Shown here piece by piece: positions 1 to 64,000 of a stretch of DNA of 64,000 bases. The DNA is taken from the NCBI GenBank assembly GCA_028282805.1, contig JANQHD010000006.1:62001-126000 (forward strand). The letters are read 5' to 3'. The notes below the pieces were generated by a model. That model saw only the letters and a list, made by a program, of their open reading frames with translations. It was not told where the DNA came from and did not search any database. Position 1 is the stretch's first letter, and each line of letters begins with the position of its first letter. A program made the position numbers and the translations under genes. Source of the stretch: Phycisphaeraceae bacterium (GTDB lineage: Bacteria > Planctomycetota > Phycisphaerae > Phycisphaerales > Zrk34).

Positions 1-1139
1 GCCAGCCGTCGCGCCACGTGCGCCACGACGCGCTGGTCGTAGCGCAGCACGAACAGCGTGTACGGTGTGCCGCCGGCGCCGCGCAACTGTTTTTGAACCA
101 CATCGGGGTCGACCGCCCCGCCACGGGTTTTGACCTCGACCAGACCCGCGTCGCGCTCAGCCAAGTAACGCCCGACCTTTTCCAGCCGCCAGGGCATCGA
201 CGCGACGTGCTCGAAGCCCGTCACCCACGGGCTGTCGAGCGGGCCGTCGCCGGTCAGCAACCCCAGCTTCGGGTGCGTGGCGACCACGCCGAGCTTTTCA
301 CACAGGTTGCCGATCAGCCCCGCGCGCTCGACGGCGGGGTCGACCGTGTGCAGGTATTTACCCGGCCGGCCGATCGGTATGCGCATCGGCGCCCCGGCCA
401 GCGTCACGCCCGCCGGCAACAGCGTGGCGGCGCGCTCGTGCCTTACCAGCCGCCCGCACCAAAGCACCGCCTGCACCAGCGTGCCGCCGTCGCTGATCAT
501 TTCGACCTCACCCGCGGGCAGCGCATCGAGCTCGACGCCCGGGCCGAGCTTGACCGCGCCGTCGGGGCAACGCGTCAGCAGGTTGTCGATGAACGCCGGG
601 CCCGGCTGGTAATCTTCATATCGGTGCGTGCGCCGATCGCCCCGCCGGCGCGCCGGGTCGAGGTGAAACACCTCGTCGCGCAACCCCAGCGTCGCCACGT
701 CCGCCACGATCGCCCCCGGCTCGCGCCCCGTCACCGCCTCGACGTTCCGCTGCGCCATCCACACACGCAGCGGGTCGCGGTCGACGAGCGTGACCGCCAT
801 GTGTTTGGCCAACGCCATCGCGTCGCCGCCGATGCCGCAGCACAGGTCGTGCAAACCTTCGACGCCGGCCTCGACGAAACGCCCGGCCTTGTACGCCGCA
901 ACACGCCCGCCCGTGGCCTGCTCGACACCCGCCACGTCGGCGACGAGCCGGTCGGCGCCATCGAACTTCGCCTGCGCCTTGCGCCGGGCACAAACCAGCT
1001 CGATCGCACAGCTCACCAGCGGCGCATCCCACCGCTTCCGCAGCCGGGCGACGCCGGCGGGGTCGAACGCCTCCATCGCCGCGGCATGTGCGAGCAATTC
1101 CGCCTCGTGCGTGAGCAGTTGTTGCCACCGGTCGATCAT
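1..1139 (-). CDS. Class I SAM-dependent methyltransferase with THUMP-like C-terminus (partial)
   Basis: The frame is open from an ATG at 1139 to the window edge, so the C-terminus is missing (about 379 codons seen). The N-terminus (MIDRWQQLLTHEAELLAHA) leads into a Rossmann-type SAM site with HDLCCGIGGDAMALA and an acidic strand end, LVDRDPLR. An LDPARR motif follows. I know the combination of glycine-rich motif I and DPARR from bacterial methyltransferases that carry a THUMP-like C-terminal domain; the substrate is unknown. The reading frame is well supported because the plus-strand and other minus-strand ORFs here are Arg/Ala/Pro-rich shadows. No Shine-Dalgarno is visible. A TACGAT box ends 6 nt before the ATG, which suggests a leaderless mRNA. 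Confidence 0.75.
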   Translation of the reverse strand, partial: MIDRWQQLLTHEAELLAHAAAMEAFDPAGVARLRKRWDAPLVSCAIELVCARRKAQAKFDGADRLVADVAGVEQATGGRVAAYKAGRFVEAGVEGLHDLCCGIGGDAMALAKHMAVTLVDRDPLRVWMAQRNVEAVTGREPGAIVADVATLGLRDEVFHLDPARRRGDRRTHRYEDYQPGPAFIDNLLTRCPDGAVKLGPGVELDALPAGEVEMISDGGTLVQAVLWCGRLVRHERAATLLPAGVTLAGAPMRIPIGRPGKYLHTVDPAVERAGLIGNLCEKLGVVATHPKLGLLTGDGPLDSPWVTGFEHVASMPWRLEKVGRYLAERDAGLVEVKTRGGAVDPDVVQKQLRGAGGTPYTLFVLRYDQRVVAHVARRL

Positions 1140-1496
1140 CGCCCGATCGTAACAAACCCGAGCCCGGTTGTGCCCGGCCGCGCACCGGGCTTTCGTTCGG
1201 GCAACGGGCGGCGTTCGCACCGTTGATTTCGGGCTTGTATCGAGGTTCACGCGCCCCCACCGACGGCGCGGTGCGCAATGCGAACCGTCGGCGCGCACCC
1301 CGTCGCGCACCGATGCGTCGCCGTGCGCACCGTGCCGAATCAAAAACCACGCTCACGCCCCGCAACCACGGCATGGCGCGTTCGTGCGCGCCGCACCGCG
1401 GCGCGCAAAAAACGAACGATCCGCTATTACGCGTTGGTCGGAACGATAAGCTCGAACCGCGCGCGGCGGGCCGAGCACGAAAAGATCAGCGGGGCC
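1140..1496. other. Intergenic stretch without recognised gene
   Basis: This 357-bp gap separates the methyltransferase start from the 3' end of the oligopeptidase gene. It should hold the methyltransferase promoter, whose only visible element is the TACGAT box at 1146-1151. I see no RNA gene, no credible ORF and no U-tailed hairpin. ORFs crossing it are high-GC shadows. Confidence 0.5.
1146..1151 (-). promoter_or_regulatory. -10-like box (TACGAT) abutting the methyltransferase start
   Basis: TACGAT is followed by exactly 6 nt and then the ATG at 1139. If it is a -10 element, transcription would start at the A of the start codon. No convincing -35 is visible. Confidence 0.35.
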
Positions 1497-3635
1497 TCAC
1501 CCGCCGTCGAGCATGCCCAACCGCCACATCATAAACAGCCGCGCGTCGGCCACGTCGCGGATGCGCAGGTTCAGCGGCTTGCCCCCGCCGTGGCCCGAGT
1601 CGCGGTCGACCCACAGCAGCACGGGGTTGGCGTCGTCGTGGGCCTGCGCCACCGACTGCATCAGCGCCGCGAACTTGCGCGCGTGCAGCGGGTGCACGCG
1701 CGTGTCGTTCTCGCCGGCGGTGATGAACATGGCGGGGTAACGCACGGTCGGCTCGACGTTGTGGTACGGCGAGTACTTCAACAGGTACGCGAACTGCGCC
1801 GCGTCTTCCGACGAGCCGTACTCGGGCACCCAGTAGCGCGCCATGAGGAAGCGCTGGTAGCGGATCATGTCGAGCAACGGCACGTCGCTGATCACCGCGG
1901 CGAACAGGTCGGGCCGCTGCACCGCGACCGCGCCGGTGAGCAGGCCGCCGTTCGACCCGCCGGAAACACCCAGGTGCGCCGGCGAGGTGTACTTGTTTTC
2001 GACCAGCCACTCGGCCGCGGCGATGAAGTCGTCGAACACGTTCTGCTTGCGGTCGAGCTTGCCCGCCTCGTGCCACGCCTTGCCGAACTCGCCGCCCCCG
2101 CGGAGGTTGACGACCGCGTAAACCCCGCCGCCCTCGAGCCACGGGAAGCGCGTCGAGCTGAAGCGCGGCGTCAGCGAGATGCCGAACCCGCCGTAGCCCG
2201 CGAGGATCGTCGGGTTCGCGCCGTCGAGCTTCAACCCTTTTTTGTGCACGACAAACATCGGCACGCGCGTGCCGTCTTTCGATTTAAACCACACCTGCTT
2301 CACGTCCACGATCGACGGGTCGACCGGCACGTCGGGCTTGTCCCACAGCACGCGCTCGCCGGTTTTCAAATCGATGCGGTACACCGTGTACGGCGTGTTG
2401 AAGCTCGAAAACGTGAGGAACGCCTCCGTGCGGTCTTGCGCCGTGGTCACCGACGCGCTGCCGAGGTTGGGCAGTTCGATCGCGCCCAACGGCTCGCCCG
2501 CGAGGTCGAACTTCTCCAACCGCGTCGACGCGTGGTGCATGAACTGCGCCACGAGCACCCCGCGCGCCACCGACACAGAGCCGAGCACCATGCCCTCGCG
2601 CTCGGCGATGACCGTCCGCCAGCGCTGGCGCCCCGGCCGGTGCAGGTCGACGGCCACGACCCGGCCGTTGGGCGCGTCGAGGTCGGTGTGCAGGTACAGC
2701 GTGTCACCCACGACCGGGCCCCACGACGACGCCTTCTCGCCGACCACGACCTCGGTTTTCACGAACTCGCCCGTCCGCCGGTAGCGGTCGAAGTCGACCA
2801 CCCACACGTCGTTGCTCGACGTCGAGGTCGAGTACGTCAATACCAGCCAGCGCCCGTCGCGGCTCAGCGAAGCGCCCGGCCCCCACGTCGTGGCCAACGG
2901 CCCTTGTTTGTACTGCTCGAACAACACCGGGTCGTGGCGGTGGTGCGTGCCCACGCGGTGCAGCTTGATCTGCGCCGAGTACGGGTTCGCCACGTCGGCC
3001 AACCGGCGGTAGACGAACGCCTTGTTGTCGGGCAGCCAGTACACGCCGCGCGCCTTGCCGGGTATCTCGTCGGCCAGCCACTCGCCGGTGTCGACGTCGA
3101 GCAGGTGCAGCGTCGTGATCTCGTCGCCCGCGCGGTACGTGCCGAACGCCAGCAATCGGCCGTCGTGGCTCGGCGCGATCCAGCCGACGGTCAGCAACCC
3201 CTTCGCGTCGAGCGTGTTCGGGTTGATCAGCACGCGCGGCTCGCCGTCGACGCCCACGCGCATCATCACCACCGCCTGCGCCTGCTTGCCCGAACGCTTG
3301 CGGTAGAAGTAGCGGTTGCCCCGCATCGCCGGCGCGGTGGTGTAGCCGACCTCCATCAGCTCCGCCAGCCGCGCTTCGAGCGCCGCCCGGCCGGGCAGGC
3401 CGTCGAGCACCCGGCGCGTCAGGGCGTTCTGCGCATCGGTCCAACGCGCGACGCGCTCGGTCAGCCGCCCTTGCTCGTCGCCCTCGAGATAGCGGTACGG
3501 GTCGGTGACGGTTCGGCCGTGCAACGTCTCATCGACCGGCTCGACCGGCGACGCGGGGTAATCGAGCGGCGCGTCGGCGTGCAACGCGGCGCACAGCGCG
3601 AGGGCGACGAACAAGCTGAGGCGTGGGTGAAACAT
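1497..3635 (-). CDS. Secreted prolyl oligopeptidase (S9A family)
   Basis: This 712-residue protein has a signal peptide (MFHPRLSLFVALALCAALHA). The prolyl-oligopeptidase N-terminal signature follows (PVEPVDETLHGRTVTDPYRYLE), then a beta-propeller and an alpha/beta-hydrolase domain. The catalytic triad is readable: Ser at about 561 in GGSNGG, Asp at about 644 in GENDTRVHP and His at about 682 in DSGHGGG. Length matches the family (about 700). The enzyme would cleave short Pro-containing peptides; the signal peptide places it outside the cytoplasm. The ATG at 3635 follows GGGAGACACC, a usable ribosome-binding site. The gene stands alone, 27 bp beyond the stop of the zinc-ribbon gene. Confidence 0.93.
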   Translation of the reverse strand: MFHPRLSLFVALALCAALHADAPLDYPASPVEPVDETLHGRTVTDPYRYLEGDEQGRLTERVARWTDAQNALTRRVLDGLPGRAALEARLAELMEVGYTTAPAMRGNRYFYRKRSGKQAQAVVMMRVGVDGEPRVLINPNTLDAKGLLTVGWIAPSHDGRLLAFGTYRAGDEITTLHLLDVDTGEWLADEIPGKARGVYWLPDNKAFVYRRLADVANPYSAQIKLHRVGTHHRHDPVLFEQYKQGPLATTWGPGASLSRDGRWLVLTYSTSTSSNDVWVVDFDRYRRTGEFVKTEVVVGEKASSWGPVVGDTLYLHTDLDAPNGRVVAVDLHRPGRQRWRTVIAEREGMVLGSVSVARGVLVAQFMHHASTRLEKFDLAGEPLGAIELPNLGSASVTTAQDRTEAFLTFSSFNTPYTVYRIDLKTGERVLWDKPDVPVDPSIVDVKQVWFKSKDGTRVPMFVVHKKGLKLDGANPTILAGYGGFGISLTPRFSSTRFPWLEGGGVYAVVNLRGGGEFGKAWHEAGKLDRKQNVFDDFIAAAEWLVENKYTSPAHLGVSGGSNGGLLTGAVAVQRPDLFAAVISDVPLLDMIRYQRFLMARYWVPEYGSSEDAAQFAYLLKYSPYHNVEPTVRYPAMFITAGENDTRVHPLHARKFAALMQSVAQAHDDANPVLLWVDRDSGHGGGKPLNLRIRDVADARLFMMWRLGMLDGG

Positions 3636-3662
3636 GGTGTCTCCCGATTCTCTTGCGCCATG

Positions 3663-3875
3663 TTACACGATGGCGTACGGGTCGATGTGCAACGGCCGCA
3701 GGCGCACGATCGGCGGCGGGTCATCGCCCGCCTTGCCCAACGCCTTACGGAAATCGACGAACTCACGCCAGCTGCACGCCGGGCACTCGAACACGTGCGC
3801 CGGGTAGTAGCGCGCGTACGCCACCGACTGCTTGCAGTTGCGGCAGATGCGGGTTGGTTTGCGTCTCAACGCCAT
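3663..3875 (-). CDS. Small zinc-ribbon protein
   Basis: This basic 70-residue protein has CRNC near residue 11 and CPAC near residue 31. The two CxxC knuckles form a probable zinc ribbon. The second half (REFVDFRKALGKAGDDPPPIVRLRP) has no recognised domain. It starts 7 bp after the stop of the metallo-beta-lactamase-like gene and is probably co-transcribed with it. A TTTGAT sequence ends 6 nt before its ATG, a weak version of the box seen at other starts here. The function is unknown; nucleic-acid binding is only a guess from fold type. Confidence 0.7.
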   Translation of the reverse strand: MALRRKPTRICRNCKQSVAYARYYPAHVFECPACSWREFVDFRKALGKAGDDPPPIVRLRPLHIDPYAIV

Positions 3876-3882
3876 GGTTCGA

Positions 3883-4554
3883 TCAAAACGGTCGGCCGGT
3901 CTCGTTCGGTAACAGGTTGTCGTGGCCGCACACGATCCAGTCGGCGATCTCGACGGCCTCGGCGAAACTGGCCTGGGCCTGTTCGACGTCGAAACACCCG
4001 CCGAGCACCTGCCCGGCCCCGAGGTGTTCCTGCGTCGCCACCGCGTCGCCGGCGATGAGCACGGTGGCCGCGTCGAGCGTGAGCAGCAACCCCGCGCTGC
4101 CGGGGGTGTAGCCGTACAGCGGGAACAGGTCGACCGACTCGGCCAACCGGTCGGGCGCCGGCCGGCATTTTTGAAGCAGCGCGATCTCCCCCTTAAGCAT
4201 GGTGCTCAGCGCCTCGTCTTCGCAAGCGTTGAGCTGGCCGATCATGCTCACGCCGATCGCCTCGCGCTCGGCCTCGCTGACCCACCACTTGGCGTTTTCG
4301 AACGCCGCCAGCCCGCGCCGGTGCGCCGGGCGGAAGTTGGTCAGAAACACGTCGGTCACGTCGCCGATCTTCAACCCCGCGCGTTCGCCGAGGCGCGCGT
4401 CGAGCACCTGCGCCGGCAGCGACGGGTCGACCACGATCACCCGCCCGCCGCTGCGCACGAGCGTCGTCGTCGCGTGCGCCGTGCGCTGGGGTTGGTCGCC
4501 CCGCCAGAGCGGGTGCCGCGAGAGGGCGCCGATGCTGATGATGCGGTAATCCAT
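3883..4554 (-). CDS. Metallo-beta-lactamase-fold protein with degenerate metal site
   Basis: I start this 223-residue protein at ATG 4554 (MDYRIISIGALSRHP). A longer frame upstream runs into a tandem-repeat region. Fold landmarks remain: TTLVRSGGRVIVVDPSLP, VFLTNFRPAHRRGL, GYTPGSAGLLLT, VLIAGDAV and IVCGHDN. Compared with the family motif THxHxDHxGG, the sequence reads TNFRPAHRRG, so two His and the Asp are replaced. The usual GHTPGH is GYTPGS. Only one His of the first motif, the Asp of AGDA and the late His remain. Binuclear zinc hydrolysis is therefore unlikely, and a binding, structural or altered-metal role is inferred. The zinc-ribbon gene lies immediately downstream. Confidence 0.8.
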   Translation of the reverse strand: MDYRIISIGALSRHPLWRGDQPQRTAHATTTLVRSGGRVIVVDPSLPAQVLDARLGERAGLKIGDVTDVFLTNFRPAHRRGLAAFENAKWWVSEAEREAIGVSMIGQLNACEDEALSTMLKGEIALLQKCRPAPDRLAESVDLFPLYGYTPGSAGLLLTLDAATVLIAGDAVATQEHLGAGQVLGGCFDVEQAQASFAEAVEIADWIVCGHDNLLPNETGRPF

Positions 4555-4565
4555 GGGGTTGTTCG

Positions 4566-4702
4566 TAGCCACCGAGGCGTCCAGCCATCGAGCCATCTAG
4601 AAGCAACGAACCGCTGCCAAGTTCGATACGCTCGGCCGAGGCGCCACCGATCTCGATGGCTTGATGGCTCGATGGCTCGATGGCTCGATGGCTCGGTGGC
4701 TA
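4566..4702. repeat. 8-bp tandem repeat (GATGGCTC x6) with partial inverted arm
   Basis: From 4655 to 4702 the unit GATGGCTC is iterated six times, with variants GATGGCTT first and GGTGGCTA last. The arm at 4566-4597 (TAGCCACCGAGGCG, then CAGCCATCGAGCCATC) carries the same word in complement. RNA from either strand could fold. It lies between the start of the metallo-beta-lactamase-like gene and the 3' end of coaD. Confidence 0.85.
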
Positions 4703-4707
4703 CCTAC

Positions 4708-5256
4708 TCATTCCTTATGCTGATCCTGCGCGTGCTCGTTGAGCGCGGCGTGGCCCTGCTCGATCATCACGCGCAGGCGGCGGATGGCCGGGTCGGGCAG
4801 CAAGGTCTTCAGGTGCTCGATCCGGCCCGACGCGGCGATCTGCTTGATCAGTGTCGAGCTGGTGAACCCGTGCAACTCGCCGGCCATGATGAACACCGTC
4901 TCCACGTCCGCCACCGCGCGGTTGGTCAGCGCCAGCTGGAACTCGAACTGCAGGTCCGTGTAGTTGCGGATGCCGCGCACGATCACCGCGGCGCCGATGG
5001 CGCGGGCGTAGTCCACGGTCAGCCCGTCGTACGACTCGACGCGCACCTCGAGCCGTTCGCCGGCCAGCGCCTCGCGGATCATCGCCAACCGCTCGTCGAG
5101 GCTGAACAGCTCCCGCTTCTCCGGGTTCGAACCGATCGCCACCACCAGTTGGTCAAACAGGTCGGTGGCCCGGCGGATGATGTCGATGTGCCCGAGCGTC
5201 ACGGGGTCGAACGTGCCCGGGAACAGCGCGGTCTTCGTGGTGCTGATGGCGGTCAT
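4708..5256 (-). CDS. coaD: Phosphopantetheine adenylyltransferase
   Basis: CoaD (182 residues) transfers AMP from ATP to 4'-phosphopantetheine, giving dephospho-CoA in the cytosolic coenzyme A pathway. It shows the family N-terminus ALFPGTFDPVTLGHIDIIRRA, with the nucleotidyltransferase TxGH motif. It also has VRGIRNYTDLQFEFQLALTN and the C-terminal FTSSTLIKQIA. Length is a little above the usual 160 because of a C-terminal tail (HAALNEHAQDQHKE). The start is ATG 5256. A TATGAT box ends 6 nt upstream, and GGAG lies in the same 6 nt, so both a leaderless mRNA and a short-leader mRNA are possible. Upstream in-frame codons fall in repeat DNA and were excluded. Confidence 0.96.
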   Translation of the reverse strand: MTAISTTKTALFPGTFDPVTLGHIDIIRRATDLFDQLVVAIGSNPEKRELFSLDERLAMIREALAGERLEVRVESYDGLTVDYARAIGAAVIVRGIRNYTDLQFEFQLALTNRAVADVETVFIMAGELHGFTSSTLIKQIAASGRIEHLKTLLPDPAIRRLRVMIEQGHAALNEHAQDQHKE

Positions 5257-5262
5257 GGCTCC

Positions 5263-5268
5263 ATCATA
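5263..5268 (-). promoter_or_regulatory. -10-like box (TATGAT) abutting the coaD start
   Basis: TATGAT is followed by GGAGCC and the ATG at 5256. The 6-nt spacing is the same as at the methyltransferase, mutL, 12705 and 58878 starts. Confidence 0.4.
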
Positions 5269-5290
5269 GCAGCGATGAGGGTGAAGGTAG

Positions 5291-5410
5291 GAATAGCCAC
5301 CGAGGCACCAAGCCATCGAGAACGATGAAGCACATGCCGATCGTCATTCACTCAGCCGCGGTTCGCGTTCTCCTGGTTGGCTTGGTGGCTCGGTGCCTCG
5401 GTGGCTTTCA
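5291..5410. repeat. Intergenic inverted repeat built from the GGTGGCTC word
   Basis: GCCACCGAGGCACC at 5296-5309 is a perfect inverted match to GGTGCCTCGGTGGC at 5392-5405. Surrounding words (AAGCCATCGAG and TTGGCTTGGTGGCTC) extend the arms imperfectly. It uses the same vocabulary as the array at 4566-4702, which makes the two elements relatives. Confidence 0.8.
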
Positions 5411-5540
5411 AACAACTCCCCCAACCCGCACAACCCCAACCCACGCGGACAATCCAGCCGCGTTTTCGTTGCCCGGCGCGGCTCTGAATTGCATGCTTGC
5501 GGCGTGAACGAAACCAAAAACCCGAACCCCACACCCGTCC

Positions 5541-5705
5541 AGTGTGCTGTGTGAATCGCCCTTAGCGATGTGTTCCCCACCCACTCTATCCTGACCTTCC
5601 TACGAGGTCCGGGCGTCCCCCCGAACGCCCACCCCCACTCGGTTCACACACGACCCTGGATCAAGCCCCGGCTCGGAAAGCCTCCCCGACCGGGGCTTAT
5701 TTTAT
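5541..5705 (+). ncRNA. Candidate structured RNA ending in an intrinsic terminator
   Basis: No ORF of quality occupies 5411-5708. The segment folds on paper into a closing helix of 11 pairs (5548-5558 with 5640-5650, one G-U). Inside it are hairpins at 5593-5609 (GACCT/AGGTC) and 5611-5630 (GGGCGT/ACGCCC). An alternative hairpin is ATCGC/GCGAT at 5555-5569. A terminator follows directly at 5663-5705. The order of closing helix, inner hairpins and terminator suggests an independent small RNA. I compared it by eye with the conserved signatures of SRP RNA, tmRNA and RNase P RNA and saw none. 6S RNA cannot be excluded. Strand is set by the terminator; the 5' end is a guess. Confidence 0.4.
5663..5705 (+). 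terminator. Intrinsic terminator of the 5.6-kb RNA candidate
   Basis: AAGCCCCGG (5663-5671) pairs with CCGGGGCTT (5690-5698). An inner TCGG/CCGA pair extends the stem, and ATTTTAT follows. It terminates plus-strand transcription. Confidence 0.8.
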
Positions 5706-5708
5706 GAG

Positions 5709-5813
5709 AAGCCAATAGCCATCAGAAGGGCGTGGCATGCCGGGAGAATAGGAGAAGTTCAGCTAGACACCCAATCTTCTGATGGCTGATGCCTATTGGC
5801 TATTGGCTGATGA
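5709..5813. repeat. Intergenic inverted repeat with the word TGGCTATT
   Basis: The left arm at 5709-5728 (AAGCCAATAGCCATCAGAAG) is complementary, with iterations, to 5776-5813 (CTTCTGATGGCTGATGCC, then TATTGGCTATTGGCTGATG). It sits just upstream of mutL. It has the same architecture as the elements at 4566, 5291 and 7645 but a different word. Confidence 0.75.
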
Positions 5814-5829
5814 CTTTCTGCCTCATCGC

Positions 5830-5835
5830 TACAAT
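5830..5835 (+). promoter_or_regulatory. -10-like box (TACAAT) abutting the mutL start
   Basis: TACAAT is followed by AACCGG and the mutL ATG at 5842. No Shine-Dalgarno is present, consistent with a leaderless transcript. No clear -35 is visible. Confidence 0.4.
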
Positions 5836-5841
5836 AACCGG

Positions 5842-7644
<1,803 letters not shown>

Positions 7645-7737
7645 ACTGGTCAATCGGTTGATCGGTCAACTGGTCAACCCGGCCCGCTGAAGCGGGCCTC
7701 GCCGTTTGACTGATTAACTGATTGACCGATTGACTGA
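7645..7737. repeat. Inverted iterated-word element (GGTCAATC / GATTGACC) between convergent genes
   Basis: The left arm repeats GGTCAATC, GGTTGATC, GGTCAACT and GGTCAACC. The right arm repeats TTTGACTGATTAACTGATTGACCGATTGAC in complement (given in parts: TTTGACTGATTAACTG, ATTGACCGATTGACTG). Between them is the hairpin at 7681-7698. It separates the 3' ends of mutL and a TPR gene, so it can serve both strands. Confidence 0.85.
7681..7698. terminator. Bidirectional terminator-like hairpin after mutL
   Basis: GGCCCGCTGAAGCGGGCC is a perfect 18-bp palindrome between two convergent genes. It lacks a long U tract, but the flanking repeat arms would extend the fold on either transcript. Confidence 0.55.
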
Positions 7738-7738
7738 C

Positions 7739-9283
7739 TCACGCGGCGATCGGCTTCGCGTCGGGGATGGGTTGCCAGTCGTCGGCCGTGGGGTGGCCGA
7801 GGCGGCGGAGCGTGGTGGCGACCTGCAGCATAACGGTGCGGCGGAGGTGGTCGGGCAGCTGAGCGGCGTTGAGCCGGTCGTGTGCGCCGTCGTCGTCGCC
7901 ATGCAACACGTCGAGCACGATTTCGAGGTCCAACAGGCGCGAGGTGTCGGCCTTGCGCTGGCGGGTGGTGCGCAGCAGCGCGGCGGCGGCGTCGAGGTTG
8001 CCGTCGTCGATGAGCATGCGGGTGCGCAGGCGGGCCGCGTCGAGGTAGCCGGCGTTGATGCGCAGCGCCCGGTGCAGCGACTCGGCGGCGGCGTCGCGGC
8101 GGTCGTCGTGCACGTGGCAGTTGGCCAGGTGGTAGTGCAGGTCGGCGTAGCCGGGGTTGTCGGCGAGGGCGCTTTCGAACACGCCCGCCGACTCACGCAG
8201 CAGGCCCGGCAGGATGCGGTGGGTCGCTTCGCGCTCGGCGTTGGAGAACGTTTGCGGGATGAGCCGGCCGGGCGTGGCCAGCTGCCAGGCGCGGGCGACG
8301 TGGCGTCGGGTTTCGTCGTCGCCGAGGCGGCGGGTCATGCGTTCGTGCACGCGCTCGGCGAGGCGGTGGCGGTGTTCGAGGATGGCGCAGACCAGCAGGT
8401 GCGCCTCGGCCGCGGGGTGCGCCGGCTCACGCTGGATCACGCGCCAGTACAGGCGCCCGGCGCGGTCGAACCGGCCGGCCTTTGCGTGCAGCTCGGCCCG
8501 CATGAACAGCGTTTCGTTCGGCGCGGGCCGCGGCGTGACCGCGCGCAGGTGGCGCGTGGCGCGCGGCTCGTCGCCCAGCGTCACGGCGAGCTCGGCGACC
8601 TCGTGGTGCACCGCCTCGTCGTGCGTGTGTTCATCGGCCAGGCGCTCGTACGCGGCGGTCGCGTCGGCGTCGCGCCCGGCCAAGCGCAGCAGGCGCGCCC
8701 GGTGCAAGCCGTCGGACGGCTCGCGCTCGCCGGCCAGCGCTTCGAAACGATCGAGCGCCGACAACGCTTCTTCGTAACGCCCGGCCGACTCGAGCAGCTC
8801 GGTCAGCCGGGCCAGTGTTTTGCGGCCGTGGCCCTTGCCGCGTGCGGCGGATTGCAGCAGCGCGATCGCCGCGTCGACCTCGCCCCGCTCGGCGCGCAGG
8901 TCGGCCAGCAGGCGCAGGGCCTTGCGGTGGGTCGGCCGGCGCCGCAACACGCGGTGCAGCACGTCGGCGGCCTTGTCGGGCTCGCCCAACAAGCAGAGCG
9001 CCTCGGCACGCAGCACGAGGTGGCCGGTGCGGTTGGGCCGCTGGGCGCCGGGGTCGTCGGCCTGCATGTACCAAGCGGCCGCGTCGAGTTCGTCGATGGC
9101 GAGCTGGGGGAAGTTGCCGTCGATGAGCAGGCGTGCGGCGAGCATGCGGGCGTCGACGTGGGCGGGCTGGCGTTTGAGCACGAGGCGCACGAGGCGCATC
9201 GCCTCGGCGCGCCGGCCGGTGGCGGCCTGGCGGCGGGCGCGGCTCAGCAGGCGGTCGTGATGGGCGCGTTGGGCGAGGTTCAT
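7739..9283 (-). CDS. TPR-repeat protein, downstream partner
   Basis: This 514-residue protein starts at ATG 9283 (MNLAQRAHHDRLLSRARRQAATGRRAEAMRLV; split here only for reading). It is made of degenerate tetratricopeptide repeats, for example AVLHRVLRRRPTHRKALRLLADLRAERGE near residue 95 and FESALADNPGYADLHYHLANCHVHDDRR near residue 395. No signal peptide or membrane segment is seen, so it is probably cytoplasmic. Its ATG overlaps the stop of the upstream TPR gene in an ATGA, implying translational coupling and a joint function. The partner process is unknown. A longer in-frame extension upstream is Arg-rich shadow of the neighbouring gene and was rejected. Confidence 0.8.
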   Translation of the reverse strand: MNLAQRAHHDRLLSRARRQAATGRRAEAMRLVRLVLKRQPAHVDARMLAARLLIDGNFPQLAIDELDAAAWYMQADDPGAQRPNRTGHLVLRAEALCLLGEPDKAADVLHRVLRRRPTHRKALRLLADLRAERGEVDAAIALLQSAARGKGHGRKTLARLTELLESAGRYEEALSALDRFEALAGEREPSDGLHRARLLRLAGRDADATAAYERLADEHTHDEAVHHEVAELAVTLGDEPRATRHLRAVTPRPAPNETLFMRAELHAKAGRFDRAGRLYWRVIQREPAHPAAEAHLLVCAILEHRHRLAERVHERMTRRLGDDETRRHVARAWQLATPGRLIPQTFSNAEREATHRILPGLLRESAGVFESALADNPGYADLHYHLANCHVHDDRRDAAAESLHRALRINAGYLDAARLRTRMLIDDGNLDAAAALLRTTRQRKADTSRLLDLEIVLDVLHGDDDGAHDRLNAAQLPDHLRRTVMLQVATTLRRLGHPTADDWQPIPDAKPIAA

Positions 9284-10467
9284 GCGGCCAACTCCTCCAG
9301 CGCCGCCGTGGCCAGCGGGTGGCCCGGCTCGCGCATCAACCAGCGGAACAGGTGTTCGACGGCGAGCGTGTCCAGCCCGTCGTGGTTGTAGCGGTGGGCC
9401 AGCGCGTGCTGCACGTCGGCCCAGTTCGGCCGCAGCGTCGCGACGCGCTCGAGCGCCACGCGCGGGCTGATTCTCGGTTCGTCGTTTGCGCCGGCGCGCT
9501 CGAGTTCGTCGAGCATGAGCGCGAGCTTGGCCGAGTAAGGCGCCAGGTTTAACCCGCGCTGCACCCAACGCAGCGCGTCGTCGCGGTCGGCGGCGAGGCG
9601 CGACAGCTCGGCCAACGCCTCGACGGCCACGATCGGTTCGGGCAGGTCGTCGACGATGCGCACCAAGGCCCGGCGGATCAGCGCCACGCGGTCGGGCTCG
9701 GGCCGCCGGCGCTGGGCGGCGACGAGCGTGGGGATCACGCCCGGCTCGCTCAGCAGCTCGTCGGCGAGCTGTTCGACCACGTTCACCGGCACCTCGCCGG
9801 ACGAGCGCCGCCGGCCCAGGCCCAGCGAGCGCCCGAACCACTCGGTGGCCGGGTCGTCGCCGAAGCGGTGCAGCAGGTCGGCCATGTCGCGCCGCGTGGG
9901 CGCAGCGCCGTCGTGCCGCATGCCGATCAGCATGGCCAGCTGGCGCGCCAACGGTTCGTGCTCGGTGTCGACTTCGGCCAGCGTGCGTTGCGCGGCGTCG
10001 GGGCGGCCTTCTTCGCAGTACAACCAGGCGAGCAACACCCGGGCCTGCGGCGGGCAGCCGTCGCACGCGGCCCAGTCGGAAAGGTCGAGCCAGGCGGCGT
10101 AGCGCTGGCCGGCCGAGAGACGCACGAGGTTGGCCATCAGCCGGGTCGGCGCGTGCTGCGCGTCGGCCGACTCGACCAGGTGCAGGGCCTGGTAGGCGTG
10201 GCCCTGCCGCAGCGCGGCGGCGGCGGCGAGCAACGGCAGCTGCCGGTTCGCCGGGTCGATGGTGCGGGCGCGGGCGATGGCGTGCTGGGCGGCGGTCGTG
10301 TCGTGGTGCGACAGCGCCAGGCGCGCCTCACCGATCGCCTGCCGCACGGCCAAGCGCCTGCGGGCGCTGATGCGCGTGGTGCGCTGCGCTTCGTGATCGT
10401 CGGGCGCGTCGCGGTCGGCGGCGCGCGGCCGGGCGAAAGCGAGCAAGCGTTTGATGATGGCTGTCAT
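9280..10467 (-). CDS. TPR-like protein, upstream partner
   Basis: This protein has 395 residues from ATG 10467 (MTAIIKRLLAFARPRAADR). A GTG one codon earlier is also possible. AGGAG lies 9 nt before the ATG. The body is helical with TPR-like units such as IARARTIDPANRQLPLLAAAAALRQGHAYQALHLV (residues about 63-97) and ALRWVQRGLNLAPYSAKLALMLDEL near residue 290. There is no catalytic motif or clear signal peptide. It overlaps the second TPR gene by 4 bp. The function is not recognised; both genes look like one scaffold or assembly unit split in two. Confidence 0.78.
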   Translation of the reverse strand: MTAIIKRLLAFARPRAADRDAPDDHEAQRTTRISARRRLAVRQAIGEARLALSHHDTTAAQHAIARARTIDPANRQLPLLAAAAALRQGHAYQALHLVESADAQHAPTRLMANLVRLSAGQRYAAWLDLSDWAACDGCPPQARVLLAWLYCEEGRPDAAQRTLAEVDTEHEPLARQLAMLIGMRHDGAAPTRRDMADLLHRFGDDPATEWFGRSLGLGRRRSSGEVPVNVVEQLADELLSEPGVIPTLVAAQRRRPEPDRVALIRRALVRIVDDLPEPIVAVEALAELSRLAADRDDALRWVQRGLNLAPYSAKLALMLDELERAGANDEPRISPRVALERVATLRPNWADVQHALAHRYNHDGLDTLAVEHLFRWLMREPGHPLATAALEELAA

Positions 10468-10602
10468 CACGGACCGCTCCTGTTCGGAACCGGCGGGTTC
10501 CTCTTGCGGTAGGATCGGCTGTAACGGTTGGGCGGTTTAGGGTGAGGCGGGTGGTGGTGAGGGAAATCACGGGCGGGGAGCGACCGATAAGTCGGGCTGC
10601 CG

Positions 10603-10640
10603 GAGTCTTGAGTCTTAAGTCTTAAGTCTTGAGTCTTGAG
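10603..10640. repeat. 7-bp tandem array (GAGTCTT / AAGTCTT)
   Basis: Five consecutive 7-bp units read GAGTCTT, GAGTCTT, AAGTCTT, AAGTCTT, GAGTCTT. The CTTAAG cores are self-complementary. It belongs to the class of intergenic iterated-word elements in this window. Confidence 0.85.
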
Positions 10641-10711
10641 GTGTGAGGCTTGAGTGCAGACCGAATCTGGATACCGAGCGCATGCGCAGCGCTGGTTTGG
10701 CGCCCGGTGTG

Positions 10712-10746
10712 AGTGATATAGTTTTTAGACTAAAAACTATATCACT
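10712..10746. repeat. Perfect 35-bp AT-rich palindrome
   Basis: AGTGATATAGTTTTTAG (10712-10728) and its exact inverse complement (10730-10746) flank a single A. It stands out sharply in a GC-rich chromosome. Possible roles are an operator, a recombinase or replication-related site, or a hairpin in RNA. Nothing in the sequence decides between them. Confidence 0.9.
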
Positions 10747-10897
10747 GCGAACCGCTCTTCGCCTTCGAGCGGGTGTGACTCACACCATGGCCGGCGGCGT
10801 ACGCGCTGCCGGGGCCGGGGTCGTGGACGACCCGGCTCGCACGGACCGGTACCAGGTATGGCGCCGGCTATCGGTCATCAACGAATGAACCTTAGCC

Positions 10898-11986
10898 TTA
10901 GACGCCGAAGCAGGTGCCGACGGCCTCGGCGGCGGCGACGAGGGGGTGGTCGGCGGGGATGGTGCGCTGCTTGTTGGCCACGTCGAGGATGTCGATGTCG
11001 GTGACCTGGCCGTTTTGCATGACGATCATGCGGTTGGCGTGGTCGTGCATGAGGCACTCGATCGCGGCGTGGCCGAACTGGGTGGCGAGCACGCGGTCGG
11101 CGGGGATGGGCGAGCCGCCGCGCTGGACGTGGCCGAGCACGGTGCATCGGGTCTCCACGCCGGTGATCCGCTGGATCTGATCGGCGATGACGTTGCCCAC
11201 GCCGCCGAGCTTGATCGGGTCGGGGCTGGTGGGGTCGACCTTGGCGACGACCTGCTCGCCGCCGGCGGGCTTGGCGCCCTCGCTGACGGCGATGATGGTG
11301 AAGCGTTTGCCCTTCTTTGAGCGCTGGGTGACGTGGTCGCAGACGGCGTTGATGTCGTAGGGGATTTCGGGCAGCAGGATGACGTCGGCGCCGGAGGCGA
11401 TGCCCGAGTGCAGCGCGATCCACCCGGCGTTGCGGCCCATGAGTTCGACGATCATGGCGCGGTGGTGGCTGGCGGCGGTGGTGTGGATGCGGTCGAGCGC
11501 ATCGGTGGCGATGTCGACGGCGGTGGCGAAGCCGAACGTCACGTCGGTGCCGACGATGTCGTTGTCGATGGTCTTGGGCACGCCGATGCAGTTGATGCCC
11601 TTCTCGACAAACGAAGCCGCGCCGCTCATGGTGCCGTCGCCGCCGATGCAGACCAGCGCGTCGAGCTCGTTGAGCTTGACGTGCTCGATGCAGCGGTCGG
11701 TGCAGTCCTGGACCTGGCCGTCGCCGTTGGCGTCGTAGGCCGCGGGGTTGCACTTGTTGGACGTGCCGAGGATCGTGCCGCCGGTGGTGAGGATGTTGGA
11801 CACGTCGCCGCTGGACAGCGGGCGGATGCGGTTGCGGATGAGGCCGAGGTAGGCGTCTTCGATGCCGTAGACCTCGAGGCCGTACTTGAACATCGCGGTC
11901 TTGGTCACCGCGCGGATGACGGCGTTGAGCCCGGGGCAGTCGCCGCCGCCGGTGAGCACGCCGATGCGTTTGATGGAATTGCTCAT
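10898..11986 (-). CDS. pfkA: 6-phosphofructokinase family enzyme
   Basis: This 362-residue enzyme phosphorylates fructose 6-phosphate in glycolysis. Motifs are GVLTGGGDCPGLNAVIRAV, CIGGDGTMSGA, GVPKTIDNDIVGTD, MGRNAGWIAL and HVQRGGSPIPADR. The GGDGT glycine is typical of ATP users, whereas Lys in PKTIDND (usually Gly in bacterial ATP-PFK) is typical of PPi-type enzymes. This mixed pair is known from so-called group III PFKs, so the phosphoryl donor is uncertain. The start at ATG 11986 (MSNSIKRIGVLTGGGD) overlaps the stop of the upstream membrane-protein gene by 4 bp. An extended frame reaching 12613 is a shadow of that gene. Confidence 0.94.
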   Translation of the reverse strand: MSNSIKRIGVLTGGGDCPGLNAVIRAVTKTAMFKYGLEVYGIEDAYLGLIRNRIRPLSSGDVSNILTTGGTILGTSNKCNPAAYDANGDGQVQDCTDRCIEHVKLNELDALVCIGGDGTMSGAASFVEKGINCIGVPKTIDNDIVGTDVTFGFATAVDIATDALDRIHTTAASHHRAMIVELMGRNAGWIALHSGIASGADVILLPEIPYDINAVCDHVTQRSKKGKRFTIIAVSEGAKPAGGEQVVAKVDPTSPDPIKLGGVGNVIADQIQRITGVETRCTVLGHVQRGGSPIPADRVLATQFGHAAIECLMHDHANRMIVMQNGQVTDIDILDVANKQRTIPADHPLVAAAEAVGTCFGV

Positions 11987-12705
11987 GACGGGTTTCGCCT
12001 GCGTTCTTTCTCGGTCACCAGTTGCCGTGACGGCTGCGTTCGGCGCCATTGTACGTACTCCCATGCGAAGAACATGACCAGCATCTCGCCGGCCAACTCC
12101 AGTATCTCTTCGGCTATCGGGTCGCGCGCCTCGTGTTCGAAAATCGTAACGCCCAGGTTCTTCGCCAGGGTGCCGGCCTTGTCCCAGCCCTGGCTCAGCA
12201 CCAGCAGGCCAAAGGCGACGACCAACAGCCAGAACAAGCTGCGCGGCCAGCGCTTGGTCACGCTCGCCCACGCGAAGTCGAACTTCGCCACCAGCACGCT
12301 CACGGTTAATACGCACAGCGTCAGCGCCGGAACCCCCAGGCCCAGCCGGACCGCCCATGGGATGGGTTGGCCCTCGTGTTCGTCGCCGCCCCACAGGTAC
12401 TTGAAGCTGAACGCGTGCACGCCCCACAGCCGGCCGTCGAGCTCGATCTCGCGCCACGCCAGGAACAGCGCCACGAACACCAACCCCACGCCGATGCCCG
12501 CCTCCGGCGCCTTCAAGCCCTCGCGCAGCAACGGCACGAGCAACAACACAAAGGCCACGACCAGCACCCCCGCCTGCGCACTCTGTATTGGGCCGCTCTC
12601 GTCGGTCAGCCAAACCCGGTCGACGCCCCCCGACGCGTAGGCCAGCGCAAAACCGATCGCCATCGTGAGGCAGATCAGCACGTAGATAGTCAGTCGCTTG
12701 CTCAC
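11983..12705 (-). CDS. Multi-pass membrane protein, unknown function
   Basis: This protein has 240 residues from GTG 12705 (VSKRLTIYVLICLTMAIGF). About six hydrophobic segments are visible, including YVLICLTMAIGFALAYA, GVLVVAFVLLLVPLL, GIGVGLVFVALFLAW, LGVPALTLCVLTVSVLV and FWLLVVAFGLLVLSQ. The tail is cytoplasmic and acidic-then-basic (EEILELAGEMLVMFFAWEYV, QWRRTQPSRQ). I do not recognise a family. It is translationally coupled to pfkA (ATGA overlap), but a metabolic link is not shown. The 12705 start is favoured because a TACACT box ends 6 nt upstream. A GTG at 12711 is the alternative. Confidence 0.75.
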   Translation of the reverse strand: MSKRLTIYVLICLTMAIGFALAYASGGVDRVWLTDESGPIQSAQAGVLVVAFVLLLVPLLREGLKAPEAGIGVGLVFVALFLAWREIELDGRLWGVHAFSFKYLWGGDEHEGQPIPWAVRLGLGVPALTLCVLTVSVLVAKFDFAWASVTKRWPRSLFWLLVVAFGLLVLSQGWDKAGTLAKNLGVTIFEHEARDPIAEEILELAGEMLVMFFAWEYVQWRRTQPSRQLVTEKERRRNPS

Positions 12706-12711
12706 GGCCAC

Positions 12712-12717
12712 AGTGTA
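12712..12717 (-). promoter_or_regulatory. -10-like box (TACACT) abutting the GTG start at 12705
   Basis: TACACT is followed by GTGGCC and GTG, the same 6-nt spacing as at coaD, mutL, the methyltransferase and 58878. It decides between two candidate GTG starts. Confidence 0.35.
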
Positions 12718-12762
12718 AACCGAGGCCCGTGGTTTGGCGATGCGAGGGGTTGAACCGCGCGC

Positions 12763-13011
12763 TCAGCCGGCCGGCCCGGAGGCTTTCTCTTGCTCGGCCT
12801 CGATGATCGAGTCAGCCCAGCAGCTGTCGGTGGGGTAGAGGTTGACCGGCACGAACGACGGGCCGAGCAAATCGCGGACCTGCTTGCGGGCGCACTCGGC
12901 GTGGTTGCTCAGGCAATAGCGCCGGCGCAGGATGGCCACGGCCCTGGCGCTGCCCGGGATGTTTTGAACAAAGAAGGGGCAACCGGCGGTGTAGGGGCAC
13001 ATCGGCTTCAT
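12763..13011 (-). CDS. Cys-rich mini-protein, copy 1 of a tandem pair
   Basis: This protein has 82 residues from ATG 13011 (MKPMCPYTAGCPFFVQN). The four Cys are spaced C-x5-C, about 24 residues, then C-x6-C (CPYTAGC and CLSNHAEC), followed by ARKQVRDLLG, FVPVNLYPTD and CWADSI. The pattern CPFF, RRRYCL, CAR, LG, FVP, LYP, WAD is shared with the next gene, so the two are tandem paralogues. The Cys arrangement suggests a metal or Fe-S site; this is inference. No membrane segment is seen. The function is unknown. Confidence 0.8.
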   Translation of the reverse strand: MKPMCPYTAGCPFFVQNIPGSARAVAILRRRYCLSNHAECARKQVRDLLGPSFVPVNLYPTDSCWADSIIEAEQEKASGPAG

Positions 13012-13085
13012 GATTCGTCCCCGTGTCAAGGCAGGCCCTCTGTAGGGGGATCGGTCGGTTGGCGCGCCCGCTTGACCTCAAAGCG

Positions 13086-13349
13086 TCACGCCGCGCTGTC
13101 ACACCCGGCGACCGGTTCGCCGCCGTCGCGGTGCGCGGTCAGGATTTCGTCGGCCCATACGTGGTCGACCGGGTAAAGCACCAACGGCACAAACTTTTCA
13201 CCCAACATGTCGTGCACCCGTCGGCGAGCGCAATTGCACCCGCCGGCCAGGCAGAACCGCCGACGGATCAGCGCGATCGCCCGGTTGCTCTTGCAGACGC
13301 GACGCGTGAAGAACGGGCAGTCGGCGGTCAGTTCGCAGATCCGAGCCAT
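13086..13349 (-). CDS. Cys-rich mini-protein, copy 2 of a tandem pair
   Basis: This protein has 87 residues from ATG 13349 (MARICELTADCPFFTRR); a start five codons earlier is possible. The Cys framework matches its neighbour: CELTADC, then CLAGGCNC with one extra Cys. ARRRVHDMLGEKFVPLVLYPVDHVWADEI follows (in parts: ARRRVHDMLGEKFVP, LVLYPVDHVWADEI). The two genes lie 74 bp apart and point the same way, which fits a local duplication. It is divergent from lysS. A role in metal binding or redox sensing is possible but not shown. Confidence 0.8.
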   Translation of the reverse strand: MARICELTADCPFFTRRVCKSNRAIALIRRRFCLAGGCNCARRRVHDMLGEKFVPLVLYPVDHVWADEILTAHRDGGEPVAGCDSAA

Positions 13350-13488
13350 CGGGCATCCAATCACCCGACCCTTCCCACACTAAGCTCATCGTCGCCCCCC
13401 ACACGCCACTTAATAGGGGTTACCCCTTATCCCCCCAACAGGTTAGATGCCCGCCCGGCCATCACTACCGCGCGCGACGGTTGGGCGG

Positions 13489-13494
13489 TACGAT
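13489..13494 (+). promoter_or_regulatory. -10-like box (TACGAT) close to the lysS start
   Basis: TACGAT ends 9 nt before the lysS ATG at 13504. If it is used, the leader would be about 3 nt. No Shine-Dalgarno is seen. Confidence 0.3.
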
Positions 13495-13503
13495 GGGCCG
13501 ACT

Positions 13504-15096
13504 ATGGCTGACACACCACCCCAGACCCCCACCGGCGGCAACCCCGAAGCCGACCGCCAGGCCAAGCTCGAACGCTTCCGCGACGAGTTCGGCATCGACC
13601 CGTACGGCCGGCGCGTCGACGGCCTGATCCCGCTCGCCGAGGCGCTCGACCTGTACGACGAATCCGCCGATTCTGCGGCAAAAGAAACGCCAGAAAACGA
13701 CACCCGCCCCACCGTCAAGGTCGCCGGGCGCATCGTGCTGCACCGGGACATCGGCTCGCTGGTCTTCGCCACGCTGCGCGACGCCAGCGGCGATCTGCAA
13801 TTCGCCGTGAGCAAGAAGGCCGTGCCCAAGCCACTGATGAAGCTCGCCAAGCTCGCGGACCTCGGCGATATCGTGGTCGTCGAGGGCAAGCTCGCCAAGA
13901 CCAAGACCGGCGAGGTCACCGTGTGGGCCGAGGGCGACGCCGGCTTCCAGCTCGCCTGCAAGTCGCTCGCCCCCCCGCCCGAGAAGTGGGCCGGGCTCAA
14001 AGACCCCGAGCTGCGCTACCGCAAGCGCTACGTCGACATGTACGCCAACCCCGACGTCACCGCCACGATGCTCCAGCGGTCGCGCATCCTCAAGGCCACG
14101 CGCGACTTCTTCTGCGACCGCGGGTTCGTCGAGGTCGAAACCCCGATGATGCAGCCCATCGCCGGCGGCGCCGCGGCCAGGCCGTTCGTCACCCACATCA
14201 ACGCCCTCGACATCGACCTGTACCTGCGCATCGCGCCCGAGCTGTACCTCAAACGCCTGCTCGTCGGCGGCATGCCCAAGGTCTTCGAGATCAACCGCAA
14301 CTTCCGCAACGAGGGCGTCGACCGCTCCCACAACCCCGAGTTCACCATGCTCGAGCTGTACGAGGCGTTCGGCGACCTCTACCGCGTCATGGACCACACC
14401 GAACAGCTCTTCCAGCACCTGGTGCGCATCATCAAAACCCCATTAGCCCCCGGTTCCACCGGGGGGAACCCCCCGGGCAATCCCCCGGTGGAACCGGGGG
14501 CTAACGGCGAAACGGATTTAACCCTGCCCTACGGCGAGCTGACCATCGACTACGCGAACTTCCGCCGGGCCAAGTACCTCGACCTGTTCGAAGAGCACAA
14601 CGGCTTTGCCGCCGCCGACCGCCAGCGGGTGCTGGCCAAGGCCCGCGAGCTGCACGTCGACAACGCCGAGGCCAAAGACCCCGACCTGCTGCTCAACGAG
14701 GTGTGGGAGCAGACCGTCGAGCCCCACCTCGTGCAGCCGACGTTCGTGATCGATTACCCCGCATCGCTGTGCCCGCTGACGAAACGGAAGCCGGACGATC
14801 CGGGGGTCGCCGAGCGGTTCGAGCTGTTCATCGCGAACATGGAGCTGGCCAACGCCTACACCGAGCTGAACGACCCGGCGGTGCAGCGGGCGAACTTCGA
14901 GCAGCAGCTGGCCGGCGAGGACGACGAGGAGAGCACCTTCCGCACGATGGACCGCGACTTCGTCGAGGCGCTGCGGGTCGGCATGCCCCCCGCCGGCGGC
15001 CTGGGCATCGGCATCGACCGCCTGGTCATGCTGCTGACCAACAAATCCACCATCCGCGACGTGATCCTGTTCCCGCTGATGAAACCAACGTCCTAA
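13504..15096 (+). CDS. lysS: Lysyl-tRNA synthetase, class II, with in-frame palindromic insertion
   Basis: LysS (530 residues) charges tRNA-Lys. The N-terminal OB-fold anticodon-binding domain (VKVAGRIVLHRDIGSLVFATLRD) is followed by the class II core. Motif 1 is FFCDRGFVEVETPMM, motif 2 is FRNEGVDRSHNPEFTMLE and motif 3 is GLGIGIDRLVMLL. Between motifs 2 and 3, residues about 314-334 (LAPGSTGGNPPGNPPVEPGA) are encoded by a perfect 23-bp inverted repeat with no counterpart in ordinary LysS. It falls in a surface-loop position just before PYGELTIDY, and the reading frame is kept. The start is ATG 13504 (MADTPPQTPTGG); homology begins soon after. Confidence 0.95.
   Translation: MADTPPQTPTGGNPEADRQAKLERFRDEFGIDPYGRRVDGLIPLAEALDLYDESADSAAKETPENDTRPTVKVAGRIVLHRDIGSLVFATLRDASGDLQFAVSKKAVPKPLMKLAKLADLGDIVVVEGKLAKTKTGEVTVWAEGDAGFQLACKSLAPPPEKWAGLKDPELRYRKRYVDMYANPDVTATMLQRSRILKATRDFFCDRGFVEVETPMMQPIAGGAAARPFVTHINALDIDLYLRIAPELYLKRLLVGGMPKVFEINRNFRNEGVDRSHNPEFTMLELYEAFGDLYRVMDHTEQLFQHLVRIIKTPLAPGSTGGNPPGNPPVEPGANGETDLTLPYGELTIDYANFRRAKYLDLFEEHNGFAAADRQRVLAKARELHVDNAEAKDPDLLLNEVWEQTVEPHLVQPTFVIDYPASLCPLTKRKPDDPGVAERFELFIANMELANAYTELNDPAVQRANFEQQLAGEDDEESTFRTMDRDFVEALRVGMPPAGGLGIGIDRLVMLLTNKSTIRDVILFPLMKPTS
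14443..14504. repeat. Perfect 23-bp inverted repeat inserted in the lysS coding sequence
   Basis: The arms at 14443-14465 (starting TTAGCCCCCGGTTCCACC) and 14482-14504 (ending GGTGGAACCGGGGGCTAA) are exact inverse complements with a 16-nt spacer. The arm begins on the first base of codon 314. Terminal TTAG/CTAA would give stop codons in other frames, but the lysS frame reads through as a Gly/Pro-rich loop. It resembles a REP/RPE-type mobile palindrome. Confidence 0.95.
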
Positions 15097-15241
15097 AACT
15101 CGAAGATCGAAACTCGAACTTCGAACCAATGACCAATGAACCAATGCTCAAAAACCAACGACTACACGTGACAAGCGATATCGTGGTAACTTGGTTTATC
15201 GGATATTGATTCGAGCTTCGAGTTTCGTTCTTCGAGTTTCC
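15097..15241. repeat. Inverted iterated-word element (CTCGAA / TTCGAG) between lysS and lolC
   Basis: The left arm iterates AACTCGAA, GATCGAA, AACTCGAA and CTTCGAA, then ACCAATG three times. The right arm (from about 15204) iterates TTCGAGC, TTCGAGT, TTCGTTC and TTCGAGT. It shares CAATGACCAAT, CCAATGCTCAAA and GTTCTTCGAGTTT with the element at 18045-18172, so these two are homologous copies. Confidence 0.85.
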
Positions 15242-17350
15242 ATGTACAAACTGCTGCTCACATTCCGTTACCTGCGCCGCAAGCTGATCCCGCTGTTTGC
15301 GCTGGCGGCGGTGGCGTTGTGCGTGGCGATGCTCATCACCGTGATCAGCATCATGGGCGGGTTCGTCGACCACATGACCAACGCCGGCTCGAAGCTCATG
15401 GGCGACGTGCGGCTCTCGACCGGCGCCGAGGGCTTCCCCCACTACGAACAGCTGATCGACGAACTTAAAAAGCTGCCCGAGGTCGAGGCCGCCGCGGTGC
15501 AGGTCAAGACCTGGGGCCTGCTCAAGACCCCCAGCGAACGCACCCTCGTCGTCGAGGTCGTGGGCGTGCGGCCCGACGAGATCAACCGCGTCACCAACTA
15601 CAGCGAAACCGTCTACTGGACCGAAGACCGCCTCGCCGAGCAGCGCGAACGCTACCGCGAGAACAAGGCGCGCTACGACGAGCTCGAACGGCGGTTCCTC
15701 AAACTCAAAGACCGGTACGCGGCCGCCGACGAACAACGCAAGGCCGAGCTCCTCGAACAGCTGCGCAAGATCGACGACGAGCAACGCGACCTGCGCTTCA
15801 ACGTGATCGGCCTGACCCAGGTGTTCGACGCGTACGCGGGCGTCGACCCCGAGTCGCTGGCGATGTCGCTCAACGTCGCCGAGGGTTTCGAGAAACCGGC
15901 CAACCCCCGGCCCGCGTACGGCATGGCCGTGGGCATCGAGGTCAACACCGCCAACATGCGCCACGAAGACGGCAGCTACAACATCCTGCGCCCCTGGATC
16001 GGCCAGCGGTTGCCGTTGACCGTGCTGCCGCTAACCAGCGCCGGCAACGTCAGCCAGACCGGCGCCGAGTCGCTCGACTTCGTCGTGGTCAACGAGTTGC
16101 ACTCGGGGCTGTTCGACACCGACTCGAAGCGCGTGTACGTGCCGTTCGACGTGCTGCAGGAGATGCTGCAGATGCAGCAGGCCGAGCTGGTCGACGAGAT
16201 GGACCCGACCAAGGTCGTCGACACCTCGCCCGCCCGCGCGTCTTCGATCATGGTCAAGGCCGCGCCCGACGTCAGCCCCGAGCAGCTGCGCGAGGCGGTC
16301 TCGCGGCAGTACGCCCAGTTCCAGCAGCCCTACTCCGACCTGCTGCCCGAGCCGTACATGAGCATCGTGACGTGGAAGCAGCTGCTCAGCGACCTGATCC
16401 GCACCGTGCAGAACGAGAAGAACCTGATGCTCTTTCTGTTCATGGGCATCAGCGGGGTGTCGGTGATCCTGATCTTCGTGATCTTCTACATGACGGTGAA
16501 GGAGAAGACGCGCGACATCGGCACGCTGCGGGCGCTGGGCGCGTCGCAGTCGGGCATCGCCTCGATCTTCCTGATGTACGCCGGGGTGATCGGCGTGATC
16601 GGGGCGGTCATCGGCGCGGTCATCGCGGTGCTCATCGTGCGCAACATCAACGAGATCCACACGTGGCTGGGCAACGGCTTCGGCGCGTGCGTCGTGATCG
16701 TCGGCGCGCCGCTGGCGCTGGGGTTGTTGTACGCCGCCGTCGCCGCCACCCACCTCGTGCTCCGCGCGATGTTCGACTGGTCGGCGAGAACCACCTACCT
16801 GCGAACCACGCTCATCGGCCTGCCCACCGGCCTGCTGATGATGGTCGTGGCGAACCTTCTGGTCTGGCTGGTCACGGGCGACGCGAAACTGGTCGGCTCG
16901 ATCAACCGCCAGCTCGTCCAGCTCACGGGTATAAGCCCGCCGCAGAGCCCGGTGCTGGCCTATGCGCTCAGCGCCGGGGTCGTGGCGGTGGCGCTGGCGG
17001 CCCTGTTCGCCGTGATCGAGGGGCAGATGATCGTCATCGACCTGCGCTTGGGGCACCGGTCGAAGGCCAAGGCGGCGGCGATGTTCGTGCTGGGTGTAGT
17101 CGCGGCGGCCGTGGGGCTGGCGGTGGTGTTCCTCGGTGTCGACAACCTCACCGCTCAACTCAACGAGGCGCTCGGCATCACCATCTGGGACCGGCGGGTG
17201 TACTTCTTCGACCGCATCCCCACGAACATGAAGACGCACGAGGTGTTGATCATCTGCTTCCTGGCGCTGTTCGCCAGCCTGTGCGGCGCGCTGATCCCGG
17301 CGCTGCGGGCGAGCTTCACCGACCCCGTGGAGACGCTGCGCTATGAGTAA
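15242..17350 (+). CDS. LolC/E-type ABC transporter permease with extra membrane block
   Basis: This 702-residue permease begins with the LolC/FtsX N-terminus (MYKLLLTFRYLRRKLIPLFA) and TM1. A large periplasmic domain follows, with a charged coiled-coil stretch near residues 125-190. After the FtsX core (SGVSVILIFVIFYMTVKEKT, RDIGTLRALGAS) about 170 extra residues add roughly four hydrophobic helices before the usual end (VYFFDRIPTNMKTHE, ALIPALRASFTDPVETLRYE). Normal LolC/E is about 400 residues. It overlaps the ATPase gene by 8 bp, forming one transporter unit, probably for releasing lipoproteins or another lipid-linked substrate from the inner membrane. The start is ATG 15242; upstream codons are repeat DNA. 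Confidence 0.85.
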   Translation: MYKLLLTFRYLRRKLIPLFALAAVALCVAMLITVISIMGGFVDHMTNAGSKLMGDVRLSTGAEGFPHYEQLIDELKKLPEVEAAAVQVKTWGLLKTPSERTLVVEVVGVRPDEINRVTNYSETVYWTEDRLAEQRERYRENKARYDELERRFLKLKDRYAAADEQRKAELLEQLRKIDDEQRDLRFNVIGLTQVFDAYAGVDPESLAMSLNVAEGFEKPANPRPAYGMAVGIEVNTANMRHEDGSYNILRPWIGQRLPLTVLPLTSAGNVSQTGAESLDFVVVNELHSGLFDTDSKRVYVPFDVLQEMLQMQQAELVDEMDPTKVVDTSPARASSIMVKAAPDVSPEQLREAVSRQYAQFQQPYSDLLPEPYMSIVTWKQLLSDLIRTVQNEKNLMLFLFMGISGVSVILIFVIFYMTVKEKTRDIGTLRALGASQSGIASIFLMYAGVIGVIGAVIGAVIAVLIVRNINEIHTWLGNGFGACVVIVGAPLALGLLYAAVAATHLVLRAMFDWSARTTYLRTTLIGLPTGLLMMVVANLLVWLVTGDAKLVGSINRQLVQLTGISPPQSPVLAYALSAGVVAVALAALFAVIEGQMIVIDLRLGHRSKAKAAAMFVLGVVAAAVGLAVVFLGVDNLTAQLNEALGITIWDRRVYFFDRIPTNMKTHEVLIICFLALFASLCGALIPALRASFTDPVETLRYE

Positions 17351-18044
17351 GCCCCAGGCCCAGCCCATCGTCCGCGTCGAAGCCCTGCACAAGCACTACC
17401 ACATGGGCGGCGAAGACCTGCACGTGTTGCGCGGCGTCGACCTGACCGTCGGACGCGGCGAGTGGCTGGCCGTGCTCGGCGCTTCGGGCTCGGGCAAGAG
17501 CACCCTGCTGCACCTGATCGGCGGGCTCGACACGCCCGACGAGGGCAACGTCTACTTCGACGGCCAGAGCGTCTTCGAGCTGCCGCTGCCCAAGCGCGAC
17601 CGGTTCCGCAACCAGCACTGCGGGTTCGTCTTCCAGTTCTACCACCTGCTGCCCGAGCTGAACGTGCTCGAAAACACCATGCTCACCGGCATGATCGGCA
17701 CGCGCCCCGCGGCGCTGCGCGAGCGCGCCGCCGAGCTGCTCGAGCGCGTCGGGTTGACCGAGCGCCTGAAGCACAAGCCCAAACAGCTGAGCGGCGGCGA
17801 GCGCCAGCGCGTGGCGATCGCGCGGGCGCTGATCAACGGGCCGGACCTGCTGTTGGCCGACGAACCGACGGGCAACCTCGACCGCAAGACGGGCGAACAC
17901 ATCCTCGATTTGTTCAGCGAGCTGCACGCCGGGGGGCAGACGATCATCATGGTCACGCACGACGCGCAGATCGCCGACCGCTCCAACCGGGAGCTGACGC
18001 TCGACGGCGGGCGACTCGCCGCCGTCGCCACGACGGCGGAATGA
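17343..18044 (+). CDS. lolD: LolD-type ABC transporter ATPase
   Basis: This 233-residue ATPase has Walker A GASGSGKST, Q-loop FVFQFYHLLPELNVLEN, signature LSGGERQR, Walker B LLLADEPTGNLD and H-loop MVTHD. The MacB/LolD subfamily sequence HLIGGLDTPDEG supports a partner role with an FtsX-fold permease. The gene starts inside the permease gene (ATG 17343, stop of the permease at 17350), so translation is coupled. It energises the LolC-like subunit. MacB/FtsE-type assignment is the alternative, but the permease context favours Lol. Confidence 0.92.
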   Translation: MSKPQAQPIVRVEALHKHYHMGGEDLHVLRGVDLTVGRGEWLAVLGASGSGKSTLLHLIGGLDTPDEGNVYFDGQSVFELPLPKRDRFRNQHCGFVFQFYHLLPELNVLENTMLTGMIGTRPAALRERAAELLERVGLTERLKHKPKQLSGGERQRVAIARALINGPDLLLADEPTGNLDRKTGEHILDLFSELHAGGQTIIMVTHDAQIADRSNRELTLDGGRLAAVATTAE

Positions 18045-18172
18045 CGAAGCTCGAATCAATGACCAATACCCGATGAGCCAATGCTCAAACCGGTCGCGGC
18101 GTGATCGACCGTCATTGAGATTTGGACCTTTGAGCATTCATTCGTTCTTCGAGTTTTGTTCTTCGAGGTTTT
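18045..18172. repeat. Inverted iterated-word element between lolD and atpC
   Basis: The left arm is CGAAGCTCGAATCAATGACC, AATACCCGATGAGCC and AATGCTCAAA. The right arm is TTTGAGCATTCATTCG, TTCTTCGAGTTTTG and TTCTTCGAGG. It is a homologue of the element at 15097-15241 and lies at the 3' side of the transporter genes. Confidence 0.85.
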
Positions 18173-18234
18173 CCCACCCATTTGACCCCCACTCCCACCA
18201 CCCTAAAATACTCGCCCTCAAGGAGACCCGCCCG

Positions 18235-18633
18235 ATGGCCAAGGCTTTTCATTGCTCGCTGGTGACGCCCGAACGCTCGGTCCTCGAGGCCGAGGCGACC
18301 TACGCCGACTTGCCGGCGCACGACGGGCAGCTGGGCGTGGCGCCGGGCCGGGCGGCGATGCTGGTGCAGTTGGGCATCGGCAAGCTTCGGCTGGACCTGG
18401 CCGGGGGCGGCCGCAAGGTGTTCGTGCTCGACGGCGGTTACGCGCAGATGCACGGCGAGCGGCTGACGCTGTTGTGCGAGAAGGCGTGGGCCGAGGACGA
18501 GATCACCGCCGAGGCCGCCGAGGCCATGCTCAGCGACGCCGAGCAGCTGCCGATGGGCAACACCGAACAGGTCGAGAAGCGCACGCACGACGTGGCGGTG
18601 GCGAGCCAGCTGTCGTCGGTCGCGGGCGGTTGA
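18235..18633 (+). CDS. atpC: F-type ATP synthase epsilon subunit
   Basis: AtpC (132 residues) is the epsilon subunit of the F1 central stalk. It shows MAKAFHCSLVTPERSVLEAE, the conserved YADLPAHDGQLGVAPGRAAM, LRLDLAGGGRKVFVLDGGYAQ and a short C-terminal helical region (ITAEAAEAMLSDAEQL). AGGAG at 18221-18225 lies 9 nt before ATG 18235. No other ATP synthase gene is in the window: the upstream neighbours are lolCD and the downstream gene is on the other strand. It is thus separated from atpD, its usual neighbour, or duplicated elsewhere. Confidence 0.93.
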   Translation: MAKAFHCSLVTPERSVLEAEATYADLPAHDGQLGVAPGRAAMLVQLGIGKLRLDLAGGGRKVFVLDGGYAQMHGERLTLLCEKAWAEDEITAEAAEAMLSDAEQLPMGNTEQVEKRTHDVAVASQLSSVAGG

Positions 18634-18666
18634 GCGGACCCATTTAAAATTGATCGCCGGGCGACG

Positions 18667-18692
18667 CCGGGCCCTACGGGCCCTCGCTAAAC
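18667..18692. repeat. REP-like palindrome, variant copy
   Basis: The copy reads CCGGGCCCTACGGGCCC then TCGCTAAAC. It differs at 4 of 27 positions (counted over 18666-18692) from the two identical copies at 53151 and 55100. Confidence 0.7.
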
Positions 18693-18716
18693 GTGCGCAC
18701 GTTCGGCGGGTGTGGC

Positions 18717-18902
18717 CTACGGCTCGGCGACGAAGGCGGGGTCGTTGACGTCGGCGCTCGCGAAGGCGTCTTCGAAGACCCGGACCTCGTCGGTGCGCAG
18801 CTGAGCCTGCGCATCGGCGGGGTTTGGCGATGGGCCAACGCTCGCGAACAGCAACAAACCGAGCGCCACAACCCACAACACCCACAGCCTGTACGACCCC
18901 AT
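18717..18902 (-). CDS. Small secreted or membrane-anchored protein
   Basis: This protein has 61 residues from ATG 18902. A strong GGAGG lies 7 nt upstream, which picks this start out of a longer shadow frame. MGSYRLWVLWVVALGLLLFA is a signal or anchor helix. An acidic tail follows (LRTDEVRVFEDAFASADV, NDPAFVAEP). No family is recognised. It lies 95 bp downstream of psd on the same strand and may be co-transcribed with it. Confidence 0.6.
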   Translation of the reverse strand: MGSYRLWVLWVVALGLLLFASVGPSPNPADAQAQLRTDEVRVFEDAFASADVNDPAFVAEP

Positions 18903-18997
18903 ACCCGGTCCTCCGCGCTCGTCGTGACGCCACGTTGGTATCGGCCGAACGCGCGCGATAACAAAAAATGGACGTGCGGCCGGAAGAGGGTGAGCGT

Positions 18998-19717
18998 TTA
19001 CTCGGCTTCGCCCTTGCGTGCGGCGAGGATCGTCGCACCGCCATGGACCTTGTCGCCGGGCCGGACGCGGACGTCGACGGTGTCGGGGTTGGGCAGGTAG
19101 AGCTCGGTGGTCGAGCCGAACTTGATCATGCCGTAGCGTTGGCCGCGTTGGAGGATGTCGCCGACGTGGGTGGCGCAGACGATGCGTCGGGCGATGGCGC
19201 CGGCGATCTGTTGCACGGCGGCGACGGGGGCGCCGGTCGTGGGGTGGTGGAGCACGATCATGACGGCCTCGTTGACCTCGGCGGACTCGGGCTTGAGGGC
19301 GTTGAGGTACTCGCCGGGGCGGCGTTGGATGTCGACGACGCGGCCGTGCAGCGGCGCGCGGTTGACGTGGACGTTGAGCACGCTGAGGAAGATGCGCACG
19401 CACACCGCGGGCCCGTCGAACGGCTCGAAGCGGTCGAGGGTGTGCACGGAGCTGACCTTGCCGTCGGCGGGGCTGATGACCAGGCCGCGCAGGTTCGGCA
19501 CGATGCGGCGGGGGTCACGGAAGAACCACAGCACCGGCGCGACCAACACCAGCGTCAGCGCCGCCACCCACCACCACATCGCCAGCAGCGCGCCGAAGAC
19601 GACGACGCCGGCCACGAGGAGCGTGGTGATCCATTCGCGTTTGCCGAAGGGGGTGAGCAGGGGTGATCTCCGAAGTTCGATGTGCGATCTGCGATCTGGG
19701 AAGAAAAAGAGGCACAC
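18998..19717 (-). CDS. psd: Phosphatidylserine decarboxylase proenzyme
   Basis: Psd converts phosphatidylserine to phosphatidylethanolamine at the inner membrane. The protein shows LLTPFGKREWITTLLVAG, two close hydrophobic segments and FFRDPRR. It also has VISPADGKVSSV, IFLSVLNVHVNRAPLHG and the self-cleavage/pyruvoyl site FGSTTE near the C-terminus. The short length fits the single-domain Psd subgroup. The N-terminus is uncertain. The GTG at 19717 lies in an intergenic repeat and gives 239 residues. A GGAG followed 7 nt later by an in-frame CTG (19660) would give 220 residues and fits the family start better. Confidence 0.88.
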   Translation of the reverse strand: MCLFFFPDRRSHIELRRSPLLTPFGKREWITTLLVAGVVVFGALLAMWWWVAALTLVLVAPVLWFFRDPRRIVPNLRGLVISPADGKVSSVHTLDRFEPFDGPAVCVRIFLSVLNVHVNRAPLHGRVVDIQRRPGEYLNALKPESAEVNEAVMIVLHHPTTGAPVAAVQQIAGAIARRIVCATHVGDILQRGQRYGMIKFGSTTELYLPNPDTVDVRVRPGDKVHGGATILAARKGEAE

Positions 19718-19770
19718 GCCGCGGCGCGCACCTCAGATTGCCGATTGGAGATCGTCGATCGCCGATTCCC
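19661..19770. repeat. Iterated-word element (GATCTCCGAT / ATCGGAGATC) at the psd 5' end
   Basis: The words GATCTCCGAAG, TTCGATGTGCGATCTGCGATC and CAGATTGCCGATTGGAGATCG, TCGATCGCCGATTCC iterate with inverted relations. The element overlaps the putative psd N-terminal codons and supplies a GGAG on the minus strand. It shares its word with 41861-41937. Confidence 0.75.
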
Positions 19771-20667
19771 TTACTTGTCCATGGCCTTGCCGACGAACAT
19801 GCCGACCACGCCGAGCAGGACGACCACGCCGAGCAGGCCGCCGCCGTACATCATGATGTTGCCGGAGAACGTGGTGGCCAGCTGCGAGACCACGCCGCCG
19901 CCGAACAGCTCGTTGAAGACGATGATCATGGCGACGAGCAGCGCGACGAGGGCGCCGATCATGAAGCCGCTAGTCATGCCGCTGAAGGCGCCGTCGTAGG
20001 GCTCGGCGGCCGCGGCCGCGGCCATCGGCGACAGCTCACCGGCGGGCGTGCCCTCGATGTCGGCGGCGCTGGAGGGGGCGGAGTCGACGCCGACCTCGTC
20101 GAAGATGCCCGAGAAGCCCGCGCCCGAGGCGCCGGCGATCGACTCGCCGCCGCCGGGGTAGATCTCTTCGAGCAGCTCGGCGCCGAGGGAGGTGTCGTCG
20201 CTCTCGCGCGTCAGGTCGAGCAGGCCGGAGCCGCTGCCGACCGATTCGAGCGTCAGGTCGTCGTCGCCGAGGCCGCCCTCGGACACCACGGTCTGCGCCA
20301 TCGGGTCGGCGGCGTCGACCTCGTCGGCGTCGAAGACGCTGATGCCCGTGGCGCTGCCGGTGTTGTCGGCCGGCGGGCTGGGCGAGGGCGCGGTGTCGGT
20401 CGTGTCGTCGAGCGCGATCAGGTCGATCGCATCGGTGTCGCCCGAGGCGGTATCGCCGGCGAGGGGGATGACCGAATCGTCGGGGCTCGCCGAGGAAGCC
20501 GTGCCCGTGCTCGCGGCCATAGCGTCGACCTGGTCGACCTTGAACATGACCTTGTCGCGGTCACGGAACTGCTGGAGCTGACCGGAGTCGGCCAACTGCT
20601 GCATCTCCTGGTGGGTCTTGCCGAGCTTCTCGGCTGCCTCCTCCAACGAGTAGAACATTTTCGCCAT
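19771..20667 (-). CDS. HTH (excisionase/MerR-like) protein with two C-terminal membrane helices
   Basis: This protein has 298 residues from ATG 20667, with CCAGGAG upstream. The N-terminus (MFYSLEEAAEKLGKTHQEMQ, QLADSGQLQQFRDRDKVMFK) is a MerR/excisionase-type helix-turn-helix fold. About 150 residues of acidic, Ser/Asp/Gly-rich low complexity follow. The C-terminus has two membrane helices (MIGALVALLVAMIIVFNELF and MMYGGGLLGVVVLLGVVGMF). A DNA-binding-like head tethered to the membrane suggests a membrane-bound regulator or anchor, which is inference. It is divergent from the phosphoesterase gene across a 120-bp spacer. Confidence 0.8.
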   Translation of the reverse strand: MAKMFYSLEEAAEKLGKTHQEMQQLADSGQLQQFRDRDKVMFKVDQVDAMAASTGTASSASPDDSVIPLAGDTASGDTDAIDLIALDDTTDTAPSPSPPADNTGSATGISVFDADEVDAADPMAQTVVSEGGLGDDDLTLESVGSGSGLLDLTRESDDTSLGAELLEEIYPGGGESIAGASGAGFSGIFDEVGVDSAPSSAADIEGTPAGELSPMAAAAAAEPYDGAFSGMTSGFMIGALVALLVAMIIVFNELFGGGVVSQLATTFSGNIMMYGGGLLGVVVLLGVVGMFVGKAMDK

Positions 20668-20787
20668 GGCGGCATTCTCCTGGCTACGGGCTCGGGCTGT
20701 ACCTCCGTGGCGGCAACCGTGCGTTGTCGCTCTGCCCGTAACTGCTATACGCTACCGGGGTTTGAGTCGCATATCAAGGAAACCGTC

Positions 20788-21618
20788 TTGCCGACCCGCC
20801 CCACAGGCCCCCCGCTGATCCACCCGGTCGATCTGGCCTTCGCCGAGTTGCCCGAGCCGTTAGCGGGCCTGCGGTGCCTGCACGTCAGCGACCTGCACAT
20901 CCGCCACCGCCGCCGGCGGTACGAGACGCTCATCGAATCCGCCCGGCAGACCGATGTCGACCTGCTGCTGATCACCGGTGACATGATGCACCTGCCCGGC
21001 GACGAGGCCCTGGCCGCCGAGTTGGTGGGCCGGCTGATCGAGGCCGCCAACCCCCGTTTCGGCACCGTGGGGTCGTTCGGCAACCACGACACGGCCGACC
21101 TGCACCGCCTGCTGAGCGATCTGCCGGCGACGTGGCTCTGCGACGAAACCTGGGCCAGCGATCGCCTGCCGCTGCGGATCACGGGCCTGCACTACGACCG
21201 GGTGCGGCGGGGCGACCTCGTCGCGGCCATGCTCGATGAGCCGGCCGACCCGCCGGGGTTCCGGGGGTTGCGGGGCTTCCGGGGGTTCCGGGTGCTGCTG
21301 GCCCACATGCCCGTCTGGCTGCCCGCCGCCGCCCAGCTGGGTTTTGACCTGGTGCTCTCGGGCCACACCCACGGCGGCCAGGTCCGCCTGCCCGGCAAGC
21401 TGGCGCTCGAAAACAACTGCGACTGGCCGCTGCGCCTCTCGAGCGGCGTGATGCGCCGCGGCCGCACGACCATGGTGCTCAGCCGGGGCTTGGGCGAAAC
21501 CGTCAGCGAGCGCCTCCGCTTCAACTGCCCGCCCCACGCCCCGCTGATCACGCTGCGCCAAGGCCCCGCCGAACCGGCCGCCGAACCCGATCGCGTTGAA
21601 ATGATCGAGCGCTGGTGA
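20788..21618 (+). CDS. Metallophosphoesterase (YkuE-like)
   Basis: This 276-residue protein starts at TTG 20788; AAGGAA lies 6 nt upstream. Earlier in-frame sequence is a shadow of the opposite-strand gene. Calcineurin-like metal motifs are complete: SDLHI, TGDMM, GSFGNHD, LLAHMP and SGHTHGGQ. YkuE-type enzymes act on membrane-associated phosphoesters, and the substrate here is unknown. An odd GFRGLRGFRGFR stretch near residue 155 is encoded by an iterated GGGGTTCCGG word, a small in-frame repeat expansion. The DUF488 gene follows 36 bp downstream. Confidence 0.88.
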   Translation: MPTRPTGPPLIHPVDLAFAELPEPLAGLRCLHVSDLHIRHRRRRYETLIESARQTDVDLLLITGDMMHLPGDEALAAELVGRLIEAANPRFGTVGSFGNHDTADLHRLLSDLPATWLCDETWASDRLPLRITGLHYDRVRRGDLVAAMLDEPADPPGFRGLRGFRGFRVLLAHMPVWLPAAAQLGFDLVLSGHTHGGQVRLPGKLALENNCDWPLRLSSGVMRRGRTTMVLSRGLGETVSERLRFNCPPHAPLITLRQGPAEPAAEPDRVEMIERW

Positions 21619-21654
21619 ACCCGCATCCACCCCGCCGGCATCCAACCGGTAGCC

Positions 21655-22017
21655 ATGCCCACGACGATCCAAATCAAGCGTGTGTACGAGCCGGCGTCGG
21701 ACGACGACGGCTACCGCGTGCTCGTCGACCGCCTGTGGCCGCGCGGCGTGGCGAAAGACGAGCTGCCGTTCGACACGTGGCGCAAGGACCTCGCCCCCAG
21801 CGGCGCGTTGCGCACCTGGTTCGGCCACGACCCCAAAAAGTTCAAACAGTTCGCCAGGCAATACCGCGCGGAGCTCGCCGAGCAACAAGCCGCGGCACGC
21901 GAACTGATCGACCAAGCCGCCGGCCGCACGCTCACCCTGCTCTACGCGGCGAAAGACCCCACACACAACCACGCGACCGTGCTGCGCGACCACTTGGAAA
22001 AACTCGTGAACGCATAG
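21655..22017 (+). CDS. DUF488 family protein (YeaO-like)
   Basis: This protein has 120 residues. TIQIKRVYEPASDDDGYRVLVDRLWPRGV, WRKDLAPSGALRTWFGHDPKK and LTLLYAAKDPTHNHATVL (listed in short pieces of longer runs) match the compact DUF488 family: R(V/I)Y, DRLWPRG, KDLAPS, WF.HD, LLY.AKD..HNHA. The biochemical role is not established. It is probably co-transcribed with the phosphoesterase, 36 bp upstream. Its stop is followed at once by a double hairpin that separates it from the convergent protease cluster. Confidence 0.9.
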   Translation: MPTTIQIKRVYEPASDDDGYRVLVDRLWPRGVAKDELPFDTWRKDLAPSGALRTWFGHDPKKFKQFARQYRAELAEQQAAARELIDQAAGRTLTLLYAAKDPTHNHATVLRDHLEKLVNA

Positions 22018-22070
22018 CCGGCACCATACCTGGTGCCGGTTCCGGATCGGCGGCAGGTATGCCGCCGGCT
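22018..22070. terminator. Paired hairpins between convergent genes
   Basis: CCGGCACCA/TGGTGCCGG (22018-22039, loop TACC) and GGCGGCA/TGCCGCC (22049-22066, loop GGTA) lie back to back. They have mirrored AGCCGGC and GCCGGCT ends. Located exactly between two stop codons, they can end both transcripts. The words AGGTATG and GCCGGCTAT recur at about 10847-10873. Confidence 0.65.
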
Positions 22071-22071
22071 A

Positions 22072-23196
22072 TTATTCTTCGGGCGGCGCGTCCTCGGCCT
22101 CTTCGTCTTCTTCCGGCTCGGCGGCCACGGCCTTGGGCGCTTCGAACTGGTACGGCCCCGCCCCCAGCGTGACCTTCACATCGCCCGCGCCCTGGTCGTC
22201 GCGCTTGTACGACACGACGATCTCGTCGCCGGCCACGCGCCGCCCCAGCGCCCGGGCCAGCGCCGAAAAGTCGCCGATCGGCTCGCCGTCGATCGCCGTG
22301 ATCACGTCGTCCTTCTTCAAACCCGCCTCGCTCGCCGGGCTCTCATTAGCCACGCGCATGATCGTCACGCCCCCGCCCGCCGCCGACCGCGGCGCCGGTT
22401 GGATGCCCATCAGGCCGCGTTGGATCTTTTCGCCCTCGGCCATGCGGTCGATGATCGGGTCCAGCCCGTCGAGCGGGATGGCGAACCCGATGCCCGAGTC
22501 GTACCACTCGCTGCCCGCGCCCACCGCGCCGGGCGACCGCGGGTTCAGCGGCGTGCAGATGCCGATCACGCGCCCCTCGATGTCGAGCAACGGCCCGCCG
22601 TAGTTCGCCGGGCTCAGGTTCGCGTCGGTCTGCACCGCCTTGCCGCTGGCCCGGCCCAGCGCGCTGACGATGCCCGCGCTGACCGTGGGCATCTCGCCGC
22701 CGTAGCCCAGCCCCACGCTGATCGCCCACTGGCCGATGCGCAGGTCGTCTACCGGCGCGACCTCCGGCGTGGGCAGGCCCGTGACCGCCTCGCCCTTGAT
22801 CTTCAGCACGCACACCTTCCGCGTGTCGTCGCGCCCCAAAAGCTCCGCCACGTACCGCCGGCCGTCGGCCAGCGTCACCGTGATGATGCGCGGCTTGCGG
22901 ATAAAGTTGAACGTGCTCGTGAGGATCAAACCGTCTTCGCGCACGATCACGCCCGTCGTCGGCCCCTCGCCCGGCCGCGCCAACCCGCCGATCTTCTGAC
23001 GCTGCTTCTTGTTGGTCCGGTCGAAGCCCACGCCGCCCACCGTGTCGATCGTCACCAGGCACGGCTCGACCTCCGCCGCCGCCGCGCGAAACGCCTTGGG
23101 CGCCAGCAGCAAACCCGCGTCGGGCGAACCCTGCGCCAGCGAAGCGAAACTCACGGCGACGATCAACGCGGCGCCAAGCCGCAAGCGGCTACTCAT
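22072..23196 (-). CDS. HtrA-like PDZ protein, protease-dead (copy 3)
   Basis: This 374-residue protein has a signal peptide (MSSRLRLGAALIVAVSFASL), an S1C trypsin-like fold and one PDZ domain (ESPASEAGLKKDDVITAIDG). It ends in an acidic tail. Aligned by eye with the intact third gene upstream, His is Phe (TSTFNF for TNYHVV), Asp is Lys (DDTRKVCVLK for DPGGDLAVIK) and Ser is Tyr (NYGGPL for NSGGPL). All three catalytic residues are lost while the scaffold and PDZ are preserved, so a binding or chaperone-like periplasmic role is inferred. The start overlaps the preceding stop by 8 bp (ATGAGTAG). Confidence 0.9.
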   Translation of the reverse strand: MSSRLRLGAALIVAVSFASLAQGSPDAGLLLAPKAFRAAAAEVEPCLVTIDTVGGVGFDRTNKKQRQKIGGLARPGEGPTTGVIVREDGLILTSTFNFIRKPRIITVTLADGRRYVAELLGRDDTRKVCVLKIKGEAVTGLPTPEVAPVDDLRIGQWAISVGLGYGGEMPTVSAGIVSALGRASGKAVQTDANLSPANYGGPLLDIEGRVIGICTPLNPRSPGAVGAGSEWYDSGIGFAIPLDGLDPIIDRMAEGEKIQRGLMGIQPAPRSAAGGGVTIMRVANESPASEAGLKKDDVITAIDGEPIGDFSALARALGRRVAGDEIVVSYKRDDQGAGDVKVTLGAGPYQFEAPKAVAAEPEEDEEAEDAPPEE

Positions 23197-24268
23197 CGGC
23201 TGCCCCCTCCACCGGCGCGGCGGTCACGGTGAACTGCAACACCTCCGCCCCACGCTTCACGGTGAGCTTGTACGACTTGCCCGCGACAACCGCTTCGGCA
23301 AACTTCTCGTAGTCGCGCACGTTCTTCACCCATTCGTCGTCGATGGTCAGCACCAGGTCGTCTTTCCGCAAACCCGCCGCGGCCGCGGGCGAACCGCCCC
23401 TGACCGAATCGACGTACGCCGGGGCGCGCCGGCCCGACAGCTTGAAGATGCGGATGCCCAGCGTGCCCGGCCCCCCGTTGGCGACCTCGACCCTCTCTTC
23501 GACCACCGTCGGCTCGTCGGCGACGAAGCGGGCGACGATGTCGATGGGGATCGCGTAGTTCAACCGGGTGTTGGTCGCCTGGCTCTCCAGCACCTTGCCG
23601 ACCACGCCGGCGAGCTGGCCGTCGATGGTGACCAGCGCCCCGCCCGGCGCGCCGGGGTTCGCGGTGATCGCGTCGACCAGCAGTATCTCGCTCTCGATGT
23701 CGAAGTCCTGGGCGCGCTTCTTCGTGTCCAGCTGCGCCCGCATCGACACGATGCCCATGTTCACGCTCAGCTGCTCGGTGCCCTCGGCGACCTTGAACGC
23801 GTTGGACACGCCCAGCACCCAGTCGCCCGGCTCGGCGTTGGGCTCCGCGGCGAGTTCGAAGTAGTCGGGCGTCTCGGCCTCGATCTTCAAAAGCGCCAGC
23901 TGCGTCGGGTCGTCGCGGCGGACCACCTCGGCGAAGTGCTGCGAGCCGTCGGGCAGCACGATGCGGATGCGCGACGACGCGAGGTAGATGCCCTGCGAGG
24001 TGACGATGTGGCCCTCGCCGGAGACCAGCACGCCCGTGGCGTAGCCGTGCTCCCGGCCGATCGCGGCGCCGTAGATCTTCACCACGCGCCGCTGCGCGAA
24101 GTCGACGGCGCGGTCGAAGATGTTCGGCTGCACGTCGTCGGGTTCCGGGGTCCGGGGCTCGGGGCTCGGGGCTTCCGGGGCGGGTTGGGTGGTTTGTGCG
24201 AACAACAAGCCCGCCGCGCAGAGGCAGGCGAGCCAAACGATCGCGCTAAGCCGCGAGCGGCTATTCAT
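23189..24268 (-). CDS. HtrA-like PDZ protein, protease-dead (copy 2)
   Basis: This protein has 359 residues from ATG 24268 (MNSRSRLSAIVWLACLCAAG). A Pro-rich linker (PAPEAPSPEPRTPEPDD) precedes the trypsin-like fold and one PDZ domain (GGSPAAAAGLRKDDLVLTID). Catalytic positions are substituted: His by Gly (TSQGIYL), Asp by Gln (DPTQLALLK) and Ser by Pro (NPGAPGGAL). It overlaps the stop of the intact protease gene by 8 bp (ATGAATAG). The junction sequence is nearly the same as at its own 3' end, which points to tandem duplication. Confidence 0.9.
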   Translation of the reverse strand: MNSRSRLSAIVWLACLCAAGLLFAQTTQPAPEAPSPEPRTPEPDDVQPNIFDRAVDFAQRRVVKIYGAAIGREHGYATGVLVSGEGHIVTSQGIYLASSRIRIVLPDGSQHFAEVVRRDDPTQLALLKIEAETPDYFELAAEPNAEPGDWVLGVSNAFKVAEGTEQLSVNMGIVSMRAQLDTKKRAQDFDIESEILLVDAITANPGAPGGALVTIDGQLAGVVGKVLESQATNTRLNYAIPIDIVARFVADEPTVVEERVEVANGGPGTLGIRIFKLSGRRAPAYVDSVRGGSPAAAAGLRKDDLVLTIDDEWVKNVRDYEKFAEAVVAGKSYKLTVKRGAEVLQFTVTAAPVEGAADE

Positions 24269-25682
24269 CGGCGGCCCCCTCCTCGGCGGCGCTGAACATC
24301 GGCAGCTCGGCGTCGCCTTTGACCTCGAGCTTGACCAAACGCGGCGCGAGGTGGTCGACGAGGTAAACGGTGCCCTCGGCCTCGTCGAAACGCACGGTGA
24401 ACTCGAACGCCACGTCGTCGCCGACACGCGCGCCGCCCTCGAGCGTGACGCCGTCGGGTTCGATGAACTCACCCAGTCGCGCGGCGTGGCGCTCGTGCCA
24501 GCGACGGAGCAGCAGCAACGCCACTTCTTCGTTCAGCTCGGCGTCGCGCACCACGCCGGGCGTGTCCTCGGGGATGTCGACCTTGGGCGGTCGGGGCGGC
24601 CGGCCGGGCCGGTCGGGCCCCTCGGGCCTGGGCATCTCGATGCGCGGCTTGTTCTGGTTCTGACGGTACGGCAACGCGTTGAGCTCCACCACCGCGCGGT
24701 GCGGCTTGCCCTCGTGCAACCACACGACCTCGACCGGCCAGCCGGCGGGCAGCGTGGTCAGCAGGTTGAGGTAATGGTTGGCGCTTTCGATGCGCTCGCC
24801 GTTGAACGCGATCAGCCGGTCGCCGAGCTCGAAGCGGTGGCGGGCCAGCGGGCTGTAGTCGTAGTCGATGGCGTTGCAGATCACGCCGTCGGGCGCATCG
24901 CGGAAGGTCGCGTCGAGCGTGGCGTGCTGGCAGAGCTTGGTCGCCAGCAGGTCGGGGATGAAGTTGGCGACCTGGTTGGCGCTGATGGCGTAGCCGAGGC
25001 CGACGTTGACCCGGCCGCGTTCTTCGAAGCTGCCGCGGCCGTTGATGCCGATGACCTGGCCGCGCATGTTGAACAGCGGCCCGCCGGAGTTGCCGGGGTT
25101 GATCGACGAATCGACCTGGATGCAGTTGCCGTACACCAGGCGGTTGCCGCCGGCGCCGCCCTGGTAGCGTTTGACGCCGGAGACGATGCCGAGCGTGACG
25201 GTGGGCGTCTGGTCCTCGGCCAGGGCGAAGGGGTTGCCCATGGCCATCGCCCAGTCGCCGACGCGCACGCCGTCGGAGTCGCCGAACGGGCTGTACTCGA
25301 ACGCGTCGCGCCCGGTGAGCTTGATGACCGCCAGGTCGCCGCCGGGGTCGATGCCGACCAGCTTCCAGCGGTAGAGCTTGTGGTCGGACAGGCCCGCCCA
25401 GCCGGCCTTGCCCGCACCGGCGACGACGTGGTAGTTGGTCATGACGTACCCGGCCGGGTCGAACAGCACGCCGCTGCCCCCGCCGGCTTGCGGGTTGTTG
25501 CCGTAGATCATGACCACCGTCGGGTACGCGCGTTCGATCACCTCGACGCGCTGCTGTTCGGCGCTTCTCACGAGCGACAGGTCGACGTCGGTGATGGTCG
25601 GCGGCGCTGCGCCGAGCGGTGCGCAGGCGCCCAGCAACACGCCGGCGATCAAGTAATGGTTCAAAGTGTTCATGCGTTTCAT
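24261..25682 (-). CDS. HtrA-like trypsin-type serine protease (intact triad, copy 1)
   Basis: This protein has 473 residues with a signal peptide (MKRMNTLNHYLIAGVLLGAC). The triad is complete: His at about 85 in MTNYHVV, Asp at about 116 in GGDLAVIK and Ser at about 199 in NPGNSGGPL. A degenerate PDZ-like region (RHRFELGDRLIAFNGERI) and a Pro-rich segment (EGPDRPGRPPRPPKVD) follow. The C-terminus is an unassigned beta domain (FEFTVRFDEAEGTVYLVDHL). It likely acts in the periplasm on misfolded or regulatory substrates. It is first in the three-gene protease run and may form mixed assemblies with the two inactive copies. The start could be Met1 or Met4. Confidence 0.92.
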   Translation of the reverse strand: MKRMNTLNHYLIAGVLLGACAPLGAAPPTITDVDLSLVRSAEQQRVEVIERAYPTVVMIYGNNPQAGGGSGVLFDPAGYVMTNYHVVAGAGKAGWAGLSDHKLYRWKLVGIDPGGDLAVIKLTGRDAFEYSPFGDSDGVRVGDWAMAMGNPFALAEDQTPTVTLGIVSGVKRYQGGAGGNRLVYGNCIQVDSSINPGNSGGPLFNMRGQVIGINGRGSFEERGRVNVGLGYAISANQVANFIPDLLATKLCQHATLDATFRDAPDGVICNAIDYDYSPLARHRFELGDRLIAFNGERIESANHYLNLLTTLPAGWPVEVVWLHEGKPHRAVVELNALPYRQNQNKPRIEMPRPEGPDRPGRPPRPPKVDIPEDTPGVVRDAELNEEVALLLLRRWHERHAARLGEFIEPDGVTLEGGARVGDDVAFEFTVRFDEAEGTVYLVDHLAPRLVKLEVKGDAELPMFSAAEEGAADE

Positions 25683-25751
25683 GAGTCGATCGGCTCTGGC
25701 ATCTAGCCCCCTCCCCTAACCCCTCCCGGCGGGAGGGGGATTTCATTCGCT

Positions 25752-26972
25752 TCATTTCACGTCGCGGATCAGGCGGGCGTCGGCCCACGCGGCCGAGTCG
25801 CCGGTCGCATCGCCGAGCGGGTCGAGGTAGAGCTCCAGCTTGCGCACGTCGGTCACGTCGACCGAGATGTCGAGCGGCGCGTCCTCGGCCGTCAGCTTCT
25901 TGCGGAACAGCAGCTTGCCGTCGCCGGTGACGCGGAACTCGCCTTCGCCGAGTTGCCTGCCGTGGTAATCGTCGAAGCCGACGGTCGCGGCGAAGCGGTC
26001 GTACTTGCCGGCGATGGCGTAGCTGACCCGCGTGTCGGAGCGCACGCCCAGGCCCTTGTCGAAGGTGCGCCCGCCGAGGGTGATCGGTCGGCCGGTGTGG
26101 CTCATGACCAGCGCGTCGCGCTGCATGGGCCAGACCATCAGCGGGAACGGGTCGCCGTAGTCGATGCGCAGCGGCTGCATGTCGGAAAGGTGCATCATGT
26201 ACCGGCTGCGCACGTCGAGGCGCATCACGCGGTCCCACGCGATATCGAGCGCGACGCCGTCGTCGCGTTTGAGCTTGAGGGTGGCGCCGTCGAAGCCCTG
26301 CACCGCGCCCCAGACGGTCGACCCGCCGCGCAGGTGCACGCGGACCTGGCCGGCGAGGTCGGGGGCGCCGTTGGCCGTGGCGAGGGTCAGGCCGTAGAGC
26401 TTGTCGCGGGCGATGGTGCGGGAGCGCTGGTTCCACACGAACCTCGCCTGCTCGGCGCCGAGCGATTCGAGCGCGCCGCGCACGACGCGGATGCCGTCGT
26501 CGCGCATGACGAACAGCGCATCGGCGGCCTCGCCCGGGTTGTCCAGCGCCTCGGCGAACGCCGCCTCGGGCTTGAGCCGGCCGGACTCGTCGGCGCTGAG
26601 CGGCACCAACAGCACCGCGCGCACCGAACCGATCGGCCAGCGCTGCGCCTTGCCCAGCGACCAGTCGAACACCACCGACCCGTCGGCGACCTGCACCTTG
26701 CGGGCGACGATCACGCCGCCGTCGCGCAGGTAGATGCGGAACACGCGCATGGGCAGGCGGTCGGCCTCCACCGGGCGCGTGATCTTGCGGAGCTGTTGCA
26801 GGTCGTACGTGCCGTCGCCCGCCTTGACCACGCCCTGCGCATCGATCGACGACACGTCGGCGGCCACGGCCTGGCCGTCGAGCCGCACGACCCGGTCGCC
26901 GGGCGACGCGGCCGACGCGGCGAAGGCGACGAGCGCCGCCAAACTCAACACCATCCAGCGCACGGTCGTCAA
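25752..26972 (-). CDS. Secreted NPCBM/NEW2-domain protein
   Basis: This protein has 406 residues from TTG 26972. The TTG overlaps the upstream TGA (TTGA) and has GGAGG about 7 nt upstream. The signal peptide is LTTVRWMVLSLAALVAFAAS. Beta-rich repeats in the middle resemble the first domain (VVRLDGQAVAADVSSIDAQG; VHLRGGSTVWGAVQGFDGAT). The C-terminal 110 residues (GGRTFDKGLGVRSDTRVSYA, YDRFAATVGFDD, RKLELYLDPLGD, WADARL) match the NPCBM/NEW2 carbohydrate-binding fold common in Planctomycetota. It probably binds a cell-surface or extracellular glycan. It belongs to the envelope operon. Confidence 0.85.
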   Translation of the reverse strand: MTTVRWMVLSLAALVAFAASAASPGDRVVRLDGQAVAADVSSIDAQGVVKAGDGTYDLQQLRKITRPVEADRLPMRVFRIYLRDGGVIVARKVQVADGSVVFDWSLGKAQRWPIGSVRAVLLVPLSADESGRLKPEAAFAEALDNPGEAADALFVMRDDGIRVVRGALESLGAEQARFVWNQRSRTIARDKLYGLTLATANGAPDLAGQVRVHLRGGSTVWGAVQGFDGATLKLKRDDGVALDIAWDRVMRLDVRSRYMMHLSDMQPLRIDYGDPFPLMVWPMQRDALVMSHTGRPITLGGRTFDKGLGVRSDTRVSYAIAGKYDRFAATVGFDDYHGRQLGEGEFRVTGDGKLLFRKKLTAEDAPLDISVDVTDVRKLELYLDPLGDATGDSAAWADARLIRDVK

Positions 26973-28063
26973 CGATCGTCCTCCTGCAACGATTTGTAGT
27001 ATTCCTCGATCAGCACGCGGTAGCGCTCGGGGTACTTGGCCTTGATGGCGTTGAGCACCTCTTCGCGTTCGCGCTTGCGCGCCTCGCCCCAGGCCTCGTC
27101 CTCGCTGCCCCGGGCGACCTTGTGCAGCGCGCCCATGCGGCCTTGACCCGGCGCGGCCGACGAGTGGCTGGCCGGGCCGCCGGGCTGCTGGTTGCCCGAC
27201 GGGCTGCCCCCGCCGCCGCCGGGCGCCCCGCTGCCGCTGCCGCCGCCCTTGCACTGGTTCTCCTGCTCCTCGGCTTCCTCGATGAGCTTGTCGATGATGG
27301 TGACGATCCGCGTCTGCTCATCCTGCGTGCGCTCGCCGCTCTCGGCCAGGGCCAGCCGGCGGCGCGAGTAGTCCATGCGGTCGGCCACGTCGCCGAGCGT
27401 GCCCTCGTCGAGGTAGCTCAGCTCGTCGATCAGGTGCAACGCGCCGATGACCATGCGCTCCGAGGCGAACGGGTAGCTCTTGGCGAAGTCCTTGAGCGTG
27501 TCGATCGCGGCCCGGCGGTCGAGCGTCTCGGCCTGCGCGACGCCCTTGAGGAACATCGCCTCGCCGGAAAACATCGTCTTGTCCAGCTGCACGGTGGTGA
27601 GTATCTCCAGCATGGGCAGCGCCTGCTCGTAGCGCTCCTCCATGGCCAAAGCGCGCGCCGCATAGAAGTTGGCGTGGGCAGAAAGGTACGCATCCTCGCT
27701 CTTGACCAGCTCGTCGAACACCTTCAGCGCCGCGTCGGTCTTCTCGTCGAGCAGCAGCCCCAGCGCCCGCTCGAGCTCGGGGTGCTGCACCTTCAGCACG
27801 TCGGCCAGCAGCGTGGCGTTCTTGTCCTTGTCGTTCCTGGCCGCGACGAACAGGGCGCCGATCTGCTTCTGCTGCTCGGCGGTGAACTCAGCGGCGGCGA
27901 GGTGCCGGGCGAAGTCCGCGACGACCTTGACCTCGTTCGGCGGCTCGAAGGCCGGGGCCGCGGGCGCGTCCGGCCGCTCGGCCGACGTCGCGGGCGCCGC
28001 TTCCTGCGCCCACGCCACGCTCGCCAAGCCCAGCGCGGCCAGCAGTGTCAGTGTGGTTTTCAT
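26969..28063 (-). CDS. Periplasmic TPR-like protein with Gly-rich linker
   Basis: This protein has 364 residues from ATG 28063 (MKTTLTLLAALGLASVAWAQ, signal peptide). Helical TPR-like units span about residues 60-230 (ALGLLLDEKTDAALKVFDEL; ARALAMEERYEQALPMLEIL). A Gly/Ser-rich linker (KGGGSGSGAPGGGGGSPSG) and a charged helical tail (KREREEVLNAIKAKYPERYR, VLIEEYYKSLQEDDR) follow. The tail pattern resembles the end of helical proteins in Bat clusters. It lies 53 bp downstream of the coiled-coil gene and is coupled to the NPCBM gene by a TTGA overlap. The exact function is unknown. Confidence 0.82.
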   Translation of the reverse strand: MKTTLTLLAALGLASVAWAQEAAPATSAERPDAPAAPAFEPPNEVKVVADFARHLAAAEFTAEQQKQIGALFVAARNDKDKNATLLADVLKVQHPELERALGLLLDEKTDAALKVFDELVKSEDAYLSAHANFYAARALAMEERYEQALPMLEILTTVQLDKTMFSGEAMFLKGVAQAETLDRRAAIDTLKDFAKSYPFASERMVIGALHLIDELSYLDEGTLGDVADRMDYSRRRLALAESGERTQDEQTRIVTIIDKLIEEAEEQENQCKGGGSGSGAPGGGGGSPSGNQQPGGPASHSSAAPGQGRMGALHKVARGSEDEAWGEARKREREEVLNAIKAKYPERYRVLIEEYYKSLQEDDR

Positions 28064-28116
28064 CGTTGGTTTCCTGTATCGCGTGACGGTGGGTGTTCCC
28101 ATGTTAAGTCTATCGG

Positions 28117-30099
28117 TCATTGTGGGCCCTCGACCATCTCGGTGGCCATGTCCCGCACCTCGTCCTGGCGGTCGCTGATGCGCTCGACCTCGCCGACGTG
28201 CACGGGCGCCAGCTGCGGGGGCCGGGTCTTATCGAACGCGGTGGTCTGGCGGTTGACACGCAGCTGCGCCGCCTTGAGCAGCTTCAGCTCCGCCGAGCCG
28301 GGCACGAGCGGCGGTATCTGCTGCTGGTTGGCGCTCTCGCCGGGCTGGCCGCCGCCCTCGAAAACCTCCTGGGCGCGCTCGAGCGCCTCGATCAGCTCTT
28401 CGAGGGTTTTTTCGATCTCCTGCTGGAGCGTCTGCGTGTAGGCGCCGGTCTGGTCCTGTTCGAGGAACTTGGCGACGGTGTCGAGGTCTTCCTTCAGGCC
28501 GCTGACGATGCGCGGGAAGACGACGGTCGTGCCGTCCTCGACGATGATGTCCATCGCCTGTTGCGCCATCTCGGCCAGCGCCTTCTCTTCCTCGATCGCG
28601 TTCTTGAGCTCCAGCAGCTCGGGCCGGCGCAGCGGGCGCTTGCCGTCGGCGTCGGCGTCGGCGGGCCGCTTGTGCCGCGCCGCGTCGAGCTTGGCGGTGG
28701 TGAGTGTGACCGGCTGCTGGCGTTCGAGCATCTGGCGGAAGCGCGCTTCCAGCGCGGCGAGTATCTCTTCCTGCATCTCCTCGCGCAGCTGCTTGAGGCG
28801 CTCCTCGATCTCGTTCTTGGCCTTCTCCAACTCGTCGATCGCTTCCTGTTGTTTCTGGCCGGCGCCCTTCGAGTCTTTCTTCTTCAAGGCGCCCGAGGCC
28901 TGCTGCATCTTCTTCTGCGCATCGGCGACGTTCTGCTGGCCCGGCGTCGGTTGCCCGCCGGATTCGCCGCCTTCACCACCCTCGCCCCCTTCACCGCCCT
29001 GGCTGCCCTCGCCGCCTTCTTTCATCTCCTTCGCGAGGTCGCCGGTGCGGTCGGAGACCTGGTCCTGCCGGTCGGCCAGGTCGTCCATGTCGTCGTCATC
29101 GAGGCGCTCGATCCGGCGGCGCTCTTTTTCCAGCTCCTCCAACGCCTGCTCGAGGCGCTTGATCGCCTGGTCCTGTTCGGTGTTCGCGGCCCGGCCCTTG
29201 CCGCGGTCGAGGTTCTTCTCCGCACGCCTCTGGTTCGCCGTGGCCCGGCCGACCTGCTTGGCCGCCTCCTGCTGACGCGCCGACGCCTGTTGGCCGGGTT
29301 GCTTTGATTGTCCCGATTGACCGGGCTGGCTCTCGCCGGGCTGACCTTCACTGCTTTGCCCTTCACCGCTTTGCCCTTCGCCCGGCTGGCCCTCGCTCGC
29401 TTGGCCTTCGCCGCCCGCGGGTTTGCCGGCCAACCGCTCGGCGAGCTCCTCGGTTTGCTTGCGGACCTTGGCCTGGGCGTCGGCGGCCTTGCCCATCGCC
29501 TCCACGCCCCGCGTGCGCGCCTCGGCCGACTGGTCGCGCACAGCCTTCTGTTGTTCGAGCACGGCTTTGACCGCCGCGATCTGCGCATCGAGGCCCGCGA
29601 GCACCTTGTCCTTGTTCGATAAATTGTTCGAGTCGTCCCGCAGCTCGGTCTCGGTTTCGATGATGTTGTTGATCCGGTCGCGGATCGATTCCAACCGGCG
29701 GACTTCCTTCTCCATCTCGTCGAGGTCGTCGGCGTCGCCGAGGATCGCGATGAGCTTGCCGAGCTCTTCGAGCACCGCGTCCTGCTCGGCCTTGGCCAGC
29801 TCCAGCCGCCCCTGGTCGAGGTGCTCGGTGATGCGGTCCATGCGCAGGCGGATCTGCGCCTGCTGGCTCTTGAGCAGCGCCTCTTCCAGCCGCGACGCGT
29901 GCTCCGGCTCGGTGTCGCGCAGCACCTCCGTGAGCTTGGCGAACTTCTGCTCGAGCTCGGCGGCCATGCGCTCGATGTGGTCCTGCCGCACGCCCAGCGG
30001 CGAGGTCGGCTCGGCCCGTGCGGGCAGTTCCTGCGCCACCGCCACCGAGATCATGGCCAACGTCACCGCCGCCAACGTGACATGCACAAGCGTTCTCAT
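28117..30099 (-). CDS. Large secreted coiled-coil protein
   Basis: This protein has 660 residues from ATG 30099, with AAGGAG about 8 nt upstream. The signal peptide is MRTLVHVTLAAVTLAMISVA. Long coiled coils span about 30-230, 300-380 and 440-490 (for example EKEVRRLESIRDRINNIIET). They are interrupted by low-complexity GEGQ/SEGQPGEGQ repeats (about 235-275) and a Gly/Glu run near 385. The composition suggests an extended periplasmic tether or scaffold. It follows the DUF4175-like gene, as expected for the helical companion in Planctomycete Bat-type clusters. No enzymatic motif is visible. Confidence 0.82.
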   Translation of the reverse strand: MRTLVHVTLAAVTLAMISVAVAQELPARAEPTSPLGVRQDHIERMAAELEQKFAKLTEVLRDTEPEHASRLEEALLKSQQAQIRLRMDRITEHLDQGRLELAKAEQDAVLEELGKLIAILGDADDLDEMEKEVRRLESIRDRINNIIETETELRDDSNNLSNKDKVLAGLDAQIAAVKAVLEQQKAVRDQSAEARTRGVEAMGKAADAQAKVRKQTEELAERLAGKPAGGEGQASEGQPGEGQSGEGQSSEGQPGESQPGQSGQSKQPGQQASARQQEAAKQVGRATANQRRAEKNLDRGKGRAANTEQDQAIKRLEQALEELEKERRRIERLDDDDMDDLADRQDQVSDRTGDLAKEMKEGGEGSQGGEGGEGGEGGESGGQPTPGQQNVADAQKKMQQASGALKKKDSKGAGQKQQEAIDELEKAKNEIEERLKQLREEMQEEILAALEARFRQMLERQQPVTLTTAKLDAARHKRPADADADGKRPLRRPELLELKNAIEEEKALAEMAQQAMDIIVEDGTTVVFPRIVSGLKEDLDTVAKFLEQDQTGAYTQTLQQEIEKTLEELIEALERAQEVFEGGGQPGESANQQQIPPLVPGSAELKLLKAAQLRVNRQTTAFDKTRPPQLAPVHVGEVERISDRQDEVRDMATEMVEGPQ

Positions 30100-30222
30100 C
30101 GCACGGTCTCCTTCGGGCCTCGCGGGCCCGGCACCCTCAATCAGACGCACGGGCGGGCGCCCGGTTTTTCATCATTCCCACATCCCGGGCCGATTTCTCC
30201 CGGCCCGACGCCCGGGGGCGTG

Positions 30223-32388
30223 TTAATCGTCGAAAATATTCTCGATCTGCTTCTCGAGCTCCTTGATCGTCTGCTGGTTGACGTCCTTCTGGCTCTTGAT
30301 GATCTCGCGCAGCAGGTTGACCGCTTCCTGGTAGCCCTCGAGCTTGACCATGTTGCGCAGGATCAGCCGCATCTGCGCGAGGATCGCCTGCTGGTGCTCG
30401 ACGGCCTCGCCCATCAGCTGCGGCCGGCGCTCGGCTTCGAGCGACGCCTTGCGCGCCGCGTCGAAAGCATCGGAAGCGGCGCGCACGTCCACGTTGGCGA
30501 TGTCAAGCAGCGGCCCGATGATGCGCTGCTGCAAACGCCGCTGGGTCGGCCCGCCGGCGTCTTCGAGCCGGTTGTTGACGATCTCCATGAGGATCTGCTC
30601 GAACTGCCGCGCGATGCCCTCGCACCGGCCGGCCACGAGGCGCTGCCTCTTCTCGATCGCGCCGAGCCGGGCGAACTGGTCGGGCGTGAGCTTCTCGGCC
30701 GCGCCGACCTCCGCGAGCATGGCCCGCGCGTCGACCTCCAGCGTCTGCTGGTCCTTGAGCAACCGTTCGAACTCGACCCGCTGCTCCTGCTCGCGCCGAA
30801 GCAACTCGTTGCGCAGCTCCTGCTCGGTGACGACCTTGGCGCTGAACACGGCCGACGCGCCGGTGTTCGGCCCATCGACCGCGTCGTTGTCGACCGCCTC
30901 GATCTTGAAGCTCACGTGCGCATCGACCGGCACGCCGAGCTCCCCGATCTCCAAGCGGTAAGTAAACTCGTCGATCTCGCTTGAGCCGAGCTGATCGGCC
31001 ACCTGCGCGATGGCGATGGTCTTCGGTTCGGTCGACTCGCCGGCTTCGAGCTGCGCGACGGTGTAGGTCAATCGAACGGCCTCGATCGAAAAATCGTCGG
31101 TGACCCGCACGGTGATGGGCGCGACGGCGTTGGCCGTGATCAGGTCGCCGATGCCGACGAGCTTGGCCCGGACCGACGGCGCCTCGTCGGGCGCGACCTT
31201 GACGTTGAAGCGGATCGGCCGGCGCGTCCAGTAGTCATCGCTGTCGAGCAGGTTGACGCCGTAGCTGCCCGACGCCAGCGCGGCGGGCGCGAGCGTGTAG
31301 CGGAACGCGCGCGGGTTGTCGGGGGCGATCGCGAAGTCGCCGACCCGGTCGTTGCCGAGCATGAGCACGGCGCGATCGAGGTCTTTCGTGGCGACGCCCG
31401 TGACCTCGAGCGTGCTGCCCTCGAGCGCGCGGTAGGCGCCCTCGCCGGGCGGCAGCAGCCGGCGCGGTCGGCCGGTGTAGTCCGGGGGCGTGACGTAGAG
31501 CTTGAGCGTTTCGACGGTCGGCCGATCGATGAGCTTGACCTGGTGCCACGGCGTGACCGCGTCGCCGCCGCGCACACGGAAGCGGAACGGCTCGAGCACG
31601 TTGGTCAGCTCGTAGCGGAACAGGCTGTCGCCGACCTTGATCATCTGGTCGGTGCGCCGCCGGCCCTTCGTGGGCTTGTGGTCGAGGTACACCACCTTCG
31701 GCGTCTCACCTTCGGCCTCAACGCGCAGGTTCAGGTCGTCGCCGCGCGCCAGCGTGAGCACGCCGTCGGCGAACTTGTCGTGCACGATCTTCAGGTGCGT
31801 GTTCTGCGGCCACTCGGCGGCGGCGCTGAGCAACAGGTTCCGCTGCGCCCACAGCGGCATCGTGCCGCCCAGGCCCACCCACGCCAGCACGAACGCCAAC
31901 ACCGCCGACGCGGCGATGTTCACGTTGCGCGTGCGCAGCTTGCGGTTGAGCACGGCGCTGAAGTCGAGCGGCTCGGCCAGCGAAGCGCCGCGGTCGATCG
32001 CCGCGTTGACCAGCTCCGGCGATGCGCCCGTCGCCTCGGGGTTCATGCGCGACAGCTGCAACGCGCTGATCAGCCCGTCGCCCAGCTGCGGGTAACGGCG
32101 TTCGACCTGCATCGCCAGGTCGTCGGCCGAGAGCCGTTGGCCGAGCGGGCGCAGCAGCCGGCGGTACGCGATGTACCCCAGCGCCGCCAGCAGTATCAGC
32201 AGCATGATCACGCGCTGCGGCAAGTCCATGTGGAACAGGTAATCGACCAACAGCGACACGAACACCCAACCCACCGCGGCGGCGAGCAACCGGCTGACGC
32301 CGTCGATGACGATCCACGTCCGCACACGCCGGCGCAGGTCCGCCAGGCGGTCGGTGATGCTTTGCGGCAAGGCGTTGAGCGTGGTCAT
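30223..32388 (-). CDS. DUF4175-like membrane protein
   Basis: This 721-residue protein has three N-terminal membrane helices (SRLLAAAVGWVFVSLLVDYL; VIMLLILLAALGYIAYRRLL; IAASAVLAFVLAWVGLGG). A periplasmic domain follows (YVTPPDYTGRPRRLLPPGEG, LEVTGVATKDLDRAVLML), ending in a long C-terminal coiled coil (QELRNELLRREQEQRVEFER, DVNQQTIKELEKQIENIFDD). This arrangement resembles DUF4175-type proteins encoded near MoxR/VWA genes. It likely anchors an envelope complex with the neighbouring VWA and coiled-coil proteins. There is no catalytic motif. The start is ATG 32388; the upstream gap is 64 bp. Confidence 0.82.
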   Translation of the reverse strand: MTTLNALPQSITDRLADLRRRVRTWIVIDGVSRLLAAAVGWVFVSLLVDYLFHMDLPQRVIMLLILLAALGYIAYRRLLRPLGQRLSADDLAMQVERRYPQLGDGLISALQLSRMNPEATGASPELVNAAIDRGASLAEPLDFSAVLNRKLRTRNVNIAASAVLAFVLAWVGLGGTMPLWAQRNLLLSAAAEWPQNTHLKIVHDKFADGVLTLARGDDLNLRVEAEGETPKVVYLDHKPTKGRRRTDQMIKVGDSLFRYELTNVLEPFRFRVRGGDAVTPWHQVKLIDRPTVETLKLYVTPPDYTGRPRRLLPPGEGAYRALEGSTLEVTGVATKDLDRAVLMLGNDRVGDFAIAPDNPRAFRYTLAPAALASGSYGVNLLDSDDYWTRRPIRFNVKVAPDEAPSVRAKLVGIGDLITANAVAPITVRVTDDFSIEAVRLTYTVAQLEAGESTEPKTIAIAQVADQLGSSEIDEFTYRLEIGELGVPVDAHVSFKIEAVDNDAVDGPNTGASAVFSAKVVTEQELRNELLRREQEQRVEFERLLKDQQTLEVDARAMLAEVGAAEKLTPDQFARLGAIEKRQRLVAGRCEGIARQFEQILMEIVNNRLEDAGGPTQRRLQQRIIGPLLDIANVDVRAASDAFDAARKASLEAERRPQLMGEAVEHQQAILAQMRLILRNMVKLEGYQEAVNLLREIIKSQKDVNQQTIKELEKQIENIFDD

Positions 32389-32452
32389 GCTGTCTGTCGT
32401 TCCTTGCTTGGTTGAATCCGCGTCTTCGCTACGCTCAGAACGCGGCTTGGTT

Positions 32453-34951
32453 TTACATCATCTTCAGACGCTTGCGCAACGCCCACTCGAGCGTCAACAA
32501 CCCCAAGAACAAGATCAAGGGACGCGACGTGTCCCACAGCTCGAGCGGCGGGCGCAGCACCACGATCCGCTCGCTGCGGTCGGGGATCGCCTCGGTCAGC
32601 GCGCCGGCCTCGTCGATCTCGAAGTACCTGCCGCCCTGGTCGGTGGTCTTGTTCGCCAGTTCACGCAGCAGCGGCTTGTTCAAACGCGGGTCGGAAAACT
32701 CCACGCGCGGCACCTCAACGGTCAGCTGGCGCGACACGCGGACCGGCCCCTCGCCGCCGCCGGCGAGATGGATCACGATCTCGTTGAGGCCCACCCGCGT
32801 CGCGACGACCGTGCCCTCGAAGTCGCCGGCCTGGCCCGGCACGGCGCGCAGCTCGAACGTCTGCTCGCCGCCCTCGGGCCCCGACAACGCCGCGCCCACC
32901 ACCTCGGCGCCGAGCGGGTCGAAGTTCTCGTCGTAGAGCTTGGCGCTCACCTGCACGCGTGAGCCGATGCCGTACACGTCGCGGTCGATGCTGATCCGCC
33001 CGCGCTTCTTCTCGCCGAGCAGCCGGCCCTCGGCCAGGTAGCGCACGGCCTGCACCCAGTACCGGTCGAAAAAGTTCTCGCCCAGCTTGCGCCAGCGCCA
33101 CGTGCCGTTGAAGCCCATGTACACCGTGCGCCCCGGGCCGTATTGGCCGGCCACGAGCAGCGGCCGCTGGCCGTCGCGCGTGCGCAGGCGCGGGTTCGAG
33201 TGCTCGGCGAGCACCCGCGCGCCGGGCTTGGCGCGCTTCACCGGGAACGACCAGTAGATGCCCGGCATCACGTCCCACATCTGCTGGTTGGCCAGCGGGT
33301 CCTTGTCCAACCGCATCAGCACGTGGTCCGCGCCCTCCGCGGCGATCTCGATCGGCCAGTCCTTCGGGTGCGTCATGACCAGCGTCTCCACGTCCAGCGC
33401 GCTCAGCTCGCCGACCTGAACCGGCAGCAGCTTGCGCATCACCGCGGTCCGGCTGAACGTGAGGAACCGCGCCGTGAACTTCGGCCCGGCCACCCACATC
33501 ACCCCGCCGGCGTGGTCGGCGAGGAACTTCTCGAGCGCCTCGATCCACGCCTCGTTGAACTCCGCGGGGTCGGGGTCGAGGAAGATCACCACGTCGTACT
33601 CGAACAGCTCCGGCGGGGTCGACGGCAGGCGGTCGATGACCGTGTTGCCCTCCTGCCGCATGTCCTGGTCCATGGTCTGCAACCAGCAGCTGAGGTCGAC
33701 GGTCTTGTCGCGCTTCAGCAGCGTCGCAACCATGCGGTACTCCCACGACGGCGCGCCCGACACCAGCAGCACGCGGGCCTGGTCGGAGAGCACCTTGACG
33801 GGGATCGAGCGGGCGTTGTCGTTGTCGAGCACCTCGCCGGCCAGCGGCTCGACCTTCACCGTGAACACGAAGCTGCCGGCTTCTTCGGGCGTGTACTCGA
33901 ACTGCAACCGCCGCTCGGCTTGCGCGCCGGTGAAGGTGACCTGCTCGCTGTCGACCGCGAACTCGCCGCCGGCCGAGCCGTCGGCCGCGGCCTCGGTGGC
34001 CACGAGCTGCACGCGCACGGTGTTGCCCCCGAAGCCGTTGGCCTCGACCTGCGCCTCGATCACGAACGGGTCGTCGCGGAAGACGCTGTCGGGCGCCCAC
34101 ACCTGCGCGACCTTGATGTTGCGTGGCTCGGCGGCGTCGCCCACGCCGAGGGTGAAGACCGGGATGTTGCGCGACGCGGCCTGCGCGGCGGCGGCGACCG
34201 GGTTGTCGCCCTGGTTGTGCTGGCCGTCGGTGATGACGACGATGGCCGCGATCGGTTCGCCGGCCTTCTGGCGCGCCGCGACGCCGATCGCGCGGGACAG
34301 GTTCGTGCCCCGCCCGCGGGGTTCGAACGTGTCGCGCGCGGCGGGCGCTTCGCCAGCGTCCGCCGGGGGCGCTTGTTCGTCGCTGACCATCGTGATCACC
34401 GGGCCCCAGGCGACCGGGTCGTCGCCGGCGAACTTCATGACGTGCACGTGGCCCCGGCGGGCGAGGTCTTTGAGGAACTTCTCGTCGGAGTCGGCGAGCA
34501 GCCGGCGGACGAGCTCGGCGCGGACGGGCGCATCGGCGGCGACCTCGGCGGGGTCGACGTTGAGGAAGCGCGCCACGCGCGCCGCGTCGTCTTCGTCGGC
34601 GTAGCGGTCGCGGATGGTCATGCTGGCCGAGTCGTCGACGAGCACGATCACGTGCGGGAGGATGTCGCGGTGCTGGTTGATGGCCAGGGCCGGGCCGAGC
34701 AGGATGATCAGCAGCAGGATCAGCACCGCCGAGCGCACGGCGGCCAGCCAGACGCGGGCGCGCATCGGCGCGCCGCTGGTGGTTTCCCGCCGGTAGAGCC
34801 AGACCGTGCCGTACACGACGCCGACCAGCAGGGCGAGCATCACGAACACCATCCACGAGCGCGGCGGGTGGGCGAAGAAGAACGCCGTCGTCGCATCGTC
34901 GGGGATGGTCGACGGGTCGAGCCCCAGGATTCTCAGCCAGAAATCGCTCAC
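32453..34951 (-). CDS. VWA-domain membrane protein (BatB-like with glutamine-amidotransferase-like region)
   Basis: This 832-residue protein has two N-terminal membrane helices (WMVFVMLALLVGVVYGTVWL; AVRSAVLILLLIILLGPALA). The von Willebrand A domain has MIDAS DDSAS at about residue 108 and VITDGQHNQGD near 240. An Ig-like segment and a GATase1-like alpha/beta domain without an obvious catalytic Cys follow (LLVSGAPSWEYRMVATLLKR; DVVIFLDPDP). A C-terminal helix (LILFLGLLTLEWALRKRL) returns to the membrane. It starts 3 bp after the stop of the giant PQQ gene. The family is associated with MoxR chaperone ATPases and envelope stress. Confidence 0.86.
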   Translation of the reverse strand: MSDFWLRILGLDPSTIPDDATTAFFFAHPPRSWMVFVMLALLVGVVYGTVWLYRRETTSGAPMRARVWLAAVRSAVLILLLIILLGPALAINQHRDILPHVIVLVDDSASMTIRDRYADEDDAARVARFLNVDPAEVAADAPVRAELVRRLLADSDEKFLKDLARRGHVHVMKFAGDDPVAWGPVITMVSDEQAPPADAGEAPAARDTFEPRGRGTNLSRAIGVAARQKAGEPIAAIVVITDGQHNQGDNPVAAAAQAASRNIPVFTLGVGDAAEPRNIKVAQVWAPDSVFRDDPFVIEAQVEANGFGGNTVRVQLVATEAAADGSAGGEFAVDSEQVTFTGAQAERRLQFEYTPEEAGSFVFTVKVEPLAGEVLDNDNARSIPVKVLSDQARVLLVSGAPSWEYRMVATLLKRDKTVDLSCWLQTMDQDMRQEGNTVIDRLPSTPPELFEYDVVIFLDPDPAEFNEAWIEALEKFLADHAGGVMWVAGPKFTARFLTFSRTAVMRKLLPVQVGELSALDVETLVMTHPKDWPIEIAAEGADHVLMRLDKDPLANQQMWDVMPGIYWSFPVKRAKPGARVLAEHSNPRLRTRDGQRPLLVAGQYGPGRTVYMGFNGTWRWRKLGENFFDRYWVQAVRYLAEGRLLGEKKRGRISIDRDVYGIGSRVQVSAKLYDENFDPLGAEVVGAALSGPEGGEQTFELRAVPGQAGDFEGTVVATRVGLNEIVIHLAGGGEGPVRVSRQLTVEVPRVEFSDPRLNKPLLRELANKTTDQGGRYFEIDEAGALTEAIPDRSERIVVLRPPLELWDTSRPLILFLGLLTLEWALRKRLKMM

Positions 34952-34954
34952 GCG

Positions 34955-37900
34955 TTACTCCTTCGCCGGGCCGACGCCGCGGGTATTGGTTCTGGGGTTG
35001 AGGTTGTTAATCTCAGCCGTACTCGATTTCGCGGCGGGGGTCATGCCCTTGAGCGCCGGCGTAGTGTGCGTGCGGTTGGCCGGTCCGACGGCGAGCAAGC
35101 CCTCGGCCATGGGGATCAGCAGCACGCCCCGTCGGACCTCGGGTGGGGCGATGACGTTTTCGAGGTAGCCGTGGGTTTTGGGCACGAGCAGGCGGATGCC
35201 GTCTTCTACGCGCTGGCCGTCGGCCTTGTTGTAGAACAGCAACGCCGCGTGTCGGCTGTTGGTGCGTTGGCGTTCGAGGTAGGGCACGAGCGGCCCGACC
35301 CGCGCCGCGGTTTCGGCGGTGAGGCGGTGGGTGGTGTACCGGCCGAAGTCGAGCGAGCGCACGGGCTGACCGGTTTGCGCGTCGACGATGATCAGCGACT
35401 GGTTGTTGTTCATGTTGCGCCCGGCGATGTACAGCTCGCCGTCGTCGTGGTTGAGCGCGGCCGAGATCGCGCCGCGGCCGACGACCTCGCGTTTCTGGTT
35501 CCACAGCTCTTTGCGCGTGCGCAGGTCGACCATGGAGATCGAGTCGTCGGCCCACACCACCGCGAGGCGCTCGGCGTCGAGCAGGAACATGCGGCGCAGG
35601 GCCTGGGCGCCGATGCGCGCGGGGCCGCCGCGGCCGTCGAGCGGGGTGATGCCGATGCCGACCGGCAGGCGGTAGACCACGCCGCGTTCGGTCCACAAGA
35701 TCGGGCTGTTCGGCTGGATGCCGTCGAGCCGGACCGTGCGCAAGCGTTTGCCGGTCAGCCGGTCGCACAGCCAGACGACCTTGCCCTCGTCGACCAGCAC
35801 CGCGACCCAGCCGCCGACGAGCGCCACGTGCGTGGCGGTGTGCCGGTTGAACCAGCGCCGCCAGAGCACCGCGCCGGTGTGCGCGTCGACCGCCACGAGC
35901 ACGTCGCACATGGCGTCCGCGTCCCAGAAGCGCTCGGCGTACACGCCATCGCCGTGGTCGAAGGTGTGGATGCTTCCGGCCAACGGGTATGGGCGGACCT
36001 GGTAGCTGCTGAGCAAATCCGCGTGCGGCAGCGGCCCGTTGTGCACCGCGGTGTAATCGAGGTCGGCCTGCCACAGGTCGCCGCCCTCGGCGAGGTCGAT
36101 CGCGCGCACCTGGTTGGCCGCGCGGTAGATGAGCGTGTGGCGGTCGACGGCGCCGCGTAGCACGCGGCGGCCGTTGATCACCGGCAGGTTGTAGCTCGCG
36201 GCCGCCGGCAACTGCACGCGCCACAGGTCGTCGTCGGCCAGCGGGTCGCGCAGCTTCAGTTGCAACGACTTGTCGGCCGCGGGCACGAGCAGCAGGGCGT
36301 TGTCGCGCAGCGTTTGCACGTCGGTCACGTCGCCGATCAGCGTGTGCGCCAGCTGCGTGCCGGGTTCTTTGCGGTACCACAGCGTGGCGAGCGGCGGGTC
36401 GGTCAGCCGCATGGGCTGGTGCGCCACCGGTTGGGCCTGCGGCTTGCGCAACGACCGGGCCACCTGGGCGACGGTCCGCCCGTCGGCGCCCAGCGGCAGG
36501 TCGCCGTGGCGCTGGATCAGCGCCGCGGCGGTGTCGTCGGCTTGCTGCGCCCAGCCACGGTCGGCGTAGGCCTTGGCCAGCAGCAACGCCGCGCCCGACT
36601 CGGCGGCCGGGTCGCCGCAGCTGGTCAAACGCACGAGCGTCGCCTCGACCAGCGCGAAGCGGCGGAGGTGCGGCCGATCGGCCAGCGCCAGCGCCTCGCG
36701 CGCCGCGGTCAACGCCGCGGGCGCCGGCGCGTACATACGGGCCACGCGGCAGAACGCGTCGAGCCGGGCTTTGTCGGTTTCGATGGTGTGCACCTCGGCC
36801 AGCGCCGCCTCACCGCCGGCGACGAGCACGGGGTAAACCGATTGGCGGTGCAGGCGGAGCAGGTCGCTCAAGCGGCGCTGGGCCAGCGACGAGGCCAACA
36901 CCAGGCGGTGGGCGTTCGATTCGGCGACCGGCACGTACACCACCTCGGTGGTATCGACGAGTTGGCGGTAGGTCTCGGCGGCTTGCGCGACCCGGCCGGC
37001 GATGGCGTCGAGCTCGGCCCGGGCGAGCGCCACGCGGGCCGCCGACGTGGCGTCGGTCGCCAGCGAGGCCGCTTCTTCCAACAGCGCCGCGGCGCCGGGC
37101 CGTTGCGCGCTCGCCTCTTGTAGCAGCGCATCGATCAACGCCAGGCGTGCGCGTTGCACGAGCGTTTCGTCGTCGAGCGCGCTCAAGGCTTTGCGCAGGT
37201 CGGCGCGGGCCTGGGTGGTGCGGCCGATCTGTTCGAGGGCGGTAGCGCGAAGCAGCAGCGCGTCGGCCTGCCCACCGGCGACCTGTTCGGTGAGCAGCGC
37301 GATCTCGCTGCGCGGCTCGGCCAGCGCGACCAGACGCCCGAGCCCCGCGGCGTATAGCCGGCGGCCGTCGGAGTAGAGATTGCCCGCCGGGTCGTCGAGC
37401 CGATCGGAGAGCTTGATGAGCGTGGTGCGTTTGCCGGTGATCGCGTCGATGCGGACAGCCGACAGCCCCTTGGGCACGAGCACGGCGTCGGTGGTGAGCG
37501 CGGCGCGACCCGTGGCGCCGTCGACGCCCGCGGCCCACGCGAGCCGGCCGTCGGCGACGTGGTAGCACGCGACGGTGTCGGGCCCGCCGAGGTAGACGCG
37601 ACCGCCGGCCACGCCGAGCACGTAGTTCAGGTCGTCGAAGAACTCCGCGTCGGCGCTCGGCAGGGTGTGCGTGAGCCGGCCGGTCATGCGGTCGAAGGCG
37701 TGCAAGCGTTCGCTGTCGGCCGCGGCGATCACCAGGGTGGCGCCGACGGGGAACACGGCGTTGTCGGCCCAGCGCTGGTCGCCGTGCATCCATGGCGTGT
37801 TGGTGCGGTAGCTCGGGTTGCGGCGCGGGGCGCGCTCGTAGCGGCTGGCCCACTCGACGGTTTGCCGCTGGGTGTTGAACGCAAACACGACGCCCCGCCC

Positions 37901-39559
37901 GGTCGCGATAAACAGGCGCGGCCCGTCGGCGGCCAGCCCAACCGGGGCCCAGCGCGGCGCCGAGCCGACCGGCGCCGAGCAGAGAAAGTGGCGCGAGCGG
38001 GTTTCGCCGGTCTCGGCGTCGAGCATAACCAACAGCAGGTCGCCGTTGTCATCGACGGGCACCGCGAGCTGGTGGCCGATGCGCACCGGCGCCGCGAGCA
38101 CGCGTGTGGTCGGCAGCTGCGCCTGCACCGCCTGCGCCACCGCGGCGGGCTCGAGCTTGTCGGACTTGATCTGCGAACGCCAGATCACCTGGCCGTCGCG
38201 CACGTCGAGCGCGGCGAGGTGGTTGTTGTGGCCGGCTTGGGCGCTGCGGTAGCTCAGGCGGAACCGCGCCGAGCCGACGACCGGGCTGTTGGGCGGGCCC
38301 TGCTCGACGTGCAAGAGCAGGTCGCCGACCACCGCCAGCTGTGTGTGCAACCGATCGCCGAACAGCACCTGCTCTTCGTAAGTGTAGGGCCAGGGGGTAC
38401 GGCTGGTGCGACCCGACAGGTACACGGAAGGGTTGGGCTGCTTGTTTTCATCGGCGCGCACCTCACCGCTCTGCCACAGCGATCGGCCGGTGGCCCGGTC
38501 GACGGCGAACACGCGGTGGCCGACCTTGTAAAACAAGCGGTCGCCGGCGGTCACGACCTGCGCGGTCGGCAGCCAACGCTGCGCCTGCCAACGGCCGACC
38601 AGGCTGGGCCGGCTCTGCGGCCGTTGTGTGTAACGCTGAGCGCCCGTGGGGTGGTCGTACAACGCCCGGTGGACGGGCGCGATGTGTTGCCAGACCGACA
38701 GCCATGGCATGGCCCAGTCTTTGCGGTCTGGCGCCGGCAGCGACGGCATGACGCCGTCGGACATCGCGTTGCCGTAGGCGCTGGGCCAGTCGCGCCCGGC
38801 ATCGACCTTGTGCGTGCGCAGTTCGCCGATCGCCGCGGCCACCGCGCGTTCGGTGCGACGCACGCGCTCGCCATCGGCCCCGGCTTGTCGCAGCGCACGC
38901 AGCGCTTGCGCCGCTTGAGTGGTGTTACCGCTGCGCGCCGCGGCCACGGCGAGCCGACCCCACAACGCCGTGCGGTCGATCGACTCATCGGGGTGATGGT
39001 GGATGATCTTGTTGAGCAAGTGCGTCGCCTCGACAGGCCGGCCGGCGTCGATCAACAGGCAGGCCAGCGTGTACGCCGCGTCGTCGCCGTGGCTCGACAT
39101 GAAGTAGCGGTAGGTGACCTGTCGCAGCGCCGTTTCGTCGGTGTGGCCGGTCGCTGCGCCGTCGAGCAGCGAGGCGGCCTGGCCGTCGACCGCCAAGCGG
39201 TAAGCGGGCAAACCCTCGTCGCCCATCTGCCGGATCATCGCCTCGACCGCGTCGATGGCAGGCTGGTACAGCCCCTCGCCCTGCTCGGTCAGGGCGTGGG
39301 CGTAGCGGTCCATCACGTGTTGCAACAGCAGCACCGCCTCGCGGTATTGGCCGTGGCCGATGTACTCGCGGGCGCGGTTGAGCAGCGCGTCGGCCTCGCC
39401 GGAGGTTTCGATCGTGGCGCCGGCGCTGACCGCGGGCGCGGGCGAAGCATCCGGCGTTCTGATGATGACGGTCTCCGACATCGCCGAACGGGCGCACAAC
39501 AACACGGCCAGCGCCGTCGCCGCCACACCCCATCGCGCTCGTCGGGTCAACCGTGTCAT
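34955..39559 (-). CDS. Giant secreted PQQ-propeller/TPR protein
   Basis: This 1534-residue protein has a signal peptide (MTRLTRRARWGVAATALAVL). TPR-like repeats (EYIGHGQYREAVLLLQHVMD) begin near residue 65. PQQ-type beta-propeller blades follow (FYKVGHRVFAVDRATGRSLW; HLAALDVRDGQVIWRSQIKS), then a helical TPR middle (about 800-1010) and a second propeller region (VLVAVDAHTGAVLWRRWFN; LRTRKELWNQKREVVG). The domain order matches the 1686-residue gene at 45.8-50.9 kb, so they are distant paralogues; only that one has LysM. Both probably act as periplasmic scaffolds. No PQQ-enzyme catalytic residues were identified. Confidence 0.85.
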   Translation of the reverse strand: MTRLTRRARWGVAATALAVLLCARSAMSETVIIRTPDASPAPAVSAGATIETSGEADALLNRAREYIGHGQYREAVLLLQHVMDRYAHALTEQGEGLYQPAIDAVEAMIRQMGDEGLPAYRLAVDGQAASLLDGAATGHTDETALRQVTYRYFMSSHGDDAAYTLACLLIDAGRPVEATHLLNKIIHHHPDESIDRTALWGRLAVAAARSGNTTQAAQALRALRQAGADGERVRRTERAVAAAIGELRTHKVDAGRDWPSAYGNAMSDGVMPSLPAPDRKDWAMPWLSVWQHIAPVHRALYDHPTGAQRYTQRPQSRPSLVGRWQAQRWLPTAQVVTAGDRLFYKVGHRVFAVDRATGRSLWQSGEVRADENKQPNPSVYLSGRTSRTPWPYTYEEQVLFGDRLHTQLAVVGDLLLHVEQGPPNSPVVGSARFRLSYRSAQAGHNNHLAALDVRDGQVIWRSQIKSDKLEPAAVAQAVQAQLPTTRVLAAPVRIGHQLAVPVDDNGDLLLVMLDAETGETRSRHFLCSAPVGSAPRWAPVGLAADGPRLFIATGRGVVFAFNTQRQTVEWASRYERAPRRNPSYRTNTPWMHGDQRWADNAVFPVGATLVIAAADSERLHAFDRMTGRLTHTLPSADAEFFDDLNYVLGVAGGRVYLGGPDTVACYHVADGRLAWAAGVDGATGRAALTTDAVLVPKGLSAVRIDAITGKRTTLIKLSDRLDDPAGNLYSDGRRLYAAGLGRLVALAEPRSEIALLTEQVAGGQADALLLRATALEQIGRTTQARADLRKALSALDDETLVQRARLALIDALLQEASAQRPGAAALLEEAASLATDATSAARVALARAELDAIAGRVAQAAETYRQLVDTTEVVYVPVAESNAHRLVLASSLAQRRLSDLLRLHRQSVYPVLVAGGEAALAEVHTIETDKARLDAFCRVARMYAPAPAALTAAREALALADRPHLRRFALVEATLVRLTSCGDPAAESGAALLLAKAYADRGWAQQADDTAAALIQRHGDLPLGADGRTVAQVARSLRKPQAQPVAHQPMRLTDPPLATLWYRKEPGTQLAHTLIGDVTDVQTLRDNALLLVPAADKSLQLKLRDPLADDDLWRVQLPAAASYNLPVINGRRVLRGAVDRHTLIYRAANQVRAIDLAEGGDLWQADLDYTAVHNGPLPHADLLSSYQVRPYPLAGSIHTFDHGDGVYAERFWDADAMCDVLVAVDAHTGAVLWRRWFNRHTATHVALVGGWVAVLVDEGKVVWLCDRLTGKRLRTVRLDGIQPNSPILWTERGVVYRLPVGIGITPLDGRGGPARIGAQALRRMFLLDAERLAVVWADDSISMVDLRTRKELWNQKREVVGRGAISAALNHDDGELYIAGRNMNNNQSLIIVDAQTGQPVRSLDFGRYTTHRLTAETAARVGPLVPYLERQRTNSRHAALLFYNKADGQRVEDGIRLLVPKTHGYLENVIAPPEVRRGVLLIPMAEGLLAVGPANRTHTTPALKGMTPAAKSSTAEINNLNPRTNTRGVGPAKE

Positions 39560-39568
39560 CGCTTACCG

Positions 39569-41857
39569 CTACCGCCTCCTGCCAAACGACCACGCCAAAG
39601 TTTGTTCGAGGCCGAGCACGACGAGCACCGCGATCAGCACGCCGCGCCACAGCTCGGCCCGGCCGCCCTCGCCGCCGGTGTCGAGCACGTCGGCCGCCTG
39701 CACCAGCTGCACCTTAGCGCCCTCGAGCGCCTTGGCGACCACGCCGCGATCCATCGCCGCCAGGTCGCCCTCGCGCGGGTCACTGTTCACCGCAAACAAC
39801 ACCGGTTCGGTCGAGCCGTCGAAACGCTCGAGCTCCAACCGGTACACGCCCGCCTTGGCCGTGCGCGGGTAACGGAACACCATGCGCACCGCGCGCTCGG
39901 CGGCCCCGTCGTCGGGCGCCGCCGCGTCGCCGGCGGCCGACGGGTCGGGCCCGCCGATCGGCTCGGCGCCGGCCTGCAACGTGGCCGGGTCGCTGGCGCC
40001 GGGCGCGATCATCTGTGCCTCGACCTTGAACCGCGACACCTCGAGCGGGTGCAGCAGCGGCACGCCCACCGGCACGTTGCCCTCGTCGGCCGTCTGCCGC
40101 GCCAGGTGGCGCACCATCTCCAACGCGGTGATGCCGTAGCTCTCGTCGACCGGCCAGGTCGTCCAATCCCCGTCGGCGCTGATCGCCACCAGCACCACCC
40201 GGCCGTCGCCCAGGTTGCGCTCCACGATCATCGGCGAGGCCTGTTCGTCGGTGAGCATCGCGACGACGGTGGTGTCGGCGTCGCCCTCGAACGGCTCAAC
40301 CCGCCACCACTGAAAGACCTTCACACGTTTGATAAACGGGTTGTTGACGCCCTCGAACACGCTGACCAGCGGGTGGTTGGCCGCGAGGTTGGTCGGCGTG
40401 ACCCAGGTGCGTTCGGTGTCGTCGCCCGCCACGCCCAGCAACCGCGCCGGCAGCAGGCCCGCACCCTCTTCACCGAGCTCGCGGTTGTACAGGTCGTCGT
40501 CGATCTGGTCGCCGAGGTAGAACACCAAACCCCCGCCGGCCTCGACCCAGTGCCGCAGTGCCTGCTGCTGCTCGCCGGGCACCTGGTAGACGTTGCACAG
40601 CACGATCACCTGGTAGCGGTCGAGCGAGGCCGAGGCGAACTGGCTCTCGGTGACCACGGAGACGCTGTTGCCGCTGAGCTCGCCCTGCCGCGGTGCAACC
40701 GCGCGGGCCAGGTAGTACGACTCGCTGCGGTTGCGTTCGCTCGACGGGTCGCCGTCGACGACCAGCACGCGCACGCCGTCGCGTACGCGGGCGACGAAGT
40801 CGCGCGCGTTGTCCGTCGGCAGCGCATCGGGCTCGATCTCCGCGCGGATGTGCGTCGAGCCGGGCTCGATGAACGTAAACCGGAACGGCGCCGAACCCAC
40901 GCCGCCCGCGGGGATCGCGTCGATATAACCGAACTGCGGCGGCGCCTCGTCGGCGGTGAAGGTGACCTTGACGTTGCGCGCCTCGGTCGTGCCGTGGTTG
41001 CGCACCACGACCTCGAACCGGTTGCGCACGCCCGCGACCAGCGTCCGCTCGACCGAGACCACCGACTCGACCGACAGGTTCTCGGGTTGCGCTTCGCCGA
41101 CGTCGATGACCACCACGCCCTGCGACTTCTCGCCGAGCCGTTCGAGCACCGCGACGATCGCGTCTTTCGACTGATCGCCGACCACGCCGCCCCAGTCACG
41201 CTGGCGCAGGTCGGTCACGACGTAGATCGTGCGGTTGAGGTTGCCGGCCCCCGACGACTCTTGCTCCTCGAGCTCGCGCTCGAGCGCGATCAGCGCCCGG
41301 CCGAGCCGCGCCGAGGTGTCCGACGGTTCGAGCCGGTCGATCTGCTGGAGGATCGCGTCGCGCTCCTTGCTGAGGTACGCGCCGGCGAGCATCGGCGTGG
41401 TCGGCTCGCTGGTCAGCAGCAGCGTCATCGTGTCGCCCGAGCGCTCGTCGGCGGCCGTGCGGACGAAGCCGGCCAGCGCCTGCTTGGCGCGCTGGAACAC
41501 GGTCTCGCTGCCGACCTGTTGGCGGGTCGACGGCGAGTCGTCGAGCAGCACGATGCGCTCCATGTCGATCGACGGCGCCAGCGCCGCGGCCAGGCCCGTC
41601 GCCTGCCGGTACGGGCGCGACACCAGCAGCGCCAGCAATAAGATCGCCAGGCACCGCAACAGCAACAGCAGCAGGTGCTCGAGGCGGATGCGCCGGCGGT
41701 TGCGGCGGTCGGCGTCGAGCAGGAAGTTCATCGCCGCCCAGTCGACGACCTTGAACCGGCGCTTGGACAGCAGGTGGATGATGATCGGCGAAGCGACGCC
41801 CAGCGTGCCGAGCAGCAGCCAGGGGTTTACCGCGTTGAGGCCAAGCCAGTTGAACAA
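39569..41857 (-). CDS. BatA-like VWA membrane protein
   Basis: This protein has 762 residues from TTG 41857. GGAG lies 5 nt upstream and comes from the iterated-word repeat. The N-terminus LFNWLGLNAVNPWLLLGTLG and IIIHLLSKRRFKVVDWAAMN is the BatA membrane module. A second helix (LLLLLLRCLAILLLALLVSR) and a VWA domain with DDSPS (DxSxS MIDAS) follow. A GATase-like region (VRVLVVDGDPSSERNRSESY; VIVLCNVYQVPGEQQQALRH) and a C-terminal helix (GVLIAVLVVLGLEQTLAWSF) complete it. It lies downstream of MoxR and DUF58, the conserved order. An upstream ATG would add 18 repeat-encoded residues and is less likely. Confidence 0.86.
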   Translation of the reverse strand: MFNWLGLNAVNPWLLLGTLGVASPIIIHLLSKRRFKVVDWAAMNFLLDADRRNRRRIRLEHLLLLLLRCLAILLLALLVSRPYRQATGLAAALAPSIDMERIVLLDDSPSTRQQVGSETVFQRAKQALAGFVRTAADERSGDTMTLLLTSEPTTPMLAGAYLSKERDAILQQIDRLEPSDTSARLGRALIALERELEEQESSGAGNLNRTIYVVTDLRQRDWGGVVGDQSKDAIVAVLERLGEKSQGVVVIDVGEAQPENLSVESVVSVERTLVAGVRNRFEVVVRNHGTTEARNVKVTFTADEAPPQFGYIDAIPAGGVGSAPFRFTFIEPGSTHIRAEIEPDALPTDNARDFVARVRDGVRVLVVDGDPSSERNRSESYYLARAVAPRQGELSGNSVSVVTESQFASASLDRYQVIVLCNVYQVPGEQQQALRHWVEAGGGLVFYLGDQIDDDLYNRELGEEGAGLLPARLLGVAGDDTERTWVTPTNLAANHPLVSVFEGVNNPFIKRVKVFQWWRVEPFEGDADTTVVAMLTDEQASPMIVERNLGDGRVVLVAISADGDWTTWPVDESYGITALEMVRHLARQTADEGNVPVGVPLLHPLEVSRFKVEAQMIAPGASDPATLQAGAEPIGGPDPSAAGDAAAPDDGAAERAVRMVFRYPRTAKAGVYRLELERFDGSTEPVLFAVNSDPREGDLAAMDRGVVAKALEGAKVQLVQAADVLDTGGEGGRAELWRGVLIAVLVVLGLEQTLAWSFGRRR

Positions 41858-41860
41858 ACG

Positions 41861-41937
41861 AATCTCCGATCGTCGATGTCCGATCTCCGATCTGTCCGAT
41901 GTCGATCGCACACCGCAGATCGCAGATCTCGAATAGT
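41861..41937. repeat. Iterated-word element (GATCTCCGAT) between DUF58 and BatA genes
   Basis: The words AATCTCCGATCG, TCGATGTCCGATCTCCGATC, TGTCCGATGTCGATCG and CAGATCGCAGATCTCG iterate across 77 bp. On the minus strand, GGAGATTCG at its edge forms the ribosome-binding site of the TTG start at 41857. It shares its word with 19661-19770. Confidence 0.8.
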
Positions 41938-41938
41938 C

Positions 41939-42859
41939 TTACGCGCGCCGCACCGCCGACAGCGTCTTCTGGCGGAAGGCCAGGTAGCTGGACAGGGCCG
42001 CGTCGAGCGGGTCGGCGGTGGAGATCGGCACGTAGTCGATGCCGCACGTGGCGCAGCAGCGCCGCACGCGGTCGACGAACGCGTCCTTCGCCGCCAAATA
42101 CGCCTTGCGCAGCGCACGCGGCTCGGTCAGCAGTTCGCGCTCGGTCTCCAACCCCTTGAACAGCGTGTTGTCCTTGAACGGGAACTCGATCTCGTCGGCG
42201 TGCATGACGTGGAACACCACCACCTCGTGCCGGCGGTGGCGGAAGTGACGCAGCGCATCGGTCAGCGCGTCGATGTCGACGAACAGGTCGCTGACCAGCG
42301 CCACCATGCCCCGCCGCCGCAGCTGCTCGGGCAGCGACCCGAACGCGTCGGCCACGTCGGTGCGGTCGTCGCATTCGGTCTGCTCCAGCTCGTGCACCAG
42401 CAATTTCAGGTGCGAGGGGTGGCTGCTGGCCGGCAGGTTCAGGCGGATGTCGTTGTCGAACGTCACCAGCCCCACCGCGTCCTGCTGCTTGTTGAGCATG
42501 TACGCCAGGCACGCGCACAGCGTCGCGCCGTAGTCGAACTTGCTCATCGTGCGGTGGTCGTGCTCGCCGTAGCGCATCGACTTGCTGCAATCCAGCAGCA
42601 TGGTGCACTTGAGGTTCGTCTCCTCCTCGTACTCCTTGATGTAGTAGCGGTCGGTCTTGGACCAGACCTTCCAGTCGATGTGCTTGATCTCGTCGCCCGG
42701 TGAGTACGGCCGGTGCTGCGCGAACTCCACGGCGAACCCGTGGTACGGCGACTGGTGCAACCCCGCGATGAACCCCTCGACCACCAGCCGAGCCCGCAGG
42801 TCTAACCGGGTGATCTTGTTCAGGGTTTTCGGGTCGAGATACTGCTTAGCAGATGACAA
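41939..42859 (-). CDS. DUF58 protein of the MoxR/Bat system
   Basis: This protein has 306 residues from TTG 42859, with GGAG 8 nt upstream. It shows LDPKTLNKITRLDLRARLVV, SPYHGFAVEFAQHRPYSPGD, IKHIDWKVWSKTDRYYIKEY, EEETNL and a VWA-like fold with LLDCSKSM. This is the DUF58 arrangement, an intracellular adaptor of MoxR ATPases. The first 17 residues (MSSAKQYLDPKTLNKITRL) are mirrored at the start of the preceding, unrelated lipoprotein gene. A 33-bp imperfect direct repeat encodes both N-termini. The gene therefore seems to have regained its 5' end after an insertion. Confidence 0.92.
   Translation of the reverse strand: MSSAKQYLDPKTLNKITRLDLRARLVVEGFIAGLHQSPYHGFAVEFAQHRPYSPGDEIKHIDWKVWSKTDRYYIKEYEEETNLKCTMLLDCSKSMRYGEHDHRTMSKFDYGATLCACLAYMLNKQQDAVGLVTFDNDIRLNLPASSHPSHLKLLVHELEQTECDDRTDVADAFGSLPEQLRRRGMVALVSDLFVDIDALTDALRHFRHRRHEVVVFHVMHADEIEFPFKDNTLFKGLETERELLTEPRALRKAYLAAKDAFVDRVRRCCATCGIDYVPISTADPLDAALSSYLAFRQKTLSAVRRA
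42815..42847. repeat. 33-bp direct repeat, copy in the DUF58 gene
   Basis: This copy matches 43491-43523 at 29 of 33 positions. On the minus strand both contain AAGCAGTATCTCGA and CTGAACAAG. The two copies bound the 676-bp period that contains the low-GC gene. Confidence 0.85.
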
Positions 42860-42890
42860 CTATAGGCTCCAAATAGCATGAGGCACCTAT

Positions 42891-43535
42891 CTAATCCAAA
42901 GCAACTAATTCCAAACAATTGCCATGCACAAATACGTAGCTTTGACCAACTTCTTCTAAATACGGGCTAACACTATCACTATATTCATGCGCATCAACCT
43001 CTAAACGCACCTGCATATCGGCTGCATAGACTTTTTGGACGGTGAAGACGATGGCAACTTCATGCCAGTATTTTGAGCTGGATTCCAGAATTGGGGCGAT
43101 CTGGTCTCGGCTTGCTTTGATTCGGAATCGCACGCGATGCCGTATAACGAACGGTGCTGAAGAATGGACACCGGGATGAGCATGCAACAGCAGCATGTCA
43201 CCATCTGATTTGATGTCATCTACCCTGAGTATGGCTGAATATGGTACATCTTTTCTCTCGAACAACTCCTCCAACTCAAAAGAATATGCACGCAATTGTT
43301 TAGCAGATGCGGTTTGATGCCAATCAGTAAAAGCATCGTGTTTCTTTGCCAGTTGAGTAGCAATCGCTGAGTAATCTTGCTTTCGCGACGGATTGGCTTC
43401 GCCCCTATCCTCGCAGCCACCTATCAAAAACACCGACAACACAAATAGAACTATAACTAACCAACACCATTTGGAACTCAGGCGAATTGCCTTGTTCAGC
43501 GCCTTCGGATCGAGATACTGCTTGGTGTGGGGCAT
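42891..43535 (-). CDS. Inserted low-GC lipoprotein-like gene fused to a DUF58 N-terminus
   Basis: This protein has 214 residues. Residues 1-18 (MPHTKQYLDPKALNKAIR) copy the DUF58 N-terminus. A hydrophobic stretch with lipobox follows (WCWLVIVLFVLSVFLIGGC). The mature part (EDRGEANPSRKQDYSAIATQ onward) matches no family I know. Base composition changes sharply: line 42901-42960 has 22 G/C of 60, against 36 of 60 in 42121-42180. The direct repeats at 42815-42847 and 43491-43523 flank it. I infer horizontal insertion into the 5' end of the DUF58 gene, where the host start codon and n-region now serve the new lipoprotein. It is intact and probably expressed with the operon. Confidence 0.75.
   Translation of the reverse strand: MPHTKQYLDPKALNKAIRLSSKWCWLVIVLFVLSVFLIGGCEDRGEANPSRKQDYSAIATQLAKKHDAFTDWHQTASAKQLRAYSFELEELFERKDVPYSAILRVDDIKSDGDMLLLHAHPGVHSSAPFVIRHRVRFRIKASRDQIAPILESSSKYWHEVAIVFTVQKVYAADMQVRLEVDAHEYSDSVSPYLEEVGQSYVFVHGNCLELVALD
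43491..43523. repeat. 33-bp direct repeat, copy in the lipoprotein gene
   Basis: This is the promoter-proximal copy on the minus strand. It has an ATG start (ATGCCCCACACC just upstream) and is probably the original DUF58 5' end. Confidence 0.8.
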
Positions 43536-43544
43536 GGGTTAATT

Positions 43545-43598
43545 TCAAATTTCGAATGACGAATGACGACTCCGGATTCCGGATTCCGGATTTCTCTG
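43545..43598. repeat. Iterated-word element (CCGGATTC, GAATGAC)
   Basis: TTCGAATGACGAATGACGAC is followed by TCCGGATTCCGGATTCCGGA. The unit CCGGATT is partly self-complementary. Related words occur at 53180-53195 and 61014-61052. Confidence 0.8.
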
Positions 43599-43602
43599 TT
43601 AG

Positions 43603-44682
<1,080 letters not shown>

Positions 44683-44720
44683 GTCACACTCCAGATGCGT
44701 TATGGTCGTCGCCTGTTGGG

Positions 44721-45818
44721 TTACCGTTGGTAGATGGGCAGGTAGCGGTACGGCAGCTGCAGGCAGATCAACGCGATCGCCGTGCCGTAGGTCGTGCCCA
44801 CGCCGTCGCCCATCCAGCTGCCGTCGGCCGACTGGGTGCGGATCAGCTCGTCGCGCACCGGCGGGAAGTATTCCTTCCAGTTCTCCTCGCTGGACAGGTA
44901 CATCGCCTGCGACATGTAGAGCATGCCGTAGAACCGGTGGCCGGAGAAGACGGTTTGGTTGCCGCCCTTGGTCAGGTTCTTGAGGTACTTGAGGCACCGC
45001 TCGGCCACGGGGTTGTCGTAGTCGCCGGCGTTGTAGAGCACGGCCACCGCGGCGGCGGTGATCGGCGGGCGCGACGAGCCACCGCCCCGCGCCGTGTAGC
45101 GGATGCCGCCGTCGGAGTTGGCGCTGTCTTCGATGTACTTGATCGCCTTGTCGATCACCGCCTTGGGCACCTTGATGCCGGCGTTGCGGCAGGCGCGCAT
45201 CGCCTGGACCTGCGTGATGGTCACCGCGCCCTCGTCGCCGCTGGAGTCGGGCGTGTACAGCCAGCCGCCGTACTGGCTCTGGCTCTTGCCGATCAGCTCG
45301 ATGGACTTGTCGAGCACGCGTTTGATGCGGGCCTGGCGGGTGGTGTCCTGCTCCATGCCGTAGGCCTCGGCGAGGAACATGGTCGCGTAGCCGTGGCCGA
45401 ACATCGGCCGCTGCTCCTCGCCCATGCGCGCGATCAGGCCCGAGCGGGGGTCGGCGCAGCTGAGGATGTAGTCGACGGCCTTGCGGACGTTGCGCGCGTA
45501 CTTGCCCTCGACGGGCGTGTGGCCGCCGGTCATCATCGCCGTGCCCGCCAGCGCGGTCATCGCGGTGGGGTACGCGTTGTAGTGGCCGCCGGCGCGCCAC
45601 GAGCCGTCGCGGCCCTGCGTGCGCACGAGGTAAGCCTGCGCCTTGGTGATCGCGTTCTCCGCCGCCTCGGTGATGTGCTCGGGGCGCGTGGGCACGCGCC
45701 GGGCCAGCGCCACCGACGCCAACTCGGGCCAGAGCCCCCACGCCACGCCCACGGCCGAGGCGGTCGACAGCGACAGCCGGATCATCGCGCGGCGGTCGAG
45801 TTGCGTTTCGTTATTCAT
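44721..45818 (-). CDS. Prenyltransferase/squalene-cyclase-fold exported protein
   Basis: This protein has 365 residues from ATG 45818. The N-terminus [20 protein letters not shown] looks like a twin-arginine export signal. Helical repeats of the alpha/alpha-toroid type follow, with motifs like [35 protein letters not shown] and [10 protein letters not shown]. The acidic DxDD cyclase motif is not visible, so a terpene cyclase reaction is not supported. Related toroid proteins are common next to Planctomycete MoxR clusters. The ATG overlaps the stop of the PQQ/LysM gene by 8 bp (ATGAATAA). Confidence 0.85.
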
Positions 45819-48800
45819 CGGCGGGCTCCTCGGCCGCTTCGGCGGCGCGGCGGACCGATTCGAGCTTCGCGCGGATCGCGGCTTCGCGGGCCGCTTGCGC
45901 CGCTCGGTCGGCCTTGACGGCGGCCTCCTTGGCCGCGTCCGCGTCGGCCGCCTTCTGCATATCGTCGACCTGCCTCATGATCGCCTTGTCTTTGGCCTCG
46001 TCGCCGGTCTCGACCTCGACCTTGATGTCGGTGATGCCCTGGACCTGCAACTGCTTGAGCTGCTTGACGACGGCCTTGGGGTCGACGTTGCCGGTCGCCG
46101 TGATCGTGGCGGACCGCTTGCCGTTGACGGCGTTGATCGACACGCGGAACGACGTGCGCAGCGGTTGGCCCGCGGCGGCGCCTTCGCCTTGCTTCTTCTC
46201 GCTGGGCGGGATGATCAGCTTCTGGCCGACCTTCAGCCGGTCGGGCGACTCGAGCGTGTCCTTGTTCGCTTCGAGGATCCGCTTCCACTGGTTACCGTCG
46301 CCGTAGTACTTGCGGGCGATGGAGAACAGGCTGTCGCCGGCCCTGACGGTGTGGGTGCCGTCGAACTTCTCGGCCTGGTCGGCCAGCTTCGGCGCTTCGG
46401 CGCCGTAGGCGGTCATCCCGCGGTTGGTGGAGATGACCAATAGGTTGCCGACGATCTGCGGCGCGCGGGGCATGTGGTTCTGCAACCGGCCCTCGGGCTG
46501 ACCGGTCGGCAGGTGGTGCTCGGTGTACTTCTCGCCGGTGGACTTGCGGTAGAACTCGATCATGACCCGGCCGGTGTGCCGGTGCCGCGCCACCCACGGG
46601 ATGAACTCGCCGGACTTGGCGAGCGTGGACGCGGAGAACACGGGGTGTTGCTGCTGACCGAATTGGATCAGCTGCTTGCGCTGGCCGGTTTCGAGGTCGA
46701 CGATCGACAGCGCGTACTTGCCCTTGTTGTCGTAACCCAGCGCGAACAGCTCGGTGCCCTCGGGGTTGATCGCCAGCTCGTTGAAGCTGACGCCGAACGT
46801 CTTGCGCTCGACCTGCGCGACCGCGTCGCCCGGCCCCATGGGCCGGATCACGAGGTTGCCCCGGTTGTCCATGAAGTAGATCAGCTCGCTATTGAGTCCC
46901 TGGAAGTTGCCCTGGCAGGGGTGCTGCCAGGCGGTGTCGCCGGTGTCGAGGTCGATGCAGACCAGGTTGCCGCTGCGGTAATAGATCGCGTGGCCGTTGT
47001 GCCAGATGATGCGTTGGCCGCGGTTGTAACGGTCGAGCTCGATCTCGCGGAGGACCCGCCCGGTGAAGCGGTCGCAGACGAGGGCGCGTTTGGCGTTGTC
47101 GATGAGGATCACGGCGTAGCCGCCGGTGACGGCGACGGAAGCGACGGAGGCGTGGTCGAACGTGCGTTGCCAGAGCAGCTCGCCGGTCACCGCGTCGTGC
47201 GCGGCGACGCGGTCGAACAGGTCTTTGGTGACGACGCGTCGCAGCAGCACGCCCTCGCCGAGGGTCAGGTCGGTGTTGCCGGTCTGGTGCATCACGCCGA
47301 ACGGCTGGGGCTGGTGCGTGGTGTTGGCCGGCTCGGTCTCGATCTCCCACAGCTTCTTGCCGGAGATCAACCCGTAGGCCAGCAGACGCCGGGTGTCGCG
47401 CAAGACCAGCACGTGCCCGCCGACCACGCCGTTGAACCGGGGGCTGGAGGAGTAGAAGTTGGCCGTGTTGCTGACGGAGCGCGGCAAGGCGATTTTCCAG
47501 ACGTGGTCTTCGGTCAGCGAGGTCGCGTCCGGCCGGTAGCACTGCAGCGTCGAGGTGTTGCGGTAGAGCACGAACACGTGCGAGCGCAGGAACTGTGAGC
47601 CGCCGTTGTTGCCGGCAAGGTCGAGGGCGAGGCTGTTGTACCCGCCGCGCACCTCCCACCGTTTGTACCACGGCGGGGCGGGCATGCGGTTGTACTGCGG
47701 CGCGGGCTCGTCGATCGCCAGCGCGGCGATCCGTTGCTCGGCCAGGCCGCCGCCGGTCATCGGCTCGGCCCCGTCGCCCACGGCCAGCTCGGCGAAGCGC
47801 TCGCTGTAGCGCCGCCACTCGTCGCGCGCCTCGTAAGGCCAGTCCATCTGCCGGAACAGGTCCGCCAGCGCGGCCTGCGCCGCCGAGGCCGACCGGGCAT
47901 GGCGCGTCGCGCTCAAACGCAGCAGCTGCTGCTCCATGCGCTCGAACGAGACGTGCTCGTCGTACTTGCCGATGGCGTCGATCGCCGCCAGCGCCGACGC
48001 GGTCTGCGGGTAGTCGAACGCCACGGCGCCCAGCGCCTGGTAACGCCCGGCCACGCCGGTGCGGCCCTGCGCCTCGGCCAGCGCGGCGGCCGCCCGCTGA
48101 TCGATCATGGCGGCCAGCGCCGGCTCGTCGCCTTCGACGAACCGATCGACGGCGTTAACCGCAAAGACGCGCGGCTGCGCCGACCACTTGCCGTGTGTGT
48201 CGTTCATGGTCAACAGCGTTTCCGACTTGCCCCGCCGGGCCTCGTCGATCACCCGCAGGTACACGGTCAGGGCCTGCTCGACCTGGCCGCTGCCGCCGAG
48301 GTGCTCGGCGCGGGCGAACAGCACGCGCTGACGCTCGGCCAGCGTGTCGGTCACCGGCAGCTCGTCGAGCAGCTTCTGCGTCTCGTCCAGCCAGCGCGCG
48401 GTGTTGGCCTTGTCGCGCTCGGCCATGGCGAGCATGCCCTCGAACAGCTGCCGCCGCGCCCGGTCGCGCACGTCGTCTTTCGCGGCGGCGCGGTAGGCCA
48501 GCCGGTAGTCTTCGATCGCCGCTTCGTAGCGGTTGAGCTGGCCCTTGAGCTTCGCCCGGGTCAGGTACGCCGAGGCGCTGGCGTCGCCGTTGATCTGCGC
48601 GTCGAGGTCCGCGAGGTAGCGTTCGCCTTCGACCAGCGCGTAGGTCTGGTTCAGGCCCACCGACATCAACCGATCGCCGTCGCAATACAGGTTGCCCAGC
48701 GGGTCGCCGTACGGGGTGATGCAGCGGACGTGCGCGACGATCTTGCCGTCGCGCGCCGGGTCGAGCTGCACGACGTGCTCGCCGGTCGGCAGGTAGATCG

Positions 48801-50871
48801 CGTCGTCGGTGATCGCGGCGCGGCCGGTCGCGCCCTCCGCCGGCGCCTTCCACGCCACCTCGGCGGTCTGGGTGTCGCGCGCGACCAGTTCCTCGCCCTG
48901 GGCGTAGACCAGCAGGTCGCCGATCATGCCCAGGCAGTAGCGTGGCTGGTCGACCTTGACGGCGCCGACCCGTTCGCCGGACCGCGGGTCGTGCAGGGGC
49001 AGGCCCGTCTGCCGGTCGAGCAGCAGCAACACCTCCGCGTCCCACGGCGCGGCCGACACCACGCCGCCGCGAACAAACAACGCGTTCTCCCGCCAGCCGC
49101 GTATGCCGAGGTATCGCTCGCTCAGCCGGTGGCGTTGGTTGTGGTGGTGGTTCCTTTGCTTGCTCGACGAACGCGCGTAGCGCGCCACCCAGTTGATCCG
49201 CCCGGTGTACACGTCGGCCGACGCGACCACGCCGCAGCCCGGCAGGATGTAGGCCTCGTCGTTCGACACGTTGATCGCCACCGGCGCCCACGGCGGCGAG
49301 GTCGCGCCCTGCGCACAGATGAACCGGTCCCACACGATCTGCCCCGTGTCCCGGCTGAACGCGATGAAAGACAGCTCGCCCTCACGGTCCACGACGGTCA
49401 TCACCGTGTCGCCGGGGCCGGGCACGGGCGGCGCGAGGAAACGCACCATGTTCAACGAGTCATCGATCCGGCCCGACCGGCCGCGCTGCCAGAGCGGCTT
49501 GCCGGTCGTCGCGTCCAGGGCCACCAGCGCGTTGCCGCGCACCAGCGGCTGCCGGCGGCGGTTGGCGTTCTGGCGCTCGTACTGCTCGGGCCAGGCCGAA
49601 TCCTGGTGGTGGGCGATGTGGAAGACGACGCCGTCCACGATCGACAGCGACTTGCCGACCTGGTCGGCGAACATGAGCATCTCTTCCACGGTGGTCGGCT
49701 GGCCGCTCGTGCTGCCCCCGCCGCCGTAATGACGGTGGGTCCTCGCCACTTCCTGCTGCCAGCGCCACAGGCGCTCGCCGGTCTGCGCATCGCGGCAGAC
49801 CAGCGTGTCGGGGGTTTTGTAATAGATGCGCCCGTCGACGAACTGCACCTTCGTCGAGGGCAGCCAGCGGTTCTGTTGCCAGCGGTCGATCATCGCCGGC
49901 CGCGACTGGCCGTTGCGGTTGGGGTTGAAGTACAAGCCGCCCCAGTACCGCTGCTTGCTGCGGATCGGCGTCTCGTAACGCCAGAGCATCGCCAGGGTGT
50001 CCCGTTCGTGCCTGAAGTTGCCGTGGCGCAGCGTGGGCATCACCCCCGAGCGGTCGGGCGAGCCCCACGCGTGGGTCCAGCGGCCGGGTTGGGCGGCCTC
50101 GTCGAGCGGCGCAACCGCGTCGACCATCGCCTTGGTGTCGGCGAGCAATTCGGGCTTCACGCCCGGCAACCGCGCCAGCCGGTCCAACGCCTCGCGCGAC
50201 GTGGCGCGCGATCGGCTGCGCGCCGCCGCCACCGCCAGGCGGGCGTACAACCCCTTGCGGTCCACCGAGGCGTCGGGGTGGTCACGGCTGACCCGGCGCA
50301 ACAACTCGCAGGCCGCCGCCGGCTCGCCCTGGTCCATCTTCCAACACGCCAACACGTACGCCGCGTCGTCGCCGATGCTGCTGATGAAGTACTTGTCCAC
50401 CACCTGCTGCAACGCCCGGTGGTCGCGGCAGCGGTACACGTCGCCGCCGACCAAGCCCTTGGCCAACCCGTCGACGTTCAGGCGGTAGGTGTCCAGGCCC
50501 TGCGGCGGCAGGTTGGCGATGACCTGTTCCACCGCGCGTCGCGCGGGGATGAACACGCCCCCCCTGCCCTCGGTCATCGATTCGCCGTAGTTGTCCGCCA
50601 CGTGTTGCAACAGCAACAGCGCTTCGCGGTACTGGCCCTGGCCGATGTATTCGTGAGCGCGGTTGAGCAGCGAGTCGGCGTCGGGGTCGTTGTCCACCGC
50701 GGCGGGCGCGAGCGTCGGTGCGTTGCCCGATTCATCCGCGGGCACGGCGAGTTCGACCAGCCGGGCGTTGACGACGCACGTCAACCCCGCCAGGGCGATC
50801 AGCCCAAAGCATAATCCCGCCGATATTGTTCGCCCCATGCGTCCCAAGCGTCCCTCCGGCTTCCAGCGCAT
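45811..50871 (-). CDS. Giant secreted PQQ-propeller/TPR protein with LysM domain
   Basis: This 1686-residue protein has a signal peptide (MGRTISAGLCFGLIALAGLT) after a possible 12-residue extension. The ATG at 50835 is the alternative start. TPR-like repeats (LLNRAHEYIGQGQYREALLL), propeller blades (TPDTLVCRDAQTGERLWRWQ; RDTQTAEVAWKAPAEG) and a helical middle lead to a second propeller (AAHDAVTGELLWQRTFDHAS). A LysM domain lies at about 1507-1555 (HTVRAGDSLFSIARKYYGDG). The C-terminal tail is Ala/Glu/Lys-rich coiled coil. LysM suggests peptidoglycan attachment, so this could anchor a periplasmic scaffold to the wall. It is paralogous to the 34955-39559 gene. Confidence 0.86.
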   Translation of the reverse strand: MRWKPEGRLGRMGRTISAGLCFGLIALAGLTCVVNARLVELAVPADESGNAPTLAPAAVDNDPDADSLLNRAHEYIGQGQYREALLLLQHVADNYGESMTEGRGGVFIPARRAVEQVIANLPPQGLDTYRLNVDGLAKGLVGGDVYRCRDHRALQQVVDKYFISSIGDDAAYVLACWKMDQGEPAAACELLRRVSRDHPDASVDRKGLYARLAVAAARSRSRATSREALDRLARLPGVKPELLADTKAMVDAVAPLDEAAQPGRWTHAWGSPDRSGVMPTLRHGNFRHERDTLAMLWRYETPIRSKQRYWGGLYFNPNRNGQSRPAMIDRWQQNRWLPSTKVQFVDGRIYYKTPDTLVCRDAQTGERLWRWQQEVARTHRHYGGGGSTSGQPTTVEEMLMFADQVGKSLSIVDGVVFHIAHHQDSAWPEQYERQNANRRRQPLVRGNALVALDATTGKPLWQRGRSGRIDDSLNMVRFLAPPVPGPGDTVMTVVDREGELSFIAFSRDTGQIVWDRFICAQGATSPPWAPVAINVSNDEAYILPGCGVVASADVYTGRINWVARYARSSSKQRNHHHNQRHRLSERYLGIRGWRENALFVRGGVVSAAPWDAEVLLLLDRQTGLPLHDPRSGERVGAVKVDQPRYCLGMIGDLLVYAQGEELVARDTQTAEVAWKAPAEGATGRAAITDDAIYLPTGEHVVQLDPARDGKIVAHVRCITPYGDPLGNLYCDGDRLMSVGLNQTYALVEGERYLADLDAQINGDASASAYLTRAKLKGQLNRYEAAIEDYRLAYRAAAKDDVRDRARRQLFEGMLAMAERDKANTARWLDETQKLLDELPVTDTLAERQRVLFARAEHLGGSGQVEQALTVYLRVIDEARRGKSETLLTMNDTHGKWSAQPRVFAVNAVDRFVEGDEPALAAMIDQRAAAALAEAQGRTGVAGRYQALGAVAFDYPQTASALAAIDAIGKYDEHVSFERMEQQLLRLSATRHARSASAAQAALADLFRQMDWPYEARDEWRRYSERFAELAVGDGAEPMTGGGLAEQRIAALAIDEPAPQYNRMPAPPWYKRWEVRGGYNSLALDLAGNNGGSQFLRSHVFVLYRNTSTLQCYRPDATSLTEDHVWKIALPRSVSNTANFYSSSPRFNGVVGGHVLVLRDTRRLLAYGLISGKKLWEIETEPANTTHQPQPFGVMHQTGNTDLTLGEGVLLRRVVTKDLFDRVAAHDAVTGELLWQRTFDHASVASVAVTGGYAVILIDNAKRALVCDRFTGRVLREIELDRYNRGQRIIWHNGHAIYYRSGNLVCIDLDTGDTAWQHPCQGNFQGLNSELIYFMDNRGNLVIRPMGPGDAVAQVERKTFGVSFNELAINPEGTELFALGYDNKGKYALSIVDLETGQRKQLIQFGQQQHPVFSASTLAKSGEFIPWVARHRHTGRVMIEFYRKSTGEKYTEHHLPTGQPEGRLQNHMPRAPQIVGNLLVISTNRGMTAYGAEAPKLADQAEKFDGTHTVRAGDSLFSIARKYYGDGNQWKRILEANKDTLESPDRLKVGQKLIIPPSEKKQGEGAAAGQPLRTSFRVSINAVNGKRSATITATGNVDPKAVVKQLKQLQVQGITDIKVEVETGDEAKDKAIMRQVDDMQKAADADAAKEAAVKADRAAQAAREAAIRAKLESVRRAAEAAEEPADE

Positions 50872-50919
50872 CTGAAACAGGTTATGTACATTTTAAGACG
50901 TAGCGGCACCCTCGTTTGT

Positions 50920-51786
50920 TCACCGTTCGGTCGATTCGTTTTCCGCCGGCTCCCGTGGCGGCGCAGCCTCTTCCGCCTGCTCCGCTTCACTCGGCGGCAA
51001 CAACGGCGCGACCTCGATCTCGACGCCCCGCCGTTGCTGTAAGTTCTGCATTTTACCGAGTTTTTCCTTCACGACCCCCGGTAACGCCGCGCGATCGGCT
51101 TCGGTATCGATGTAACCATCAAATAGAACCTCGCCCTCCGAATCCACGCAGCGGAGGTGTCGGCCGGTCTCGCTGTCGGTGACACGCAACCGGTGATCCT
51201 TGTCGCCGAACACCATCACCCGTTGGGCTTTCAGCTTGATGTCGCCGGGCTGGATTTTCTGGTTCTTGTCGACGGGCACCCGCAACATCCGCGGCTCGGC
51301 CGGCCGTTCGCCCAACACGAGCTTGATGGTCTTCCGCTCGCCTTGGCGGAAGCGGTGCACGTCCACCGTCTCACCCGGCTTGTGTCGCCAAAGCAGCACA
51401 CGCAACTGGTGGGGGTTGATCAACAGCTGGTCGCCGAGCTTGTGCAGCACATCGCCGCGTTCGAAACCCGCGGCCGACGCCGGGCCCTTCGGGTCGACGT
51501 ATTCGACCTTCAAGCCCACCTCGTCGGGCAGTTCGAGCGATCGGCCCGTCTGCGGGTCGAGCAAACGCACCGTCAAACCCATATACGGCCGAACCACACG
51601 CTCCGCGGGCTCGACACCGGGTCGGCTCGTCGGTTGCACATCGGCCGCCGCCTGTGTTTCGGCTTGCGTGGGCGCCGGCGTCGCATCGGGTTGGGTGATG
51701 GGCGCTTCGTCCGGCTGCGCCGCGGCGTGCGACAGCGCCAACGCACACACGCACGTGATCACAACGATTATGCCACTGACCTTCAT
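50920..51786 (-). CDS. Secreted PDZ-domain protein
   Basis: This 288-residue protein has a signal peptide (MKVSGIIVVITCVCALALSH). A Pro/Ala/Thr-rich linker and one PDZ domain follow (YVDPKGPASAAGFERGDVLH, KLGDQLLINPHQLRVLLWRH). A beta-rich segment (RMLRVPVDKNQKIQPGDIKL; RVTDSETGRHLRCVD) and an acidic C-terminal tail (SEAEQAEEAAPPREPAENES) complete it. No protease domain is present, so it is a binding module. It lies 23 bp after the putative anti-sigma gene and 48 bp before the PQQ/LysM gene, and may sense envelope peptides for the sigma system. Confidence 0.83.
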   Translation of the reverse strand: MKVSGIIVVITCVCALALSHAAAQPDEAPITQPDATPAPTQAETQAAADVQPTSRPGVEPAERVVRPYMGLTVRLLDPQTGRSLELPDEVGLKVEYVDPKGPASAAGFERGDVLHKLGDQLLINPHQLRVLLWRHKPGETVDVHRFRQGERKTIKLVLGERPAEPRMLRVPVDKNQKIQPGDIKLKAQRVMVFGDKDHRLRVTDSETGRHLRCVDSEGEVLFDGYIDTEADRAALPGVVKEKLGKMQNLQQRRGVEIEVAPLLPPSEAEQAEEAAPPREPAENESTER

Positions 51787-51809
51787 CGCCCGTCTCCAAG
51801 CTCGCGGGA

Positions 51810-52262
51810 TCAGAACGGACTAAGCACGCAGAAATACGTCTCTTCCCGCGGCTCGATGATCTGTAACGTCTCGTTCGACCGCTCGTCACGGATGATCGTC
51901 TTCTTGGTCGTCACCTGCCGCACGCGGTGCACCGGCTGGCCGGCGCGGTCGATCCGCACCAAACCGTCGTCGTAAAGCTCGGTCGTGTCCAGCGTCGCCT
52001 CGACGAACCGATCCGCGGCGCTACCCGCGTCCACCACCGGCTGCGGCGCATCGGGCACGGTGGGCGCCAGCCATTGCACGGTCAACACCGCGACCAGCAA
52101 CGCCGCGGCGATCGCACCGATCGTGCCCACGGCGCGCGTCCACATCGGCCGGTGCGGCGGCTCGGCCGCATCGAGCACGCGCCGATCCAACCCGGCGCTC
52201 GGCTGGCGCAACGACAGCTCGCCCAGCAGTTGTTCGACCTGTTCTTCGGTGTTCAAAGCCAT
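51810..52262 (-). CDS. Putative anti-sigma factor
   Basis: This 150-residue protein has a short cytoplasmic head (MALNTEEQVEQLLGELSLRQ), one membrane helix (AVGTIGAIAAALLVAVLTVQ) and a periplasmic tail. The His-Cys zinc anti-sigma motif is absent. The role is inferred from position: its ATG lies inside the end of the ECF sigma gene (10-bp overlap), the usual arrangement for sigma/anti-sigma pairs. The tail (TELYDDGLVRIDRAGQPVHR, VRQVTTKKTIIRDERS) has no known domain. Confidence 0.65.
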   Translation of the reverse strand: MALNTEEQVEQLLGELSLRQPSAGLDRRVLDAAEPPHRPMWTRAVGTIGAIAAALLVAVLTVQWLAPTVPDAPQPVVDAGSAADRFVEATLDTTELYDDGLVRIDRAGQPVHRVRQVTTKKTIIRDERSNETLQIIEPREETYFCVLSPF

Positions 52263-52837
52263 GGCTTGAGCCCCGTTTCCAAACGCGCCAGGCCCCGGCG
52301 GTATCGGCTGGCGACCGTCGACAGCGGGGCGCCGATCGCCTGACCGATCTGGTCGAACGTCAGCCCGCCGTAGATCTTCATGACAATCACCTCCCGCTGC
52401 TCGTCGTTGAGTTTGCCCAAGGCCGCGGCCACCGCGTCGCGGCGCTCGGAGGCGTGGGCGTCCTGTTCGGGCCGGCTCGCCGAGAGCAGCATCGACGCGC
52501 CGTCCTGTTCATAGATCGTCTGCCGGGCGGCCCGATCTCGACCGGCCTTGCGGATTTGATCGATCGCCGCGTTGCGCACGACCGAAAACGCGTACGCCGC
52601 CGGGTCCCCCGCCGCGGTCGCCGAACGCGCAAACAGTTTGGCGAACGCCTCTTGCACCGCGTCTTCGGCACGATCCACGCGACCAGTGATCGACAGGGCG
52701 AGTGTAAAAAAACCCTGCCGATGCGTCCGATATAGTTCTTCCCAGACGCTTGGCAAACGCTGACTCGATCCTGGTCGCTGAGAGTGACACGCACGGGCCA
52801 CCCGGTTTTGTGCTGGTTTTGCCGCGACCGACGCCAT
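52253..52837 (-). CDS. ECF RNA polymerase sigma factor
   Basis: This protein has 194 residues from ATG 52837. Region 2 is WEELYRTHRQGFFTLALSIT, with GRVDRAEDAVQEAFAKLFAR, and the region 2.3/2.4 part AAYAFSVVRNAAIDQIRKAG. Region 4 is LNDEQREVIVMKIYGGLTFD and QIGQAIGAPLSTVASRYRRG. It probably directs transcription of the downstream envelope cluster, including its own operon. The N-terminal about 35 residues (MASVAAKPAQNRVARACHSQ) are not conserved-looking, so translation may start later. An open extension to 53248 runs through a terminator and repeats and was rejected. Confidence 0.88.
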   Translation of the reverse strand: MASVAAKPAQNRVARACHSQRPGSSQRLPSVWEELYRTHRQGFFTLALSITGRVDRAEDAVQEAFAKLFARSATAAGDPAAYAFSVVRNAAIDQIRKAGRDRAARQTIYEQDGASMLLSASRPEQDAHASERRDAVAAALGKLNDEQREVIVMKIYGGLTFDQIGQAIGAPLSTVASRYRRGLARLETGLKPWL

Positions 52838-52908
52838 TTTAACGCACCGACGGCGTGCCAAGTGACACACCCGGTCGCACCCGGGGCATTCCTGCAAAAC
52901 CCGCCCAT

Positions 52909-52946
52909 AAAAAAACCCCGCCACAGGGGAGGCAACCTGTAGCGGG
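52909..52946 (-). terminator. Intrinsic terminator of small RNA candidate 1
   Basis: CCCGC plus ACAGG on one side pair with CCTGT plus GCGGG on the other, with one C-A mismatch and an 8-nt loop. Seven Us follow on the minus strand. Confidence 0.85.
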
Positions 52947-53012
52947 ATCAACAGGGAAAGGAGAAGTGGACGTTCTCTCTTGCCGCCCGGCTGGAGGGCT
53001 GACCGGGCGACG
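52909..53012 (-). ncRNA. Candidate sigma-54-dependent small RNA 1 (downstream of amt)
   Basis: A sigma-54-like promoter (53024-53038) points into a gene-free stretch that ends about 104 nt later in a terminator with a seven-U tail. Predicted features are a 5' hairpin (CGCCCGG/CCGGGCG), a linker with ACTTCTCCTTTCCC, whose CUCCUUU matches an anti-Shine-Dalgarno, and the terminator CCCGC-ACAGG fold. The same layout, promoter and length occur in candidate RNA 2 on the other side of amt. The 5' end is set at 12 nt from the -12 element. Reading it as the leader of the sigma gene with an attenuator is the main alternative. Confidence 0.5.
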
Positions 53013-53023
53013 CAATGCCTATT

Positions 53024-53038
53024 ACAACCCGCGTGCCA
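53024..53038 (-). promoter_or_regulatory. Sigma-54-like promoter 1
   Basis: TGGCACG-CGGG-TTGT has the GG and the G of the -12 element exactly 12 nt apart. The flanks TTTGGCACGC and TTGTAATAGGC match those of the amt promoter (TTTGGCACGC, TTGTGATAGCC). The usual -12 C is T, as in both sister promoters. Confidence 0.6.
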
Positions 53039-53150
53039 AACACGAAGATGCGGCGTTAACCAAGCCATGACCCCGAAAAACCGCCCCCTCACGCGCCGCG
53101 ATCGCGCAGCGGCGCAACACGCTGCCGCATGAACGGGCGATGCGTCATGA

Positions 53151-53177
53151 ACCCGGCCCTGCGGGCCGTCGCTAAAC
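53151..53177. repeat. REP-like 27-bp repeat, copy A
   Basis: ACCCGGCCCTGCGGGCC then GTCGCTAAAC. It is identical to the copy at 55100-55126, in the same orientation. The pair brackets amt and its promoter. Confidence 0.9.
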
Positions 53178-53198
53178 AACTCCGGATTCCGGATTTCA

Positions 53199-53237
53199 CA
53201 AAAATAAGCCCGCCACCTCATCCCTGAGGCGGCGGGC
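53199..53237 (-). terminator. amt terminator
   Basis: GCCCGCC/GGCGGGC plus CCTCA/TGAGG form a 12-pair stem with one mismatch and loop TCCC. On the minus strand TTATTTTTG follows. It lies 32 bp beyond the amt stop. Confidence 0.88.
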
Positions 53238-53268
53238 GATCGACACATCTCAATACTTGGAGGTCGTT

Positions 53269-54846
<1,578 letters not shown>

Positions 54847-54929
54847 GTGATGCCTCCTTCTATCTGGGCAGTTCATGGCTTGCGTCTCCTCGGGCCGGCC
54901 GCACGGGGACCGACCGCCAACCGGCTATC

Positions 54930-54944
54930 ACAAGGGGCGTGCCA
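54930..54944 (-). promoter_or_regulatory. Sigma-54-like promoter of amt
   Basis: TGGCACG-CCCC-TTGT; the GG and the G of the -12 element are 12 nt apart. It predicts a start near 54918 and a leader of about 70 nt to GTG 54846. Sigma-54 control of amt is common in bacteria and fits nitrogen regulation. Confidence 0.7.
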
Positions 54945-55040
54945 AAGGGGCGGGGTCCCGCCGCGAAAGCGGGCAGGGGGCGTTTTAAGGGGCATTGCGA
55001 CCGTGAGGCGGACGAAAACCGATGAAGAAATGGGCACATT

Positions 55041-55072
55041 GCACGAACAGTGCGCGCCGGGCGCGCATTTTT
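55041..55072. promoter_or_regulatory. Dyad and GC-rich palindrome upstream of amt (possible activator site)
   Basis: GCACGAACAGTGC (55041-55053) is a GCAC-N5-GTGC dyad about 123-135 bp upstream of the predicted amt start, a usual enhancer distance for sigma-54 promoters. Canonical NtrC sites have N7, so the match is imperfect. It runs into a perfect 17-bp palindrome, TGCGCGCCGGGCGCGCA (55051-55067), followed by TTTTT on the plus strand. Confidence 0.35.
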
Positions 55073-55099
55073 GTTGAAATCGGCCTTGGTGTGTTAAAA

Positions 55100-55126
55100 A
55101 CCCGGCCCTGCGGGCCGTCGCTAAAC
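55100..55126. repeat. REP-like 27-bp repeat, copy B
   Basis: It is identical in sequence and orientation to 53151-53177, with a start-to-start distance of 1949 bp. It is followed by the region holding small RNA candidate 2. Confidence 0.9.
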
Positions 55127-55218
55127 GGGGCGCAGCGGTGCCCAAATATTGGTTAAATCACGCCGCGCTTGTCGGGCCGGGGGCGACTGCGGGTGTGAAA
55201 AGCCGCCTATGATCCGAA

Positions 55219-55233
55219 TGGCACGCGTCTTGT
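55219..55233 (+). promoter_or_regulatory. Sigma-54-like promoter 2
   Basis: TGGCACG-CGTC-TTGT, with the 12-nt GG-to-G spacing. It is the third such element in 2.2 kb and faces away from amt into candidate small RNA 2. Confidence 0.55.
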
Positions 55234-55244
55234 GGGCGTGTGTC

Positions 55245-55352
55245 TCACGTTCCCGCTACCTTCACCCGCCCTCGGCGGAAGCGGGGCGTGATCGCGGTCC
55301 GTGCGACCGCCTCCTTTATCCCGCCGGGCGTCCAACGCCCGACGGGTTTTTT
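55245..55352 (+). ncRNA. Candidate sigma-54-dependent small RNA 2 (divergent from amt)
   Basis: About 108 nt run from the predicted start to the T6 of a strong terminator, with no credible ORF. Visible structure is as follows: a nested hairpin CCCGCT...AGCGGG with CCGCC/GGCGG inside (about 55252-55274), a hairpin GCGGTC-CGTGC-GACCGC (55294-55310), the single-stranded linker CTCCTTTAT (55311-55319) and the terminator. The nucleotides GCCTCCTTTATC (55309-55320) are complementary to the amt leader GATAGAAGGAGGC with one bulged base, covering the amt ribosome-binding site. I infer base-pairing control of amt or similar mRNAs. The 5' end is predicted only. Confidence 0.55.
55320..55352 (+). terminator. 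Intrinsic terminator of small RNA candidate 2
   Basis: CCCG plus CGGGCGT pair with ACGCCCG plus CGGG around a 3-nt loop with one mismatch. Six Ts follow (55347-55352). Confidence 0.9.
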
Positions 55353-55516
55353 ATACAGGTGTAGGGGTGATTAGCAGTGGCGTGCGCCGGGTCGACGTGG
55401 CATATTCATGGTGATTCGTGCACAACGCGGGCGTTGACCGACGTCTGTGTTGCAACAGCTACCGCCCCGCCTGATCCGCCCCCCGCGATCGCACCACTTG
55501 GAGGTTACATTTCGCG

Positions 55517-57154
55517 ATGCGTTTGAGCTTGATGATTGTTGTGGTTGGTCTGTTCTGCCTGGTGCAAGATGCGCAAGCGCTTCGGCCGGACGGCGCGGGC
55601 AACGCGAACACCTCCGAGTATGCGCTCGGGTCTTACGTGTGGAACATCATCTTCCTCGAAGACGCGGACGAGGGGTACACGGCCAGCCAACTGAGCACGC
55701 GCAAGACCCGGGTCCTCGACGCCGCGGCGTATTGGGTCAACCAGTCCGCCCAGCGGCTGCACCCCGGCGCCCGCCTGTCGATCCAGGTGAACTTCACCAA
55801 CGGGGGCGACCCGGTGATGGTCGACGACGTGCACGACCGGGAGGCGGCGTACGTCGCGGGGTTGAACCACGTGCTCAACGACGGTGGGCCGATCGTCTTC
55901 GAGCCGCCGGCCGACCCGCCGGTCTTCGAACCGGGCGCGGGTGAGCTGGCGTTCGAGCCGGCGGCCGGCGAGCCGATCACGGTCACCAGCGCGTGGTCGG
56001 GTTCTCGGTTGTTGAACAACACGGCGCGCGACGAGTTCGACGCCAACTGGTCGTACACCACGTTCATCCGCCCGTTCAGCGGCCGGGCCTCGGCCTACAT
56101 CGGCGGGCCCTACACCAACGCCTACCTCGACGACGGCAAGTACACCTACGCCCACGAGGCCGGCCACATCTTTGGCGCGAGAGACGAATACCCCGGCGCC
56201 AACCCCTCCACCGACGAGCGGTCGGGCTACCTGTGGACCTACAACACCAACTCGGCGCTGCTGCCCGACGGGTCGAACAACCCCGACTCGCACCCGGCGA
56301 TCATGCGCAACTTCGGCAACTGGACGCTCTCGGAGGGCACGATCAACGCCATCGGCTGGCGCGACACCGACGGCGACACCGTGCCCGATATCCTCGACAC
56401 GTTCCCCACGCTCGACAACAACTGGTCGGCGAACATCGAAGGCCAGGCCGGCGTGTTCACCCTGAGCGGCAGCGGCCACGTCAACGCCCTGCCGAGCCCC
56501 AAGCCCAACGAGGGCGACTACACGGTCAACACCCTCGCCCGTGCGACCTACGCGATCAACGGCGGGCCCGAGGTCGACATCGCCGCGCTCGACGGCGCGT
56601 GGGACGGGTACAACGAGAGCTACGCGCTGGACCTGGACCTCGGCGCGGGCGCATACGAGCTGCGCTTCCGACTGTACAACAGCGTCGACAACTTCAGCGA
56701 AGAGACCTACGACTTTTTGCTCGGGCTGGTCGGCGACTTCAACGAGAACTTCGCCTACGACAGCGGTGACATCGACAAGATCAGCGTCACCCGGTTCGTC
56801 GGCCTCTACAACGAGGCCTACGACCTGAACGAAGACGGCGCGGTCAACGCCGACGATTCCGACATCTGGGTGCGCGACCTGGCGGGCACCGAGTACGGCG
56901 ATATCAATCTCGACCAGACGGTCTCGCTGGTCGACCTGAACTTGCTGGGCGCGAACTTCGGCCAATCGGGCGGCTGGGCCGACGGCGACCTCAACGCCGA
57001 CTACCAGATCACCCTCGCCGACCTCAACCTGCTCGGCAGCCATTTCGGTTTCGACAACACACCGCCCGTCTCGACGCCGGCCGTGCCCGAGCCGGCGGCC
57101 GGGGCACTGCTTGGGCTGGCGGTGTGTGTGTTGATCCGCCGGCGTTGCCGTTGA
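55517..57154 (+). CDS. Secreted metalloprotease-like protein with dockerin-type repeats and PEP-CTERM tail
   Basis: This protein has 545 residues; GGAGG precedes ATG 55517. The signal peptide is MRLSLMIVVVGLFCLVQDAQ. A zinc-peptidase-type motif YAHEAGHIFGARDEY (HExxHxxGxxxE/D-like) lies near residue 215. A beta-rich domain follows (INGGPEVDIAALDGAWDGYN). Calcium-loop repeats of the dockerin type come next (DFNENFAYDSGDIDKI, LNEDGAVNADDSDIWV, DINLDQTVSLVDLNLLGANF, DLNADYQITLADLNLLGSHF). The C-terminus VPEPAAGALLGLAVCVLIRR is a PEP-CTERM sorting signal, implying export and surface processing. The catalytic activity and substrate are unproven. Confidence 0.85.
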   Translation: MRLSLMIVVVGLFCLVQDAQALRPDGAGNANTSEYALGSYVWNIIFLEDADEGYTASQLSTRKTRVLDAAAYWVNQSAQRLHPGARLSIQVNFTNGGDPVMVDDVHDREAAYVAGLNHVLNDGGPIVFEPPADPPVFEPGAGELAFEPAAGEPITVTSAWSGSRLLNNTARDEFDANWSYTTFIRPFSGRASAYIGGPYTNAYLDDGKYTYAHEAGHIFGARDEYPGANPSTDERSGYLWTYNTNSALLPDGSNNPDSHPAIMRNFGNWTLSEGTINAIGWRDTDGDTVPDILDTFPTLDNNWSANIEGQAGVFTLSGSGHVNALPSPKPNEGDYTVNTLARATYAINGGPEVDIAALDGAWDGYNESYALDLDLGAGAYELRFRLYNSVDNFSEETYDFLLGLVGDFNENFAYDSGDIDKISVTRFVGLYNEAYDLNEDGAVNADDSDIWVRDLAGTEYGDINLDQTVSLVDLNLLGANFGQSGGWADGDLNADYQITLADLNLLGSHFGFDNTPPVSTPAVPEPAAGALLGLAVCVLIRRRCR

Positions 57155-57312
57155 CGCCGCTTCACGTCTGTGCCACATACACCTCATCCGCAAACAACGT
57201 GTCAAGCGATCGCAAGTCGTGCTCCGTTTTCGATTAGCGAGCCAAGCTGATCAAACTAAAAAACTGCCCACCCGCCCGGCCTCGCTGCCGCACACGCGAT
57301 CCGTGCCATGGT

Positions 57313-57334
57313 ATTCCTTACAATTGTAAGGAAT
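57313..57334. repeat. Perfect 22-bp AT-rich palindrome
   Basis: ATTCCTTACAATTGTAAGGA plus AT is its own inverse complement, with no spacer. It lies in the 299-bp gap between convergent genes at 57155-57453, where no gene is seen. It could be a protein-binding site. Confidence 0.88.
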
Positions 57335-57453
57335 GCGATGGGGGCTTATGAGCGACAATGACGGCTTGGGGCGAACGGTGTGCGGGGGGTTGTGATAGGG
57401 TTGGGTGAGCGGGCGCGCTGACCGGAAGCGAGCCGCTCCCGTGGCACGCGTGG

Positions 57454-58878
57454 CTATGGGTGGGTTGGCCCGTCGGCGTTGCGCCTGTCTTGGTAGACCT
57501 GGATGGCTTTCACGAGCAGGCCGTCAACCTCCGGGTCGCGGTACGATTTGAGGGCCTTGGCCAGACCGTCGCGGTTGATGGGGTTGGGTTCCGTCTCGAG
57601 CCGACGCAACATGGGCTCGACAAACGACCGGTCCTTCAACCGGTGCACCGCGTTGAGAAACATCGGCAGCACGTGCACGTTGGCCCGCTTCAACTGAGCC
57701 GCGACCAGGCGTTTGGCTCGGTCGGGTTCGCGTTCGACCAGTTCGCTGAGCCAGTCTTCCATCAGGGTCCTGGCCGCGGTGCAATCCCTCGAGTTGATCG
57801 AAAAGCCGCGGCTACTCACGGTCGACGCGTTCTCCAGGCTCTTGATCGTCATGGCGTAGGCCCGCTGCGGGTCGGCCTTGGACAAGCCCGCATAGAGCTC
57901 CGGCGTGATGCGCAGGTGCTGTTCCCACAGCTCCCAACGCATCTCCAGGAAGACGGGCGCTTCGGCACTTTCCAACGCGTTGAAGACGTAATCGATGTGC
58001 TGGCCCCGCCGCGACTTGGCGTGCTTGTAAACCGAATCGAGCAGCTCGGCCGCTTTTTCGCTCTCGTAGCTCGCGATCGCGGCGTACAGCTCGCGGGTCT
58101 GCGTCGTGCAAAGCCCCTCGTCGAAAGTGACCTCGAGCCGACGCTTGAGCAGCGGCATGAAATCGGAATGTGGAAAGTACCGGATCGCGCGGTAGGTCGA
58201 CCAATAGCTGCCGTCACGGCGAAAGCCGAGGATCAACGGCACGTCCTCGGCCTTGCGGAAACGCGCCAACGCAAACAGGGCTTCCCGGTCGTGATCCTTG
58301 ACCACCAGTTCACGGATGCGCGGGTAAAACGCCTCGTCCGGCCCCACACGCCACAGCGCCGTCGCCCTGGCCCGCAACTTGTTCGGCGTGTGGATCAACA
58401 GCCGATCGAGCTCGGCCGACTGCGCCGCGGTCAGCCGGTGCAGCCGTTTTTTCGGGTCGTCCCACGTGGCGGCTTCGATGAAGAAGTCGCCGACGTTGAA
58501 CCGCGTTGCGACGCACACACTCAACTCAACCTCGCCGTTGTCGTCCAGGTGGTTCTTGATGATCGGCATCAGGTCGACCCGCTTGTGGTAGAGCAAGGCC
58601 TTGAAAGCGAAGCAGCGGATCGTGGGCTGGGGGTGCTCGCACAGCGCGATCAGCTCTTGGGCGGTCGCCGTGTCGCGCAGCCGGAAGAACGCATCGCCGG
58701 GCTTGAGGTAATCTTCGGGGTAGCTCCTCGCGTAGGCCCAGAAGCTCGACGTGGCCGCGAGTTCGTCGACGACTTGCATGGTTCCCGACGAGACTTTTTC
58801 CGGGTGGTACTCGGTTTGCCCGAATGCTGCGCCGACGCAGAAAAACACGACCACGGAAATCATTCGCGCGATGTTCAT
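57454..58878 (-). CDS. Secreted HEAT-like helical repeat protein
   Basis: This protein has 474 residues from ATG 58878 (MNIARMISVVVFFCVGAAFG, signal peptide). Repeated helix pairs with HEAT-like spacing are visible (QELIALCEHPQPTIRCFAFK, ALLYHKRVDLMPIIKNHLDD; DREALFALARFRKAEDVPLI; YRDPEVDGLLVKAIQVYQDR). No catalytic motif is seen. HEAT proteins are usually protein-binding scaffolds. A TACCAT box ends 6 nt before the ATG and no Shine-Dalgarno is visible. It is convergent with the metalloprotease gene and follows the terminator of the next gene upstream. Confidence 0.8.
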   Translation of the reverse strand: MNIARMISVVVFFCVGAAFGQTEYHPEKVSSGTMQVVDELAATSSFWAYARSYPEDYLKPGDAFFRLRDTATAQELIALCEHPQPTIRCFAFKALLYHKRVDLMPIIKNHLDDNGEVELSVCVATRFNVGDFFIEAATWDDPKKRLHRLTAAQSAELDRLLIHTPNKLRARATALWRVGPDEAFYPRIRELVVKDHDREALFALARFRKAEDVPLILGFRRDGSYWSTYRAIRYFPHSDFMPLLKRRLEVTFDEGLCTTQTRELYAAIASYESEKAAELLDSVYKHAKSRRGQHIDYVFNALESAEAPVFLEMRWELWEQHLRITPELYAGLSKADPQRAYAMTIKSLENASTVSSRGFSINSRDCTAARTLMEDWLSELVEREPDRAKRLVAAQLKRANVHVLPMFLNAVHRLKDRSFVEPMLRRLETEPNPINRDGLAKALKSYRDPEVDGLLVKAIQVYQDRRNADGPTHP

Positions 58879-58884
58879 CACCGA

Positions 58885-58890
58885 ATGGTA
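58885..58890 (-). promoter_or_regulatory. -10-like box (TACCAT) abutting the 58878 start
   Basis: TACCAT, TCGGTG, then ATG. The same 6-nt arrangement occurs at four other genes in the window. Confidence 0.35.
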
Positions 58891-58937
58891 AACCCGCCAA
58901 CCCGCCCGGCAAAGGAAAACCCGGCCGCCACACATCG

Positions 58938-58960
58938 AAAACCCACGGGCGGCCGTGGGC
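58938..58960 (-). terminator. Terminator of the 58990-59778 gene
   Basis: CCCACGG (58942-58948) pairs with CCGTGGG (58953-58959) around a 4-nt loop, and TTTT follows on the minus strand. It lies about 30 bp beyond the stop codon. Confidence 0.75.
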
Positions 58961-58989
58961 TTTGGCTGGTGCGGGTTTGTCGCGTGGCG

Positions 58990-59778
58990 TTACCCGCCGG
59001 CCGGCTGGGCCTTGGGCTTGTCGAACGACAGCTTGTTCGCGTCGTACGGGCAGAACTTGTACGCGCCGCTCAGCTCGCGCTTGCAGTGCGGGCAGTGCTT
59101 GGGCACGAGCACCGAGTGCAACGGGGTCTTGAACTCGTACCGCGCGCCGACCATGTTCAGCTTGAAGCTCCCCGACTGGCTGGGCGTGACGTGGAGCCGC
59201 CCACCGGCGGCCTCGTTCTCGAACACGTAGAAGTGCATGTTCTGACCCAGCCCGCCGAGCAATTGTGCGAACACCGGCTTCATCGTGTTCAGCAACGAAC
59301 GCACATCGGGGTCGACGTCGACGTCTTTCATCGGCTTGAGCACCTTGCCGGCCGACGTCTTGATGCTCAGGCTCCGCCGGATCATCGGCTCGGGCGTGTA
59401 ACGCGGGTTGCCGAACGGGCTGATCTTGCTGTCCACCACCGCCACGATCAGGTACGGGCGCAATATGCCCGACAGCTCCGCGGCGTACTCGGCGGTGATC
59501 GTGTTGTCCTGGGCGAACGAGGCCTGCCAGAACTCTATCGGCATCCACCAGACCAGCGACAGCTTGTTCGGGTCGGAGACCGATTGCTGCGTGTCGCCGA
59601 TCAGCGCGTCGAGGTCGATCTCCCCGGCGGGCCTCAGCTTGTACTCGATCGCCTGCTTACTCAGCGGGTCGGTGACCACCTTCGACGACGTGGTCTGCGC
59701 CACGGCAACCAAACCGACGCTCAAAAGCACCGCCCCAACCACAGCGGCACGCACGGTGAACCTGCGACCATTGTTCAT
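58990..59778 (-). CDS. Secreted protein of unknown function with C-terminal zinc-ribbon-like Cys cluster
   Basis: This 262-residue protein has a signal peptide (MNNGRRFTVRAAVVGAVLLS). GGGAG lies upstream of ATG 59778. The middle is mixed alpha/beta without a recognised domain (LSLVWWMPIEFWQASFAQDN; LIVAVVDSKISPFGNPRYTP). The C-terminus has CPHCKRELSGAYKFCPYD, a short Cys cluster with CxxC then C. A TTACAAT box further upstream may be the promoter. It is flanked by terminators on both sides, so it is monocistronic. Confidence 0.75.
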   Translation of the reverse strand: MNNGRRFTVRAAVVGAVLLSVGLVAVAQTTSSKVVTDPLSKQAIEYKLRPAGEIDLDALIGDTQQSVSDPNKLSLVWWMPIEFWQASFAQDNTITAEYAAELSGILRPYLIVAVVDSKISPFGNPRYTPEPMIRRSLSIKTSAGKVLKPMKDVDVDPDVRSLLNTMKPVFAQLLGGLGQNMHFYVFENEAAGGRLHVTPSQSGSFKLNMVGARYEFKTPLHSVLVPKHCPHCKRELSGAYKFCPYDANKLSFDKPKAQPAGG

Positions 59779-59850
59779 GACATTGCTCCCAAAATCGGAT
59801 TGCGTGCGACGATTGTAACAGCGTCAAGCAGCGGCGTGAGCGGGTTTCAC

Positions 59851-59880
59851 AAACAAAACCCACGGATGGCCATCCGCGGG
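59851..59880 (-). terminator. Terminator of the Gfo/Idh gene
   Basis: CCCACGGATGG pairs with CCATCCGCGGG (one G-U), followed on the minus strand by TTTTGTTTG. It lies 31 bp past the stop codon. Confidence 0.8.
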
Positions 59881-59910
59881 CTTGGTTGCGGTTGGGTTTA
59901 ATCGGTTTGG

Positions 59911-60969
59911 CTACTCGATCAGGCGGTTGAGGTCGAGGTCTTGCCACTCGTGCCGCTGGATCGACGCGACGACGCGCTCGGCGAGCTCCACCGCGGCCAG
60001 GCCCGCTTCGCCGGCGACCTCGGGGTGTTCCTCGCCACGCACCGCGGCGAGGAAGTTGGTCAGCTCCGCACGCAGCGGCTCCTCGTCGTTGATCGTCAGC
60101 TGCTCGATGTTGACCAGGTTCGTGTAGTCCAGGTCCGACAGGTCCGCGCCGTCGGAGAGCGTGTCGCGCACCTCGAGCAGGGCTTCGATGTTGCCGGTGC
60201 GGTGGATGGCGGTGCCGGATTTGGTGGCGTAGTCGAGGGTGACGTAGCCGGCCTCGGAGAACACGCGCAGCTTGCGCTCGGTCTTCATCGCCAGGCGCGA
60301 CGCGGTGATCTTCGCGACGCAGCCGTCCTCGAACACGATGCGGGCGTCGGCGATGTCCTCGGCCTCGCCCAGCACGCTCACGCCGCACGCGTCGACGGTC
60401 TTGACCGGGCTGCGCGCCATCGACAGCACGATGTCCAGGTCGTGGATCATCATGTCGAACACCACGCCCACGTCGACCGAGCGGAAGGTCATGGGGCTGA
60501 CGCGGTCGCACTCGATGAAGCGGGGGCGGATGTCCCAGTCGGCGATCGCGCGCACGGCGGGGTTGAAACGCTCGGTGTGGCCGACCTGGAGCACGACGCC
60601 GTTGTCCACCGCGTGGGCGACGAGTTGCCGGCCGACTTCGCTGGATTGCGCCAGCGGCTTTTCGACCAGGCACGCGATGCCCCGGCTAAGCAACAGGCGC
60701 GCGACCGGCTCGTGGTAGATCGTCGGCACGGCCACGGTCACGGCCCGCACCGGCTCGACCTCGCCGGCGTCCATCGCCGCCAAAAGGTCCTCGGCCGTGC
60801 GGTAGTCGCGGCAGGAGAACTGGTCGGCCAAATCGCCGGCGCGGTCCTCGTCGGCGTCGACGACGGCCACGAGGTTGGCCTCGGGGATTTCGTGGTAGTT
60901 GCGGGCGTGGTGACGACCCATCCGGCCGACACCGATCACCGCCACGGGCATGGGGGCTGATTCAGGCAT
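59911..60969 (-). CDS. Gfo/Idh/MocA-family NAD(P)-dependent oxidoreductase
   Basis: This protein has 352 residues. The Rossmann N-terminus is VAVIGVGRMGRHHARNYHEI and AVVDADEDRAGDLAD; the family EKP motif is CLVEKPLAQSS. A catalytic-domain segment follows (VLQVGHTERFNPAVRAI) with FDMMIHDLDIVL. GHTERFNPA and the overall length resemble UDP-N-acetylglucosamine 3-dehydrogenase (GnnA-like) proteins of lipid A modification. A general sugar dehydrogenase is the safe call. It stands alone between terminator and repeat. The start could be M1 or the Met at codon 7. Confidence 0.88.
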   Translation of the reverse strand: MPESAPMPVAVIGVGRMGRHHARNYHEIPEANLVAVVDADEDRAGDLADQFSCRDYRTAEDLLAAMDAGEVEPVRAVTVAVPTIYHEPVARLLLSRGIACLVEKPLAQSSEVGRQLVAHAVDNGVVLQVGHTERFNPAVRAIADWDIRPRFIECDRVSPMTFRSVDVGVVFDMMIHDLDIVLSMARSPVKTVDACGVSVLGEAEDIADARIVFEDGCVAKITASRLAMKTERKLRVFSEAGYVTLDYATKSGTAIHRTGNIEALLEVRDTLSDGADLSDLDYTNLVNIEQLTINDEEPLRAELTNFLAAVRGEEHPEVAGEAGLAAVELAERVVASIQRHEWQDLDLNRLIE

Positions 60970-61013
60970 GCGGGCATGGTCGTGCAGGGGCGATGGGGAG
61001 TCAACAGGGGTGG

Positions 61014-61052
61014 GAAATCCGGAATGCGGAAGGCGGAATCCGGAATCGTGGT
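61014..61052. repeat. Iterated-word element (AATCCGGAATGCGGA)
   Basis: The words AATCCGG, AATGCGG, AAGGCGG and AATCCGG repeat in a row between the divergent starts of the oxidoreductase and the 183-residue membrane protein. It is related to the CCGGATT elements at 43545 and 53180. Confidence 0.75.
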
Positions 61053-61108
61053 TCCCGTTGAGGTATCCGGACGGGTAGACTCAGGGTGGCCGCGGAGGTT
61101 GGTGCTGG

Positions 61109-61660
61109 ATGTTAGGTTTCGGGATCAAACACACACGCGATAAGAACGGCAAGCTCGTGACCAGGATCACGCTGCCGCTCCCCCCTCAACGGTATCGGTG
61201 GTATGTGCTGGGGATCTGCACCGCAGGAACGATTGCCTTAGTTCGGGGCCTCATGGCCTATTATCCTTACAAGGCACCTGTACCAGAAACCACATATAGC
61301 CTGTTTTTCCATTTGTATTTTTTGGCATTGCCGATCCTCGTGGTGTTTTATTGGCAAGGTTCGACGCTACGACGATTGGTGGCACTCACCGCAGGCGCAT
61401 CGATCGTGTATTTCTTTGTGATGTTTGGTATCAAAACGGAGTTTCCGTATTTTGCGTTCTCGGAGTATGCAACAGCGGGCTGGTACTTTTGGCAAACGAT
61501 CTTGGTGTACCAAGGGGTTGTTTTCGTTATTCAGTTCATGGTGCTGTTGGGATGCTATTACGGCCTTGGCCACAGCATTGATTGGGGAGAGGACGGCATC
61601 GATCAGAATAAAACCGCCCACACAACAGGTGCGGACGGCGAGGGGGCATCGAAAGAATAG
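61109..61660 (+). CDS. Four-helix membrane protein, unknown function
   Basis: This protein has 183 residues (MLGFGIKHTRDKNGKLVTRI start). Hydrophobic segments are WYVLGICTAGTIALVRGLMA, YSLFFHLYFLALPILVVFYW, LVALTAGASIVYFFVMFGI and FWQTILVYQGVVFVIQFMVL. A short acidic tail follows (IDWGEDGIDQNKTAHTTGAD). Its base composition is visibly lower in GC than its neighbours, with many ATT and TTT codons, which hints at separate ancestry. A GGAGG lies further upstream than usual. It is convergent with the sulfatase gene, 13 bp apart. Confidence 0.78.
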   Translation: MLGFGIKHTRDKNGKLVTRITLPLPPQRYRWYVLGICTAGTIALVRGLMAYYPYKAPVPETTYSLFFHLYFLALPILVVFYWQGSTLRRLVALTAGASIVYFFVMFGIKTEFPYFAFSEYATAGWYFWQTILVYQGVVFVIQFMVLLGCYYGLGHSIDWGEDGIDQNKTAHTTGADGEGASKE

Positions 61661-61673
61661 CGTTGCGTGAGCC

Positions 61674-63191
61674 TTACGGCCGGGTCTTCGACGCGGCTTT
61701 GACCTCTTCGAGCTTGGCGCGGAGTTCGGCGAGCTTCTCGGGGTGCTTGGCGGCGAGGTTGTTGCGTTCGTTGGGGTCGGCCTTCAGGTTGTACAGGTGG
61801 CCGGGGGCTTCGATCTTGGCGCGGGCCCAGGGGCCGAGGTTGTCGCGGACGTTGCCGGGCGGGATGTACTTCCAGTCGCCCATGCGGATGGCGGTCAGGC
61901 CGCCGGCGTTCTGCACGACGTGGTCGCGTCCCTTGTCCGATTCGCCGAGCAGGGCGGGCAGCACGTTGAGGCTGTCGGGCGCATCACCGTCGGCCAGCGC
62001 CTGCCCGGTCAGCGCCGCGAACGTGGCGGTGAAGTCGACCTGGCTGATGATGGCTTCGGATTCGCCGGGCTTGATACGCGCGGGCCAGCGAACGATGAAC
62101 GGCATGCGCGTGCCACCCTCGAACACGGAGTACTTGCCGGCGCGCCACGGGCCGGCGGGCTTGTGCTGGCCGAGGTGGGTGACGGCCTGGTCCTTGTAAC
62201 CGTCGTCGAGCACGGGGCCGTTGTCGCTGGACACCAGCACGAGGGTGTTGTCGGTCAGACCGAGGCGGTCGAGGGTTTTCAGGATTTGGCCGACCTGCCA
62301 GTCGAACTGCACGATCGCGTCGCCGCGTGGGCCCATCTTTGTTTTGCCGACGAAGCGCGGGTGCGGCACGCGCGGCACGTGCACGTCGTGTGTGGCGAAG
62401 AAGAGGAAAAACGGCCGGTCTTTGTTGCGCTCGATGAACTTAACGGCTTGGCCGGCGAACTCGTCGGCCATGTCTTCGTCGACCCACGACGCGGCGACGC
62501 CGCCCTTCTGGTGGCCGATGCGGCTGATGCCGTTGATGATGGTGGCGTTGTGGCCGTGCGACCAGTCCATCTTCAAGGTGTCGCGGTGGCTCTTGCCGGT
62601 GGGCTGACCGGGGAACGGCTTGCGGTAGCTGGTGTACAGCGGGTCGTCGGGGTCGAGGCCCACGACCTTGCCCTGCTCGACGTACACGCACGGCACGCGG
62701 TCGCCGGTGGCGGCCATGATGTACGAGTAGTCGAAGCCGATGTCGCGCGGGCCGGGGCTGATGGGCTTGTTCCAATCGACGTTGCCGGCGCCGAGGCCCA
62801 GGTGCCACTTGCCGACGACGGCGGTCTTGTACCCGGCGTCGCGCAGCACCGACGCGAGCGTGGTGCGGCCGGGTTTGATGATCATCTTCGCGTTGCCCGA
62901 GGCGATGCCCGTGCCCCTCTTCCGCCAGTTGTACTCGCCGGTCAGCAGTGAGTAGCGCGACGGCGTGCACGTCGCGGCCGTGCAATACCCGCCGGTGAAC
63001 TTGATGCCCTCATTGGCCAGCCGGTCGCAGTTGGGTGTGCGCACCGCGGTCGCGCCGTAGCACGACAGGTCGCCGTAGCCGATGTCGTCGGCGTAGATGA
63101 TCACGATGTTGGGCTTCTCGGCGACGGCCGACGGCGCGGCGCAGGCGACAACGAAGCAAGCGAACAGCGGGGCGCAGATCAGTTTGTGCAT
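61674..63191 (-). CDS. Secreted formylglycine-dependent sulfatase
   Basis: This 505-residue protein has a signal peptide (MHKLICAPLFACFVVACAAP). The sulfatase core has NIVIIYADDIGYGDLSCYGA for metal binding, CTPSRYSLLTGEYNWRKRG with the Cys converted to formylglycine, VVGKWHLGLG, and SSDNGPVLDDG with the late metal ligands. It hydrolyses sulfate esters, probably on sulfated polysaccharides. It lies 19 bp downstream of a glycosidase-type gene on the same strand, a typical polysaccharide-degradation pairing in Planctomycetota. No sulfatase-maturing enzyme is in the window. Confidence 0.94.
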   Translation of the reverse strand: MHKLICAPLFACFVVACAAPSAVAEKPNIVIIYADDIGYGDLSCYGATAVRTPNCDRLANEGIKFTGGYCTAATCTPSRYSLLTGEYNWRKRGTGIASGNAKMIIKPGRTTLASVLRDAGYKTAVVGKWHLGLGAGNVDWNKPISPGPRDIGFDYSYIMAATGDRVPCVYVEQGKVVGLDPDDPLYTSYRKPFPGQPTGKSHRDTLKMDWSHGHNATIINGISRIGHQKGGVAASWVDEDMADEFAGQAVKFIERNKDRPFFLFFATHDVHVPRVPHPRFVGKTKMGPRGDAIVQFDWQVGQILKTLDRLGLTDNTLVLVSSDNGPVLDDGYKDQAVTHLGQHKPAGPWRAGKYSVFEGGTRMPFIVRWPARIKPGESEAIISQVDFTATFAALTGQALADGDAPDSLNVLPALLGESDKGRDHVVQNAGGLTAIRMGDWKYIPPGNVRDNLGPWARAKIEAPGHLYNLKADPNERNNLAAKHPEKLAELRAKLEEVKAASKTRP

Positions 63192-63210
63192 GGTCTTTCT
63201 CGAATAGGGA

Positions 63211-64000
63211 TCATTTGCCTGGTGGTTTCATCTCGACGAGGCCGACGTCGATGTACTGCCCGCCGCCGGTCTGGCGACAGTGTACCGCGATGACGTTCTC
63301 GCCGGGGCGCAGCAGCTTGCGGGGGTCGACGTCGCCGGGCACCAGGCCGTAGCTGTCGGTCCAGCGCGTCAGCTCGAGGGCCTTGGCGCCGTTGATATAA
63401 ACGGTCGCGTCCTCGTCGTGATGGATGTTGAAGAACACGGGGCCGGTGGGCGCCTCCTTCAATTCGAACGACCGGCGGACCCAGATGTCGGCCGACTCCC
63501 ACTTGGTGCGCACGCGTGTGTTGGGGGTGTCGGCGCGGCCGAAGCCGGCCTTGCCCTGCTCCCATTCCGCGTCGTCGTACCGCTCGGTAAACCACTTCGC
63601 GCCCGGCGCGGCGAAGGTGTAACGCCAGGTCTGCGCCCGGTCGTCGGGCCCGTCGGAAGCGGGCAACAGCCACACGGCACGCGGCGGCGGCTGGTAGAGC
63701 CGCTTGTGAAGCTCGACGAGTTTGTCGGCGTCGAACTTGAGCACGGCGCGGTCGTAGGTCAGCAGGCCGTTGACCTCGATCTCCACGTCGGTGGTCTGCG
63801 TGTACACCGCGCCGGCCAGGCCCTTGCCGATCAGCGGGTGCAGCTGGTGCATCAGCGTTTCGTAATGGCGGTGCAGTTTCTGTTTGTCGTGGTAGGTGCG
63901 GTAGCCCCAGTTACGGTCGGCTTGCCAGAGGTGGCCCTTGATGGGCATGCCGAGCCCGCCGAACTCGCCGCACACCAGCGCCATGCCCTTGCGCGCCTTG
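63211..64000 (-). CDS. C-terminal part of a glycoside-hydrolase family 2-like protein
   Basis: The frame is open to the window edge (KARK before GMALVCGEFGGLGMPIKGH), so the 5' part is missing. Visible are catalytic-barrel-like residues (VCGEFGGLG, LAGAVYTQTTDVEIEVNGLL) and a C-terminal jelly-roll-like module (WRYTFAAPGAKWFTERYDDA; VFFNIHHDEDATVYINGAKA). This resembles beta-galactosidase/GH2-type sugar-cleaving proteins. The acid/base residues are upstream of the edge. It is in one unit with the sulfatase. Confidence 0.7.
   Translation of the reverse strand, partial: KARKGMALVCGEFGGLGMPIKGHLWQADRNWGYRTYHDKQKLHRHYETLMHQLHPLIGKGLAGAVYTQTTDVEIEVNGLLTYDRAVLKFDADKLVELHKRLYQPPPRAVWLLPASDGPDDRAQTWRYTFAAPGAKWFTERYDDAEWEQGKAGFGRADTPNTRVRTKWESADIWVRRSFELKEAPTGPVFFNIHHDEDATVYINGAKALELTRWTDSYGLVPGDVDPRKLLRPGENVIAVHCRQTGGGQYIDVGLVEMKPPGK

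What the first reader, a model, noticed from the sequence alone, without database searches (positions are those of the whole stretch)
54852..55320. Small RNA 2 is complementary to the amt ribosome-binding site
GCCTCCTTTATC at 55309-55320 pairs with the amt leader GATAGAAGGAGGC (complement of 54852-54864), 12 pairs with a single bulge covering the AAGGAGG that sets the GTG start. In the RNA the stretch starts at the end of a hairpin and continues as the unpaired linker before the terminator. Eight of the pairs are generic Shine-Dalgarno pairing. The extra TATC/GATA pairs give the match some specificity. A feed-forward or feedback brake on ammonium uptake would follow, with both partners under sigma-54.
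Basis: partly seen in the sequence, partly recalled or inferred. Interest (0 to 1): 0.75.

Follow-up and report, generated by a model that had tools for sequence, protein, structure and literature searches.

The report
Small RNA matching ammonium-transporter ribosome-binding site
Next to an ammonium-transporter gene, a family of Phycisphaeraceae bacteria carries a short RNA element whose unpaired stretch matches the ribosome-binding sites of its own ammonium-uptake genes and has changed in step with them between species, so it probably acts as a built-in brake on making these transporters.

Summary
55309-55320 (GCCUCCUUUAUC) lies in a 3-hairpin RNA (fold z -4.4), nine bases of it as an open linker, and pairs with the amt leader GAUAGAAGGAGGC with one bulge. 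In its own genome the match alone is only moderately unusual (rank 4 of 500 sampled start sites).

The comparative evidence is stronger. Seven of nine Phycisphaeraceae genomes carry the same element (hairpin, CUCCUU-type linker, terminator) beside amt. Five have it in the amt 3' UTR; G007 has it there and as a sigma-54 small RNA upstream, and the window's genus has only small RNAs. In three genomes the linker is CUCCUUUAC and the amt and glnB leaders mostly carry GUAAAGGAG; in a fourth it is CUCCUUCAA and all three leaders carry UUGAAGGAG. These extra bases add nothing to 16S pairing (16S tail CACCUCCUUUCU). So seed and targets changed together across a small nitrogen regulon.

Most likely it is a base-pairing brake that blocks translation of ammonium-uptake genes during the nitrogen response. 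The pairing is inferred from covariation; repression is untested. Exceptions: in G008 the amt match is lost, and the same-genus relative keeps small RNA 1 but shows no small RNA 2 at this locus.

The parts
53269..54846 (-). amt, ammonium transporter (PF00909, E 2e-114), GTG start at 54846
54852..54864 (-). target: amt leader GATAGAAGGAGGC with SD AAGGAGG at 54853-54859
54930..54944 (-). sigma-54-type promoter of amt, TGGCACGCCCCTTGT
   Evidence: conserved in G001
55040..55053 (.). inverted repeat TGCACGAACAGTGC between the divergent promoters; possible activator site, weak (2 in the window, 1.4 expected)
55219..55233 (+). sigma-54-type promoter of small RNA 2, TGGCACGCGTCTTGT
55245..55352 (+). 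small RNA 2 (start inferred about 12 nt after the -12 element): hairpin 55245-55291, hairpin 55294-55310, open linker 55311-55319, terminator 55320-55346 and T run
55309..55320 (+). seed GCCUCCUUUAUC complementary to the amt SD
53024..53038 (-). sigma-54-type promoter of small RNA 1, TGGCACGCGGGTTGT
   Evidence: conserved in G001
52908..53012 (-). small RNA 1 (ends approximate), a sister element; seed ACTTCTCCTTTCCCTGTT identical in same-genus G001; terminator loop GTTGCCTC
52952..52966 (-). seed CTTCTCCTTTCCCTG of small RNA 1

Best explanation
Small RNA 2 is a sigma-54-driven, base-pairing small RNA of about 105 nt. Its open linker CUCCUUUAUC binds the SD region of the divergent amt mRNA and blocks 30S binding, so the nitrogen-starvation response that makes amt also makes a brake on its translation. 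It is one form of an anti-SD terminator element tied to amt in Phycisphaeraceae. In relatives the same element is the amt 3' UTR itself, giving autoregulation, and matches amt1, amt2 and glnB leaders; in the window's genus it appears as separate small RNAs. Shown here: sequence, predicted structure, promoter motifs, conservation, seed-target covariation. Inferred: transcription, duplex formation in cells, repression, and release of the 3' UTR form as an RNA.
For: Structure: fold z -4.4 and -4.6 to -6.9 for relatives. A covariance model built only from G005, G007 and G008 copies finds the held-out amt-linked copies in G000 (sRNA1 E 1.5e-5, sRNA2 E 1.2e-3, the two best hits in 3.9 Mb), G001 (7e-7), G002 (4e-7) and G003 (6.5e-5). 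Seed-target covariation: G003/G005/G007 linker CTCCTTTAC; G002 linker CTCCTTCAA and G002 amt1, amt2, glnB leaders TTGAAGGAG (9, 11, 9 contiguous WC pairs; foreign modules 6). Duplex energies for the G002 leaders are -13 to -17.7 cognate and -10 to -11 with foreign seeds; for the G003/G005/G007 leaders -13 to -18 with their own seed and -7.6 to -13.4 with the G002 seed. Specificity: in G007, 5 whole-genome GTAAAGGAG..ATG sites, 4 of them amt1, amt2, amt3, glnB; in G005, amt1, amt2 and glnB plus one other gene. In sampled AAGGAG starts of G007 the GTA prefix occurs only at the two amt genes (2 of 27); in G002 TTG occurs at amt1, amt2, glnB and one other (4 of 23). The 16S tail CACCTCCTTTCTAAGG does not explain the prefixes. 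RpoN present.
Against: No expression or binding data. In the window's genome the amt pairing needs a bulge, and three other genes (AHSA1 protein, TM198-like, Porin_O_P) have a longer unbulged match. G008 keeps the element but its amt leader AGCAAGGAGA pairs only 6 bp. G007 amt2's 3' UTR copy lost the seed; G004 and G006 lack the element. sRNA2 has no DNA-level homologue in 40 relatives. The GTA-type genomes may share the prefix by descent, so clear seed switches number one (G002) plus the weaker G000 case.
Confidence: 0.7

Rival explanations
1. Generic anti-SD mimicry: the element is conserved for its CCUCCUUU core, which resembles the 16S tail and pairs with any strong SD; amt matches only because it has a strong SD.
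For: The core CCTCCTTT equals the 16S tail; several genes in G000 pair as well as amt with the sRNA2 linker.
Against: The prefixes beyond the core (GTA, TTG) are concentrated in nitrogen genes and switch together with the linker tail. They raise pairing with the element by about 3-10 kcal/mol over a foreign seed but do not extend pairing with 16S.
Confidence: 0.15
2. Cis effect only: in the 3' UTR forms the element pairs with the SD of its own transcript (icaR type) and has no trans action; the window's small RNAs have taken over a different role.
For: Five genomes have the element in the amt 3' UTR, downstream of a matching SD in four of them.
Against: In G007 and G000 the element has its own sigma-54-type promoter, and glnB and amt paralogue leaders elsewhere in the genomes carry the matching prefix, which needs trans pairing.
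Confidence: 0.1
3. The element is mainly a terminator or RNA-stability module, perhaps a protein-binding site, and the complementarity is incidental.
For: The terminator is the best conserved part, with a nearly fixed loop GUUGCCUC of unknown role; one G007 copy keeps both hairpins but not the seed.
Against: The open linker is as conserved as the loop in four copies and its G002 changes are mirrored in three target leaders.
Confidence: 0.05

Closest known systems
NfeR1 / alpha-r14 small RNAs (Sinorhizobium meliloti), PMC10746234
   Same: Anti-SD seeds in unpaired regions; silences a nitrogen-control mRNA (ntrBC) by binding its translation start; reported as Hfq-independent
   Different: Three CCUCCUCCC motifs, lacks a sigma-54 signature, targets ntrB and many transport mRNAs; here one CUCCUU-type seed, sigma-54-type promoter, targets amt and glnB, linked to amt
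icaR 3' UTR / SD pairing (Staphylococcus aureus), PMC3868564
   Same: 3' UTR motif complementary to the SD of the same mRNA, blocking the initiation complex; resembles the amt 3' UTR form in relatives
   Different: Different gene, phylum and motif (UCCCCUG); described as pairing within one mRNA species, not as a separate small RNA gene matching several genes
OppZ and CarZ, autoregulatory 3' UTR-derived small RNAs (Vibrio cholerae), PMC7398697
   Same: 3' UTR element that base-pairs with its own operon to give negative feedback
   Different: Processed by RNase E (not testable here); in the window's genome the element is a separate divergent gene

Membership tests
Trans-acting SD-blocking small RNA | Own promoter and intrinsic terminator in an intergenic region | tested here: met
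   sigma-54-type motif 55219-55233, three-hairpin fold ending in a terminator and T run; sequence level only
Trans-acting SD-blocking small RNA | Accessible seed complementary to the target translation start | tested here: met
   linker 55311-55319 unpaired in the predicted fold; 12 pairs with one bulge to amt
Trans-acting SD-blocking small RNA | Seed and target covary between species | tested here: met
   G002 against G003/G005/G007; G008 is an exception
Trans-acting SD-blocking small RNA | Changes target translation in cells | not testable with these tools
   needs reporter or RNA-seq data
Autoregulatory 3' UTR RNA (OppZ/CarZ, icaR) | Element lies in the 3' UTR of its target mRNA | tested here: not met
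   not in the window's amt 3' UTR; met in relatives G002, G003, G005, G007, G008
Autoregulatory 3' UTR RNA (OppZ/CarZ, icaR) | Released or cleaved by RNase E or RNase III | not testable with these tools
   no RNA data
alpha-r14 / NfeR1 | Three hairpins each with an unpaired CCUCCUCCC | tested here: not met
   one CUCCUUUAU linker; no CCUCCUCCC in small RNA 2
Any Rfam 15 family | Match at the gathering score | tested here: not met
   0 matches in the window; nothing relevant at E 1 at the amt loci
sigma-54 regulon | -24/-12 motif and RpoN in the genome | tested here: met
   transcription itself not tested

The most novel reading that the evidence does not exclude
A lineage-wide private SD code: the nitrogen genes of Phycisphaeraceae carry an SD prefix read by an amt-linked anti-SD RNA, seed and prefixes change together across the regulon, and the element has moved from the amt 3' UTR to independent sigma-54 small RNA genes, splitting its targets (sRNA2 for amt1, sRNA1 for the amt2-glnB leader by a 12-bp match).
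Probability: 0.35. Interest if true: 0.8.

Novelty: new variant of a known kind. Interest (0 to 1): 0.63.

Why it matters
My searches found no described regulatory small RNA of Phycisphaerae (open-access papers only). This locus gives a testable case of a 3' UTR regulatory element and an independent small RNA gene in the same family, and of a seed that changed together with several target sites. It would also add a post-transcriptional brake to ammonium uptake, a step otherwise thought of mainly as sigma-54 and PII control.

Tried and rejected
DNA similarity of sRNA2 in 40 relatives: no homologue. Rfam: nothing. Open-ended RNAduplex ranking over all called starts: dominated by GC-rich chance pairings and doubtful starts, so replaced by linker-only and prefix tests. 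CM hits outside this family (G232, G235, G022 and others) read as ordinary terminators without a CTCCTTT linker and were not used. f6 amt genes are mostly followed by a glnB-type gene and lack the element, apart from one weak terminator-like hit in G017. NtrC-type site between the promoters: present but within chance and not consistent across the family. The exact sRNA1 core was found only in G000 and G001 among 151 genomes. A sigma-54 small RNA encoding a peptide was considered; the only frame noted by eye over the seed (GTG near 55288) has no SD and runs through the terminator.

Full report
OBSERVATION. The coordinates are right. The amt gene (PF00909) lies on the minus strand with a GTG start at 54846 and SD AAGGAGG at 54853-54859. 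The leader GATAGAAGGAGGC is the complement of 54852-54864. On the plus strand 55309-55320 reads GCCTCCTTTATC. The RNA 55240-55354 folds at -55.5 kcal/mol, z -4.4, into two hairpins, a nine-base open linker CUCCUUUAU (55311-55319) and a terminator.

PROMOTERS. TGGCACGNNNNTTGT occurs four times in the 3.9 Mb genome and never in the reversed-pattern control. Three of the four are here: before amt (54930-54944, minus), before small RNA 2 (55219-55233, plus), and before a second RNA downstream of amt (53024-53038, minus), called small RNA 1 here. Over nine genomes of the family the pattern is far commoner than in the reversed control (about 40 against 5). One rpoN is present in G000 and in 8 of 9 genomes. 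Co-regulation is therefore plausible, but transcription itself is not shown.

CHANCE IN THE OWN GENOME. Against 500 SD-bearing start sites sampled from 464 kb, the sRNA2 linker ranks amt 4th (-17.3 kcal/mol), whereas the 16S tail ranks it 20th. GATA(N)AAGGAG before a start occurs at four places: amt with the bulge, and three genes with an unbulged match, which encode an AHSA1-type protein, a TM198-like protein (below the Pfam cut-off) and a Porin_O_P protein. My rough estimate of about 1% for the GATA extension next to a given SD is a hand calculation. Taken alone, the finding would be suggestive only.

THE ELEMENT IN RELATIVES. Looking at amt loci of the family, which is Phycisphaeraceae (G002 contig C288 has the same length, 24438, as JANQQT010000181.1, titled Phycisphaeraceae bacterium), I found the same layout beside amt: hairpin, then CCTCCTTTAC, then a terminator with loop GTTGCCTC. 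It is in the amt 3' UTR of G005, G008, G003 and G007 amt1, and also exists in G007 as a separate sigma-54 RNA upstream of amt1; G003 lacks the GTTGCCTC loop. A covariance model built from G005, G007 and G008 copies only and run over 251 genomes of the order recovers the held-out copies at amt in G000 (both RNAs), G001, G002 and G003; hits outside this family looked like ordinary terminators. Standard pairing with many two-sided changes is seen in the alignment of matches; that alignment is fitted to the model and contains a few spurious rows, so it is support only.

COVARIATION OF SEED AND TARGET. G003, G005 and G007 have linker CUCCUUUAC, and leaders GUAAAGGAG at amt1 and amt2 in all three, glnB in G005 and G007, and amt3 in G007 (G003 glnB does not match). 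G002 has linker CUCCUUCAA and leaders UUGAAGGAG at amt1, amt2 and glnB. Cognate contiguous pairing is 9-11; the G002 leaders with foreign seeds give 6 WC pairs, and the G002 seed on the GUA leaders gives 6, or 8-9 where the SD is GGAGGU. G002 leaders bind their own seed at -13.0 to -17.7 kcal/mol and foreign seeds at about -10 to -11. The GUA leaders bind GUA-type seeds at -12.6 to -20.0 and the G002 seed at -7.6 to -13.4. The 16S tail is CACCUCCUUUCUAAGG in G000, G003 and G007, so neither prefix improves ribosome pairing.

SPECIFICITY OF THE PREFIX. Whole-genome counts of GTAAAGGAG..ATG give G007 five sites: amt1, amt2, amt3, glnB and one unknown protein. In G005 the sites are amt1, amt2, glnB and an apparent oxidoreductase, plus one antisense to the element itself. 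In G003 they are amt1 and amt2 plus several others. TTGAAGGAG..ATG in G002 includes amt1, amt2, glnB and a glutamate dehydrogenase, among unrelated sites and many that are not real starts. In sampled AAGGAG starts, GTA in G007 is found only at the two amt genes (2 of 27), and TTG in G002 at amt1, amt2, glnB and one other gene (4 of 23). A hand-calculated one-sided Fisher test gives about 0.002 for G002 (3 of 3 nitrogen genes against 1 of 20) and about 4e-5 for G007 (4 of 4 against 0 of 25; the G007 test adds two genes found outside the sample). These prefixes were chosen after seeing the sequences and the genomes share ancestry, so the numbers are indicative only.

EXCEPTIONS. G008 keeps the element but its amt leader AGCAAGGAGA pairs 6 bp. 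G007 amt2's 3' UTR copy keeps the hairpins and has lost the seed. G004 (78% complete) and G006 gave no hit. The same-genus genome G001 (85% complete) keeps the amt promoter and small RNA 1, whose seed ACTTCTCCTTTCCCTGTT is identical, but has a different gene where small RNA 2 would be.

SMALL RNA 1. In G000 its stretch UUCCCUGUUGAU matches AUCAACAGGGAA in the leader of the second amt (followed by a P-II-type gene) over 12 bp. In 464 kb this 12-mer occurs only there and opposite small RNA 1 itself. Small RNA 1 also pairs 8 bp with that gene's SD. This suggests that the two RNAs share the work, but it was found after the fact and could not be tested in G001.

MECHANISM. Most likely the RNA covers the SD and blocks initiation. 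In the 3' UTR form it acts as negative feedback; in the window it is a co-induced brake (incoherent feed-forward). Pairing is supported by covariation; repression, timing and RNA processing are inferences.

KNOWN SYSTEMS. NfeR1 silences ntrBC through anti-SD motifs (PMC10746234). icaR mRNA is controlled by 3' UTR/SD pairing (PMC3868564). OppZ and CarZ are autoregulatory 3' UTR RNAs (PMC7398697). All principles used here are known; the combination, the phylum and the joint change of seed and targets appear new. The literature searched is open-access PubMed Central only.

Noticed in passing
window 52908-53038, minus strand: Small RNA 1: sigma-54-type promoter, seed identical in the same-genus genome G001, and a 12-bp match to the leader of the genome's second amt (G000 C47, followed by a P-II-type gene).
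   Followed up: partly
window 55105-55126, 53156-53177 and 18671-18692, plus strand: Dispersed repeat GCCCTGCGGGCCGTCGCTAAAC, three copies in the window (0 expected by shuffling), two of them flanking the amt gene; its role is unknown.
   Followed up: no
L083, L084, L085, L087 near 1540-1550; window 52910-52993 minus: Terminator loop GUUGCCUC (GCCGCCUC in G002) is conserved among most amt-linked elements; in G007 it matches GAGGCAACG in the amt3 leader over 9 pairs with one G-U. Possible second seed or protein site.
   Followed up: partly
G000 C7:82220, C10:983, C44:3980 (L352, L353, L354): Three genes (AHSA1 protein, TM198-like, Porin_O_P) whose SD prefix GATAAAGGAG matches the sRNA2 linker without a bulge; possible further targets.
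   Followed up: partly
window about 52253-52750, minus strand: A sigma-70-family (apparently ECF-type) sigma factor gene lies just downstream of small RNA 1; a sigma factor-like reading frame also follows it in G001, so the order seems kept.
   Followed up: no
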